From positions 1 through 43,501 of IMG/VR virus record IMGVR_UViG_3300005337_000012: a stretch of DNA of 43,501 bases; one strand, 5' to 3'. Every line of letters begins with the position of its first letter. Position 1 is the first letter of the stretch. The translations under genes were made by a program, and so were the position numbers. The DNA is from a virus. Of this stretch, positions 1 through 43,501 are shown in pieces. The notes beneath the pieces are model-generated. The model was not told where the DNA came from. It did not search any database and saw nothing but the letters and a program-made list of their open reading frames with translations.

Positions 1-120
1 CCTGAGCGAGGCTAACCTGAGCGAGGCGGACCTGAGCGAGGCGGACCTGAGCGGGGCTGACCTGAGATGGGCTAACCTGAGCGAGGCGGACCTGAGCGGG
101 GCTAACCTGAGCGAGGCTGA
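1..120. repeat. 120-base direct repeat, identical to 43382-43501
   Basis: Bases 1-120 are identical to the last 120 bases of the window. The reading frame of the pentapeptide gene continues across the join, which supports a circular map or an assembly overlap. Because the overlap is exactly eight 15-base repeat units, it could also be a misjoin inside a repeat array. Confidence 0.9.
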
Positions 121-472
121 CATGAGATGGGCTAACCTGAGCAGGGCTAACCTGAGCGGAGCTAAATTACCCGCAGTCGAGGCTATGCCTACGCTAAAAG
201 TAGATATCCTCAATGCGGTAAACACAACCCCTTTCGATTGCAAATTAGATATGACTCAGTGGCATACGTGCGAAACTGTACACTGTTTAGCGGGTTGGGC
301 AGTCACTTTACACCCTAATGGTAAGCAATTGGAATCTCTAATAGGTACGAATGCAGCAGGCGCATTAATATTTAACGCCTCAGTTGGAGAGGTACCCGAT
401 TTCTACAGCAGTGAGGATACCGCCATAGAGTGGCTAAAAAAAGAGGCTACGCCAAGTGGAGACAGTAATTAA
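2..472 (+). CDS. Pentapeptide-repeat protein, 3' part (5' part at 43071-43501)
   Basis: This is the downstream part of a gene cut by the window ends; joined in frame to 43071-43501 over the 120-base overlap it codes for about 260 residues. Bases 2 to about 165 hold the last pentapeptides of the A-(D/N)-L-x-x type, which are known to stack into a right-handed beta-helix. The remaining ~100 residues form a separate non-repeat domain with a W-H-T-C-x3-H-C-x-A-G-W motif and an alanine-rich helix. That tail accompanies pentapeptide repeats in many phage and prophage proteins (recalled family pattern). The function is unknown; DNA mimicry, as in Qnr/MfpA proteins, is one speculative option. A terminator lies downstream at 556-592. 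Confidence 0.85.
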
Positions 473-555
473 ACTAGCCACCGTAGCCGTTTTACTCAAC
501 TTAGCGGTTTTTCTTACCCAAGCGTTTAAATAGATATCCCCTTGAACATACAAGT

Positions 556-592
556 GCCCCAATCTAGTTATGAGATGGGTTGGGGCTTTTCT
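556..592 (+). terminator. Intrinsic terminator after pentapeptide gene
   Basis: Inverted repeat GCCCCAA / TTGGGGC (556-562 and 580-586), followed by TTTTCTTTCC. It sits between the pentapeptide gene and the next operon. Confidence 0.75.
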
Positions 593-611
593 TTCCTTTA
601 TTGGAGGCTAC

Positions 612-881
612 ATGCGTAAATATAGCTATCATTATGTACCCAAGCCTACTAAAGCAGGGATACAAGTATCAGACCACGCCATATTACGCTATTTAGAGCG
701 GATAATGAATTTAGACCTCGGTATCCCTGGAATAATAGACACCATAGTAAGCGATGAGCTAATTGCCGTAATTAATGAACGCGGGGACGGTGACTACTAC
801 GTAAACGGTATTAAATACGGTGTGAGAAATCGAATCATAACCACATTAATGCCGGCAAAAAGTAACGTCCATAGAGATTAA
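612..881 (+). CDS. Small conserved phage-type protein, unknown function
   Basis: 89 residues. The ATG at 612 is chosen over an upstream in-frame ATG at 570 because a GGAGG Shine-Dalgarno lies at 603-607 and the earlier start falls inside the terminator. The protein carries an S-D-H-A-I-L-R-Y-L-E-R motif near residue 25, a pattern I recall from small phage proteins of unknown role. Eight bases separate it from the next gene, so the two are probably co-transcribed. Confidence 0.75.
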   Translation: MRKYSYHYVPKPTKAGIQVSDHAILRYLERIMNLDLGIPGIIDTIVSDELIAVINERGDGDYYVNGIKYGVRNRIITTLMPAKSNVHRD

Positions 882-889
882 GGAGCGCT

Positions 890-1273
890 ATGAAAAAGAC
901 TTACACTAAAACATGGTTAAGCATTGAAGACGTGAAACGCACCAATCAAGAATTGGGCCATACTCATTTTCATCCTGAGACTATGAAGTATTTTCAAACC
1001 AAAATCGAAACGGATATTTTATACGACCGCTACTATATCGAAAGTGAGACGAAAAAGTACGGTGCCAAGAATACGAGAGTCTGGCTTATTAATAAGGTTG
1101 CAGATGACGGTTCCATATCTCACCTACATCGACCTTTAGCACCCTTAATCCCTAGAGAGTTTGACTCAACATACGCAGCTATGAGTTATCTTGAGTTTTT
1201 AATGAACCCTCAATCAAAGCGTGAACGATTAGGCGGTATTTACGGTTTACCCTCCTCATCCCCTCAAATTTAA
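890..1273 (+). CDS. Hypothetical protein
   Basis: 127 residues with a clear AAGGAG ribosome site just upstream. The F-H-P-E-T-M-K-Y-F-Q segment followed by a D-R-Y-Y-I-E-S strand and a basic stretch recalls a family of small phage proteins with a 'SPDTMRFF'-like start and an 'FVTSE' strand, but this is a weak resemblance. No catalytic motif or membrane segment is visible. It follows the 612-881 gene directly, in the same direction. Confidence 0.7.
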   Translation: MKKTYTKTWLSIEDVKRTNQELGHTHFHPETMKYFQTKIETDILYDRYYIESETKKYGAKNTRVWLINKVADDGSISHLHRPLAPLIPREFDSTYAAMSYLEFLMNPQSKRERLGGIYGLPSSSPQI

Positions 1274-1348
1274 CCCACAACGCACGTAAACTATAAAACC
1301 CTCAGTATACCTAAAACAAGTTAACGTCGATTTAAAAGGCTTTAAACT

Positions 1349-1555
1349 ATGACACAGCTTAAACATATTACTTTGCCGATGATTACGCATGTAATGGTGC
1401 CTATAGAGTTATTAGATTCTCTACTAGAGGACTTAGACGATTTACGATGCTGCGATACTGAAATGAGTCGAGAATGGGTTGAGGAAACGGTAGAAAATGC
1501 AAAGCTAAGGGTACAAGCATTAGTAAATGAGACGCTAAAAGGATTTATGCCATGA
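1349..1555 (+). CDS. Hypothetical acidic protein
   Basis: 68 residues, largely helical in appearance, with an acidic central stretch (L-L-E-D-L-D-D-L) and one C-C pair. An AAGG site precedes the start. The stop overlaps the start of the next gene as ATGA, so the two are probably translationally coupled. No family recognised. Confidence 0.65.
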   Translation: MTQLKHITLPMITHVMVPIELLDSLLEDLDDLRCCDTEMSREWVEETVENAKLRVQALVNETLKGFMP

Positions 1556-1761
1556 TTAGACTAATTAATAGATTATGGAGCGCAGCAATAAAACAAACTA
1601 AAAAGATAACGTTCGCTGAAAGCCTAAAACAAGTAGAGGCTCAGTTCAGGTACCAAAATACATGTTGTATGTGTAATACTTTTTATGAGCCCTACACTCA
1701 CGGGGATACCAAGTATGTAACTTATAAAAACGGCGCGGTTTACTGCCGTGAATGCCTTTAG
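1552..1761 (+). CDS. Small zinc-ribbon protein
   Basis: 69 residues: a basic N-terminal half, then C-C-x-C about 25 residues before a terminal C-R-E-C. Two Cys pairs of this kind predict a zinc ribbon. The start overlaps the preceding stop (ATGA) and a strong terminator follows, so this ends an operon. The role is unknown; nucleic-acid or protein binding is plausible. Confidence 0.65.
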   Translation: MIRLINRLWSAAIKQTKKITFAESLKQVEAQFRYQNTCCMCNTFYEPYTHGDTKYVTYKNGAVYCRECL

Positions 1762-1795
1762 GTTTACCATAGGTGGAGTGTGAAACCCCTTCCCC

Positions 1796-1832
1796 GCCCT
1801 CAGATGACCAAGCGCTGAGGGCTTTTTCTTTT
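1796..1832 (+). terminator. Intrinsic terminator
   Basis: GCCCTCAG (1796-1803) pairs with CTGAGGGC (1815-1822) and is followed by TTTTTCTTTT. It ends the 612-1761 operon. Confidence 0.85.
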
Positions 1833-1840
1833 AAATAGTA

Positions 1841-1870
1841 TTGACTTTATTATATAAGTATGGTTATATT
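1841..1870 (+). promoter_or_regulatory. Sigma70-type promoter
   Basis: TTGACT at 1841-1846 and TATATT at 1865-1870, spacer 18. It lies right after a terminator and just before an AAAGGAG ribosome site and the start at 1882. Confidence 0.6.
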
Positions 1871-1881
1871 AAAGGAGAGCT

Positions 1882-2052
1882 ATGGATATTCAACAGCGGA
1901 TGAACAGAATACAGGCGCAAGCCTCGGTAGTTAAAACGCTCATTGGTTTAGAGGTTAAACAAGCACGTCAAGAGACGTATCCATCCAAAGCACAAACGCA
2001 ACGGGAAATTGATTTACAAAAAGATAAATTCGAAAGGGTTAAAAAGTCATGA
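1882..2052 (+). CDS. Hypothetical helical protein
   Basis: 56 residues, first gene after the 1841 promoter, with an AAAGGAG site six bases or so upstream of the ATG. Rich in Q, K and R and probably a single long helix or short coiled coil. Its stop overlaps the next start (ATGA). No family recognised. Confidence 0.65.
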   Translation: MDIQQRMNRIQAQASVVKTLIGLEVKQARQETYPSKAQTQREIDLQKDKFERVKKS

Positions 2053-2255
2053 CACAACCAAAAATTCAAGTTACCAAAGCTGAAATGGATATGCTCGATA
2101 TGTTCGCGGCATTTACTTTGGTAGGTTTAGCGGCTAACCCCGCACCCTGTAAGTTAGGCGAGTCTCGGTCAATGGCAAACGCACAAAAAGCGTACAAACA
2201 AGCTGAAGCGATGCGCCTCGCCCGTTTCGATAATTATGAAATTGTGGAGGGTTAA
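2049..2255 (+). CDS. Hypothetical protein
   Basis: 68 residues, helical and alanine-rich, with a short hydrophobic segment (M-F-A-A-F-T-L-V-G-L-A-A) that looks amphipathic rather than membrane-spanning. Coupled to the upstream gene through an ATGA overlap. No family recognised. Confidence 0.65.
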   Translation: MTQPKIQVTKAEMDMLDMFAAFTLVGLAANPAPCKLGESRSMANAQKAYKQAEAMRLARFDNYEIVEG

Positions 2256-2257
2256 AC

Positions 2258-2461
2258 ATGGTACAGTGCCAAGCATCAAATGCCCATATCGTAGAGCGGA
2301 TAAACAGGGCTGAGCGGGTTGAAAGCTTTTTAAAGGACAGTCAACACCTATTTCAAACGCCTTGGTATAAAAATAGCCTGTTCAATATAACTAAAAATAA
2401 AGACCGTTACGACACTTACAACTTAACCCCACCCCATAAATATTTAAAGAAAGTGGAATAA
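2258..2461 (+). CDS. Hypothetical protein
   Basis: 67 residues starting two bases after the previous stop, with GGAGG in the end of that gene as ribosome site. Its stop overlaps the next start as TAATG. Basic C-terminus; no recognisable motif. Confidence 0.65.
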   Translation: MVQCQASNAHIVERINRAERVESFLKDSQHLFQTPWYKNSLFNITKNKDRYDTYNLTPPHKYLKKVE

Positions 2462-2607
2462 TGCATACAGAGGGAATAAAATGCAATTGGTGTGGCACAA
2501 ACCATTGTTGTCAATGCAATGCCTGTAAAGCTAAAGCTGATTGTAGGTACTTGGTTAATTTTGGAACTCAGTTTAAAAAACGGACCCACCCGACTAATAC
2601 AAAATAG
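2461..2607 (+). CDS. Cysteine-rich mini-protein, probable zinc binder
   Basis: 48 residues with seven Cys: C-x2-C, then C-C-x-C-x2-C, then one more, plus a His between the first groups. This suggests a compact one- or two-zinc fold. The ATG shares a base with the preceding stop, and two terminators follow. No named family recognised; the gene is supported by the coupling and by the Cys spacing. Confidence 0.6.
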   Translation: MHTEGIKCNWCGTNHCCQCNACKAKADCRYLVNFGTQFKKRTHPTNTK

Positions 2608-2661
2608 GCGTTAGGGCTGTTAAAATACAGACTCACGGCGTTCTACCTATTTTGTATCGAT

Positions 2662-2687
2662 AAGCCCCACATGGGGCTTTTTCTTTG
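2662..2687 (+). terminator. Intrinsic terminator (first of two)
   Basis: AAGCCCC / GGGGCTT with a four-base loop (2662-2679) and a T-rich tail. It ends the 1882-2607 operon. Confidence 0.85.
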
Positions 2688-2740
2688 TGATATAATGGGA
2701 TGACTCAAATCCGTATGAATTCCCTTATTCACTTTTACAG

Positions 2741-2776
2741 ACCTCACTTGTTTTAACAGGTGAGGTTTTTCTTTTT
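2741..2776 (+). terminator. Intrinsic terminator (second of two)
   Basis: ACCTCAC (2741-2747) pairs with GTGAGGT (2760-2766), the stem extended by three more pairs including one G-T, followed by a T-rich run. It insulates the promoter at 2784. Confidence 0.8.
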
Positions 2777-2783
2777 AAACTAC

Positions 2784-2811
2784 TTGCAAAAGTAATATGT
2801 AGTGATATAAT
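2784..2811 (+). promoter_or_regulatory. Sigma70-type promoter with a repeated downstream block
   Basis: TTGCAA at 2784-2789 and TATAAT at 2806-2811, spacer 16. Bases 2794-2825 match 42269-42300 at 30 of 32 positions, covering the -10 and the start of the transcript, which marks a shared early promoter class. Confidence 0.75.
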
Positions 2812-2841
2812 GAAAGAGTAAAAGTTTTTAGAGGTTCGATT

Positions 2842-3318
2842 ATGAAATTTAAAGAGGCTTTCCCCGCCGAGTTACAGGGCGTATCTATGGTTAAGGCTAT
2901 TCACTTAATGGTACAGTACCCGGACCTATGCGTTAAGGGGTTAGCCATTCATGGGAATAACCAAGTGTTTAAAGTGGATAACGGCCGACTATTCTTTTGG
3001 AACGTATTTGAATGGGAGTTGTGCAACTGTATTTCTATGGCACCTAAAGGCGTATTTAAGTCTGTAGATAATCCAGGTACAGCTAAAAAATCTAACTACG
3101 ATACGTTTAAAGCTATCGAAAAAGCGGTATTTGATGGCGTAAAATTAAGCGCAAATATAAGCTTTGGCCCGCATACTGAAAAATTTTACTCTTTTAGCCA
3201 CTCTAGCTCGGTCATAATACGAAAACGGCAACAAGCCAGACGCGCATTTTCCTTCTTAAGTGTAGTTAGGTTCGCATTCAACCAAGGGTACTCGGTTAAT
3301 GTAGAGGAGGTCGATTAA
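2842..3318 (+). CDS. Hypothetical protein, first gene after early promoter
   Basis: 158 residues; GAGG ribosome site before the ATG. The N-terminus (A-F-P-A-E-L-Q-G-V-S-M-V-K-A-I-H-L-M) looks helical, followed by a strand-rich part with W-N-V-F-E-W-E-L. The C-terminal third is basic (I-I-R-K-R-Q-Q-A-R-R). No family recognised. It is the first gene of an operon running to about 5014, so early expression is likely. Confidence 0.7.
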   Translation: MKFKEAFPAELQGVSMVKAIHLMVQYPDLCVKGLAIHGNNQVFKVDNGRLFFWNVFEWELCNCISMAPKGVFKSVDNPGTAKKSNYDTFKAIEKAVFDGVKLSANISFGPHTEKFYSFSHSSSVIIRKRQQARRAFSFLSVVRFAFNQGYSVNVEEVD

Positions 3319-3445
3319 TGTACCTCTTAGTTACCACAAGTGAAGTGGGCTGGAGTTTAGTCATAATACTATGCCTGTATTGCTTCTACCTTTTAAATCA
3401 AGTAAACAATCCACCTAACGACAAAAGCGGAAAGGGGAAAGGGAG

Positions 3446-3449
<4 letters not shown>
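3318..3449 (+). CDS. Small single-span membrane protein
   Basis: 43 residues with one hydrophobic segment from about residue 11 to 26 (W-S-L-V-I-I-L-C-L-Y-C-F-Y-L-L) and a basic Gly/Lys-rich tail. The start overlaps the upstream stop (TAATG) and the stop overlaps the next start (ATGA), which supports translation. Function unknown. Confidence 0.6.
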
Positions 3450-4007
<558 letters not shown>

Positions 4008-4027
<20 letters not shown>

Positions 4028-4202
4028 AAAACGAGTTAAGGCCCAGAAATCAGCAAACAGACTTTTTGAAACATATAGCCAGCTTATAGAAAGTAGACCG
4101 GTAAACGAACAAGAATTAAAAGTGACTACCAGAAAACTAAAAAAAGCAGACTATCGCTGGAAAAACGCTGTAAGTTTACAATTTAAAACAAGTAGGTGGT
4201 AA
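4008..4202 (+). CDS. Small basic protein
   Basis: 64 residues, very Lys/Arg-rich (about one residue in three at the N-terminus), which suggests nucleic-acid binding. The gene begins inside the end of the preceding gene, about 10 bases after the AG microsatellite. Its ribosome site is therefore next to a slippage-prone tract. No family recognised. Confidence 0.6.
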
Positions 4203-4205
4203 AGA

Positions 4206-4670
4206 ATGACGCCTGAAGAAGCTATTAAAGAAATTCAGAAAATTAATAAAACCTATGGTGGAAATAATTGGCGTGGAAGCCAGTGGGCAGAACATAGAAT
4301 CGACGAATTATGTTCTCAGAATCTCCAACAACTCCAAGCCGAGAAAGCCCGAGCGGATAAAGCCGAGGAGATGGTTGCGGCTATGGCAGATGTCATGGAT
4401 GAGGTAAACGCTCATGAATGCAATTGTAAAGACAGAGATCAGATTCCATTAAATAGTATAGGTTTGTGTGATTCATGCACGCTGTCAAAAGCATCCGAAC
4501 AAGCTTTTGAGATAGTTAAAGCCCACAACAAGCGCTTATGTGATGAGATTGTGGTCAATCTACAAAAACGAAAAGGTCTTTTCCCTAGTTTAGACGCTGA
4601 AAATTATTTAAATGCAGCAATCAACATCGTGAAATCAGTACTGGGAGTAAGCGAATGTTCCCAGCCCTAG
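4206..4670 (+). CDS. Hypothetical protein with a coiled coil and Cys cluster
   Basis: 154 residues. A helical N-terminal part includes an E-K-A-R-A-D-K-A-E-E coiled-coil segment (about 46-58). It is followed by H-E-C-N-C and C-D-S-C (about 73-95), a possible zinc site, and then a helical C-terminus. Such E-K-A-R-A-D-x-A-E segments are common in phage ead-like accessory proteins. It overlaps the next gene by 16 bases. Confidence 0.65.
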   Translation: MTPEEAIKEIQKINKTYGGNNWRGSQWAEHRIDELCSQNLQQLQAEKARADKAEEMVAAMADVMDEVNAHECNCKDRDQIPLNSIGLCDSCTLSKASEQAFEIVKAHNKRLCDEIVVNLQKRKGLFPSLDAENYLNAAINIVKSVLGVSECSQP

Positions 4671-5014
4671 ACGTCTGCCGCCGTAACCCCAACATGGCGG
4701 TGCCGTTTATCCTTATGGCATCTTACCTTTACTATATTAAAAATGACTCAAGCCCACTATCTGACTATGATTTCGATAGGCTTTGCGATTTAGCACGTAA
4801 CCGGTGGGCCAGTATAGAACACCGACATAAGCATTTAATTACTGAGGATGATTTAGAAGCTGGTACGCTATTTTATTTACGAGACTCAGACTACCCACCC
4901 ATAGTTAAAAATGCCGCTATGCTTTGGGCTAGCGGGTATAGGCCGGGAATAGCGTATTTACTAAGTCGTATTACTGAAGCCCTTGACACTATAACGACAT
5001 ATTGCTATAGTTAG
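4655..5014 (+). CDS. LigA N-terminal-like small protein (putative)
   Basis: 119 residues. The pattern M-A-S-Y-L-Y-Y-I-K-N-D followed by L-S-D-Y-D-F-D-R-L-C recalls the Ia segment of NAD-dependent DNA ligases ('Y-Y-x3-P-x-x-S-D-x-E-Y-D-x-L'). Phages often carry such a stand-alone piece annotated as LigA-related. No adenylation lysine motif is present, so ligase activity is not expected. GGAG about ten bases upstream, within the previous gene, supports this start. Family assignment is from memory. Confidence 0.6.
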   Translation: MFPALDVCRRNPNMAVPFILMASYLYYIKNDSSPLSDYDFDRLCDLARNRWASIEHRHKHLITEDDLEAGTLFYLRDSDYPPIVKNAAMLWASGYRPGIAYLLSRITEALDTITTYCYS

Positions 5015-5037
5015 ATAAAGTAACGGTCTAACTATAG
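5005..5037 (+). terminator. 11-bp inverted repeat, possible terminator
   Basis: CTATAGTTAGA (5005-5015) and TCTAACTATAG (5027-5037) are perfect complements with an 11-base loop, overlapping the stop of the upstream gene. A T-run follows about 18 bases later. It may terminate weakly or protect the mRNA 3' end. Confidence 0.5.
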
Positions 5038-5077
5038 CGGTGAGTTGATTGCCGTTTTTCTTTTGGAAAGGTAAACA

Positions 5078-5470
5078 ATGCCAAAACGTACAGACGTATC
5101 ATTTGAAAACGGCCGCAAAGGGGCCAGTTCACTATCTTGGGGTAAAGAGTTAGGCAAAGGAAAACAGATAACCATCTATGCCCCTGAGATGTTTGAAGAC
5201 TTATGGCGTTGTAAAAATGGCGTATCGCCTTTAAAATCGCTTATCAACGAAGTGCTATTGCTTGTTAAAATACATGGCATGGGCGTTTTACACCCAACAC
5301 AACTGGCTAAACATGTATTAGCGAACCCCTCAGCCAAGTTTAATGATGACTTGTTCCAAGTCGGTGACAAGGTTGGGGGTTTCCTATGCACCCGTGTCAG
5401 TAAAGGTACTATGACGGGTTCAGGAGTACAGCCTCAAAACATACCTAAAATTACGTTTGACGACATTTAG
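5078..5470 (+). CDS. Hypothetical protein with SSB-tip-like C-terminus
   Basis: 130 residues; GGAAAGG site before the ATG. A basic Gly/Lys-rich N-terminus leads to K-Q-I-T-I-Y, a helical middle with P-L-K-S-L-I, and a C-terminus with G-D-K-V-G-G-F-L-C. It ends in T-F-D-D-I, the same acidic-Ile ending as the ssDNA-binding protein and the helicase of this phage. That suggests, but does not prove, a link to the replication complex. No family recognised. Confidence 0.65.
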   Translation: MPKRTDVSFENGRKGASSLSWGKELGKGKQITIYAPEMFEDLWRCKNGVSPLKSLINEVLLLVKIHGMGVLHPTQLAKHVLANPSAKFNDDLFQVGDKVGGFLCTRVSKGTMTGSGVQPQNIPKITFDDI

Positions 5471-5479
5471 GGAGGATTT

Positions 5480-5740
5480 ATGCAATTCAGATTTCATAAG
5501 TATGGCTTTGAATTTAACGACACTGAATATCAAAAAATTATGTTTCATTTAAGCCTATCTATGATTAGGCTATACCTTGGGATACCTTATATTTTAGGGG
5601 TATCTTATGGCTTATTTTTTAAAGGGCTTAAACCTTTTTATTCCGTATGGACCGCTAAGAAGTACGAGTATAATAGCCTATTAAACACTGACCCCGGCGT
5701 ACACGACCGTAATTTTATTAAAAAGATTTTGGACGCCTAA
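5480..5740 (+). CDS. Hypothetical protein, possible membrane association
   Basis: 86 residues, preceded by a strong GGAGG. The middle (about 27-50) is hydrophobic and aromatic (M-I-R-L-Y-L-G-I-P-Y-I-L-G-V-S-Y-G-L-F-F), either a membrane span or a buried helix. The stop overlaps the next start (TAATG). No family recognised. Confidence 0.65.
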   Translation: MQFRFHKYGFEFNDTEYQKIMFHLSLSMIRLYLGIPYILGVSYGLFFKGLKPFYSVWTAKKYEYNSLLNTDPGVHDRNFIKKILDA

Positions 5741-5892
5741 TGAAAGACTATACCGCCATTTTAAAAGGTAATAAAACACCAATCACAACTACAATACAGG
5801 CTACAAGCCTTTTACATGCCCACGATATCGTATTTAAATTGTGGGGCTCGGTAGGTCAGTATCAAATTTTTGAAAAAGGCAGTAACAATTAG
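5740..5892 (+). CDS. Hypothetical small protein
   Basis: 50 residues, coupled to the upstream gene by a one-base TAATG overlap. The alternating strand, helix, strand look (Y-T-A-I-L-K-G; T-S-L-L-H-A-H-D-I-V-F; Q-Y-Q-I-F-E-K) is compact and gene-like. No family recognised. Confidence 0.55.
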   Translation: MKDYTAILKGNKTPITTTIQATSLLHAHDIVFKLWGSVGQYQIFEKGSNN

Positions 5893-5909
5893 TCAATAGA
5901 GAGGTTCAT

Positions 5910-6392
5910 ATGGTAAGTGAAAGTATAGGGCCGTTTAATATGACTACGGATTTGAAATTACACGTATGCAGAAATGTACATTGTATTGACTACGGCGTCA
6001 TTAAAACAGTGAACCCCGATTACCGATGTGAAAAATGCGAAATGCTTACGTTTCAAGTCAAGCCGGATAAAAATATCGGGATACTGGTAGGCCCAAAACA
6101 AAACGAAAACTACCGAACCCTACCTGAGGTACCCGACGATATGTTTTCGTCTGATGTTGAGCAAGATAGCCCTGATGTAGATGGATACAAACAGCAACAA
6201 GCGCAGCAAACCCAATGCAGTTCGGGGGCCATTAAGAGAAAACCGATAACTGAAGCCCCCAAAGAATCAGAGTTAAAGTTTATTAACGCAAGCCTTCCTC
6301 CACTATCATTAAAAGAAGTGCTTAAACTGACTCAAAACGGCATACTAACCAAGCCCGAGGCACGTAAAATACTCGGTCTCGACGCCCTTTAA
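5910..6392 (+). CDS. Zinc-binding hypothetical protein
   Basis: 160 residues. An N-terminal zinc-ribbon-like set (C-x4-C near residues 20-25 and C-x2-C near 39-42) is followed by a Q/P-rich linker. The C-terminal helix pair is L-S-L-K-E-V-L-K-L-T-Q-N-G-I-L-T-K-P-E-A. GAGAGG precedes the ATG. It is the last gene before the primase promoter and leader, so it may belong to the early block. Function unknown. Confidence 0.65.
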   Translation: MVSESIGPFNMTTDLKLHVCRNVHCIDYGVIKTVNPDYRCEKCEMLTFQVKPDKNIGILVGPKQNENYRTLPEVPDDMFSSDVEQDSPDVDGYKQQQAQQTQCSSGAIKRKPITEAPKESELKFINASLPPLSLKEVLKLTQNGILTKPEARKILGLDAL

Positions 6393-6403
6393 TTTGGTAT
6401 AAT
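6393..6403 (+). promoter_or_regulatory. Extended -10 promoter for the replication operon
   Basis: TTTGGTATAAT: TATAAT at 6398-6403 preceded by TGG, giving an extended -10 (TGn). No good -35 is visible. The start point would be near 6410, where a folded leader begins. The late promoter on the other strand carries nearly the same string. Confidence 0.6.
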
Positions 6404-6409
6404 AGAAAC

Positions 6410-6528
6410 TCGGGAGAAGGTAGTTCAATTCTACCCTGCCGCTCAGAGATAACTTCAAGAGTAGCAGTCGTTTATGTAGGCTTAAGATACCCGATCACAT
6501 TCACAGGCAGTAGAAACATTTTAGGTAG
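6410..6528 (+). ncRNA. Structured leader of the primase gene, possible RNA switch
   Basis: A 5' leader of about 120 bases. TCGGG (6410-6414) can close on CCCGA (6490-6494). Inside are GGTAG-ttcaatt-CTACC (6419-6435) and a nine-position stem 6436-6444 / 6459-6467. CTACC and CTGCC (6431-6440) can instead pair with GGTAG (6524-6528, overlapping the ribosome site) and GGCAG (6506-6510). Two exclusive folds, one hiding the ribosome site, suggest translational control. Base-pairing was done by eye. Confidence 0.45.
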
Positions 6529-6532
6529 ACCG

Positions 6533-8893
6533 ATGAAGCACTTTCTAGCGTCCCGCTTTTACAGAATGGGATTTCACACGTTTCCCGTTCGTCTGTTACG
6601 GACACCGGAAGGGAAAGAAATTAAAAAGCCAATGGGTGAATGGCGTGATGTCCCTATGGATACCGTGACCATGGATTATCAAAACTACGGCGTTCGCTTG
6701 GATAAGCGCATTGTTGTGGTAGACGTTGACGTCAAGCGCGGTAAAAAGGGCGGTGAAACTTGGCTTAAAATGCGCGCTATGTTGACCGATGAAGCCCGTG
6801 AAATGCTAGACCAAACCGGAAAGCGCTTAATCTGCGGCACCATAAGCGGTGGGCGGCACCACTTTTTTAAATTGCCTGACGGTGTTCATATTTCAAAAAT
6901 AAACAAGGGCTTTCAGGATATTGACTTTCTGAGTGAAGGTTCATTCATTGTCGGCCCCGGTACGTACTTTGATACAGGCTTACCCTACCAAGTATTAGAT
7001 GGCTTTATTAATTGGGATTACATACCCGATTATCCAAAAGAGTGGCTCGCGGCAACCATTAAGCGCGAGCACCAACAACAAGCCCCAGACAGAGAATTTG
7101 ATAATACCCCCGGTGCCATCCATCAATTTACGCAGTATTGTATTAACTGCCCCATCGCTATTGAAAATAATCGGGGTGATGAAACCACTTTAAAGGTGGC
7201 ACTTGCCGCTAGAGACTTGGGGCTTGACGAAGAAACCGCATTCAAAATTATGTGGCATTCGTTTAATCCAAGATGTCAACCGCCTTGGGATGAGGGCGGC
7301 TTAGAAACCAAAATCCATAATGCTTACATGTACGGAAGCGGCGCCGCCGGTTCTCAAAACTTTTCTCACCTTATCGAATCCATGACCCCCGAAGTCTTGG
7401 AAGAGATGGAGGAGGGGCTAGCGTCTGAGGGCTACCGTTGGAGCCGCAATAAGAATGGAATAGTGACGCCTAACAATGAAAATAATACTATATGCTACCT
7501 TGCTGCTCCTAATCGCGGCGACTTCCAGAATGAAGTTTGGGGATTGTACCGTTTTAACCAATTTACACAAACCCCCGAGTATGCCGTGTCTCCTCCCTGG
7601 TACGACCCAAAAACAGCCCTGCAGAAGTCTTTGCAGTATCCCAAAGATATTACTGAAGCCGAAATCGGAAGTTTAAAACATTACCTTTTTCAAAAGTACG
7701 GGTATGAAACCGAGCGCTCTACGTGTGCACAGGCGATGGACTTTGTAAGTCGTGCCTACATGTATCATCCAATACGCTCATGGCTTAATGCGATTGAATG
7801 GGACGGCGTAGAGCGTTTAGATAATTGGTTGCCTATCTATCTCGGTACAGCTCGGAACGAGTATACAACTACAATCGGCCCTAAAGTATTGATGGGCGCA
7901 GTATCGCGTATATTCGAACCCGGCTGTAAAATGGACTACACACTTATTTTGGAAGGTGAGCAGGGCACCGGTAAGTCAACAGTGTGTGAAATCTTGGGGG
8001 TTTATCCCGATTGGTTTGCAACCATACGCCCCGACACTGATAAAGACACGCGCCAAGTACTTAGCCGTAAATGGATTATCGAGTTTGCCGAGATTGACGC
8101 GCTTAACCGGGCGGCTGATGCTTCCAAGATTAAAGCATTTATGACCTCGGCTACCGACACCTACCGCCCCCCATACGCGCACGCACCTCAAGACTTTCCC
8201 CGCCAATCGATTTTTATCGGTACAGTCAACCCCGGCGCGAGTTATGAATATTTAAATGACATAACCGGTGGCCGTCGTTTTTGGCCGGTTGAGACGGGCG
8301 ATATTAATTTAAAAGCGTTGAAGCGTGACGTAATTCAACTTTATGCCGAAGCCGTTCACCGCTATAAACAGGGTGAAATGCGGTATGTGGCAGGTAACTT
8401 GACCAATATACTAGAGGACGAAGTGCGCAAGCGTCAATTCGTTGACCCCTTCGTTGAAAAGATACGCGACTATTGGGAAGCTAATCCAGAAATTGACAAG
8501 CTCAATTTAAGATGGACGGCCATGACATTGCTAGGCCTGGATGAGCGCTTTTTCGATAAAAGAGTACGGGCTAGATTGGTTGATTCGTTTAGCTTCTTAG
8601 GCTGGAAAGTAACCGGAAGCGTTAAAGAGTACGCCATTGCGCCGGTAGTCGCTTCTAAAAGTTTTGATAATCACTTAGTGCAATTACCGGAATTGGTAAA
8701 TACGTTACGTGCCAATCTTGACAGCCATAAGTCGTATACATTGACCTACCTTTGCGCTAAATGGGACTTAGGCAAACTGAACCAAAAAGATAAACAGAAA
8801 TTAAGCCGAGCGCTGAGAGATATTGATGGCGTATCGTTTCAATACGATCTCACCACGAATGATAATAAAGTAGTAATTGAACCTTTGGAGTAG
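6533..8893 (+). CDS. Primase-polymerase / VirE-type helicase
   Basis: 786 residues; the replicative primase-helicase. The N-terminal ~180 residues match the bifunctional primase/polymerase (archaeo-eukaryotic) fold: V-V-D-V-D-V near 61, S-G-G-R-H-H-F-F near 105-112 and G-S-F-I-V-G-P-G-T-Y. The C-terminal half is a VirE-family/SF3-like ATPase. It has G-E-Q-G-T-G-K-S-T near 474-482 (Walker A), W-I-I-E-F-A-E-I-D (Walker B), I-G-T-V-N (sensor 1) and G-R-R-F-W-P-V (Arg finger). Known members prime and unwind DNA at the fork. AGG seven bases before the ATG supports the start, after a structured leader. It heads the replication module. Confidence 0.93.
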   Translation: MKHFLASRFYRMGFHTFPVRLLRTPEGKEIKKPMGEWRDVPMDTVTMDYQNYGVRLDKRIVVVDVDVKRGKKGGETWLKMRAMLTDEAREMLDQTGKRLICGTISGGRHHFFKLPDGVHISKINKGFQDIDFLSEGSFIVGPGTYFDTGLPYQVLDGFINWDYIPDYPKEWLAATIKREHQQQAPDREFDNTPGAIHQFTQYCINCPIAIENNRGDETTLKVALAARDLGLDEETAFKIMWHSFNPRCQPPWDEGGLETKIHNAYMYGSGAAGSQNFSHLIESMTPEVLEEMEEGLASEGYRWSRNKNGIVTPNNENNTICYLAAPNRGDFQNEVWGLYRFNQFTQTPEYAVSPPWYDPKTALQKSLQYPKDITEAEIGSLKHYLFQKYGYETERSTCAQAMDFVSRAYMYHPIRSWLNAIEWDGVERLDNWLPIYLGTARNEYTTTIGPKVLMGAVSRIFEPGCKMDYTLILEGEQGTGKSTVCEILGVYPDWFATIRPDTDKDTRQVLSRKWIIEFAEIDALNRAADASKIKAFMTSATDTYRPPYAHAPQDFPRQSIFIGTVNPGASYEYLNDITGGRRFWPVETGDINLKALKRDVIQLYAEAVHRYKQGEMRYVAGNLTNILEDEVRKRQFVDPFVEKIRDYWEANPEIDKLNLRWTAMTLLGLDERFFDKRVRARLVDSFSFLGWKVTGSVKEYAIAPVVASKSFDNHLVQLPELVNTLRANLDSHKSYTLTYLCAKWDLGKLNQKDKQKLSRALRDIDGVSFQYDLTTNDNKVVIEPLE

Positions 8894-8895
8894 AT

Positions 8896-9057
8896 ATGTC
8901 AATACTTTGGAAATTACATATGGTATGCCCTATCTGTATGTTCGGGTCGTTTGATACGTTCATAGGGGTTTTACTATTAGTAATCGTAGCCATGAATTAC
9001 GTTGTATACCCGTTTATGGATTTTGTGAGAAGGCACACTAACCGTGAAAAACCATAA
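8896..9057 (+). CDS. Small membrane protein between helicase genes
   Basis: 53 residues with a C-P-I-C pair and one membrane span at about 21-40 (T-F-I-G-V-L-L-L-V-I-V-A-M-N-Y-V-V). The basic tail (R-R-H-T-N-R-E-K-P) would face the cytoplasm. It starts two bases after the primase stop and overlaps the GTG start of the next gene by 14 bases. It may tether replication proteins to the membrane (inference). Confidence 0.55.
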   Translation: MSILWKLHMVCPICMFGSFDTFIGVLLLVIVAMNYVVYPFMDFVRRHTNREKP

Positions 9058-10801
9058 GCCCTTTGCATACCAAGAGGTAGGGATTAATCATCTCTGCTCA
9101 CCGCTTAAAGCGTCATACCTTGCCGATAAACCCGGCCTAGGTAAAACCTTTCAAAGCCTTTCAGCAGCCAAGCGATTGGGGGCTAAGTCGGTGCTCGTGG
9201 TATGCCCCGCAGCGATTGTCAACCAATGGCAAGAGGAGGTTAAAGACTTCCCTGGTTCTATGGTTGTGTCGTATGATGCGTTTTCGGTCGGTGTGATTAC
9301 GAAAGAACATAGAGACGCGCTGACATCTTTACGCGAAACACTGACGCATGCGCAGAAAGAACCAAAGCCGAACGATATTAATTGGCGTGCCAAAATACAC
9401 GACTTAACTCGCCAGATTGGCTCCATTGAGCGGACAATGCAACGCCGGAAAAAGGCTGAGCAATTGCGTAAACGTATTAGAGACATAGGAACTTTTGACG
9501 TTATAATTTGTGACGAAGCACATCTATTAAAAGAGAGTGGAGCGCATCGCACATCCTACATGTTCCATGGTGGGTATGGTATGGTGAAACTTGGCAAGAA
9601 AATAATGCTGCTTTCCGGTACACCAATCCTCAACCGCCCTAAAGAGCTGTATGCAGTACTGCAAGCTTGCTATCCCGAAGCGATTCACGACTGCCCCAAC
9701 TTTGAGGCGTTTGGGTATAAGTTTTGTGGCGTTCAATATGGTTTTAATGGTTCGGTTAATTTTAACGGTTGTACCAATCCTGAAGAATTAGGCAAACGTT
9801 TAAAGCCTTTTATGATTATGAGGACCCTGGATGTTTTAGGGGATAAAATCCCCAAAGTGACTTATGAAGACCAATATATACCTATAGAGGAATGTATAGA
9901 CGCTGAGCACGTTGCAACAAAAAGACGCTTGACAGGAGAAGCAAAAGTAGATAAACTAGTGTTAGATATTAAAAACGTCGCGGATAAAGTCAAAAAGTTA
10001 GTAGTCTTCTACTACCATGACTCAGTTAGGAAATCGTTACAGAAAGCATTTTCATACGCGCCCCTCATTAAAGGCGGTTTAACAAGCTTCCAAAAGACAG
10101 AACAGATTGAACGTTTTGTTAGATTGGGAAGTGATGTTATTCTAGTTCAATTGGGGGCGGGTGGTGTCGGCTTAGACGGTCTTCAAACTGTATGTAGTAA
10201 TGGCTACTTAGCCGAGTTAGACTGGACCCCTGCGCTAGAAGAACAGGCAGTTGGAAGATTACGGAGGTTAGGCCAAAAACATCATGTAACAATCTATCGC
10301 CCCGTCGGCACGCAACACGGTCTAGACCAGCGAATAGACGAAATGAATAAAGATAAAACCGTTGTTATTGAATCAATACTTAGTCACGTAACCCAAATTG
10401 GAGAATATATAACCATGTCTCAAGATTTAACCCCTGAAGTAATCGAACAACTTACACGTTTGGCCGATGCTGCTGAAACCATCGTCGCCCGTTTAACCGG
10501 TGAAGCTGCGGCACCTGCAAAAGCGAAACGTGGAACTGCTGCGCCAAAAGCTGCACCAAAAGCTGCCGGTATTACCCATGAGCAAGCCCGTGAAGCTATC
10601 GTCGGCGAGATGAACGCCCACGAAGGTAAAGAGTTGGTTAAAAAAGATGCTTACAAAGCTCACCTTAAATCAGCTTGGGGCGTCGAAAACTTAAACGACG
10701 TAGACGCTGACGACTTGCAAAAACTGGTTGATAGCTCAATCTCTGCAATGCAAGAAGCAGCTTCCAAAAAACCAGTTGCGGCCACAAACGACGACATTTA
10801 A
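9044..10801 (+). CDS. SNF2-type DEAH helicase with an extra C-terminal domain
   Basis: 585 residues from a GTG start. Motifs: D-K-P-G-L-G-K-T (28-35, Walker A), I-I-C-D-E-A-H near 153-159, L-L-S-G-T-P-I-L (motif III) and Q-A-V-G-R-L-R-R-L-G-Q near 400 (motif VI). This is the compact SNF2 helicase common in phage replication modules, which probably remodels forks or aids recombination. The family normally ends soon after motif VI. Here about 128 more residues follow: an Ala/Lys/Pro-rich linker, a small helical domain and a terminal T-N-D-D-I. An internal ATG at 10415 with GGAG at 10400-10403 could make this tail as a separate protein. Confidence 0.9.
   Translation: MKNHKPFAYQEVGINHLCSPLKASYLADKPGLGKTFQSLSAAKRLGAKSVLVVCPAAIVNQWQEEVKDFPGSMVVSYDAFSVGVITKEHRDALTSLRETLTHAQKEPKPNDINWRAKIHDLTRQIGSIERTMQRRKKAEQLRKRIRDIGTFDVIICDEAHLLKESGAHRTSYMFHGGYGMVKLGKKIMLLSGTPILNRPKELYAVLQACYPEAIHDCPNFEAFGYKFCGVQYGFNGSVNFNGCTNPEELGKRLKPFMIMRTLDVLGDKIPKVTYEDQYIPIEECIDAEHVATKRRLTGEAKVDKLVLDIKNVADKVKKLVVFYYHDSVRKSLQKAFSYAPLIKGGLTSFQKTEQIERFVRLGSDVILVQLGAGGVGLDGLQTVCSNGYLAELDWTPALEEQAVGRLRRLGQKHHVTIYRPVGTQHGLDQRIDEMNKDKTVVIESILSHVTQIGEYITMSQDLTPEVIEQLTRLADAAETIVARLTGEAAAPAKAKRGTAAPKAAPKAAGITHEQAREAIVGEMNAHEGKELVKKDAYKAHLKSAWGVENLNDVDADDLQKLVDSSISAMQEAASKKPVAATNDDI
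10415..10801 (+). other. Possible internal in-frame gene (helicase C-terminal domain)
   Basis: In-frame ATG with GGAG 11 bases upstream would give a 128-residue protein. It would comprise a helix, a K-A-K-R-G-T-A-A-P-K-A-A-P-K-A-A linker, an acidic helical domain and an ending in N-D-D-I. Base composition shifts here towards Ala codons compared with the helicase core, which fits a fused formerly separate gene. Whether both forms are made cannot be seen. Confidence 0.35.
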
Positions 10802-10806
10802 ACTAT

Positions 10807-10890
10807 GTGCCGGCGGAAATAGCATAAATGGCAAATGCGCAATAGGTTTACCTATTGAGATTCGGGGTCCAATTCCCACGAGCCGGCACT
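10807..10890 (+). ncRNA. tRNA-like cloverleaf RNA (non-standard)
   Basis: Closing stem GTGCCGGC (10807-10814) with GCCGGCAC (10882-10889). D-like arm GCAT/ATGC (10822-10838) with GG in the loop. One-base linker, then CAATAGG/CCTATTG (10840-10857) with a TTTA loop. Four-base spacer, then a T-like arm (10862-10881) with a seven-base TCCAATT loop and one bulged A. The A-box string TAGCATAAATGG and B-box string GGTCCAATTCC fit tRNA promoter-box patterns. It differs from a working tRNA by a 7-base acceptor-D linker and the lack of a normal 7-base anticodon loop. TTTTAATTTT follows, so it could also end transcription. Confidence 0.55.
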
Positions 10891-10939
10891 TTTAATTTTC
10901 CCTGCCTGTGGAAAGGCGTCACATGCTTAGTTGTGAGGT

Positions 10940-10955
10940 TGACGGGCTGCCGTCA
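10940..10955 (+). promoter_or_regulatory. Hairpin in the leader of the nuclease gene
   Basis: TGACGG-GCTG-CCGTCA, a perfect 6-bp hairpin, 12 bases before the AGGAG ribosome site of the DUF2800 gene. It may stabilise the mRNA 5' end after processing at the tRNA-like element. Confidence 0.4.
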
Positions 10956-10984
10956 CCATATTTATTAGGAGATTTACCCTACCC

Positions 10985-12079
10985 ATGATGATTGATAGCG
11001 ACCACTCGACTTTTGGCGGAAGCTCCGCAAACCAATGGCGGCATTGCGCCGGCTCTATCCAGCTGAATAAACAAATGGGCAATATTAATACTGAAAGTGA
11101 GTGGTCAAAAGAAGGCACTGAAGCTCACAAAGTAGCTGAGATGATGCTACTCGGTTGGACTCCGCCTACTTCTACTGACCCCGATATGGTACGGCACGCC
11201 AAGTCATACGTTGCCGGAATTGAAAACTATAAGGATATGATTGATGCAACATGGGTACAAGCCGAGACTAAGTACATTAGTAAACGTTACGAAGATGTCG
11301 GAGGAACTATTGACGCACTTATGGCGTCGTTCCGTAGTCGAGTACTGGTCATTGTGGACTTTAAGTATGGCGAGGGAATCACCGTCTCGCCTGTTGAGAA
11401 TGACCAAGAACTTTTCTACACTGGGTTGGCTTTGGAATCTCTATCAGAACAGTTTCCAGAAATCGACTTCTCCAACTGGTCGGTATACCTCGTCATCCAT
11501 CAACCACGCGGAATCGATGCCGGATGGAGGCAGTGGGTTACGACCGGCAAGTACGTACATGATGATTTGCGGCGACGGTATTCATATGTAGAAGACATTA
11601 AACAAGGCAAAATCGATTTAGTACCCGGTCGGCATTGTCGATGGTGTGATGCTAAGGCAGTGTGCCCCGCCTTCTATAAAGAGTTTCTCGCACCCCTTAT
11701 CGAAGCCAAACCCGTACCCCAATTACCACAAATTGAAATCTACAATCTGTACAAAAACAAAGACCTTATTAGCAATTACCTTAAGGTTATTGAAGAATAT
11801 ATTAAAAGCCGATGCGCGGCATTCGGTTCATTCGAAAGCTTTATGCTCGGACAGGGGAAGGGCCAAACATCTTGGCTCAATCCCGTACAGGTAGAGGCTA
11901 AATACCCCCAAGATAAATACCCCTCATTTTATAAAACCAGTTTAAAAACCCCTAAACAAATTATTGATTTACATAAGGAACTAAAGGAGGAGTTCCAAGG
12001 ACAATACAAGCAAGTGACCTATCCGAAACTTGTGAGTAACACCGAGAAGCCAGAACATTACATTGATTTATCTGATTGA
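10985..12079 (+). CDS. DUF2800 Cas4/RecB-like nuclease
   Basis: 364 residues; PD-(D/E)XK exonuclease of the DUF2800 family found with DUF2815 in phage replication/recombination modules. Seen: G-T-E-A-H (44-48), G-G-T-I-D-A (D110) and V-D-F-K-Y-G (D125, K127) form the metal site. C21 together with C218-x2-C221-x5-C227 gives the one-plus-three Cys layout of the Fe-S 'staple' of AddB, Cas4 and Dna2. A role in DNA end resection or recombination is inferred. AGGAG at 10967-10971 is 13 bases from the ATG at 10985; ATG 10988 is also possible. Confidence 0.88.
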   Translation: MMIDSDHSTFGGSSANQWRHCAGSIQLNKQMGNINTESEWSKEGTEAHKVAEMMLLGWTPPTSTDPDMVRHAKSYVAGIENYKDMIDATWVQAETKYISKRYEDVGGTIDALMASFRSRVLVIVDFKYGEGITVSPVENDQELFYTGLALESLSEQFPEIDFSNWSVYLVIHQPRGIDAGWRQWVTTGKYVHDDLRRRYSYVEDIKQGKIDLVPGRHCRWCDAKAVCPAFYKEFLAPLIEAKPVPQLPQIEIYNLYKNKDLISNYLKVIEEYIKSRCAAFGSFESFMLGQGKGQTSWLNPVQVEAKYPQDKYPSFYKTSLKTPKQIIDLHKELKEEFQGQYKQVTYPKLVSNTEKPEHYIDLSD

Positions 12080-12094
12080 AAGGAACACTATGAG
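12069..12094 (+). repeat. 26-base repeat carrying ribosome site and start (copy 1)
   Basis: Identical to 12319-12344. The repeat contains GAAAGGA, an eight-base spacer and ATGAG, so it is a duplicated translation-initiation region. This copy also codes the last residues of the upstream nuclease. Confidence 0.9.
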
Positions 12095-12302
12095 TTTATT
12101 TAAGTACGACGCAACGCGGTTAACCGAAGATAAGCTAAATGGCATGCTCCGCACATTACATGTACTTGGCCGCGAGATTAGTAAGCGGACTAAGTTAAGA
12201 GACTTAATGACCGATAACTGTGAAGACGACTTCATGGTTAAGTTAACCGATGCCGCCATTGAGCATAGCCATACGCTAAACGATTTAATAATTTTCGACT
12301 AA
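12090..12302 (+). CDS. Hypothetical small acidic protein
   Basis: 70 residues from the ATG at 12090, chosen for its AAAGGA site, although an upstream in-frame ATG at 12063 exists. Helical, with L-G-R-E-I-S-K-R-T-K-L-R-D-L-M and an acidic end (L-I-I-F-D). It lies between the nuclease and the ssDNA-binding protein and uses the same 26-base initiation region as the latter. A recombination or replication accessory role is inferred from position only. Confidence 0.65.
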   Translation: MSLFKYDATRLTEDKLNGMLRTLHVLGREISKRTKLRDLMTDNCEDDFMVKLTDAAIEHSHTLNDLIIFD

Positions 12303-12318
12303 CTGAGTTACCTTAATA

Positions 12319-12344
12319 TATCTGATTGAAAGGAACACTATGAG
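12319..12344 (+). repeat. 26-base repeat carrying ribosome site and start (copy 2)
   Basis: Identical to 12069-12094; drives translation of the DUF2815 gene. Confidence 0.9.
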
Positions 12345-13002
12345 CGATAAGATTTCAGCGGTGATTAAATTTCCCGTAGGCCGCTGCGGATACCCTAAGT
12401 TAAACCCGGCTTCGCCCCCTTTGCAAGGTACCGGAGCCAATAAAAAGAAACGCTGGTCCATTACTCAATACTACGACCCAAATCAACCCGCCGTGCAAAA
12501 GTTACTTAAAACCCTTGAGTCGGCGGCAAGTGAGTTTGAGACCCTTCACGGATACGAAGCAAGCCGTGTACCCCAGCTAAAAAAGGTCGGTATCTTTACC
12601 AGTAAAAAGAAAGACCGGAAGAATGACCCCGCTCTTGTTGGTTTACTTTCTATTGATGTTGGTGCCAATGCCGAGAAACGCGACGGTGGTATGCACATCG
12701 CCCCTGCGATTTTTGGTGCGGATACTAGCCCCGTAAATTGGGATGCAATCTACCCAGGTTGCTATACCCAAATCGTTGCGGCGTTGAACGAGTACCAAAT
12801 AGAAGACAATGGACTATCCCTTCACGGTTTGTCCTTGACCTTAAAGGTAGTTCAGTTTGTGCGTGGCGGCGAGCGTATGGGCGGAGACAATACTGACTAC
12901 ACGGCGTATCTGGAAAATCATGCCGACTCGGAAGATGAAGACGATTCGCCAATCGTTGCTCCTCGCCGTAAGTCGGCTATTATTTCGGATGACGATATTT
13001 AA
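12340..13002 (+). CDS. DUF2815 ssDNA-binding protein
   Basis: 220 residues. Matches DUF2815, the OB-fold ssDNA-binding family (T7 gp2.5-like role) that pairs with DUF2800 nucleases. Seen: V-I-K-F-P-V-G-R at the N-terminus, a K-K-K-D-R-K-N-D-P basic loop, the G-E-R-M-G-G region near the end of the fold, then an acidic tail D-S-E-D-E-D-D and a terminal S-D-D-D-I. The acidic-hydrophobic tip is typical of SSBs, where it docks partner proteins. It likely coats ssDNA at the fork and recruits helicase and polymerase. Confidence 0.88.
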   Translation: MSDKISAVIKFPVGRCGYPKLNPASPPLQGTGANKKKRWSITQYYDPNQPAVQKLLKTLESAASEFETLHGYEASRVPQLKKVGIFTSKKKDRKNDPALVGLLSIDVGANAEKRDGGMHIAPAIFGADTSPVNWDAIYPGCYTQIVAALNEYQIEDNGLSLHGLSLTLKVVQFVRGGERMGGDNTDYTAYLENHADSEDEDDSPIVAPRRKSAIISDDDI

Positions 13003-13189
13003 TAAATTTTGCCGCTGGTTCTAGACTGTGGACGCTAACAGTCGTTAATTAATATTGGCATTCCGGGACGAAACAGCTAACGAACGGCCTTTAAGACGCC
13101 AAGGTAATGTATGCAACGAGAGCAGAGACGGCGACGACTCGTGACAGTCGGAGAGACGACAGATTTACCTATTTTATGGAGTAAGGCTA
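13003..13189 (+). other. Structured non-coding segment before the Tad2-like gene
   Basis: 187 bases without a gene. Hairpins by eye: GACTGT/ACAGTC, TTGGC/GCCAA enclosing about 38 bases, and CGACT/AGTCG near 13130-13150. It also holds a GGTTCTAGACT string that resembles a tRNA T-loop. GGAG precedes the next ATG. A processed leader or small RNA is possible; no known family is recognised. Confidence 0.4.
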
Positions 13190-13627
13190 ATGACTCAAGA
13201 TTATTACGGGACAAAATTCGTTACAGCATGGCCGCAAATTAAATATGTTAATGATAACGGTAATTACCCGCCAGGTAACTTAGATGGTTACGCTGTAAAG
13301 TACCCCGATGGTTACATTTCCTGGTCGCCTAAAGCAGTGTTCGAGGAAGCTTACCAGCCAATTACATCACTTAGTTTCGGACATGCTGTCGTTGCTTTAA
13401 AAGCTGGACATAAAGTTGCGCGTTCCGGTTGGAATGGGAAAGGGATGTTCCTCTATCTTGTCCCTGAAAATGTCTACCCGGCTCAAACTAAAGCTGCGTT
13501 AGAACATTTTGGCGATAGAGTCCCTTATGGTGCGTACATCGCTATGAAGACAGCTCAAGAGAACGTTGTACCTTGGCTTGCATCCCAAACCGATGTTTTA
13601 GCCAACGACTGGCAAGTAATCGATTAA
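13190..13627 (+). CDS. DUF2829 / Tad2-like protein (candidate anti-Thoeris)
   Basis: 145 residues. Residues 62-145 fit DUF2829: F-G-H-A-V-V-A-L-K-A-G-H-K-V-A-R, then G-W-N-G-K-G-M-F-L-Y-L-V (80-91), M-K-T-A (119-122), P-W-L-A-S-Q-T-D and D-W-Q-V. Tad2 proteins of this family are known to bind and sequester the cyclic ADP-ribose-type signal of Thoeris defence; some bind other nucleotide signals. The first ~55 residues (Y-Y-G-T-K to S-W-S-P-K-A-V-F) are an N-terminal extension often fused to DUF2829 in phages. GGAG before the ATG. It is unusual in lying between the SSB and polymerase genes. Activity is inferred from family. Confidence 0.8.
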   Translation: MTQDYYGTKFVTAWPQIKYVNDNGNYPPGNLDGYAVKYPDGYISWSPKAVFEEAYQPITSLSFGHAVVALKAGHKVARSGWNGKGMFLYLVPENVYPAQTKAALEHFGDRVPYGAYIAMKTAQENVVPWLASQTDVLANDWQVID

Positions 13628-13654
13628 CAGATAGTCTGGTAGGGAGTAAGTTAC

Positions 13655-15604
13655 ATGAGATGGTTTACGCTGGACTATGAGACCAAGAGCCGAGTTGACC
13701 TGATAAAGAATGGGCTCGACAACTATGTTAAAGACCCTGACTTTGATGCCATTATCGTAGTCTTAACAGACTTAACGACTAACCGTCAACAGGTCGCCTC
13801 AGCTTATGGCGATACTATAGTGAGCGTTAAAAACCTTCTCTATCCACTTTTAATCAGCCCCGCCGTTCAATTTATTTGCCATAACGCTATGTTTGAATAC
13901 GTAGTGTCGTGCCAATTATGCGAACGGTGGGGCATCCCACAGCCGGCACTATCACGCTTTCACTGTTCAAGCTTAGCAGGTTCGGTCGTCGGCCTGCCTG
14001 CAAGCTTGGATAGGATAGCGGAAATACTTTTCGGTGAACATAAAGTAGCGTCAGGCAAAGCGCTCATCAATCTGTTTTGTAAGCCCGATAAAAAGACCGG
14101 TGAGTTTAATACTGCCCGTACCCACCCATTAGAATGGGCTGAGTTTAAAGGGTATGCCAAAGTCGATGACGTGTTGACGGGTAAACTGTGGAAAGCTTTA
14201 CCTCCCGTTCCCGCTGAAACCCGTTTGTACTGGTTGGCTACAGGGCGTATGAACCTTAGGGGGTTTGCGGTTGACATGGAGACAGTCAATCGAGTGCTTG
14301 AAGATGTTGAAATGATTAAGGCCGATGCACATGCAGTAACCAAATCCATTACAAAAGGGTTAGTTAATAAAGCGACCGAGCGCAAAAAGCTTTTAGACTT
14401 TGTTAATTCAAGAGGCTGTGAGGGCCAGTCCCTTACCTCCGTAGCAGTCATGGAATGGATAGAAGACCCAAACACACCCGAGGACGTAGTGGAGTTGCTA
14501 TGGGCTCGCCTAGCTGCCTCTAAATCAACCTTCGGAAAATACGCCGCTTTTAAGCGTTTCGTTTCATCTGATGGCCGTAGTCGACATTCATTTTGGCCCT
14601 ACGGTGCGCATACCGGTAGGTTAGCGGGGAAAGGCATTCAGCCCCAAAACATTACATACGATAGGGATAACGACTTCCCTGATTGCTCATCCTCCAAATT
14701 ACTAAAGCTTTACTGGCTTGGATTGTGGGGGGAATGGGATAGAACCAAGGCGCTCGTCGCTATGACCCGCTCAGTCATTTGGAACGAGTCAGGTAAAAAG
14801 TTTTATAAAGTAGATTATGCCAGTATCGAAGCACGTATTGTTGTTTGGCTAGCTAATGTACGGTGGTCGATACGTAAGTACGAAAAGAATGAAGACCAAT
14901 ACATACCCATGGCCGCCGTCATTTTCGGCATACCTGAAAACCAAGTAACCAAAGCACAAAGGAATAAGTATGGTAAGGTTACTGTGCTTGGCGGTGGTTA
15001 CGGAATGGGGCCGGATAAGTTTGCTAAGCAAAACGATAAGACAATTGAAGAAGCTAAACGCTGCATATATTCATACCGAAATAAATATTCTGAAGTTACT
15101 TACTACTGGAATGAATTGCAAGAAGCCTTTAAGGCTTGCGTATTTTTAAAGAAAACGACAGTAGCTCAAGCTCCCGCCGGTGACGATGGGGTTAAGGCCC
15201 CTAAGGTTAGATTTTTTCCTGAGTACATCGAAGGTGTTTTCTACGTCAAATGTGTACCTCCCGGCAACCGCCCTATTTGGTACCGCAACCCTAAAGTGGA
15301 CGGCACTGAGATTACATTTGAGCGCACGACCGCAAAGAAAACATGGCGTCAAAAAATATGGGGTGGTACTTTCTTGGAAAATATCTCTCAGAACATAGCC
15401 GGCGTAATCATCTTTCGCGGTATGCAAAAACTTGAAAGACTCGGCGCACTCCCTGAACTTCAAATACATGACGAAGCAGTAGCCGCCGTTGATGACGACT
15501 TTGAAGATAGGGAAAACCTCGACTGTGCAATGCGAGATATTGAGGGCTTTCCCGGCTTACCCTTAGATGTAGAGTCCACTTTTGAATATAGGTTTAGCAA
15601 GTGA
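13655..15604 (+). CDS. Family A DNA polymerase with 3'-5' exonuclease
   Basis: 649 residues; the replicative polymerase. The N-terminus has the exonuclease motif L-D-Y-E-T-K-S (6-12). Polymerase motif A is K-V-D-Y-A-S-I-E-A-R-I near 385-395, motif B is K-Y-G-K-V-T-V-L-G-G-G-Y-G near 437-449, and motif C is I-H-D-E-A-V near 603. There is no 5'-3' exonuclease domain, as is usual for phage Pol A. A GTAGGGAG site precedes the ATG. The stop overlaps the next gene's start as TGATG. Confidence 0.95.
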   Translation: MRWFTLDYETKSRVDLIKNGLDNYVKDPDFDAIIVVLTDLTTNRQQVASAYGDTIVSVKNLLYPLLISPAVQFICHNAMFEYVVSCQLCERWGIPQPALSRFHCSSLAGSVVGLPASLDRIAEILFGEHKVASGKALINLFCKPDKKTGEFNTARTHPLEWAEFKGYAKVDDVLTGKLWKALPPVPAETRLYWLATGRMNLRGFAVDMETVNRVLEDVEMIKADAHAVTKSITKGLVNKATERKKLLDFVNSRGCEGQSLTSVAVMEWIEDPNTPEDVVELLWARLAASKSTFGKYAAFKRFVSSDGRSRHSFWPYGAHTGRLAGKGIQPQNITYDRDNDFPDCSSSKLLKLYWLGLWGEWDRTKALVAMTRSVIWNESGKKFYKVDYASIEARIVVWLANVRWSIRKYEKNEDQYIPMAAVIFGIPENQVTKAQRNKYGKVTVLGGGYGMGPDKFAKQNDKTIEEAKRCIYSYRNKYSEVTYYWNELQEAFKACVFLKKTTVAQAPAGDDGVKAPKVRFFPEYIEGVFYVKCVPPGNRPIWYRNPKVDGTEITFERTTAKKTWRQKIWGGTFLENISQNIAGVIIFRGMQKLERLGALPELQIHDEAVAAVDDDFEDRENLDCAMRDIEGFPGLPLDVESTFEYRFSK

Positions 15605-16032
15605 TGATTACAATGATTTCATGCGACCCCGGCCACGAGGGTGGATTAGCTTTATGGGATGAAAACGGTTTGGTTGAGGTCGTGAAGAACGAGCACCGTC
15701 GTAAAATAATTCCTATGGTCTTCCCCCACAATGAAAACGTTTTAGGAGTGATGGAAGAGAACCACGCCATTTACGGCCAAAGCATATCGAATACCTTTGC
15801 GCAAGGCGTTAATCAGGGGAAGGTAGACGAGCTGTTGAGTATCGCATGTTACCGTGTTGAAAAAGTGAGCGCTCAATCCTGGATGAGAGATTTTGGTGTC
15901 CCTGCCAAGATGGAAGTAAAAGAGCGCAAGCATTGGATTAAAGACAAGGCTGAGCGTCTTCTCGGACAACCAATCATTTTAAGGCTTGCCGATGCGGTAG
16001 CGATTGGCCTTACATATCGCCTGAAGGTGTGA
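15604..16032 (+). CDS. RuvC-like Holliday junction resolvase
   Basis: 142 residues from the ATG overlapping the polymerase stop; an in-frame GTG three bases earlier is possible. RNase H-fold pattern: S-C-D-P-G-H-E-G-G-L-A-L (D8), V-M-E-E-N-H (E51/E52) and R-L-A-D-A-V-A-I-G-L (D130), the usual acidic residues of RuvC-type resolvases. It would resolve branched replication or recombination intermediates before packaging. It is the last gene of the plus block, and its 3' end overlaps that of the convergent DUF1353 gene by 23 bases. Confidence 0.85.
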   Translation: MITMISCDPGHEGGLALWDENGLVEVVKNEHRRKIIPMVFPHNENVLGVMEENHAIYGQSISNTFAQGVNQGKVDELLSIACYRVEKVSAQSWMRDFGVPAKMEVKERKHWIKDKAERLLGQPIILRLADAVAIGLTYRLKV

Positions 16033-16549
16033 AGGGAAACTTATTCCAAGCTGGCCCACCAAACAAATTAACTGCTTGGTATTCTACCCACGCCTTAAAT
16101 TTGTTCTCGCCACCTTGTAGCATGAATTGATAAAAGTAATGGTCACACTGAGCTTTAGACCAAACTAAATCCTTTTCTAAAATCCATTCGCTATTTTCAT
16201 CCATGGTGTAAACGGTGAGCCATTTACTTTCAGATAACTTACCCTTAACAGCATAGGCGGCGTCATGTACCATAGCCGCACCCATATTGGTACCGGTAGG
16301 TAAAAAGCCAGTAGACCAAAACAATTGAGGGACACTCGCCCCATCGGTAAGCATTCCTGCTTTTATGATGAGCTTGTGATACTTGCCATTTTCAAACCAA
16401 GTAACTACGAAATCTTCAGCGACGACCCAAAGCGAATCTAATTTATAGGTATCACGTGTAGGGTGTTTTAAATCGGAAGCTTGAGCAGGGCGCACTACGG
16501 GCGGTATCCACTGCATATCTATCTTGGGGGCTAGAATCTCACTCATCAC
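16010..16549 (-). CDS. DUF1353 phage protein
   Basis: 179 residues. The pattern L-T-D-G-A-S-V-P-Q-L-F-W followed by G-A-A-M-V-H-D-A-A-Y is the DUF1353 signature of phage and prophage proteins of unknown activity, often coded near lysis or tail genes. The His-Asp pair could be catalytic, but that is unproven. It is the last gene of the late operon, next to a putative membrane protein, so a lysis-related role is possible. Confidence 0.75.
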   Translation of the reverse strand: MMSEILAPKIDMQWIPPVVRPAQASDLKHPTRDTYKLDSLWVVAEDFVVTWFENGKYHKLIIKAGMLTDGASVPQLFWSTGFLPTGTNMGAAMVHDAAYAVKGKLSESKWLTVYTMDENSEWILEKDLVWSKAQCDHYFYQFMLQGGENKFKAWVEYQAVNLFGGPAWNKFPFTPSGDM

Positions 16550-16571
16550 TATACCCTTATTGTAACAACCA

Positions 16572-16946
16572 TTAGCGGTTGTGCTTCTCTCTAACGTCTC
16601 GCATATCCAGCATTAACCCTTTAAGCGTTTCAGCCATGAGGGCATTGGTTAGGTTAATACCGTTAAGTATTTCGGTCTGTCTCACCATAGTGGCTTGGAT
16701 TGAATCAACACCCATAGTTACTCCATACAACTGTTTTGGTACGTCCTCCAATAGCTTAGCAAGATGCTCAAGTTTAGCCAAGGTCTCACTCAGTACCTGA
16801 GCCTGACTTATAGGCATTATGCCCTCATCCTCTTTCTTTTTACTGTATAGCGCTTTAAGCCCCTCTAACCCGATGCCCCCGGCTAACATAAGACCGGCGG
16901 CAACAAGGGATAGTTCGGGGGAGACTGTGGGCATATTGAAGCTCAT
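16572..16946 (-). CDS. Membrane-anchored coiled-coil protein (holin-like candidate)
   Basis: 124 residues. One hydrophobic segment at about 12-32 (L-S-L-V-A-A-G-L-M-L-A-G-G-I-G-L), then K-K-K, then about 85 residues of amphipathic helix (T-L-A-K-L-E-H-L-A-K-L-L). Size and position beside DUF1353 suggest a holin or spanin-like lysis protein. Holins are too diverse for motif assignment, so this is positional inference. It starts one base before the end of the xylanase gene. Confidence 0.6.
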   Translation of the reverse strand: MSFNMPTVSPELSLVAAGLMLAGGIGLEGLKALYSKKKEDEGIMPISQAQVLSETLAKLEHLAKLLEDVPKQLYGVTMGVDSIQATMVRQTEILNGINLTNALMAETLKGLMLDMRDVREKHNR

Positions 16947-16947
16947 G

Positions 16948-17988
16948 CTATTTCACCGGAAGTAGAAAGTAATTAGACTTTAGAAGCCTTAGCATTTCAT
17001 TATAAGCCGGTTTAGGTGCGAGTGCAGCATCACGCGAAAGGGGGATAAACGTTGGTTGAAAACTATACGGGTCGGCTATTCCCCAAGTAGTAAAGGACTT
17101 GCAATTCGATACTGACAGGCAAGCGTAAAGGGCATTGTAATAGTTTTGCGCTTGGACAGTAGCCCTGGTAGCTGCGTCTTTCGAAGCCGGCTGTAATCCA
17201 CTTGCATCGTATTCTGTTACCGCAACCCGCATACCCATACCAGCAAACTTACCCAGCTCAGTTTTATATTGTGATTGAGGGATAGCCGTATCTGAGTACT
17301 CGTGCATTTGGTAGCCAACCGCATCGATTGGTACGCCCTGAGCGCGCAGAGCCTTAATCATTGTGACTTGAAATCGTGATTTCACCGGGTCATTCTCTGT
17401 ACCAAAATCGTTATAAAAAAGGATTGCGTCGGGGTCGGCCTGTCTTGCCGCTTGGTAAGCTAAAGCAATATACTCGGGACCGATGACTCGGAGGAAGATA
17501 TTATCCTGATATCCGTTACCGTGTTTTTCAATCGCTTCGTTTACTACGTCCCACTCTTGTACCTTACCTTTGTAGTGGGTCATCACTTGCGTGATATGGT
17601 TTTGCATAATCGCAATTAATTCATCGCGGGTAAAAGTTCCGTTTTTAATCCAATCCGGTAGAGATGCATCGACGCCCCAAACCAATGTGTGCCCATGGAT
17701 ACGCATATTGTTGGCCTGAGCGAATGCGACAATTTGGTCACCCCAATAGTAGTGAAATGCCCCTTGTTGTGGCTCCGTTTCTACCCACTTCAATTCATTC
17801 TCTGGTGTAATCTGATTGAACTCAGAGGCCAGTAGGTTTTGGTATGAAGCATCGGGGGTAAAACGCCAAATGGAACCGGCAGAGCCGATTAAAAACTGTC
17901 TAGCGTCCGCCGCTTGCCGTAGCGTATCCGCTTGGGCGGTGCTGAGGGACAGAAGTAAGCAGGCTAAAGCAAGGGCTAATTTACGCAT
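16948..17988 (-). CDS. Secreted GH10 endo-1,4-beta-xylanase
   Basis: 346 residues. A Sec signal peptide (1-20: M-R-K, hydrophobic core, S-T-A-Q-A cleavage) is followed by a complete GH10 barrel. H100 lies in H-G-H-T-L-V-W, N150-E151 in W-D-V-V-N-E (acid/base), Q227 and H229 in G-Y-Q-M-H, and E259 in V-T-E-Y-D (nucleophile). The C-terminal T-T-W-G-I-A-D-P-Y-S-F loop completes the site. GH10 enzymes cleave beta-1,4-xylan internally. The usual T-E-L-D is T-E-Y-D here. No carbohydrate-binding module. It lies between an SGNH-esterase tail gene and lysis-type genes, and its ribosome site sits in a hairpin. It is probably host-acquired; it may clear xylan-like exopolysaccharide or release sugars. 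Confidence 0.93.
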   Translation of the reverse strand: MRKLALALACLLLSLSTAQADTLRQAADARQFLIGSAGSIWRFTPDASYQNLLASEFNQITPENELKWVETEPQQGAFHYYWGDQIVAFAQANNMRIHGHTLVWGVDASLPDWIKNGTFTRDELIAIMQNHITQVMTHYKGKVQEWDVVNEAIEKHGNGYQDNIFLRVIGPEYIALAYQAARQADPDAILFYNDFGTENDPVKSRFQVTMIKALRAQGVPIDAVGYQMHEYSDTAIPQSQYKTELGKFAGMGMRVAVTEYDASGLQPASKDAATRATVQAQNYYNALYACLSVSNCKSFTTWGIADPYSFQPTFIPLSRDAALAPKPAYNEMLRLLKSNYFLLPVK

Positions 17989-17992
17989 ATAA

Positions 17993-18024
17993 AGATAGAC
18001 TCCAATTGTTTATATAATCTATCT
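17993..18024 (-). promoter_or_regulatory. Hairpin holding the xylanase ribosome site
   Basis: On the minus strand AGATAGA and TCTATCT (7 bp) flank an 18-base loop containing TATATAA and, against the stem, TTGGAG. This is the only sizeable gap in this part of the operon. The fold could limit xylanase translation, or the TATATAA could be a weak internal promoter. Confidence 0.45.
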
Positions 18025-19557
18025 CTATGATAACCCAGTTTGTATAGTTATTTGTGCGGCTTGTAAACCATAACCTAAGTTTGTTAAGTGGGTTTTATCA
18101 GCGTTGTAAATTGTAGTATCGCCTGTTATGACTGCACAGTTGGCGGGGGTGTCGTCGAAGTGTGGGTCAAGTGATAAGTCTATGCAACCATACGCCCCAG
18201 CGGCTAAGAGTGCGCCACCCGGTTTAACCCCTTGACGTATCAAATTATTAAAGTCAAAGATTTTTTGAGCGAATGAATTAGTACTAGCACCGGAAGGGGG
18301 GATAGTCCAGGTATAGATTCTAGTAAACTTACCCGTACCGCTAAGCAATGCGGTTAATGCACACAGGGAGTTAAACGCTGTCTGCGCGCTTACGCCACTA
18401 TTAATGATGTCGTTCGTACCACCCTCAATAAACAGTATGTGTCTGTTTGAGGATACGCTAGGGGGTGTAAAATTAACTAAACCTGTGGCGTAGTTGGCGC
18501 GATTTACCATTTGCCCAAGTGTCTGACCCGGCACCCCGACATTTTTAAAGAAGCGTGTTGTAGGGTTAGCTAAGCCGGCAATAAATTGATGTGGGTAGCT
18601 CCCTGTACCTTGTACTGTAGGGTCGGGAGTGTTGGTGGAGTTTTGACCGTAGGTAAGTGAATTACCTTCAAAGTACCAAGCATCTACGAAGTATTGTTCG
18701 ACTCTAGATTTGGCTAAGCCGTAGTAAGATATTTGATTAGCTTCAATGGCGTCACGGTACGCCCTCGCCACTATGGTGCCAACCATAAACTCGCTTAGGG
18801 ACATAATCGCCTTAGATGTACCACCCAACGCCGAGCCAACTTCAAGACCCGCAAGACCGTTTGTACCCGATGCCCCCCGTAATATGGGGATACTGTTACC
18901 TTGTACTTTACTATCCCCATAGTCTGCTTCAATTGATACCGTCATGGGGGTAGTTAAGGTAATAGTATTTGGGCCTAAAGAAGGCGTTTCACCCGTCGAT
19001 AATTGGATGACCGTACCCGATGTTTTATAGACAAATGTAAAGTTACCGGTTACGTTACCAAATAGATTGACTGCACTCCCGTTACCGGTTCTAACCTGCA
19101 TAGCCGTCAACATTGCAATAGGCTGAACCATAGAGATACCGCTAGCTACAAGGTAGGAAGTACCTAGAAATTCCATAACCGGCTTACCTGCCATGGTGTC
19201 CAGTACACCGGCATTAACAATACGGGGCTGAGCTGCGGCAGTCGCTTGAACTAAATCTAAGTTACTGCCCACGTTGCCTGATTGGTCGTAGACTTTGGAT
19301 ACAAAGCCGCTACCCGTACCAACAAAGGATAACAAACCCGCTACATTTAGCTCACCAACGTTCGGGCCGGAAGGGATAAAACCAATATCTAAAACGGCGC
19401 TATCTGAAGAGCGGCGCACTTGGATAAGATTGCCTGTCCAATTTGGGTTTAATCTACGTAAACCGTAGACGGCAAAATTGGTCAACGTCGGAACTGACGC
19501 CAATGCTGCGGGGCTGCCAGGGAAGTCAATACCTGCGTATTTTCTCGATAAAGGCAT
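18025..19557 (-). CDS. Tail protein with lectin-like domain and SGNH esterase domain
   Basis: 510 residues. The first ~280 contain an arabinofuranosidase-B/LamG-like sandwich: Y-G-L-R-R-L, V-R-R-S-S-D, V-Y-D-Q-S-G (89-94) and P-R-I-V-N-A-G-V, a module I recall from phage tail fibres. Residues ~290-510 are an SGNH/GDSL hydrolase: E-G-N-S (S300, block I), G in V-G-V-P-G-Q-T (block II), G-G-T-N-D (N382, block III) and D-K-T-H (D487, H490, block V). Such enzymes deacetylate surface glycans during adsorption. Next to the collar fibre gene, so probably virion-associated; next to the xylanase, so perhaps acting on acetylated xylan-like glycan. Confidence 0.85.
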   Translation of the reverse strand: MPLSRKYAGIDFPGSPAALASVPTLTNFAVYGLRRLNPNWTGNLIQVRRSSDSAVLDIGFIPSGPNVGELNVAGLLSFVGTGSGFVSKVYDQSGNVGSNLDLVQATAAAQPRIVNAGVLDTMAGKPVMEFLGTSYLVASGISMVQPIAMLTAMQVRTGNGSAVNLFGNVTGNFTFVYKTSGTVIQLSTGETPSLGPNTITLTTPMTVSIEADYGDSKVQGNSIPILRGASGTNGLAGLEVGSALGGTSKAIMSLSEFMVGTIVARAYRDAIEANQISYYGLAKSRVEQYFVDAWYFEGNSLTYGQNSTNTPDPTVQGTGSYPHQFIAGLANPTTRFFKNVGVPGQTLGQMVNRANYATGLVNFTPPSVSSNRHILFIEGGTNDIINSGVSAQTAFNSLCALTALLSGTGKFTRIYTWTIPPSGASTNSFAQKIFDFNNLIRQGVKPGGALLAAGAYGCIDLSLDPHFDDTPANCAVITGDTTIYNADKTHLTNLGYGLQAAQITIQTGLS

Positions 19558-19574
19558 TGTTTAAAATCCTAAAG

Positions 19575-19985
19575 TTATACAGTCCAATATTTAACGTTTA
19601 CTAAAGCCGTTCCGGTCGTAACAATCCCTAGTATACCCATGTTTGACACAACAGCAGGCCGATATGTTACAAAGTTAGAGGGGAGCACTGCACAGCTACC
19701 ATCGGTAAGGGGCGGAACACCTATCTCAGTATAATAGACTAGAGCGGTCGCATCCTGAACTTGTAGTTCATAATAGGCTATCGCCTTACCATTGGGGGCT
19801 AACGCCGGTATCAATACCTTTCCCGCCGCAGTAGTGTCTACCGTTACCGCTAATTGGTAATCGGGGGAGCCGATCAAATAGCCGGGGTCTTGAATAGCTG
19901 CCGCTGAACTATTTACTAGCGGTGCATGGCTATCGTTGCTATTGAGGCTCGGCGTTTTTGATAGGTATGTAGGAAGTACTGACAT
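19575..19985 (-). CDS. Hypothetical tail-region protein
   Basis: 136 residues, strand-rich and without charge clusters (A-V-T-V-D-T-T-A-A-G-K-V-L-I-P-A-L). It looks like a beta-structured virion decoration or fibre-associated protein. It lies between the collar-type fibre and the SGNH tail protein in a tightly packed series. No family recognised. Confidence 0.65.
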   Translation of the reverse strand: MSVLPTYLSKTPSLNSNDSHAPLVNSSAAAIQDPGYLIGSPDYQLAVTVDTTAAGKVLIPALAPNGKAIAYYELQVQDATALVYYTEIGVPPLTDGSCAVLPSNFVTYRPAVVSNMGILGIVTTGTALVNVKYWTV

Positions 19986-20005
19986 ATTCTAAACCTCTAT
20001 AAAGC

Positions 20006-20146
20006 TTATGAACTTGGCGGCGCAGGGGGTAACAATGCAGTGATAAACCCACCGGTGATTACTGCGGGGAAAAGCGTATCGTTACCTTGGCCTACCCTAA
20101 TGCTGTAGGTGGGGTTAGGAGTTATGTTTGATGCATTAACGCTCAT
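20006..20146 (-). CDS. Hypothetical 46-residue protein
   Basis: Starts with an ATG overlapping the stop of the collar fibre gene (TAATG on the minus strand), a coupling that supports translation. Sequence: neutral N-terminus, then a G-G-F-I-T-A-L-L-P-P-A-P-P tail. No family recognised; tail-associated by position. Confidence 0.55.
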   Translation of the reverse strand: MSVNASNITPNPTYSIRVGQGNDTLFPAVITGGFITALLPPAPPSS

Positions 20147-20946
20147 TATTTAATCCTCACCCAAAAGAAGCTAACAAAAGATAACTGAGTTACGTTTGCG
20201 GCCACTACTGAGCCGGCGGATTGGTTTAAGTTTGTCGGGTCGGTGCCGTCTGGGGGGTCTATTACAGCTAATGAGTACGCTCCTGATGCTCCCCCCACCA
20301 CGTGGCTTATAGAGTATTCAATCTGGTGCGTGTGCGAACCTACTTCATTAGTGACTTGTTTGTGAGCTGCCTCACCGATTACAGAACCAATATTATCAGC
20401 GTTCGCGACGTTGGGCACATTGGATGGTAGACGCGTTGATGTGCCTATTTTTTGTATAGGCGTTGCGCCGTTCCAATAGGGTGCGTAAAAATTACCTGCC
20501 GTAGCCGCTGTGCCGTCAATAGGGGATACCGCAGGGTTGTACTCACCCGTTGCCGTACCGCCCATTGCTGAGCAAAGCGCATAGAAATCAGGGTATGTAG
20601 TTTGGCTTAAAAGCTGGCCTTGCATTTGCGCCCATACTATACCGTAATCAGTCGGCATGGTGGGGTTAATTGATAAAATCATGTCACCAATTTGACAACC
20701 ACGAGAGGCGGCTAAAAATTTATAGTCGATAAACTGTTGGTTACTCGGTGCGCCTGAACCGCCATAAGAAGGGCGCACATTATAGGTTACTGTACGGGCA
20801 TCGGTAAAAGTACCGCCACCCCCGCCAATCTGAGTATCGATAGTGTTGAGTGCTGTAACCACAGCCGAAAAGTTTGCGTCAACCTCACCGGATGAAATCG
20901 TTTGCCCTGTCTCGGGTGTAAATTGATAGGGTACTGAGTATGTCAT
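20146..20946 (-). CDS. Tail fibre with phage collar-type domain
   Basis: 266 residues. The N-terminus has G-E-V-D-A-N-F-S-A-V-V-T-A-L-N, an adhesin-type virion-attachment pattern. The C-terminal part fits the tail collar fold: W-A-Q-M-Q-G-Q-L-L, T-Y-P-D-F-Y-A-L-C, a G-S-H-T-H metal-binding-like motif and a terminal F-F-W-V-R-I-K strand. These domains sit at short-fibre tips and contact the host surface. It overlaps the end of the large internal virion protein by four bases. Confidence 0.8.
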   Translation of the reverse strand: MTYSVPYQFTPETGQTISSGEVDANFSAVVTALNTIDTQIGGGGGTFTDARTVTYNVRPSYGGSGAPSNQQFIDYKFLAASRGCQIGDMILSINPTMPTDYGIVWAQMQGQLLSQTTYPDFYALCSAMGGTATGEYNPAVSPIDGTAATAGNFYAPYWNGATPIQKIGTSTRLPSNVPNVANADNIGSVIGEAAHKQVTNEVGSHTHQIEYSISHVVGGASGAYSLAVIDPPDGTDPTNLNQSAGSVVAANVTQLSFVSFFWVRIK

Positions 20947-23900
20947 CGGTTGGCCCTATTTTGGTTCAATCGATCAGCCTTAACGTGGTTACGTTCGTCA
21001 AGTCTTGCATTTTTAATGTACCCCATAACGATATGGTGGTACTGTTCAGCATTACCATTGTATAACGCTTTTGCGCCGGGGGCATCTTTTTTATGATAGT
21101 TTGGCCCACCGCTTGTAGAAAATGTGATGCGTGGTTTAAATTTTCTACCCGTCTTTGATTCTTCCAATGCCATTAAGTATGAACGTGTGGCGTCATTCTT
21201 TACTCTCGACAATACGTGTACTTGTTCCTCTGGACTCAATGCTTGAAAGCGTTCCTCTTTACTGACCTGAGCGACAAGAGAAACGTAAACCGCTTTGATT
21301 ACACGCTCACCCTCTGACCGCTCGCGCTTAGTTAGGGGGGTAGACTCAACGTTACCTTCGTCATTTGTCACGTCAATTTTGCGGGGTAGTGCCCCCAATA
21401 AATGATTCGCTTTTCCGGTCTGCGCCCTTAATTCATTCATGAATGAAGCGTATGTATTGTTGGCCGCAATTCTTCCTAAAAGCCCCGGCTTCATTTTAAC
21501 GTTGCCTTCAGTATCCAATCTGTCGGGCACTAAGTGGTCAACAAAGGGGATACGACTTTCAACCTGTTCGACCAAAGTTCTCGGCTCTTTAGCAGGCTGA
21601 GGTACTAAATCTGAACCTGGTATTTTAAAACTGACAAGGTTAGTACCCACCGCAACCGCTCCAGCTGTTGGGCTTATCTCCCCCGTGTCTGGGTCGCGCG
21701 TTTCCGTGGCCTGCGTAATAGGTCGGACAAAACCCGACAAAGCATCATTTTGGGTGTACATTGACGAAACGCCCGACCAGACATTGCGAGGGATATCTAA
21801 AACTGAATTGCGGGGCGCATAGGGTTTACCTGCATGAGCATCTTCTCTGCCCGGTGCCGTCATATACATGAGAGGCATAAGCGGGGTATTGATGCCAAGT
21901 AGGTAAAAAGTAGAGTCGCCTTCTTGCGCTTCAAAAGCTTCAGCTTTACCGCCAGATTGAAAGTAACGGGCAAAGGCCGTCACATTTACGCTGCCGTTTC
22001 TAAATCCAGCATCTTCTTTAGTTTGGTCAACGGCGGGGTTTTTATCTTTGGGGCCAATATTTAAAGCGCCGTGATAGCCCGCTGCGTAAAACATATTGGT
22101 ACCGATGCCGCCCGCCGCCCCGGTCATAAATAAACCGAGCATTTGTGATGCGAAAATGTGACCGAACGTTTGGCGGTTATATGCCGCAACGCCCTTTAAA
22201 TCCGCTTGCATGGCTCGGTTAAAGTGAATACCTAAAGTACCGGCCACGGGCACCATTTCCATAGGGCGCAGATATAAGTTACCCACGATTTTAGTAAACG
22301 GCAATACAAGCGCCCCAGCGTTTAATGAGTCTTTGCCTTCTCTGTTAGCTACCTTATCAACCTGTTTGCTAATGGTATCTCTAAAACCGCCGAGTGCATT
22401 TGATACAACACCCTCATTAGTCAACGTCGCCTGCTCTGCTTCACGTTTAGCTACCAATCTCAGCTTTTTATAGACTTCACTTTTAGGGTCGGGTAGGTTG
22501 CCGGTAATGCGCTTGTAGATTTCAATCTCTTTTGAAAGGGAAGCCTCATAGACATTGGCATACGCCAACCTGTCACCGCCCCCAACGACTGCCCGAACTG
22601 TACCGCCTAACTTTTTATCTACCTTACGCAGAGTGTCGCCAATCTTACCCTCTTTCACAGTATGAATAGGGCTAGCATCTAAGCCACTCGCTTTAAAAGC
22701 GTCGCCTGAATAGTTACGTGCGGTATTGGTGCCGTGCTCCACATCAAATAGGATATTTTGCAATTCATCTTTTGAGGAGATTTCATTCTTTTTGTAAAAC
22801 TCTTTTACGTCTTTTGATATGCCAATGATTAGTCCCCGCTCTCCCGGCCCTTCGTATTCATTACGATAAACTTTACTGTAGGCAAACTCGCCCAATTCTC
22901 TCAACGCTGCATGAGGGCCACGATAGTGTAGCCAATACGAACCCATATCCAACCAGTTACGGGCTTGAGTCATACCCTGTAAAAGTAATCCTTCAGTACG
23001 CCAAGTAACCCATTTCCTAAACATATTGTGGGCTTTGTGGTCATACATAAAGCGGTCAAGTAAAGCTTGCGCTCTACGGGCATCGCGGGGGGTTAGCGTG
23101 GGGTCAGTCGCCGCCAATATGTAGGCGTTTAATCTTTTCCAATCGTCGCTGCTCATAACGGTAGCGAGCTTAGCTTGTCCCATAATTTTGTCTAAAACTT
23201 CGGGGGTATCAGCGTGCAAAAGGTCATGGCCTTGAGCTTCCAATAGTCTATCTAAAACGGTACGGCGTACGGCGGGTTTACTTACTTTATTAATTGAAGC
23301 TAAATACTTACGCCTACCAATTGCAGTTTTACGTTGTGTGTACTCGGCTTTCTCTTGAACCGTCATTATCGGCTCAACTTCTTTGTACAACTCATCAATT
23401 GTTTTGGGTGTACCTTTTTCCCGTACTTGCTCAGCCGCTTTAAGTCTGGCATCTAATTTTGCAAACAAAGACGCTCTATTTTTACGTGCGTTCAGGTCAT
23501 AAAAATAAGCGCGCTCTTCAGGAGACAGCGTAGCCAATGCCTCCGCCGAGAGCGCGCGAACGTCACGTTTTACATTTAAAGTGAGTTTGGTTTGTTTGAA
23601 AACTGATTTCTCTAGCTTTGATATTGCAGCCAAGGCTTTGCGTCGGTCGCTATTGAACTGCTTTTTTAGGACATTGGTAAGTTTGACTCTTTGGAGCTTT
23701 GCGCTTCGAGCTTCGCCTCCCGCCTCTTTAATAGTTTTGAGTGTAAGGCGGAAACCCCTTTTATTACCAATTTTGCCGTTCCTAGTACCGCCCGAACGCT
23801 TAACGCGAGAGGGACTGCCTGAGGCTCTAGTAGCGCCGTTGCTATTAACAGTTTCCCGGAAGGCTTCAGTAAAGTTTTCCAAAAGCTCATTATACGCTCC

Positions 23901-25175
23901 CTCTACTATCTCTCTAACTTCCTCGGCTGCTTTGTTTATCCCTTTGCTAACCTCGCCCTTAATGTCTTTCAAAGCCTCGTCGATAAACTCCTCTCTAAAT
24001 TTATAGAGGGGGTTATTTTGAAGGGACTGCAATTCTCTACCCGTATTAGATGCGTGGCTCATGTGAGCTTGTAATACTTGAGCCTGCTCAGTAGGGCTGA
24101 GCTTATTAAAGTTTTCGGGGTCTAGAGCCGCCTGTCTTACTGCGTTGGCCCTTAGTGCATCACCTTGACTTTCATAGTGAGATATCCAACCATGGACAAT
24201 CTGATTGTTCCCGGACTCAAGGGCTTGGCTTACCGCCTGATTAGCGTCTTGTTGCATGGCCGAACTGGATACAACTTGGTGGGTGTCGCCCGTAGATGTA
24301 CCAGCGTATTGTGTTGGGGCTTCACCTTGAGTATACGATTTATCGAGTGGGCCGCCACCGATTTGCATAAACCCTTTTTGCGCTCTGCGGGCTGTGGCTC
24401 TTGCCGCACCCTTGGCAATACCTGCCTTAAGCTTAGTTCCTAAAGTACCGTTAGCCAAAGAGTGTGCGAGCTGTGGGGCATAGTGAGCCCCCGCCGGAAT
24501 AGCCGCACCAAGTAGTGTGCCTAAACCGGGAGCGTAGCCAATCTCATTGGCGTCTACTTTACCCTTTTGTGAATACCGCTCAATCGCTTGAGATGCGACG
24601 TCTTGGGGATACCCGAGCGCGGCACCTGTGGCAACCTTGGCAGCTACAGACTTACCAATAGCTCCGGGTAATTTTGCTAGGGCAAAGCCCTGAAGCGCCC
24701 CTAAACCTGTAGCAGTTATTTGAGCGTCATGAATCTGTCTCGCAATAGCAAACTTACCCGCGCGTATTGCGTCACCGCGTGCCTTTTCATTTTGCGTATT
24801 TTGCTGTACTGCTCCGTGAATAGCGTTATACGCCCCCGCCGTTGTTATGCCTCCGATAATATTGGCAATAATAGCGGTAGGTGTGCGGGTTAAATTCTCA
24901 GCCTGAACCGTAAGGGGGTCGAAATGGTTGGGAGCTTGAATCTTCTCGTCCGGAATAATGCCCTTTAAAATACCAGTTGCTGCCCCACCTAAAGCGTTTT
25001 GTATCCGCTGCACAGGATTGTACAACATTTCAGGATGTACCGGCCCAATAGACTCGTGAGGGGATGCGAGGGGGTTGGTATTAAACGCTTTACTAAACGT
25101 GTCAAGTTGACCCGGCATCAATAAGCTTGATAGGGTAGAGGGTTGACCTAAATTCGTGACGCCGCCTGAAAGCAT
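20943..25175 (-). CDS. Giant internal virion / DNA-ejection protein
   Basis: 1410 residues, the largest gene. N-terminal ~250 residues are Gly/Ala-rich and amphipathic (G-A-A-T-G-I-L-K-G-I-I; G-I-T-T-A-G-A-Y-N-A-I), suited to membrane insertion. A very basic segment follows at about 470-620, then a long helical mid-part with W-V-T-W-R-T-E-G-L-L-L-Q, and another Gly-rich hydrophobic stretch near 1050-1090. This layout matches large podovirus internal proteins (T7 gp16-like role) that form the ejection channel. No lysozyme or transglycosylase motif is visible. It overlaps both neighbours. Confidence 0.75.
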   Translation of the reverse strand: MLSGGVTNLGQPSTLSSLLMPGQLDTFSKAFNTNPLASPHESIGPVHPEMLYNPVQRIQNALGGAATGILKGIIPDEKIQAPNHFDPLTVQAENLTRTPTAIIANIIGGITTAGAYNAIHGAVQQNTQNEKARGDAIRAGKFAIARQIHDAQITATGLGALQGFALAKLPGAIGKSVAAKVATGAALGYPQDVASQAIERYSQKGKVDANEIGYAPGLGTLLGAAIPAGAHYAPQLAHSLANGTLGTKLKAGIAKGAARATARRAQKGFMQIGGGPLDKSYTQGEAPTQYAGTSTGDTHQVVSSSAMQQDANQAVSQALESGNNQIVHGWISHYESQGDALRANAVRQAALDPENFNKLSPTEQAQVLQAHMSHASNTGRELQSLQNNPLYKFREEFIDEALKDIKGEVSKGINKAAEEVREIVEGAYNELLENFTEAFRETVNSNGATRASGSPSRVKRSGGTRNGKIGNKRGFRLTLKTIKEAGGEARSAKLQRVKLTNVLKKQFNSDRRKALAAISKLEKSVFKQTKLTLNVKRDVRALSAEALATLSPEERAYFYDLNARKNRASLFAKLDARLKAAEQVREKGTPKTIDELYKEVEPIMTVQEKAEYTQRKTAIGRRKYLASINKVSKPAVRRTVLDRLLEAQGHDLLHADTPEVLDKIMGQAKLATVMSSDDWKRLNAYILAATDPTLTPRDARRAQALLDRFMYDHKAHNMFRKWVTWRTEGLLLQGMTQARNWLDMGSYWLHYRGPHAALRELGEFAYSKVYRNEYEGPGERGLIIGISKDVKEFYKKNEISSKDELQNILFDVEHGTNTARNYSGDAFKASGLDASPIHTVKEGKIGDTLRKVDKKLGGTVRAVVGGGDRLAYANVYEASLSKEIEIYKRITGNLPDPKSEVYKKLRLVAKREAEQATLTNEGVVSNALGGFRDTISKQVDKVANREGKDSLNAGALVLPFTKIVGNLYLRPMEMVPVAGTLGIHFNRAMQADLKGVAAYNRQTFGHIFASQMLGLFMTGAAGGIGTNMFYAAGYHGALNIGPKDKNPAVDQTKEDAGFRNGSVNVTAFARYFQSGGKAEAFEAQEGDSTFYLLGINTPLMPLMYMTAPGREDAHAGKPYAPRNSVLDIPRNVWSGVSSMYTQNDALSGFVRPITQATETRDPDTGEISPTAGAVAVGTNLVSFKIPGSDLVPQPAKEPRTLVEQVESRIPFVDHLVPDRLDTEGNVKMKPGLLGRIAANNTYASFMNELRAQTGKANHLLGALPRKIDVTNDEGNVESTPLTKRERSEGERVIKAVYVSLVAQVSKEERFQALSPEEQVHVLSRVKNDATRSYLMALEESKTGRKFKPRITFSTSGGPNYHKKDAPGAKALYNGNAEQYHHIVMGYIKNARLDERNHVKADRLNQNRANR

Positions 25176-26644
25176 TAGAAGCCTCTCGGTTGTTTCGGTC
25201 TTCCATTACTTCTAAGTCTATCAAATATTTGCTTAGTGCCGGGGTTTTGTATTGCGTTTAAGTTTGAGTAAACTTGTTGCGGACCTGTTGGGGCTGTCGC
25301 TTGAGGGTTAGGTAAAGCTGACTGTTGTAAGTGTGATGTGGTATTACCCAACAATTCATTTAAAGTAATGGGGTTTGACGTATCTCCGTTGCTGCTATTA
25401 GCCGCACTTAATGCCTCTTCGGGGGTCAACGTACCTTGACGCACTGCCAATTGTGCCGCAGTAATTACCCCGCTGCGGTCGCCTTGCTTATCAATTAACG
25501 ACATAGATGCGTTAATCTCCCCTCGCGTGGCTGGTTTTTCTAAACCGAAAAGAGACTGAGCACGTTTTACGCCGGCTTCCTGAAATTTCATTAAGCGGCC
25601 GAAAGCCCCCGGCTCCCCATTCTGAATAATGCTCGCTTCGGTCGGCTTGGCATACCCAGCAATTGCACGCTGATTTTCGCCTGATTGCGTTTGAGCAGTG
25701 TTATACATACTGCCTGTAACATTGTTTCTTGCGGCGGCGGCGTCTGCGCTTTGACCGTACTGAGATACCAGAGTCTTAGGGTCTACCGATTGCAACGCTA
25801 AATCGGCAAGGGAACGGGGGGCCGCTTGAGGTGATGCCCCTAAATCCGAAATGCTAATACTTGGCATAGCCCGATTTACTTGGCCCTGCATTACGCCACC
25901 CATTGTCGGCTGCAATTGGGGTATACCCTGTTGTTGGGCTTGAAGTTGTTGAATCAGCTTCCCACCGGGCATAGATTGCCAACGCCCGCCAGGTACGTTT
26001 GTAGCCCCGTTAGCGCCGTTTCCTAAAGCTGTCATAGTTGGGCCTACCAAAGACGCTAAACTCGGCGCTGTGGGGAACATGAGGCTATTACCAGTTTGAT
26101 TTCCCCCAGCGTCATTAAGTCCTGCCGCTTGTGCAGTCTCTAACGCGTTGGTTGTTCCTTGGTCTTGTAATTGCTTTTGGGCATTGCCGAATATGGTATT
26201 AGCTAAAGTCTTATCTACTCCATAAAAGGAATTGGGGTTTTTAATACCAAGAGAAGATGCAACCGCTTGATTGCCAACACCGGCACCAATAGCGCCGCCC
26301 ACATCTGATTGATACCCTTTAAGAGGTAGGCCGCCTGCATTACGTTGAATATCGGCTACCGTTTGACCTGACTGTAAAGCGTACTGCGCAAGTGCGTCCT
26401 GATTGCCGCGTTGCTCTTGGCGTAACTGTTCATTACGTGCAGCTAATCCAGCTAACCCTTCAGCCAATCCACTAAGTCCACCACCTAAAATAGGGAGTTT
26501 ACTAAACCCCCAACGTGGGTTTTGCATCTGCATATTGCGTGCTTGGACTAACCCGCCGAACAAACCCGCTAAAGTTTGCGCGATTGGTAGACCCATGCCG
26601 CCGGGTGGGGCTATACCTTGTGTGTTAGGTAGATTGGTAGCCAT
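25175..26644 (-). CDS. Internal virion protein, Q/N/G-rich
   Basis: 489 residues, low in charge and rich in Gln, Asn, Gly and Ala. The hydrophobic N-terminus (L-P-I-A-Q-T-L-A-G-L-F-G-G-L-V) is followed by L-P-I-L-G-G-G-L-S-G-L-A-E-G-L-A and long Q-rich helical stretches. It shares one base with the start of the 1410-residue protein. Probably a partner ejection protein (gp14/gp15-like role) by position and composition; no direct family match. Confidence 0.65.
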   Translation of the reverse strand: MATNLPNTQGIAPPGGMGLPIAQTLAGLFGGLVQARNMQMQNPRWGFSKLPILGGGLSGLAEGLAGLAARNEQLRQEQRGNQDALAQYALQSGQTVADIQRNAGGLPLKGYQSDVGGAIGAGVGNQAVASSLGIKNPNSFYGVDKTLANTIFGNAQKQLQDQGTTNALETAQAAGLNDAGGNQTGNSLMFPTAPSLASLVGPTMTALGNGANGATNVPGGRWQSMPGGKLIQQLQAQQQGIPQLQPTMGGVMQGQVNRAMPSISISDLGASPQAAPRSLADLALQSVDPKTLVSQYGQSADAAAARNNVTGSMYNTAQTQSGENQRAIAGYAKPTEASIIQNGEPGAFGRLMKFQEAGVKRAQSLFGLEKPATRGEINASMSLIDKQGDRSGVITAAQLAVRQGTLTPEEALSAANSSNGDTSNPITLNELLGNTTSHLQQSALPNPQATAPTGPQQVYSNLNAIQNPGTKQIFDRLRSNGRPKQPRGF

Positions 26645-26651
26645 TCTGCAC

Positions 26652-26909
26652 CTACAAGAAAGAACTTAAGTTACTGTTAAAATTCATTTTCGGTAATTGG
26701 AAGTTACCCGTTCCGCTAGGTGCAGGCATTTGGCCTTTAAGTAAATCGCCAAACCCACCTCCGCTAGAAGGGGTTGAGCCTAAAGCACCTTGTACGGCAC
26801 CGTTTAGGAAGCCACTAAAAGGATTACCGCCGCTACCTGATTGGGCTTTTGCACCTTGAAGGCCACCCATACCGGCGTGGAGTATCATCATTGCGAGCAT
26901 TGGATTCAT
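26652..26909 (-). CDS. Small Gly/Ser-rich virion protein
   Basis: 85 residues. A hydrophobic N-terminus (M-L-A-M-M-I-L-H-A-G-M-G-G) leads to a G-S-G-G-N-P-F and S-S-G-G-G-F-G low-complexity body. Between two internal virion protein genes; possibly a third ejection component or channel liner. No family recognised. Confidence 0.6.
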   Translation of the reverse strand: MNPMLAMMILHAGMGGLQGAKAQSGSGGNPFSGFLNGAVQGALGSTPSSGGGFGDLLKGQMPAPSGTGNFQLPKMNFNSNLSSFL

Positions 26910-26919
26910 AAGTCTGCCT

Positions 26920-27582
26920 CTAATGCATTAACTTAAGGGGGTCGATAAAGTTCATATACTTACCACCTATACCGGTTTTACCGGCTGTAGAATCATAGAT
27001 ATTGTTAGCGGTATTGTATTGGTTAGAAAGCTGTTGGCCGGTACTCGACTGGCCTGCACTTGCGAGAGCTTGATTAAATAGATTGCTTTGCGCCCCGCCA
27101 TACAGGCTTAAAGCTGTTTGAATTGGCTGCAACATGATGTTAGGAAGTTGATATGCTTGAGTCGATGCAGTGTTGTACGCACTGGCTAAATCTTGGTTTT
27201 CGTTACGAGTCAATATGTTGTCGTTGTATCGGTTAAAACCTGCACTATTTAGGCCGCCCATACTACCAAAGCGTGAGTACGCGGCATCTTTAGCGGTATT
27301 GTAGTTTTGAGTAATCTGTTGAGCTTGAGGGCCGTAAAGTTGTTGAGTATACTTGGCAATATTATTAGGGTCTTGGGCCGTACCTAAAATACTAGATATA
27401 GAACCGAGTGTATTGGCCGTACCTGCGTTAGACGTATCCCAAGTACTTTGCTGGTCAGGACTTAAATTGATGTTCGTGGAATACCCATTTTTACCAAGGG
27501 TAGACGTGGCAAGGGGTTGACCGCCTACACTAAACGTTCCTGTACTACTCTTAACTGTGGCCGGTGTTCCACTGCTACCCAT
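26920..27582 (-). CDS. Hypothetical virion protein, N/Q/S-rich
   Basis: 220 residues, helical with many Asn, Gln, Ser and Tyr (Y-N-T-A-K-D-A-A-Y-S-R-F-G-S-M-G). It shares one base with the upstream gp13-like gene. Similar composition to the Q-rich 489-residue protein. Likely an internal or tail-needle protein by position only. Confidence 0.6.
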   Translation of the reverse strand: MGSSGTPATVKSSTGTFSVGGQPLATSTLGKNGYSTNINLSPDQQSTWDTSNAGTANTLGSISSILGTAQDPNNIAKYTQQLYGPQAQQITQNYNTAKDAAYSRFGSMGGLNSAGFNRYNDNILTRNENQDLASAYNTASTQAYQLPNIMLQPIQTALSLYGGAQSNLFNQALASAGQSSTGQQLSNQYNTANNIYDSTAGKTGIGGKYMNFIDPLKLMH

Positions 27583-28130
27583 TAGCTGACCCTTTCGTCA
27601 CGGAGCCGCTTTCTATGCGCCTGATACTTCTTAATTATAGCGTGGAAAGACTCGCGTGTAACTTGACTAAACTCTTGGGGACGGAGATACATACAGAGAG
27701 CGGTAACCGAACCCTTACCGGGAATATCTAACTTATCGGGAATAACGCCGGCTTTTTTAAAGCCGACAGCGCGCATAAACCATTCTTTCTGTAAATCTTC
27801 CACCCAAACGTTTGCCTCAATAAGTTTTATTCCAAGCGTATCAAATAGATAACTCAACCAGTCTATAACGTCTTTATACATTTCAGATGCGATAAATCCG
27901 GTTGTCCCTACTTGAAGGTATGCACGATTAGTCACATCCAAGTAAACGCCCATATAGTATCGGGGGGCTTCAGCTGAGGGGCCAACAAAAAATAGTGGGT
28001 CGGGGAAAGCGAGCGCAAGCTCTAGAAGCTGTTGAGCCTCTTGACGAGCTTGCATCTCACTTGCACCACCCCATTTATGGCAGTCTACAACAAATTTATA
28101 ATGCTCTTGGCTCATAACGTGTAATGTCAT
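27582..28130 (-). CDS. GNAT-fold protein, T7 gp13-like candidate
   Basis: 182 residues. The central pattern fits a GNAT-like fold: a strand with Y-M-G-V-Y-L-D-V, then A-Y-L-Q-V-G-T-T-G-F-I, a helix, the strand I-E-A-N-V-W-V, and F-M-R-A-V-G-F-K-K-A-G-V. T7 gp13, coded at the same place after the tail tube genes, also carries a GNAT-like fold. It may help assemble ejection proteins or act as an acyltransferase. Four-base overlap with the nozzle gene. Confidence 0.65.
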   Translation of the reverse strand: MTLHVMSQEHYKFVVDCHKWGGASEMQARQEAQQLLELALAFPDPLFFVGPSAEAPRYYMGVYLDVTNRAYLQVGTTGFIASEMYKDVIDWLSYLFDTLGIKLIEANVWVEDLQKEWFMRAVGFKKAGVIPDKLDIPGKGSVTALCMYLRPQEFSQVTRESFHAIIKKYQAHRKRLRDERVS

Positions 28131-29683
28131 CGGCGTGATGTTCCTTTAGGTATGCCTTCTAATTCTATCCTATCGAAAGAGAAAGCGGCACCGGCGGCGG
28201 CTGAGAAAAATATAGAGATAGCCACGCCACGCCCAATTCTATTTTGCCGTAAAACCGTAGCGATAGAAGAGTCCCAAACTGATACGTCCCAAAGTCCAAT
28301 ATCCCAACCGTCGATAGCGTTGGATACGCCGAAATCAAAATAAACGGTCAATACACTACCGTCAACATTAACAAGGTGCGCGCCGCAACGTACTTGAGTC
28401 CCATTAAACGTTTTAACGTATGCCAAAAACTTACCGAAGAACTTGCGCGTGTTCATCTCTTCAGTTGCTAATAGCTGGCATTCCCAGCCAGAACTGAAAA
28501 ACGTACCGTCGTAAGTATTACCGATGCCGTTTTTAAATACTCTAAACTGCGATGCACCGGTATCAAACCGGCTAAATAGATGTTGTTCGGTATCGTGAAC
28601 ATAAATCTGATTGGATATGTCGAAACCTGTACGCTGCATAATACCTTGAGTAACCACGTTATAGACAATGGTTATCCAATCCGTACTATTAACGGGAAGT
28701 TGTAGGTATATGCACCGCTCGATTGCATTAAAGGTAGCGCTAGCTAACGTCGACCGGTTCGGGTCAATCGTATCGAGTAAAGGCTTTATAGGGTAAAGGG
28801 GGTCAGCGTCAACGATATCACCTAAACGGGTTTGGCTTAATTTTTTGTACCCGCGTTGGGATAGGAAATAAACCTCTGCGCCAATAGAGACAATAGTGTC
28901 CGGGGCAATACACCCCAACTCGGTAGAGTATGACGTGATTATGAAGGGGTCAGTAGCTGAGTCGGTAGGTTGGGACCCTGATACGACGTAAATACTTTTG
29001 GTTTTAAACAGCACTAATAGGCCGGATTTTAAGGATGCTGCGCCGACCAAAGCGTCACCGTCTCCAATACCAACATCTACCGCATCGGAGTTGTTACCGA
29101 AAACATTATGTGTGCTTGCATTTGGTGTGAAAAAACGGTAGGGGTATTTAATGTCATTCATATAGAACAGCCGCTCACGGTGCTCAACCACAAACTTAGG
29201 TCTGGCATCTGAGGGAAAAATAATTGATGGGCCGGGAGTTGGTGTCGCACCGTCTGTAAACGTAACGTCTGCTACCGTAGCCCCGTCATACTGCTTAACC
29301 GGGTCTACCCCATTCATAAAAATACAGTAGCCGTTAAAGGTTATAAACCTAGTTTTGGGGGCGTCGGTAACTGCGGCTAATGATGTCCAGGTTGTTCCGT
29401 TACCGGTATATACGTGGCCGTTCGCTATCGCCATTAATTCATTAGATACCGCACCGGAGGTTAAACCCCGCTTAGTGTAGTAGTGTAAACCTCGTATGGT
29501 GGCTGATAAGTAGGCATCAAGAAGGCGCGTATAGCCGAGGGCTGTTCTAACCCCTTTCTCGTCCAAAGTTACGTTAAGCGCTTGGGTAGCCTGCCTCATG
29601 CCAGCCCCCTGCTTTGTTTGGGATGCGACAAGGCGAGAAGTTTGCAGGTTTAAGCCGGCTGAGAAATCTTCATATACGCCCAT
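28127..29683 (-). CDS. Tail nozzle / tubular protein B-like
   Basis: 518 residues, strand-rich throughout. The N-terminus (Y-E-D-F-S-A-G-L-N-L-Q-T-S) and repeated beta-propeller-like blades (L-M-A-I-A-N-G-H-V-Y-T; F-I-T-F-N-G-Y-C-I-F-M-N-G) fit podovirus tail nozzle proteins (T7 gp12 / P22 gp10 role). It follows the adaptor gene by one base, the usual order. It would form the distal tail tube. Confidence 0.75.
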   Translation of the reverse strand: MGVYEDFSAGLNLQTSRLVASQTKQGAGMRQATQALNVTLDEKGVRTALGYTRLLDAYLSATIRGLHYYTKRGLTSGAVSNELMAIANGHVYTGNGTTWTSLAAVTDAPKTRFITFNGYCIFMNGVDPVKQYDGATVADVTFTDGATPTPGPSIIFPSDARPKFVVEHRERLFYMNDIKYPYRFFTPNASTHNVFGNNSDAVDVGIGDGDALVGAASLKSGLLVLFKTKSIYVVSGSQPTDSATDPFIITSYSTELGCIAPDTIVSIGAEVYFLSQRGYKKLSQTRLGDIVDADPLYPIKPLLDTIDPNRSTLASATFNAIERCIYLQLPVNSTDWITIVYNVVTQGIMQRTGFDISNQIYVHDTEQHLFSRFDTGASQFRVFKNGIGNTYDGTFFSSGWECQLLATEEMNTRKFFGKFLAYVKTFNGTQVRCGAHLVNVDGSVLTVYFDFGVSNAIDGWDIGLWDVSVWDSSIATVLRQNRIGRGVAISIFFSAAAGAAFSFDRIELEGIPKGTSRR

Positions 29684-30385
29684 CTATGCGCCGCCTTGGA
29701 TAGTCAATCCAATACCGTCACTATCGTCAACATAAGGATCAACGCCAAATAGAATAGTAGGGGCATTGCGCAATGCTTCAGCCCTTAACTCATGTAATCC
29801 GGTTTCCCACTGTTGCATCCAAAATGATGCGTCTTGGTCTTTCCAAAACATTTTCTCTACGCCGATAGCGTACTTAACCAGTAGGTCATCATGCTCATCG
29901 GGTAAAAAGGTAGTGTCCGTATCCATGCTCAAATCATTAAAAGCAATGGTGCCCGTCACGGTCATTTTCTGAGCGGCATTGGGTACAGGGTAAAATGCCA
30001 TATAGTTGTTGTAACTGTACCAATATTGAGGATCGCCCTGAACGTTTAGATTTCCGTAGCTTTGAGTCAGTTCAAGGATATTAGATTGGGGGATTAAGTT
30101 GTTGGGTGACGTTACTGGATAAACATATAGTGACTTCAATACGCTACTACGTGAATCCAATTTGTAAGTAGCTATGCCGGTGGTTAGGTTTAAAACCTGT
30201 AGAACTTTAGGGCGGAGGCTACCGTACATAGCTTTGTAGATAGTACGGTAGCCCATGTTTAACGTGGAGATGACTCGAACGACTTCCGGGCGTGAAGGGT
30301 TGTTAATCGCGTTACTAGATACCGTAGCATCATCAGTACGGGAGAAAACATCATTCACGATATTAAGAAGTGTTTGCGAGCCCAT
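29684..30385 (-). CDS. Head-tail adaptor (tail tubular A-like)
   Basis: 233 residues. The helical start (L-L-N-I-V-N-D-V-F-S-R-T), the Y-R-T-I-Y-K segment, and D-P-Q-Y-W-Y-S-Y-N-N-Y-M-A-F-Y-P-V-P are typical of podovirus/SU10-type adaptors that ring the portal. Order capsid, accessory protein, adaptor, nozzle agrees. Confidence 0.75.
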   Translation of the reverse strand: MGSQTLLNIVNDVFSRTDDATVSSNAINNPSRPEVVRVISTLNMGYRTIYKAMYGSLRPKVLQVLNLTTGIATYKLDSRSSVLKSLYVYPVTSPNNLIPQSNILELTQSYGNLNVQGDPQYWYSYNNYMAFYPVPNAAQKMTVTGTIAFNDLSMDTDTTFLPDEHDDLLVKYAIGVEKMFWKDQDASFWMQQWETGLHELRAEALRNAPTILFGVDPYVDDSDGIGLTIQGGA

Positions 30386-31209
30386 TAAATATCAGACGCG
30401 TCAACCCCAGTGCTTTTACCTTTTCTACCCTTAGCTTTCGCTTCAGATTCGAGGGTTTCAACAGGGGTGGTTGAGTCTGCTCCTTCTACTTTTTCAGAGT
30501 CGGCTATGGTGTTATCGTCGGGCGCAATGTTTTGGCCTTCGGGTGTAACATCAGAAGCAGCATCTTGTGGTAATGGGTCGGTGTTTACAACACTCTCTTG
30601 ACTTGGCGTTGTGGTAGTCGCACCCGGTGGTAGGTCTGTTGCAGGCGTATCACCTTCAGGCTTAACCGGTTTATTAGCTTCAATCTCTGCGTCGGTGAAA
30701 GGCGTTGCACCTTCCGCTACATGGTCATTGTCAACAGGCGGTTGAGGCTGAGGCTGTTCAAGCAAAGCTGGAGTAATTGAGCCTTGGCTATTCAACTCAA
30801 GAATAACCTGCTTAACTACATCCTTAATCATTTCAGGGGTAGCGAACAGAGTTACTTGAGGTTTTGCGCCAAACTCATACCCGGTCTGTTTATCCGCCAA
30901 TAATCCTACTGGGTTGACAACAATGACATCATGACGAGTTGCGCCGCCTGCCATTTGAAGCGTAGCGTTTGGCCCTAAGTAGTCGGGAGCGTTAAGGGGC
31001 TTTAATGGGTTGAGCTTGCTTTGCTCTACCAATGCCTTAGCGCGTGTCTCTTCCTCAGAGTCTACAAACTGGATAGTAACTGAGGGATTGTCGATGAGCC
31101 AATAATAAGACTCAACGTCTAACTCTTTAGTTACACCTTGAGGGATTGTGAGGAGGGAACCGAAAGGGGATACGAAATCCCCAGTCGGTACTTTTGTTGA
31201 AACGTGCAT
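30385..31209 (-). CDS. Capsid-associated protein with acidic disordered tail
   Basis: 274 residues. About 150 ordered residues precede a long Pro/Glu/Thr/Asp-rich tail, probably disordered, that ends K-G-R-K-G-K-S-T-G-V-D-A-S-D-I. It lies directly after the major capsid gene, so it may be a decoration or head-completion protein. The final S-D-I resembles the tails of the replication proteins. No family recognised. Confidence 0.65.
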   Translation of the reverse strand: MHVSTKVPTGDFVSPFGSLLTIPQGVTKELDVESYYWLIDNPSVTIQFVDSEEETRAKALVEQSKLNPLKPLNAPDYLGPNATLQMAGGATRHDVIVVNPVGLLADKQTGYEFGAKPQVTLFATPEMIKDVVKQVILELNSQGSITPALLEQPQPQPPVDNDHVAEGATPFTDAEIEANKPVKPEGDTPATDLPPGATTTTPSQESVVNTDPLPQDAASDVTPEGQNIAPDDNTIADSEKVEGADSTTPVETLESEAKAKGRKGKSTGVDASDI

Positions 31210-31248
31210 CTGGAAAACTCCAATTTAATATACGGATGGGCTAAGCGA

Positions 31249-32376
31249 TTAGCTTAAACCAGTATACCAAATAGAAGTATCTGCGCCGTTCATACATTCC
31301 ATTGTAACTTCGCTTAGCTTCATTACTTTTTGGTTGTCACCGGTTTTACCGAGGACTTCCTCAACGCCGATACGTCCAGGTACACCTAACAGTTTTACGC
31401 GGCTTCTGTCGAAGGCACACGCGGCACCGTTGGGGATGCAGGTAGAACGCATAATCGTTAAAGGTGCAGAGCCAAATTCATAAACGTCGTAGTCACTTAC
31501 GATTCTACGCTCAGTGTTGCCCATACCGCCGGCTGTTACCAAAGCATTTTTCAATGCGGTGATACGAGAGTAGAGGCTGTTTGGTACTGAGAGGCAAAGG
31601 TTGTTAGGGTCTGCGCCACCTTCGAGCAAGGGGATAATTACCGTTTGCTCAATGAATGATTTATCGACCGTGTAGCCGGTTGCGTTTTTAGCTGCGTAGT
31701 AGCGGATACCACCCATTCTACGCACAGCTTCATTGGTAGAACCGACACGGTTACCTAAATAGCAAGCGTCTGCAATCAACTTCATTAACTGAATATCTTT
31801 TTCAGTTAATTGTTTAGCCATGCTGTTATCGCCGGCTAAGCCTTTGAAGTTCATCATAGAGCCTGACAGATTGACATCCTTACGGAAAATCTCTGTCATG
31901 TTGTAACTTGTGGTTGCGCCTTCAAAGAAATCTGTATTGTAGTCAGAACCCTCTGCCCAATACTGAGTAACTTTAATGGTTGCGCCTGCGGTATGCGCCG
32001 CGCCGGTTGTGCCGTTGTATCCACGAGTTACGGTTAATGAATCGTTACCCGCGCCTGCTGTAACCAACATTTCCTCAAAGTCAATCTGAAGAATGCAGTA
32101 GAGACCGGCGGTGGTGTTAGAGTTTTTAATATCTAACTTAGCACCTTTACCAGTAGGTACGGTTACTGTGGTTGCAGAGTTTGTAATGTCTGCGTTTAAT
32201 GTTGTAGTAGCGGCTTTAAGATATTTGTCACCCCACTCGTGGCGAGCTGCATGCGCTTGAATGCCTGGGTCCCAAATCATGTCATAGATAGGGTCGGGGC
32301 GTTCACCGCTGTATGTTGCTACTGAGATTACATCCCGTAAATCCTGAGGGTTTACGGTACTGAGCCATTGTGCCAT
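31249..32376 (-). CDS. Major capsid protein, SU10-like (DUF5309)
   Basis: 375 residues. Fits the DUF5309/SU10 major capsid family: N-terminal P-I-Y-D-M-I-W-D-P, a beta-insertion with T-T-V-T-V and M-L-V-T-A-G-A-G-N-D-S-L-T-V-T-R-G-Y-N-G-T-T, then W-A-E-G-S-D-Y-N, the G-G-I-R-Y-Y loop and a C-terminal W-Y-T-G-L-S. HK97 fold assembled around the scaffold coded just upstream in the operon. A good ribosome site (AAGGAG on the minus strand) suggests strong translation. Confidence 0.85.
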   Translation of the reverse strand: MAQWLSTVNPQDLRDVISVATYSGERPDPIYDMIWDPGIQAHAARHEWGDKYLKAATTTLNADITNSATTVTVPTGKGAKLDIKNSNTTAGLYCILQIDFEEMLVTAGAGNDSLTVTRGYNGTTGAAHTAGATIKVTQYWAEGSDYNTDFFEGATTSYNMTEIFRKDVNLSGSMMNFKGLAGDNSMAKQLTEKDIQLMKLIADACYLGNRVGSTNEAVRRMGGIRYYAAKNATGYTVDKSFIEQTVIIPLLEGGADPNNLCLSVPNSLYSRITALKNALVTAGGMGNTERRIVSDYDVYEFGSAPLTIMRSTCIPNGAACAFDRSRVKLLGVPGRIGVEEVLGKTGDNQKVMKLSEVTMECMNGADTSIWYTGLS

Positions 32377-32393
32377 GGTATTTAACTCCTTAC

Positions 32394-33509
32394 TTATACA
32401 TGTGCAGTTCCATTACCCAAATCTAAATTAGTTAGTTTTTGGGCGTTGAATTGGTCCAAAGTAAGAGGAACCTTCTGACCAGAGAACTGGCCTAAATGGT
32501 TTCTATATGTGCTTTGAACTGGCTGCGGTTCGGGAGTCATGCCGGCAGGGGGCGTCGCTATGGTTGGCACTGGAAGATTCGCAGGAGTCTGGCTCGAAAA
32601 TTCACCGGCGGCAATTTTAGCAATCGCTACAGATATTCTAGCATACTCTTTTGGATTGGTTGATGGTTTATCTAACAATGCCTTATCCATGAACATAGGA
32701 GCTAATTCAGCAAAACGTTTTTCAGCGAACTGTGCTGCCTTTTGGTCAGACTGCAAAGCGGGGAAAACCTCAACCAATTGTTTACCTAGCTCTTGTTGCG
32801 TTCCTGTCCATTGGTGAGACTCAAGAATAGGTTTAAACCCGTCTATTTCGTTTGTGAACTTGTGTTGGATTGAGTATACGTCGCCCATCAATCCAGCAAG
32901 TAAGGGGCCGACCGTGGCTACGACAAACTTCTCTAAATCCTGAGTAAAGTCTGCGTGTTGTAGCCCCATCTCTTGCGCGTTCTCCTCACCAAACAGGCCG
33001 GCGGCTGTTATTGCAGGTCGGGCACCCATCCATTGTTGAGCCTCTTGGCTTAGTTGTTGGCGGTAGGCGTCTGGCGCAATCATTTGTGGCGCTGCGTTTT
33101 CCGGTGTCGGTTCGGGTGCGCCTTGTTGAGCCTGCAAAAGTTGCATTAGTTTGCCTGGGTCTTTTTGCATTAACTCAAACAGTTGGTCTTTAGCCGCTTG
33201 CGCTACTAAATCAGGGGTTTGGGGTTGTGGAGTTTCCGGCGTAGGTGTGGGGGTTTCTGTTGGGGGTGCTTGAGGTTGTGCTGGCTGAGGTGCGGGTACT
33301 TCGAATCTAGCTTTACGCTCTTGCAAAATCTCTTGCAGTGTTTTAGTAGGTGCGGGAGTTGGAGGTGTTGGGGCCGCTTCGGGTGCTGTAAGTGTGGGCG
33401 TAGGTTGTTGAACAGGTGCCGCAACAGGTGCGGGAGCTGAGGGGGTTGGGGTTGGGGTTGGGGTTGTTGGGATACTAGCGGTTATGGGGGTAGGTGCATT
33501 ACCGGCCAT
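32394..33509 (-). CDS. Scaffolding protein
   Basis: 371 residues. The first ~110 are Pro/Thr/Ala/Gln low complexity (P-T-P-T-P-T-P-S-A-P-A-P). The rest is charged and helical, with a basic C-terminal end (F-S-G-Q-K-V-P-L). Size, disorder and place directly before the capsid gene fit a podovirus scaffold, which shapes the procapsid and then leaves. The start overlaps no gene but follows the 77-residue gene closely. Confidence 0.75.
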   Translation of the reverse strand: MAGNAPTPITASIPTTPTPTPTPSAPAPVAAPVQQPTPTLTAPEAAPTPPTPAPTKTLQEILQERKARFEVPAPQPAQPQAPPTETPTPTPETPQPQTPDLVAQAAKDQLFELMQKDPGKLMQLLQAQQGAPEPTPENAAPQMIAPDAYRQQLSQEAQQWMGARPAITAAGLFGEENAQEMGLQHADFTQDLEKFVVATVGPLLAGLMGDVYSIQHKFTNEIDGFKPILESHQWTGTQQELGKQLVEVFPALQSDQKAAQFAEKRFAELAPMFMDKALLDKPSTNPKEYARISVAIAKIAAGEFSSQTPANLPVPTIATPPAGMTPEPQPVQSTYRNHLGQFSGQKVPLTLDQFNAQKLTNLDLGNGTAHV

Positions 33510-33511
33510 GA

Positions 33512-33745
33512 TTAATCCTCTTCTCTATCGATTACTGTATGTGGTGCTTTTAATACCAATTGTAATATCTCTTGATATATCGCGGCCTTAATCGCCTCAG
33601 CATGGAACGCGGTTAAGTCATCTTCGGTTTTAATGTGGGGTACTTGCAACCGGGCTTTGCTCTCTAAAAACGCGACCATTTGTTTTGTCTCAGCGTTTTG
33701 CAGCCAAAGCTTATGGTTGTTGTTTTGATACTCTTGGCTGCTCAT
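33512..33745 (-). CDS. Hypothetical helical protein
   Basis: 77 residues, helical (T-K-Q-M-V-A-F-L-E-S-K-A-R-L). It starts within the last 35 bases of the portal gene and ends just before the scaffold gene, so it is translationally embedded in the head operon. No family recognised. Confidence 0.65.
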   Translation of the reverse strand: MSSQEYQNNNHKLWLQNAETKQMVAFLESKARLQVPHIKTEDDLTAFHAEAIKAAIYQEILQLVLKAPHTVIDREED

Positions 33746-35693
33746 TGGGTTTAGGCTCCGGGTTCAATACTTGTATCGTCTCAGCTTGTATTTTCTGAAT
33801 TTCAGCTTGTGCTTTTTGAGTATCGGCGTTTAGTTTATCAATCTCAGCTTGCAACTTCTGCGCTTCCAATTGTACCTGCGCGGCCTGAATTGCTTCGTTC
33901 TTCTGTTGTTGAGCCTGTTGCTGTTGTCCGTTTGCTTGCAGGGCTTCAGCGACCTGTGAGAGGGGTTTGAGAAGGGTTTCTAAATCGAGGTCACTCGCGT
34001 ACGTTCTAATCAGGTTGTTAAAGTCAATCTGAGCCTGAATAGCTGCTTTAATTTCAGGGTCTTGCGCGAGAGGGGCTAAAGTCCCTAAAAGCCTTTCACA
34101 GCTATTTAACTGGTCTACTTTTTGAATGGCGTCTTCAAATGTAGAGAGTTTCATCCCTATGACTTCAATAGGAGGGATAGCCGCACCCTTAGTAAACCAA
34201 TCTTGAAAGTCTGTCGATATAGCTTGAGCTAAACCCAACAGCGGTAAGCCCATTTGGACGATTACTTGCATGGGGTCTACTTGTTGCCCCTGATTCGCCA
34301 ATTCTGTAACTGCTTGCTGTACTTGAGCAATTTCTGCCTGTAGTACAGAACGAATCATAGAGTAGACACGCTTAGCTAGGGGGTATAAAGCGTGTTGATT
34401 AATAGATAACCCATAACGACGTAGAGCGGTATCTGCTCCGTTCGCTTCCAATCTTTTAGCGGTCGCTGATACACGGCGGTCGTCAGTGTCGGAAGTACCA
34501 GAGAGGAAATTTGGGATACCTACCAAGGCTTCGAATTGATATTGAAGGCGGCTGATTACCTCTTCCGCTTGAGGTGCTGCACGCTCTGAGCCAGGGATAG
34601 GCATTAAGTGGTATGGGTTTGTTGAAATCCTGGCAATTAACTCCCCTGGTGCATATGATGGTTTTTGAGGATTGAAATACATGTCTGTAGGGTCATACTG
34701 GCGTGGGGGTTTGACCATATCTTTAATGGAGTCAATACCCAAATTGTGTACGGTAATCGCGGCCATTTCTAAATCGATAGCTTTATCGCAAATGCCAACG
34801 CCAATACGAACGGGGCCGATACGGGCAGCGTACATTTCTTTCAATGTCGCATAGATAGCGCCTGAAAACTCTTCTCCGTCTGGTGTCTCTTTACTGACGA
34901 AACGGATTAAGTATTTTCCGCTCGCAACCGTAGCGCGAACATGATAGTAAAAATCTTCACCTACTTGTAGGACGGGGGCATAGTAATCAATTATTTCATG
35001 ACCTAAACGGGAATCGTATTTAGGTGCTTGGTAGACAGAGCTACGTGGAACGGGCCGACTAAATACTTCCTTCTCCGTAATCCCCATAATCGTTTGTAAA
35101 TCGTATGAGTGGCTTTGATCGCCCTCTGCCATATCGATTAATTCTTGACGGGTTTTATAAGTGCGCAACATCATAATAGCGCGTTCTATTGGCTCAGTAA
35201 TTGGGTATATGCCAACATCTTGCGGATTGATCAACTGAATATTTAAACGGGGCAGTTTGCCTACTCCGTTAATATAGTCCCATGTAGGTTGTAAGCCAGC
35301 GGCACCTTCCAGGCCCATAGTGGTGGTAAGCTTGGGGGTTAATTCATCCATGCCGGCACTTTGAAAAAAGTAACCCATCAGAGCCGACATGATAGAACAG
35401 GGGAGAGCGTAGACTTGAGAGCTGTCATAAAGCGTGAAGAATGTTTTAGCGTCGGGCATTAAGAGGGGGGAGAGTCTGTCTGTAAATGTATCAATCGCTT
35501 TTGCTGTCCAGCCAAGGTGAGTTTTTGTTTGAACTGCTTTAGACTTTAAAACCTTTTCAGGCAGAATGCCGTTGTAGGAGCGCACAACAGTAGAGTGCAA
35601 TTTATCAATCTCATTTCGAGCGCTGATAGATAAGCGCCAATAGTTGAGTAACTGCTCTACAATTTTACGGTGTATCTCTTGTTGAGTATCCAA
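33711..35693 (-). CDS. Portal protein (head-tail connector)
   Basis: 660 residues. Helical N-terminus (N-Y-W-R-L-S-I-S-A-R-N-E-I-D), W-T-A-K-A-I-D-T-F-T-D-R-L, a wing domain, and G-I-P-N-F-L-S-G-T-S-D-T-D-D-R-R-V-S-A-T-A as in podovirus connectors. The C-terminal ~90 residues form a Gln/Ala coiled coil (Q-Q-Q-A-Q-Q-Q-K-N-E-A-I), the 'barrel' region. It lies between terminase and scaffold, the usual order. It forms the dodecameric ring through which DNA enters and leaves. Confidence 0.85.
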   Translation of the reverse strand: MDTQQEIHRKIVEQLLNYWRLSISARNEIDKLHSTVVRSYNGILPEKVLKSKAVQTKTHLGWTAKAIDTFTDRLSPLLMPDAKTFFTLYDSSQVYALPCSIMSALMGYFFQSAGMDELTPKLTTTMGLEGAAGLQPTWDYINGVGKLPRLNIQLINPQDVGIYPITEPIERAIMMLRTYKTRQELIDMAEGDQSHSYDLQTIMGITEKEVFSRPVPRSSVYQAPKYDSRLGHEIIDYYAPVLQVGEDFYYHVRATVASGKYLIRFVSKETPDGEEFSGAIYATLKEMYAARIGPVRIGVGICDKAIDLEMAAITVHNLGIDSIKDMVKPPRQYDPTDMYFNPQKPSYAPGELIARISTNPYHLMPIPGSERAAPQAEEVISRLQYQFEALVGIPNFLSGTSDTDDRRVSATAKRLEANGADTALRRYGLSINQHALYPLAKRVYSMIRSVLQAEIAQVQQAVTELANQGQQVDPMQVIVQMGLPLLGLAQAISTDFQDWFTKGAAIPPIEVIGMKLSTFEDAIQKVDQLNSCERLLGTLAPLAQDPEIKAAIQAQIDFNNLIRTYASDLDLETLLKPLSQVAEALQANGQQQQAQQQKNEAIQAAQVQLEAQKLQAEIDKLNADTQKAQAEIQKIQAETIQVLNPEPKPNEQPRVSKQQP

Positions 35694-35707
35694 CGGCTAA
35701 AGCCTCA

Positions 35708-37327
35708 CTAAGCGGGGAAAACTATGTCTGATTCTACCACATAATTATGCTTTGACTTATGGTTGTTGGATAGCATGATATCTGCGAATTGGAGGCAACC
35801 ATACCGCAGGTTATCCATTACGTCTTCATACGGATGTTTTTCGTCAATCGTCTCGGTTATGTCGCCGTTTTTATCTGTCAAGTATTTATATTCACCTTGC
35901 AATGCGGCAATAAGGGTGGGAGTTTTATCCGGGTTATGGATGTAGATACGCTCTCTGTCATTGTATCGGGTATTAAATAGGGATTGAAGTAGTGTGATAC
36001 CCGAGTGTAGGCGATTTTTAGCCCCCAATACTTTATCGATTTGAAGGGGGTGAAGACCGTGTTTTTGTAAAATGTCATGGTCGCTAAACGATTTTTTCTC
36101 TTGCCATGGTTTTACTTGGCCGGCGGGGTCCCCCGTAAAAATGTAATTATAGCCGGCGTTTTCTGCTGTGGATATATCACGGTAAGGGTGGAGCTTATTA
36201 TACCTATCCATGGTCGAAAGAACCGCCAACGCGAGTTCTTCTGTCGAACCTCTCGGCCTACCTTGAGAGCCGTCAAGCACAACCTCGTGAAAAACGTCAA
36301 CACAATAATACTCATCAACCTGCATAAACAAGGCTGAGCAAACACGGCCAAAGTCAAACGATACGATAATGGGAAACTCGGGATTGGGGGTCCAAAGATT
36401 TTGGGGGTTTTTAATCATATCTCGAGTAGGCTGTACCGCCTTAACGTGGAGCCCGTAATCAAACATATCAATTACCTTACCCTCTAAGCTCATCGTATAA
36501 CTTATGTCTACTTCACGGGCTAAACCCGATTTTGTGTACCGTTTTTGTTGTTCAGCGTACCAAATATCATCGTGCTTTGGGTGAGAGCGCCAATGCAATG
36601 TAATCTTTTCCGGCTGGTCTTCAATTCGACGGTTTGCCATTTTGGCAAAACGATTATTACCGCCGTATGGGGTGGATACGGCTAAACGGCAGGGTGTCGT
36701 TTGACCGCACGCTTCCCAAGCCGCATCTGCATTTTCCCAAAAAGCGAACTCATCAAACAAGGCTACCGTATTACGGCCTGACCTACCAAAAGAAGCGTTC
36801 GCGGTTTCCCCTACAATGGTAGCCCGGTTTTCAGGGTTTACCATTTTGAGGTAGGTCATGTGCCTTGGCTCAGAAAAACCCATAGGGCGCATAAACTTAG
36901 GGAGATAGCGAAAAACTAGACGGACTTTTTCAAACAGGGTACTAATATCCCCCGTTTTATCTACCTCGTTTACGTTCCTTGAGCCGAGTCTACCAGAGAA
37001 ATCGGGTATAAATAACCAACAGTACTCAATAACGCAAATACTAATCCACGAAACCCCCATATCCCGGCTCTTCTCAACCAATAAGTCCTTACCTGACAGG
37101 ATAGAGTTATATATTTGAAGTACGACGGGCCGCTGAAATTCGTACAATTCAAACGGTACAACGCCAATAGGCTTATTGTTCGGGCCTGTACGTGGGTCAT
37201 ACGTCATAGCATACCAGTCAAACCAGTACAGTATGTCTCGTTTGCACCGTATTTTTTCTATGGCGATGAGTTTTTCATCATGTTTAATACGAGCGAATTT
37301 TGCTACCCGCTCCACCATATTAGCCAT
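35708..37327 (-). CDS. terL: Terminase large subunit
   Basis: 539 residues. ATPase: L-V-E-K-S-R-D-M-G-V-S-W (83-94, Walker A variant) and V-A-L-F-D-E-F (187-193, Walker B with catalytic E). Coupling motif near L-A-V-S-T-P-Y-G-G. C-terminal RNase H-like nuclease: I-V-S-F-D-F-G-R-V and a late D-N-L-R-Y-G. It cuts and pumps phage DNA into the procapsid. The start overlaps the stop of the upstream gene by one base. Confidence 0.93.
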   Translation of the reverse strand: MANMVERVAKFARIKHDEKLIAIEKIRCKRDILYWFDWYAMTYDPRTGPNNKPIGVVPFELYEFQRPVVLQIYNSILSGKDLLVEKSRDMGVSWISICVIEYCWLFIPDFSGRLGSRNVNEVDKTGDISTLFEKVRLVFRYLPKFMRPMGFSEPRHMTYLKMVNPENRATIVGETANASFGRSGRNTVALFDEFAFWENADAAWEACGQTTPCRLAVSTPYGGNNRFAKMANRRIEDQPEKITLHWRSHPKHDDIWYAEQQKRYTKSGLAREVDISYTMSLEGKVIDMFDYGLHVKAVQPTRDMIKNPQNLWTPNPEFPIIVSFDFGRVCSALFMQVDEYYCVDVFHEVVLDGSQGRPRGSTEELALAVLSTMDRYNKLHPYRDISTAENAGYNYIFTGDPAGQVKPWQEKKSFSDHDILQKHGLHPLQIDKVLGAKNRLHSGITLLQSLFNTRYNDRERIYIHNPDKTPTLIAALQGEYKYLTDKNGDITETIDEKHPYEDVMDNLRYGCLQFADIMLSNNHKSKHNYVVESDIVFPA

Positions 37328-37932
37328 TAGAAAGACCGGATAAGACGGGCGTGTAACTCATTTAACTCATCATCTGAAAGCTTTTCTAAGCTGGTAACAT
37401 CGATAGTATTACCGTCATCCAGTTTAACCAAGTCGAATACTTCAGGGGCCAAGTCTTTAAGTTGTTCAATAGCCCGGTGGGGTTCATGAAACTCTAAATT
37501 ATAAGTATCGGTCGTATTGCCGAAAGGGTCTGTTTTAGTGGTGTATTTAAACTTTTTGACCGCGTGGGCCATAGAGCGAGTCCATTGGGTGATTGGCACC
37601 GGTTTAATTTTGGGAGTACCTGTTTCATCCTCTGCGGTTTGGTGGAAATACTTCCTAACGTCCGCATTTAAGATACCAATTAGTAATTCTAATGTAGACT
37701 GACGAACCGATTGAGCGGCCCTTATACGCTCCGCCCGGATGTGCTGAATCCTTTGATGTACTTCCGGGTCCATCTCCCAATCAAACAGCACAGCATTAAC
37801 GTCATGCAGTTTAAGCATGGGGCCAATTAACGACATGACCGCATCAATAGGCAGGGTATCAGACCCGCCCATTATATTAATGTATTGTTCGGTAAGGGGG
37901 TGCTTACCTTTCTTCTCTATATCGGCACTCAT
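37327..37932 (-). CDS. Probable terminase small subunit
   Basis: 201 residues from the ATG at 37932; a TTG at 37983 would add 17. Largely helical, basic in the middle (R-I-R-A-A-Q-S-V-R-Q-S), ending L-H-A-R-L-I-R-S-F. No recognisable family match; the call rests on its place directly before terL as the first late gene. If transcription starts from the promoter at 37940-37967, the ATG would be at or within a base or so of the RNA start, giving a nearly leaderless message. Confidence 0.6.
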   Translation of the reverse strand: MSADIEKKGKHPLTEQYINIMGGSDTLPIDAVMSLIGPMLKLHDVNAVLFDWEMDPEVHQRIQHIRAERIRAAQSVRQSTLELLIGILNADVRKYFHQTAEDETGTPKIKPVPITQWTRSMAHAVKKFKYTTKTDPFGNTTDTYNLEFHEPHRAIEQLKDLAPEVFDLVKLDDGNTIDVTSLEKLSDDELNELHARLIRSF

Positions 37933-37939
37933 AGGATTG

Positions 37940-37967
37940 AGTATACCAAATCGGTGCGGTGGGGCAA
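37940..37967 (-). promoter_or_regulatory. Candidate late promoter
   Basis: Minus strand: TTGCCC (37967-37962), 16-base spacer, TATACT (37945-37940) preceded by TGG (extended -10). The string ATTTGGTATA is shared with the primase promoter. Only seven bases separate the -10 from the ATG at 37932. Confidence 0.5.
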
Positions 37968-38850
37968 GAGTTTTATAAGCCAATAGTCAAGCGGTCGCAG
38001 GATTATATAACACGTAGAGTATGGAGAGTTGTATATAGCGGTAGATAATATTATATAGGTAGATAACCCTGCTAAATTATTGAATTCATATAACGTCAAA
38101 AAATTGGAGAGGGGCATATGAAAGTTGAGAAAAACGACTGGGGTAGCGGAAGGGGGTATCGCCTCACGGCAGAGGGGCTATGACAGTGTCTCAAAGGGGG
38201 AAGCCCCTCCCCTATGGCCTCTTAGGGATTGAGAAACCTCAAAGCCTTTGCTAGTCTACCGATGAACCTAATAGGGTTTGATATACGTATTATATACTTA
38301 TGATGTGAAAGCGTACCATTCTACACCTTCTCCCTCCAAAATAGCCCCTCGTATTTGACCGTGAGCGCATTTTATAACGTCATCAGGTAGTATAAGACCT
38401 GAGATTTTAACTCGTCTCTGAACATAATAAAGATTATCGGACCCAAGTGGTGTTACATAATGTAGGGGTAGAAACCAATAGCAGTGGGGCTTTTGGGCAT
38501 TTTAGCCGTTTGAGGTTTTATTATCGGTGAGAGCTTATTGAGAATGGTTTATGTTAAATTTGTGTAAAGCTGAGCGTTTTAAAAGGGCAAAATGTAAGTG
38601 GGTTTACGCTCATGTAACGGGTTTGAGTTCGCCGTTTAATTTCTCTGTAGGAAAAAGGTGTCGGACTTTCCCTAGAAATCGTTATAACAACTAGTTAATA
38701 GTGTAAGGATTTTCCTCCTTTTTCTTATATTTACTTTTACACCCTATTTACTTAGTAACCCCCTTAATATAGAATAGAAAGGGAATACAGTTACGGAACG
38801 CTATCGATGATATCAAGCCTTAACCGAAAGTTTACATAAAAGGAGTAATT
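37968..38850. other. Divergent control region between late and early blocks
   Basis: About 880 bases with no sizeable gene. The first ~110 are AT-rich (TATATAA, AATATTATATAGG). There is an 8-bp inverted repeat GAGGGGCT/AGCCCCTC (38172-38179, 38202-38209), a 6-bp one TCAGGT/ACCTGA (38383-38402), and a purine/pyrimidine-skewed end before the AAGGAG site at about 38840. Its place between the two divergent operons suggests promoters and perhaps the origin, but neither is defined by motif alone. Confidence 0.5.
38118..38183 (+). CDS. Possible 21-residue leader peptide
   Basis: ATG with GGAGAGG about eight bases upstream, 21 codons, stop inside the GAGGGGCT arm of an inverted repeat (38172-38209). 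The arrangement resembles an attenuator leader, where ribosome position decides the fold. Very short, so it may be chance. Confidence 0.25.
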   Translation: MKVEKNDWGSGRGYRLTAEGL

Positions 38851-39303
38851 ATGCCCCCTAGAAAGGTCTACCCTCGAACATACGAATATATACCTATACA
38901 ACGTGTTAATGAGCTTAGGGCAATTGCCACCGCATTTGGCTTCGAAAGTGAAGTGAAAGCCAACCGCCATTCAAAGCATTACCATGACGTTATAGTTAAG
39001 TACAATAAATTTGACGCTGAACGCTTCAGCAAATCGCTCTATCATAAAAGGCATATAGAGGTATTGAGTTCTATACTACGAGACGCCCACAATGAATTCT
39101 TCCTTGAGCGCAGTAAAACGAATTTTGCAATCCGCAACCATAACCTATGGCAAGCCTTAACCGTTCATTTAAGAGATATCACCGTTATACCAGCGCACAA
39201 TGATGAGTCTCGGTATGTTATTCGTAAAAAGGTACTGGAAGATGAAACAGGATTGACTCCTGTGGATGATGCCGGGTATGTAATCGACTTTAGTGACATT
39301 TAA
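38851..39303 (+). CDS. Hypothetical protein, first early gene
   Basis: 150 residues behind a very strong AAAAGGAG site. Basic N-terminus (P-P-R-K-V-Y-P-R-T-Y-E-Y), several Tyr/His-rich stretches (N-R-H-S-K-H-Y-H-D-V) and a charged helical middle. It ends D-F-S-D-I, the acidic-Ile ending found in five proteins here. First gene downstream of the control region, so probably expressed immediately on infection. No family recognised. Confidence 0.7.
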   Translation: MPPRKVYPRTYEYIPIQRVNELRAIATAFGFESEVKANRHSKHYHDVIVKYNKFDAERFSKSLYHKRHIEVLSSILRDAHNEFFLERSKTNFAIRNHNLWQALTVHLRDITVIPAHNDESRYVIRKKVLEDETGLTPVDDAGYVIDFSDI

Positions 39304-39319
39304 AGAAAGGTATAAAACT

Positions 39320-39640
39320 ATGAGAGCTATAAAGAACATCCCCCTGGAATTGGCGTGGTGCTACGTCGACAGTGCCGTTAATCGTTGGGGTAAATCTGCT
39401 GACATAACCAACATAAAAGAAGGCAGGTGTTCAGTCACTATAAAAACACCTAAAGGCAGTTCATATATTGAAGAGATGTCACGGCGCGCTAAAAATCATT
39501 TTATTGAGGCGCACAATAGATATGATCGTACTAGTGGGCCGGAATCTCTTAAAATGTTAGCCTGTGTAAGCTTCCTGGATGGTCAAAAGGCATATGAGTT
39601 AAAACTTAAAATAGAGAAGGAGCTGGGAAGTGTCATTTAA
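39320..39640 (+). CDS. Hypothetical protein, paralogue of the next gene
   Basis: 106 residues from the ATG at 39320, which has AAAGG nine bases upstream; a GTG at 39293 inside the previous gene is less likely. It shares with the 39657 product I-P-x-E-L-A-x-C near the start, a V-T-[IV] strand, G-S-S-x-I, and a similar C-terminal helix pair with a Y-x-L/L-x-I and K-E-L/E-E-L end. Tandem duplicates with unknown function. Confidence 0.65.
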   Translation: MRAIKNIPLELAWCYVDSAVNRWGKSADITNIKEGRCSVTIKTPKGSSYIEEMSRRAKNHFIEAHNRYDRTSGPESLKMLACVSFLDGQKAYELKLKIEKELGSVI

Positions 39641-39656
39641 AAGGAGTTCGTACGGA

Positions 39657-40109
39657 ATGATACCGGATATCCCCTCCGAGCTAGCGGATTGCTTCAGACA
39701 GGTTTTAGAGCATAAGTTCAATACGATAGAGTGCGAGATAACAAGCCCTAATGAGCGTGGCCAAGTAACAGTCTACGTTAAGCGTAGACTAGGCTCTAGC
39801 AATATTGGTATTGGATACATGCGACTGTTTAAAGATATGGGCGCACTTGTTTGTAGTGCATATGATGCATGGGCCAATGATTTCAAAGGGCGTAGAGAGC
39901 GAACGATTGACGCTTGCCGAATTTTAGGCAATTACTCCCTACCTATCGCACTCATTGAGAAGATGGAAGAAGAGTTAAAAGCCTTAGACAATGGTATACC
40001 TCAAATAGTCATCACTCAACAGATGGTGGACGACCATCTAAAAGCGGAGTGGGAACGCGGAAAGTCCAAACCGCTTACTGAAGATGAGTTAAGAGCCTGG
40101 GAAGTTTAA
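39657..40109 (+). CDS. Hypothetical protein, paralogue of the previous gene
   Basis: 150 residues from the ATG at 39657 with AAGGAG 10 bases upstream; the open frame extends to a GTG at 39630 overlapping the prior gene. The N-terminal ~105 residues are related to the preceding protein; an extra acidic C-terminal helix (W-E-R-G-K-S-K-P-L-T-E-D-E-L) follows. No family recognised. Confidence 0.65.
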   Translation: MIPDIPSELADCFRQVLEHKFNTIECEITSPNERGQVTVYVKRRLGSSNIGIGYMRLFKDMGALVCSAYDAWANDFKGRRERTIDACRILGNYSLPIALIEKMEEELKALDNGIPQIVITQQMVDDHLKAEWERGKSKPLTEDELRAWEV

Positions 40110-40124
40110 GACGACAATAACCTT

Positions 40125-40152
40125 GTGTAGGTGTCATAATCGGCACCTACAC
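40125..40152 (+). terminator. Perfect 9-bp inverted repeat after the paralogue pair
   Basis: GTGTAGGTG (40125-40133) and CACCTACAC (40144-40152), 10-base loop, then CATTTAAAGTAATTT. A stable hairpin with an AT-rich but not T-run tail; a weak terminator or an mRNA end stabiliser. Confidence 0.5.
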
Positions 40153-40175
40153 CATTTAAAGTAATTTGGCCCAAC
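40148..40175 (+). repeat. 28-base direct repeat, copy 1
   Basis: Identical to 40382-40409. The two copies flank the small gene at 40190-40393, as if that gene were inserted or could be lost by recombination. Confidence 0.9.
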
Positions 40176-40189
40176 CGAAAGGATTAAGT

Positions 40190-40393
40190 ATGCCTAACAT
40201 TCGAGTATCACTTAGTGATTTACCCTTCAAAGTACAGATTGATATGCTGTTTCGTGCAGAAGAGATGTTAAACGATTGTCCGGGTATGGATAGGGTAGAG
40301 CTAATCATCCCTATGGGGTTAAGTGAAGGCTACTGTAGAACCGTCGTAATTCCCCGTCCTAAAGTATGGCGTAGGAACTTATACACCATTTAA
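40190..40393 (+). CDS. Hypothetical small protein
   Basis: 67 residues from the ATG at 40190, which has AAAGGA upstream; an in-frame TTG at 40166 lies inside the flanking repeat. Helix plus strands (L-I-I-P-M-G-L; C-R-T-V-V-I-P-R-P). The stop codon lies in the second copy of the 28-base repeat. No family recognised. Confidence 0.6.
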   Translation: MPNIRVSLSDLPFKVQIDMLFRAEEMLNDCPGMDRVELIIPMGLSEGYCRTVVIPRPKVWRRNLYTI

Positions 40394-40409
40394 AGTAATT
40401 TGGCCCAAC
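40382..40409 (+). repeat. 28-base direct repeat, copy 2
   Basis: Identical to 40148-40175; includes the last codons and stop of the enclosed gene and leads straight into the promoter at 40413. Confidence 0.9.
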
Positions 40410-40412
40410 TAC

Positions 40413-40441
40413 TTGCATTATTATATAACTAGTGTTATATT
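40413..40441 (+). promoter_or_regulatory. Sigma70-type promoter
   Basis: TTGCAT at 40413-40418 and TATATT at 40436-40441, spacer 17. Upstream of the two small membrane protein genes. Confidence 0.65.
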
Positions 40442-40473
40442 AATAGAGTGAACAACACGGAAGGACGTGGGCC

Positions 40474-40581
40474 ATGACATTACTTTTAACTCTTTTATTA
40501 ATGGTTGAAGTTTTTGCCCTTTGTTCAATCCAATTCATTAACACAGTTCAACCTATTTTAGTTACTGGTACTTTAGGATAA
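40474..40581 (+). CDS. Small membrane peptide
   Basis: 35 residues, nearly all hydrophobic from 2 to 20 (T-L-L-L-T-L-L-L-M-V-E-V-F-A-L), then a short polar end. GGAAGGA site about ten bases upstream and a promoter just before. Function unknown; it could disturb or mark the host membrane early. Confidence 0.5.
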   Translation: MTLLLTLLLMVEVFALCSIQFINTVQPILVTGTLG

Positions 40582-40585
40582 CGAT

Positions 40586-40732
40586 ATGAGCATTTTAAAA
40601 GACGTAAAATTCGACGACAGTGGTAAAAAGAAGCCATCCACTTTTAAAGTATTTGTATGGATATGCATCATACTTGGTTTACTCTTCTTTTGGGATGGTG
40701 TCGTCCTCCTGCTTCAGTCCATTTTTAACTAA
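40586..40732 (+). CDS. Small single-span membrane protein
   Basis: 48 residues: charged N-terminus (K-D-V-K-F-D-D-S-G-K-K-K), then a hydrophobic segment 22-45 (V-F-V-W-I-C-I-I-L-G-L-L-F-F-W). The Lys cluster implies a cytoplasmic N-terminus. It starts five bases after the previous stop. No family recognised. Confidence 0.55.
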   Translation: MSILKDVKFDDSGKKKPSTFKVFVWICIILGLLFFWDGVVLLLQSIFN

Positions 40733-40771
40733 CAGTTACACACTTGTAAAAGTTTAAGGGAGTTTCACATC

Positions 40772-41041
40772 ATGAGAGTTACAAAAAGCAGTTTAACCGC
40801 ACGTACTAAAGTGATTGAAGACCTGTTAATCAAAGCAGGTAAGCATCCCGGCGATGAATATAAGCTTTATCTCGACCATGCCGCATGTTATGGTGGATAT
40901 AAATTCACTTGTGAACATGTTAAAACCGGTCAACAGGGTCTAGAATTAAACAATCTTTTAAGCCAAACCCGCCGTAGTGCTTCAGATATGGAATCATATC
41001 AACAAGGCATAATCGACGCGCTGCGTATGATGTTAGGTTAA
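40772..41041 (+). CDS. Hypothetical protein
   Basis: 89 residues; AAGGGAG site upstream. Basic N-terminus, then H-P-G-D-E-Y-K-L-Y-L-D-H and a helical end (S-Y-Q-Q-G-I-I-D-A-L-R-M-M-L). A terminator follows. No family recognised. Confidence 0.65.
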   Translation: MRVTKSSLTARTKVIEDLLIKAGKHPGDEYKLYLDHAACYGGYKFTCEHVKTGQQGLELNNLLSQTRRSASDMESYQQGIIDALRMMLG

Positions 41042-41064
41042 TTTTCCCACACCTCAATCATTCC

Positions 41065-41110
41065 GAGTGGGTTGCGACCCCAGATTGGCGATCCACTCAC
41101 TTTTTCTTTT
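41065..41110 (+). terminator. Intrinsic terminator with nested hairpin
   Basis: GAGTGG (41065-41070) pairs with CCACTC (41093-41098), with a nested GGGT/ACCC hairpin, followed by TTTTTCTTTT. Confidence 0.7.
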
Positions 41111-41147
41111 ATGAGGTAAACTTTTTATACTAACTGTTGAGGGACTT

Positions 41148-41372
41148 ATGAGTTATAAAATACCTTCTAATGAATTATCGCGTCGTGAGCGTGATGTACT
41201 TCAAGCTTTATGGGATAGCGAGGGAGAGCGTAAAGCGATAGCTAGCAGCCTCAATATGGCACTTCCAACAGTCGCATGTCATCTACAAGGTATTTTCACT
41301 AAACTCGACGTGAAGGGCCGTATAGGTGCCATTAAAAAGGGAATAAAACTCGGCTTAATCGAGTTGAGGTAG
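41148..41372 (+). CDS. LuxR/GerE-type helix-turn-helix regulator
   Basis: 74 residues, only the DNA-binding domain: L-S-R-R-E-R-D-V-L-Q-A-L at the start, I-A-S-S-L-N-M-A-L-P-T-V-A-C-H-L as the helix-turn-helix, then F-T-K-L-D-V-K-G-R-I-G-A and G-L-I. It has no receiver or ligand domain, so it acts without a sensed partner. It may switch early promoters, since repeated promoter sequences occur nearby. GAGGGA site upstream. Confidence 0.85.
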   Translation: MSYKIPSNELSRRERDVLQALWDSEGERKAIASSLNMALPTVACHLQGIFTKLDVKGRIGAIKKGIKLGLIELR

Positions 41373-41403
41373 TTTCATTTAATTAATAAGTGAGGGTTTT
41401 ACA

Positions 41404-41505
41404 ATGTACGATGACGGCTCGGCACTCTTTTTTACACTGGCAGTTGTTTTATTCTTCATTGGTTTGAGTATGCCTAAAGGGGTAAAAACCGATGAGCGCT
41501 ATTAG
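41404..41505 (+). CDS. Small membrane peptide
   Basis: 33 residues with one hydrophobic span (A-L-F-F-T-L-A-V-V-L-F-F-I-G-L). GAGGG about 12 bases upstream, and the end overlaps the next gene's start by 14 bases. Same pattern as the other tiny membrane proteins in the early block. Confidence 0.45.
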   Translation: MYDDGSALFFTLAVVLFFIGLSMPKGVKTDERY

Positions 41506-41716
41506 TAGGCCGGTAGAGTGGCAATCAGAAGATTACCCCCTCTATGTTCACGCTTTTGGCTCACTGTATGAAGTGGTGGAAATGTTCCCCAACAGTGAAG
41601 CTGGATACGCAGTGGCTAAAACATTCATTACTCAGTCGGTAATTCCCTGCTCAATCGTAGGGATTAAGTTTCAGGCAATCATAATCGCGAAGGATACACC
41701 CAATGGCCAAGGCTAA
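41492..41716 (+). CDS. Hypothetical protein
   Basis: 74 residues with the W-Q-S-E-D-Y-P-L-Y-V-H-A-F-G-S-L-Y-E-V-V-E-M-F segment broken only by short turns. Overlaps both neighbours (14 bases each), consistent with coupled translation. No family recognised. Confidence 0.65.
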   Translation: MSAISRPVEWQSEDYPLYVHAFGSLYEVVEMFPNSEAGYAVAKTFITQSVIPCSIVGIKFQAIIIAKDTPNGQG

Positions 41717-41996
41717 AAAGCTATCATGGGGAACTCGGACAAAAGAGTTAGCGGAGTTAAAGCCGATTAACCGTAGCAATATAGTGCCAGTGATGCAGCC
41801 CATACCCGATTGTCCTGTATGTGATAGAGCATGCAGTATAGAAGAAGATGAAAACGGTTTTTACATTGGCTGCTATTTAGATAACTGTATTAGGACACGC
41901 TCAGTTAAGTACAATGAAGATGTAAGCCATTTAATCGACGTATGGGCCGCACTTAAGTTGGCAGTTGAGAAATCGAGAGTCGATGTCGTAATCTAG
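41703..41996 (+). CDS. Zinc-ribbon protein, Lar-like candidate
   Basis: 97 residues. C-P-V-C-D-R-A-C at about 39-46, then I-G-C-Y-L-D-N-C-I-R-T-R and L-I-D-V-W-A-A-L. The order of two Cys pairs, a basic strand and a terminal 'A-I-x-x-W' helix resembles the Lar restriction-alleviation family, known to modulate type I restriction. The match is by pattern only and the spacing is not perfect. Confidence 0.6.
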   Translation: MAKAKKLSWGTRTKELAELKPINRSNIVPVMQPIPDCPVCDRACSIEEDENGFYIGCYLDNCIRTRSVKYNEDVSHLIDVWAALKLAVEKSRVDVVI

Positions 41997-42005
41997 GGGA
42001 TATCC

Positions 42006-42260
42006 ATGCTAAAAACACTAATAACAGTGAGGAAGCGCATACGGGATAATGCTTTCCTTTTCTTTCAACGCCATCACAGAACTATTACGTTTGACACTCT
42101 GGACGATGCACCGGTGATTACTCAACCAACTTATTACCGCGCTCACACCTATAAACCCGAAGCGTGGGAAGTTGAAGCAGCACTGGACGCGTATGCGGTC
42201 AATAAAGGCGTTGACCGGGAATCGCTAAAAGCCTCAGTCAATTTATTAATAAAGTATTGA
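42006..42260 (+). CDS. Hypothetical protein
   Basis: 84 residues. Basic N-terminus (V-R-K-R-I-R-D-N), Thr-rich middle, helical C-terminus (W-E-V-E-A-A-L-D-A-Y). The stop codon overlaps the -35 of the next promoter. No family recognised. Confidence 0.65.
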   Translation: MLKTLITVRKRIRDNAFLFFQRHHRTITFDTLDDAPVITQPTYYRAHTYKPEAWEVEAALDAYAVNKGVDRESLKASVNLLIKY

Positions 42261-42286
42261 CTTATTTTAATATGTAGGTATATAAT
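42257..42286 (+). promoter_or_regulatory. Sigma70-type promoter with repeated block
   Basis: TTGACT at 42257-42262 and TATAAT at 42281-42286, spacer 18. Bases 42269-42300 match the promoter at 2794-2825 at 30 of 32 positions. Confidence 0.75.
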
Positions 42287-42316
42287 GAAAGAGTAAAAGT
42301 AATTGAGGTTTCACAC

Positions 42317-42613
42317 ATGGCAAATCACACACCTGGGCCTTGGGATGTAGGGTCAAACTTAGTAATTTGGGGTGAGTTCTCCAACTTAGGCATGTTTACC
42401 GTAGCTAAAGTAGTTAAAAGGGTAAAGGTAAGTTGCAAACGGGGCGACTTTGCCGACATTAAAGAAGCTACAGCAAACGCACGACTCATTGCAGCCGCCC
42501 CTGAGCTTTTGGAAGCGCTTGAGGAAGCTATGGAGTCAGCTGAACTTGATGCTCAACACGACATAGAAAAATATATAAGAGTAATCAACAAAGCGAAAGG
42601 GCTAAGCCAATGA
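42317..42613 (+). CDS. Conserved phage accessory protein (HTPGPW family pattern)
   Basis: 98 residues. H-T-P-G-P-W at the start and A-N-A-R-L-I-A-A-A-P-E-L-L-E-A-L in the second half are the hallmark of a widespread prophage/phage accessory family of unknown function. First gene after the repeated early promoter. Stop and next start overlap (ATGA). Confidence 0.75.
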   Translation: MANHTPGPWDVGSNLVIWGEFSNLGMFTVAKVVKRVKVSCKRGDFADIKEATANARLIAAAPELLEALEEAMESAELDAQHDIEKYIRVINKAKGLSQ

Positions 42614-42807
42614 GAACAGACGGTAGTTTTAGAATTTGGGGGCGTGACCACTTTGGCAGGTTGTGCTTTACGCTCAATTTCCCTTTTGAGAATGGCTTTA
42701 GGTCACTTGCCCCAAGAGTATTTGACTACCCAGCGGCATTTTTAGATAACCCAATTAGGGAAGAACATATCGTATTAAAAGTAATGGGTTGCCCTAGCTG
42801 GGTTTAA
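42610..42807 (+). CDS. Hypothetical protein
   Basis: 65 residues with several aromatic strands (F-R-I-W-G-R-D-H-F-G-R-L-C-F-T-L). Coupled to the upstream gene by an ATGA overlap. No family recognised. Confidence 0.6.
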   Translation: MRTDGSFRIWGRDHFGRLCFTLNFPFENGFRSLAPRVFDYPAAFLDNPIREEHIVLKVMGCPSWV

Positions 42808-42838
42808 AATTAACTAATTATTGACGAGGTATAAGGTC

Positions 42839-43024
42839 ATGAATAGCTTAGAACGCATTAGTATTTACGCACTCAATGGCTCAGAGCTAGACACCATAAC
42901 AGTCATTAAAAATACATACCATTTTACAGAACCGAGAGCGGTTCAACGGTTAGTAAACGCTTGCGATTGGGACGTACAACCATATAAGGTCGTATTTCCG
43001 GACGGTAGCGTAGTTTTATTGTAA
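42839..43024 (+). CDS. Hypothetical protein
   Basis: 61 residues from the ATG at 42839 (GAGG about ten bases upstream); an in-frame TTG at 42821 is the alternative. Ends with V-V-F-P-D-G-S-V-V-L-L. Its stop lies in an 18-base tandem duplication. No family recognised. Confidence 0.6.
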   Translation: MNSLERISIYALNGSELDTITVIKNTYHFTEPRAVQRLVNACDWDVQPYKVVFPDGSVVLL

Positions 43025-43054
43025 CCCTATAATTTATTGTAACCCTATAATTTA
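43019..43054 (+). repeat. Two tandem copies of an 18-base unit
   Basis: The unit TTGTAACCCTATAATTTA occurs twice head to tail and is followed by TTGAAAGG, the ribosome site of the pentapeptide gene. Each copy contains TATAAT. Confidence 0.9.
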
Positions 43055-43070
43055 TTGAAAGGTCTATTGA

Positions 43071-43501
43071 ATGGACATTTTAAATCGTGTTACCGGCGAA
43101 ATCATTAAAACTGTAGAAGGCGACACCCTGAGCGAGGCTAACCTGAGCGAGGCGGACCTGAGCGAGGCGGACCTGAGCGGGGCTGACCTGAGATGGGCTA
43201 ACCTGAGCGAGGCGGACCTGAGCGGGGCTAACCTGAGCAAGGCTGACATGAGCGGAGCTAACCTGAGATGGGCTAACCTGAGCGAGGCTGACATGAGCGG
43301 AGCTAACCTGAGATGGGCTAACCTGAGCGAGGCTAACCTGAGCGAGGCTGACATGAGCGGAGCTAACCTGAGATGGGCTAACCTGAGCGAGGCTAACCTG
43401 AGCGAGGCGGACCTGAGCGAGGCGGACCTGAGCGGGGCTGACCTGAGATGGGCTAACCTGAGCGAGGCGGACCTGAGCGGGGCTAACCTGAGCGAGGCTG
43501 A
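43071..43501 (+). CDS. Pentapeptide-repeat protein, 5' part (continues at base 2)
   Basis: ATG with GAAAGG upstream. Nineteen non-repeat residues ([13 protein letters not shown]) are followed by A-(D/N)-L-x-x pentads that run off the window end in frame and continue at bases 2-472. As assembled there are about 28 pentads before the C-terminal domain. The DNA repeats are nearly identical 15-mers, so the array is young or under homogenisation. Confidence 0.85.
43128..43501 (+). repeat. 15-base tandem array (pentapeptide coding), ends in 120-base terminal repeat
   Basis: Near-identical 15-mers of the form CTGAGCGAGGCTAAC. Pentads 1-7 (from 43128) recur exactly as pentads 18-24 (from 43383), and a block ending in [10 protein letters not shown] is repeated three times in between. 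The last 120 bases equal bases 1-120. Confidence 0.95.

Follow-up and report, generated by a model that had tools for sequence, protein, structure and literature searches.

What use would a tailed phage have for a xylanase-type enzyme encoded among its late genes? The question is raised by a virus record of 43,501 bases in IMG/VR (the window: the whole stretch of DNA that was analysed), which looks like the genome of an uncultured, podovirus-like tailed phage and in which a GH10 gene lies next to the gene of a tail protein with an SGNH hydrolase domain. A preliminary description of this DNA had taken the two genes to be a functional pair directed against a xylan-like polymer; its observations are confirmed by the present analysis, and its interpretation is partly supported.

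Genomic context of the GH10/SGNH locus

The plus strand of the window carries genes for a primase/helicase, a helicase, an exonuclease, a ssDNA-binding protein, a family A DNA polymerase and a resolvase. The minus strand carries a late module with the terminase large subunit (TerL), a head-tail adaptor and a major-head-like protein, and then large tail-side proteins. The GH10/SGNH locus occupies the end of this module opposite TerL (Table 1), where the order of transcription is the 1410-aa protein, the collar/fibre-like protein, the 136-aa protein, the SGNH protein, GH10, the 124-aa protein and the DUF1353 protein. The coordinates and lengths of the GH10 and SGNH reading frames and the 36-base gap between them (17989-18024) are exactly those given in the preliminary description. 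Scanned for promoters and terminators, the region showed no excess of sites over chance.

Table 1. Features of the late module, in order of transcription
Feature	Position	Strand	Evidence or remark
Terminase large subunit	35708-37327	-	start of late module
Large late protein, 1410 aa	20943..25175	-	no family match; tail or internal virion protein by position
Tail collar/fibre-like protein, 266 aa	20146..20946	-	phrog_38064 tail collar 2.2e-4; PF07484 0.0045, below cut-off
Small late protein, 136 aa	19575..19985	-	no family match
Tail-associated SGNH/GDSL acylhydrolase, 510 aa	18025..19557	-	PF13472, PF00657, PF09206 partial; minor tail protein matches
GH10 endo-beta-1,4-glycanase (predicted), 346 aa	16948..17988	-	PF00331, 1xyz match, AlphaFold, Foldseek
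Putative Sec signal peptide of GH10, MRKLALALACLLLSLSTAQA	17929..17988	-	inferred from hydropathy and n/h/c layout
124-aa protein	16572..16946	-	one predicted N-terminal membrane helix, long helical tail; marginal PHROG match only
DUF1353 protein, 179 aa	16010..16549	-	PF07087 2.9e-14; phrog_1158 8.7e-22; HD-Y motif

Of the two genes that follow GH10, the first encodes the 124-aa protein, which is holin- or spanin-like by position only. The DUF1353 protein, with its TDGASVP and HDAAY motifs, belongs to a family that PHROGs labels tail assembly chaperone. Phospholipase A2 activity has been demonstrated for one member of this family (PMC11525133), and for the phage members a phospholipase reading may be better than the chaperone label. 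Together with the small membrane protein, the DUF1353 protein would give this part of the operon the appearance of a gene set for attacking the envelope.

The GH10 protein and its SGNH neighbor

The product of the GH10 gene is a true member of its family. It matches PF00331 over 308 of the 311 profile positions (E 6.6e-93; 311.8 bits against a curated cut-off of 22.1), its closest solved structure by sequence is that of Clostridium thermocellum XynZ (1xyz, E 1.1e-76), and its AlphaFold model, built with 29 relatives (pLDDT 91.6), superimposes on the leading GH10 structures, bacterial and fungal xylanases, with Foldseek TMt values of 0.92-0.94. The two catalytic glutamates, which the preliminary description had placed correctly, lie on strands 4 and 7 of the (beta/alpha)8 barrel: the acid/base E151 in WDVVNE (146-151; codon 17536-17538) and the nucleophile E259 in VTEYD (257-261; codon 17212-17214). 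Along with K67, H100, W104 and H229, both are invariant across 30 aligned GH10s; E63, N64, Q227 and W302 are shared with nearly all aligned rows, and N150 is retained in the glycone site.

Bacterial GH10 xylanases (XynZ, 1xyz; Streptomyces XynAS9, 3wuf; Thermotoga Xyn10B, 3niy) have the same fold, both catalytic glutamates, the ENxxKW, GHTLVW and Q-x-H motifs and W302, at about 35-44% identity. Apart from being phage-borne, the window protein differs from them in Ser109, which replaces the Gln of the W-H-x-Q motif and is preceded by a two-residue insertion after W104 that is absent from the other 29 aligned rows, in Phe310, which replaces the second active-site Trp, and in a shortened C-terminal loop. 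The proximal glycone site is said, on the strength of work by Andrews et al. in 2000, to be linked to the discrimination between xylose and glucose, and Ser109 and Phe310 would correspond to the discriminating positions. Given these two departures from the usual xylanase set, specificity for xylan is not assured, and any confident assignment of xylan as the substrate is weakened. XynSPP2 is nevertheless an active xylanase despite a Ser at the first altered position, and variants at position -2/-3 alter the product pattern while GH10 family activity is retained (PMC6614494). Sequence and model together point with high probability to an active endo-beta-1,4-glycanase, for which xylan is the most likely, though not a secure, substrate.

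The N-terminus of the protein, MRKLALALACLLLSLSTAQA (residues 1-20) followed by D, is built in the n/h/c pattern of Sec type I signals and reaches a hydropathy peak of 2.72; the Sec signal reported earlier is thus predicted here as well, and export by this route is probable. The protein is a single compact domain that lacks a virion-anchoring domain. Its gene matches the phage in composition (GC 0.472, GC3 0.458), which rules out an island of foreign composition.

The SGNH protein contains the complete catalytic set with which it had been credited. Lipase_GDSL_2 (PF13472) matches residues 298-496 (E 4.2e-10; 40.9 bits against a cut-off of 32.9), PF00657 matches at 3.3e-6, and SGNH blocks I, II, III and V follow in order as GNS (S300), GQT, GGTND (N382) and DKTH (D487/H490). 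An N-terminal module (about residues 28-130) is 36-50% identical to phage minor tail and virion proteins, the matches being minor tail, virion or unnamed tail-module proteins of Gordonia, Arthrobacter, Microbacterium and Aphanizomenon phages; by homology to annotated virion and tail proteins, the SGNH protein is a predicted tail protein. The description of this N-terminus as a lectin-like domain is less secure, being backed by the identity to minor tail proteins and by a partial match to PF09206 (ArabFuran-catal; 73 of 315 positions, 27.8 bits against a cut-off of 25, E 1.7e-6). In line with that match, some N-terminal homologs are annotated as alpha-L-arabinofuranosidase; given that it covers so little of the profile, we read the N-terminus as a structural module and not as a second enzyme. 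The combination of an SGNH domain with an N-terminus of the minor-tail type makes the earlier proposal of a virion (tail-associated) esterase plausible. Structure prediction, which had been suggested for both proteins, succeeded for GH10, but the single-sequence model of the SGNH protein is unusable (pLDDT 34.8) because there were no relatives to align. In Microbacterium phage Fizzles (L122), gene 29 is homologous to the N-terminus of the SGNH protein and is directly followed by gene 30, an 'esterase'; these two genes are possibly the unfused form of its two parts.

Rarity, origin and company of viral GH10 genes

Genuine viral GH10s are rare, which agrees with the earlier remark that late operons of phages uncommonly contain a true GH10. 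A search of 50,697 INPHARED records with the window protein (E 1e-5) gave six matches, all of them 'Bacteriophage sp.' from human faeces, and viral origin was borne out for none (two of the six were opened). Read by eye, L027 (MT839786) contains a Bacteroides-type polysaccharide-utilisation locus and L028 (MT835631) Bacteroides-type chromosomal genes; both were rejected as phage GH10s. Two degenerate motif scans of 2.9 million IMG/VR contigs yielded, apart from the window, at least six records in which a viral GH10 is convincing (L033, L034, L035, L036, L039 and L133), a lower bound since the scans rely on exact short motifs. The same GH10 gene as in L033 is present in L032, and L037/L038 and L040 were set aside as their neighboring genes look bacterial. 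GH10 is absent from all 25 records with a related terminase, which have almost nothing but TerL in common with the window, so that the GH10 locus is not comparable by synteny.

With respect to origin, a single phage-specific GH10 clade, the outcome that the preliminary description had set against its own reading, is rejected: an AU test under long-branch-aware models disfavors the five viral rows as one clade (p 0.0005), and viral GH10s are scattered among bacterial ones. The GH10 of L033 groups with Heyndrickxia coagulans (support 98/92) and that of L034 with an acidobacterial MAG (100/98). This polyphyly implies that viruses captured GH10 genes from bacteria repeatedly. When the window and L033 proteins are constrained together, p is 0.147, and a shared origin of these two is compatible with the data. 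The window protein forms a long branch, which lies beside an Actinomycetota/Chloroflexota group in a first tree (81/87) and loses this placement in a second. Phylogeny did not, then, reveal the donor as the preliminary description had hoped: the best bacterial identity in an alignment-based scan is 44%, peptide scans run at strict settings on collections of viruses and of genomes gave no match, and genome samples from three phyla other than Pseudomonadota contained nothing closer than 44%, the third at a threshold so strict that even its own central genome gave no match.

Five of the six other viral GH10s are located in structural or tail-lysis regions. In L033, genes for Dit, a prophage-tail protein and a pectate-lyase-like fibre precede GH10, and an amidase/LysM lysin lies further downstream; in L035, GH10 has a Sec-type N-terminus and stands between large proteins, followed by an amidase endolysin, terminase and portal. 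Lysozyme-like and membrane-protein genes flank the GH10 of L036 (by eye, the lysozyme-like call being without Pfam or PHROG support), which, like that of L133, has no obvious signal peptide. The GH10 of L133 (7932-10079, 715 aa) adjoins a tape-measure-sized gene and has about 400 unmatched C-terminal residues. In L039, the gene immediately preceding GH10 (7995-9347) encodes a capsid-type S49 protease, and a portal gene lies upstream; this GH10 is without a signal and has an insert (beginning AAAHGLTNGQTAVIGQHSGSTP) inside the barrel after the acid/base strand, which we take to be a phage-tail-type repeat, and its sequence looks like that of a virion-borne protein. The exception is L034, in which a GH10 with a membrane anchor is found among genes for recombination and nucleotide metabolism.

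SGNH hydrolases scoring over the PF13472 cut-off, and confirmed by PF00657, are present in three of the six other GH10 records, and in three of the four longer than 40 kb. They are found in none of the 25 terminase-related records and in none of 40 viral contigs drawn by random 15-mer and not matched for host or habitat, one of which has a match below the cut-off. With the window excluded, Fisher p against the random contigs is 0.0013 for all records and 0.003 for those of 35 kb or more; counting the contig with the match below the cut-off raises these values to 0.005 and 0.012. The test covers six GH10 records and a post hoc hypothesis formed from the window. All three hydrolases are parts of large proteins (470-606 aa) that have a tail-type look in size and repeats and, for L033 and L133, also in their structural-module position. 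The functional pair of the preliminary description is thus favored by recurring co-occurrence, but the test is small and the adjacency is not repeated, SGNH being about 6 kb or more away from GH10 in the other phages. It is conceivable, although we put this forward tentatively and would not call it probable, that unrelated phages repeatedly assembled a two-enzyme attack on acylated beta-1,4 glycans from an SGNH esterase tail protein and a captured GH10 expressed with the tail or lysis genes, the latter being free and exported in some phages and apparently virion-borne in others.

A proposed two-step attack on one glycan and its alternatives

Starting from what is observed of the two enzyme families with their catalytic residues, the fold of GH10, the order of the genes, the rarity of viral GH10s, their repeated capture and their co-occurrence with SGNH, we infer export, timing, substrate and a two-step logic, and propose, with a probability of about 0.5, that both are late phage genes whose products attack the same extracellular glycan in succession. 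At adsorption, the SGNH tail esterase would strip acyl groups from a surface polysaccharide. The GH10, captured from a bacterium and made late, would be exported through Sec to the periplasm or to the outside, depending on the host; freed in quantity at lysis, it would cut the main chain of this polysaccharide or of a related beta-1,4-linked polymer, such as a capsule, an exopolysaccharide or a xylan-rich matrix, and so let the progeny leave and spread. In a Gram-negative host, Sec delivers proteins to the periplasm only, and bulk release of the enzyme would therefore come with lysis, whereas a Gram-positive host would secrete it while the infection is still under way. Counting against this explanation are the changes in the glycone site (Gln to Ser109, Trp to Phe310 and the two-residue insertion), the distance between SGNH and GH10 in other phages and the position of the L034 gene away from tail genes.

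The family fold and the Sec-type signal of GH10 would also suit an auxiliary metabolic gene whose exported product supplies the infected host, or surviving kin of it, with xylo-oligosaccharides released from the xylan of plants or algae, the SGNH protein being unrelated; a study of mangrove soil viruses described virus-encoded CAZymes, a GH10 xylanase among them, as auxiliary genes (PMC6460857). We consider this rather improbable, given that the gene belongs to the tail/lysis part with which the late operon ends, a stage at which nourishing the host brings the least benefit, that other viral GH10s cluster with tail or lysis genes and two of them have no obvious signal peptide (L036, L133), and that none of the window genes scanned was recognised as serving sugar uptake or the use of xylose. 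The compact single domain, the clear Sec-type signal and the missing virion anchor argue in turn against a tail depolymerase carried in the virion, in which the hydrophobic N-terminus would be a membrane or assembly feature or would be cleaved. Sec passage would, moreover, be unusual for such a protein, as phage structural proteins normally bypass Sec. We regard a virion-borne enzyme as unlikely here, even though the insert in the L039 barrel and the C-terminal extension in L133 show features expected of it, and tail depolymerases are a known kind, with xylanases listed among them (PMC5380687).

The altered substrate-site residues, the location of GH10 where a lysis cassette is expected and the fact that searches of Pfam, PHROGs, NCBIfam and PDB sequences recognised no endolysin among the window genes scanned could also suggest that the fold was repurposed as an exported endolysin acting on the beta-1,4 backbone of peptidoglycan. 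At its core, however, the active site is that of a xylanase, L033 and L035 have a separate amidase lysin in addition to GH10, and L036 has a lysozyme-like gene; we know of no GH10 that cuts peptidoglycan and hold this reading to be very improbable. We give even less credence to a captured passenger gene without a role in infection. The absence of GH10 from the TerL-related records is in line with such a passenger, as is the fact that the searches found no close relative; on the other side, the composition fits the phage, and the frame and all catalytic residues are intact although the closest relative found among bacteria is no more than 44% identical, which suggests long retention.

The enzymes with which phages attack polysaccharides are, as a rule, single depolymerases bound to the tail. 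If the two-step attack is real, a free exported glycanase combined with a tail esterase amounts to a division of labour between an entry enzyme and an exit enzyme, and points to hosts coated in an acylated beta-1,4 glycan; it also cautions that not every viral GH10 should be read as an auxiliary gene for the use of plant biomass as food. Viral GH10s (PMC6460857) and phage polysaccharide deacetylases (PMC5380687, PMC6872550) are each already known; as far as checked, what is new is that a late operon encodes a free, probably exported GH10 next to a probable tail esterase, and that the two kinds of enzyme co-occur across unrelated phages. In the soil virome study (Jin et al., 2019; PMC6460857), a GH10 xylanase was likewise found on viral contigs, but the mean length of the assembled contigs was 616-687 bp and the genes were given an auxiliary metabolic role, in contrast to a 43.5-kb record with a late operon and an esterase neighbor. 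The window SGNH protein resembles the tail deacetylases of G7C (gp63.1), the Vi phages and phage c341 (PMC6872550, PMC5380687) in being a predicted tail-type protein with a putative ester-cleaving domain, which would have a surface polysaccharide as its target; unlike them, it has an N-terminal module of the minor-tail type of Gordonia and Arthrobacter phages. A xylanase of Caulobacter phage Cr30 is listed among phage depolymerases (PMC5380687), another phage enzyme comparable to the window GH10, which has no match in an isolate phage at E 1e-5; if Cr30 is among the 50,697 records, the two are, as far as this search detects, different proteins.

Elsewhere in the window, adjoining the DNA polymerase gene, positions 13190-13627 (+) encode a Tad2-like protein (PF11195, E 2e-26; phrog_872, 2e-47), which probably inhibits the anti-phage defence system Thoeris.
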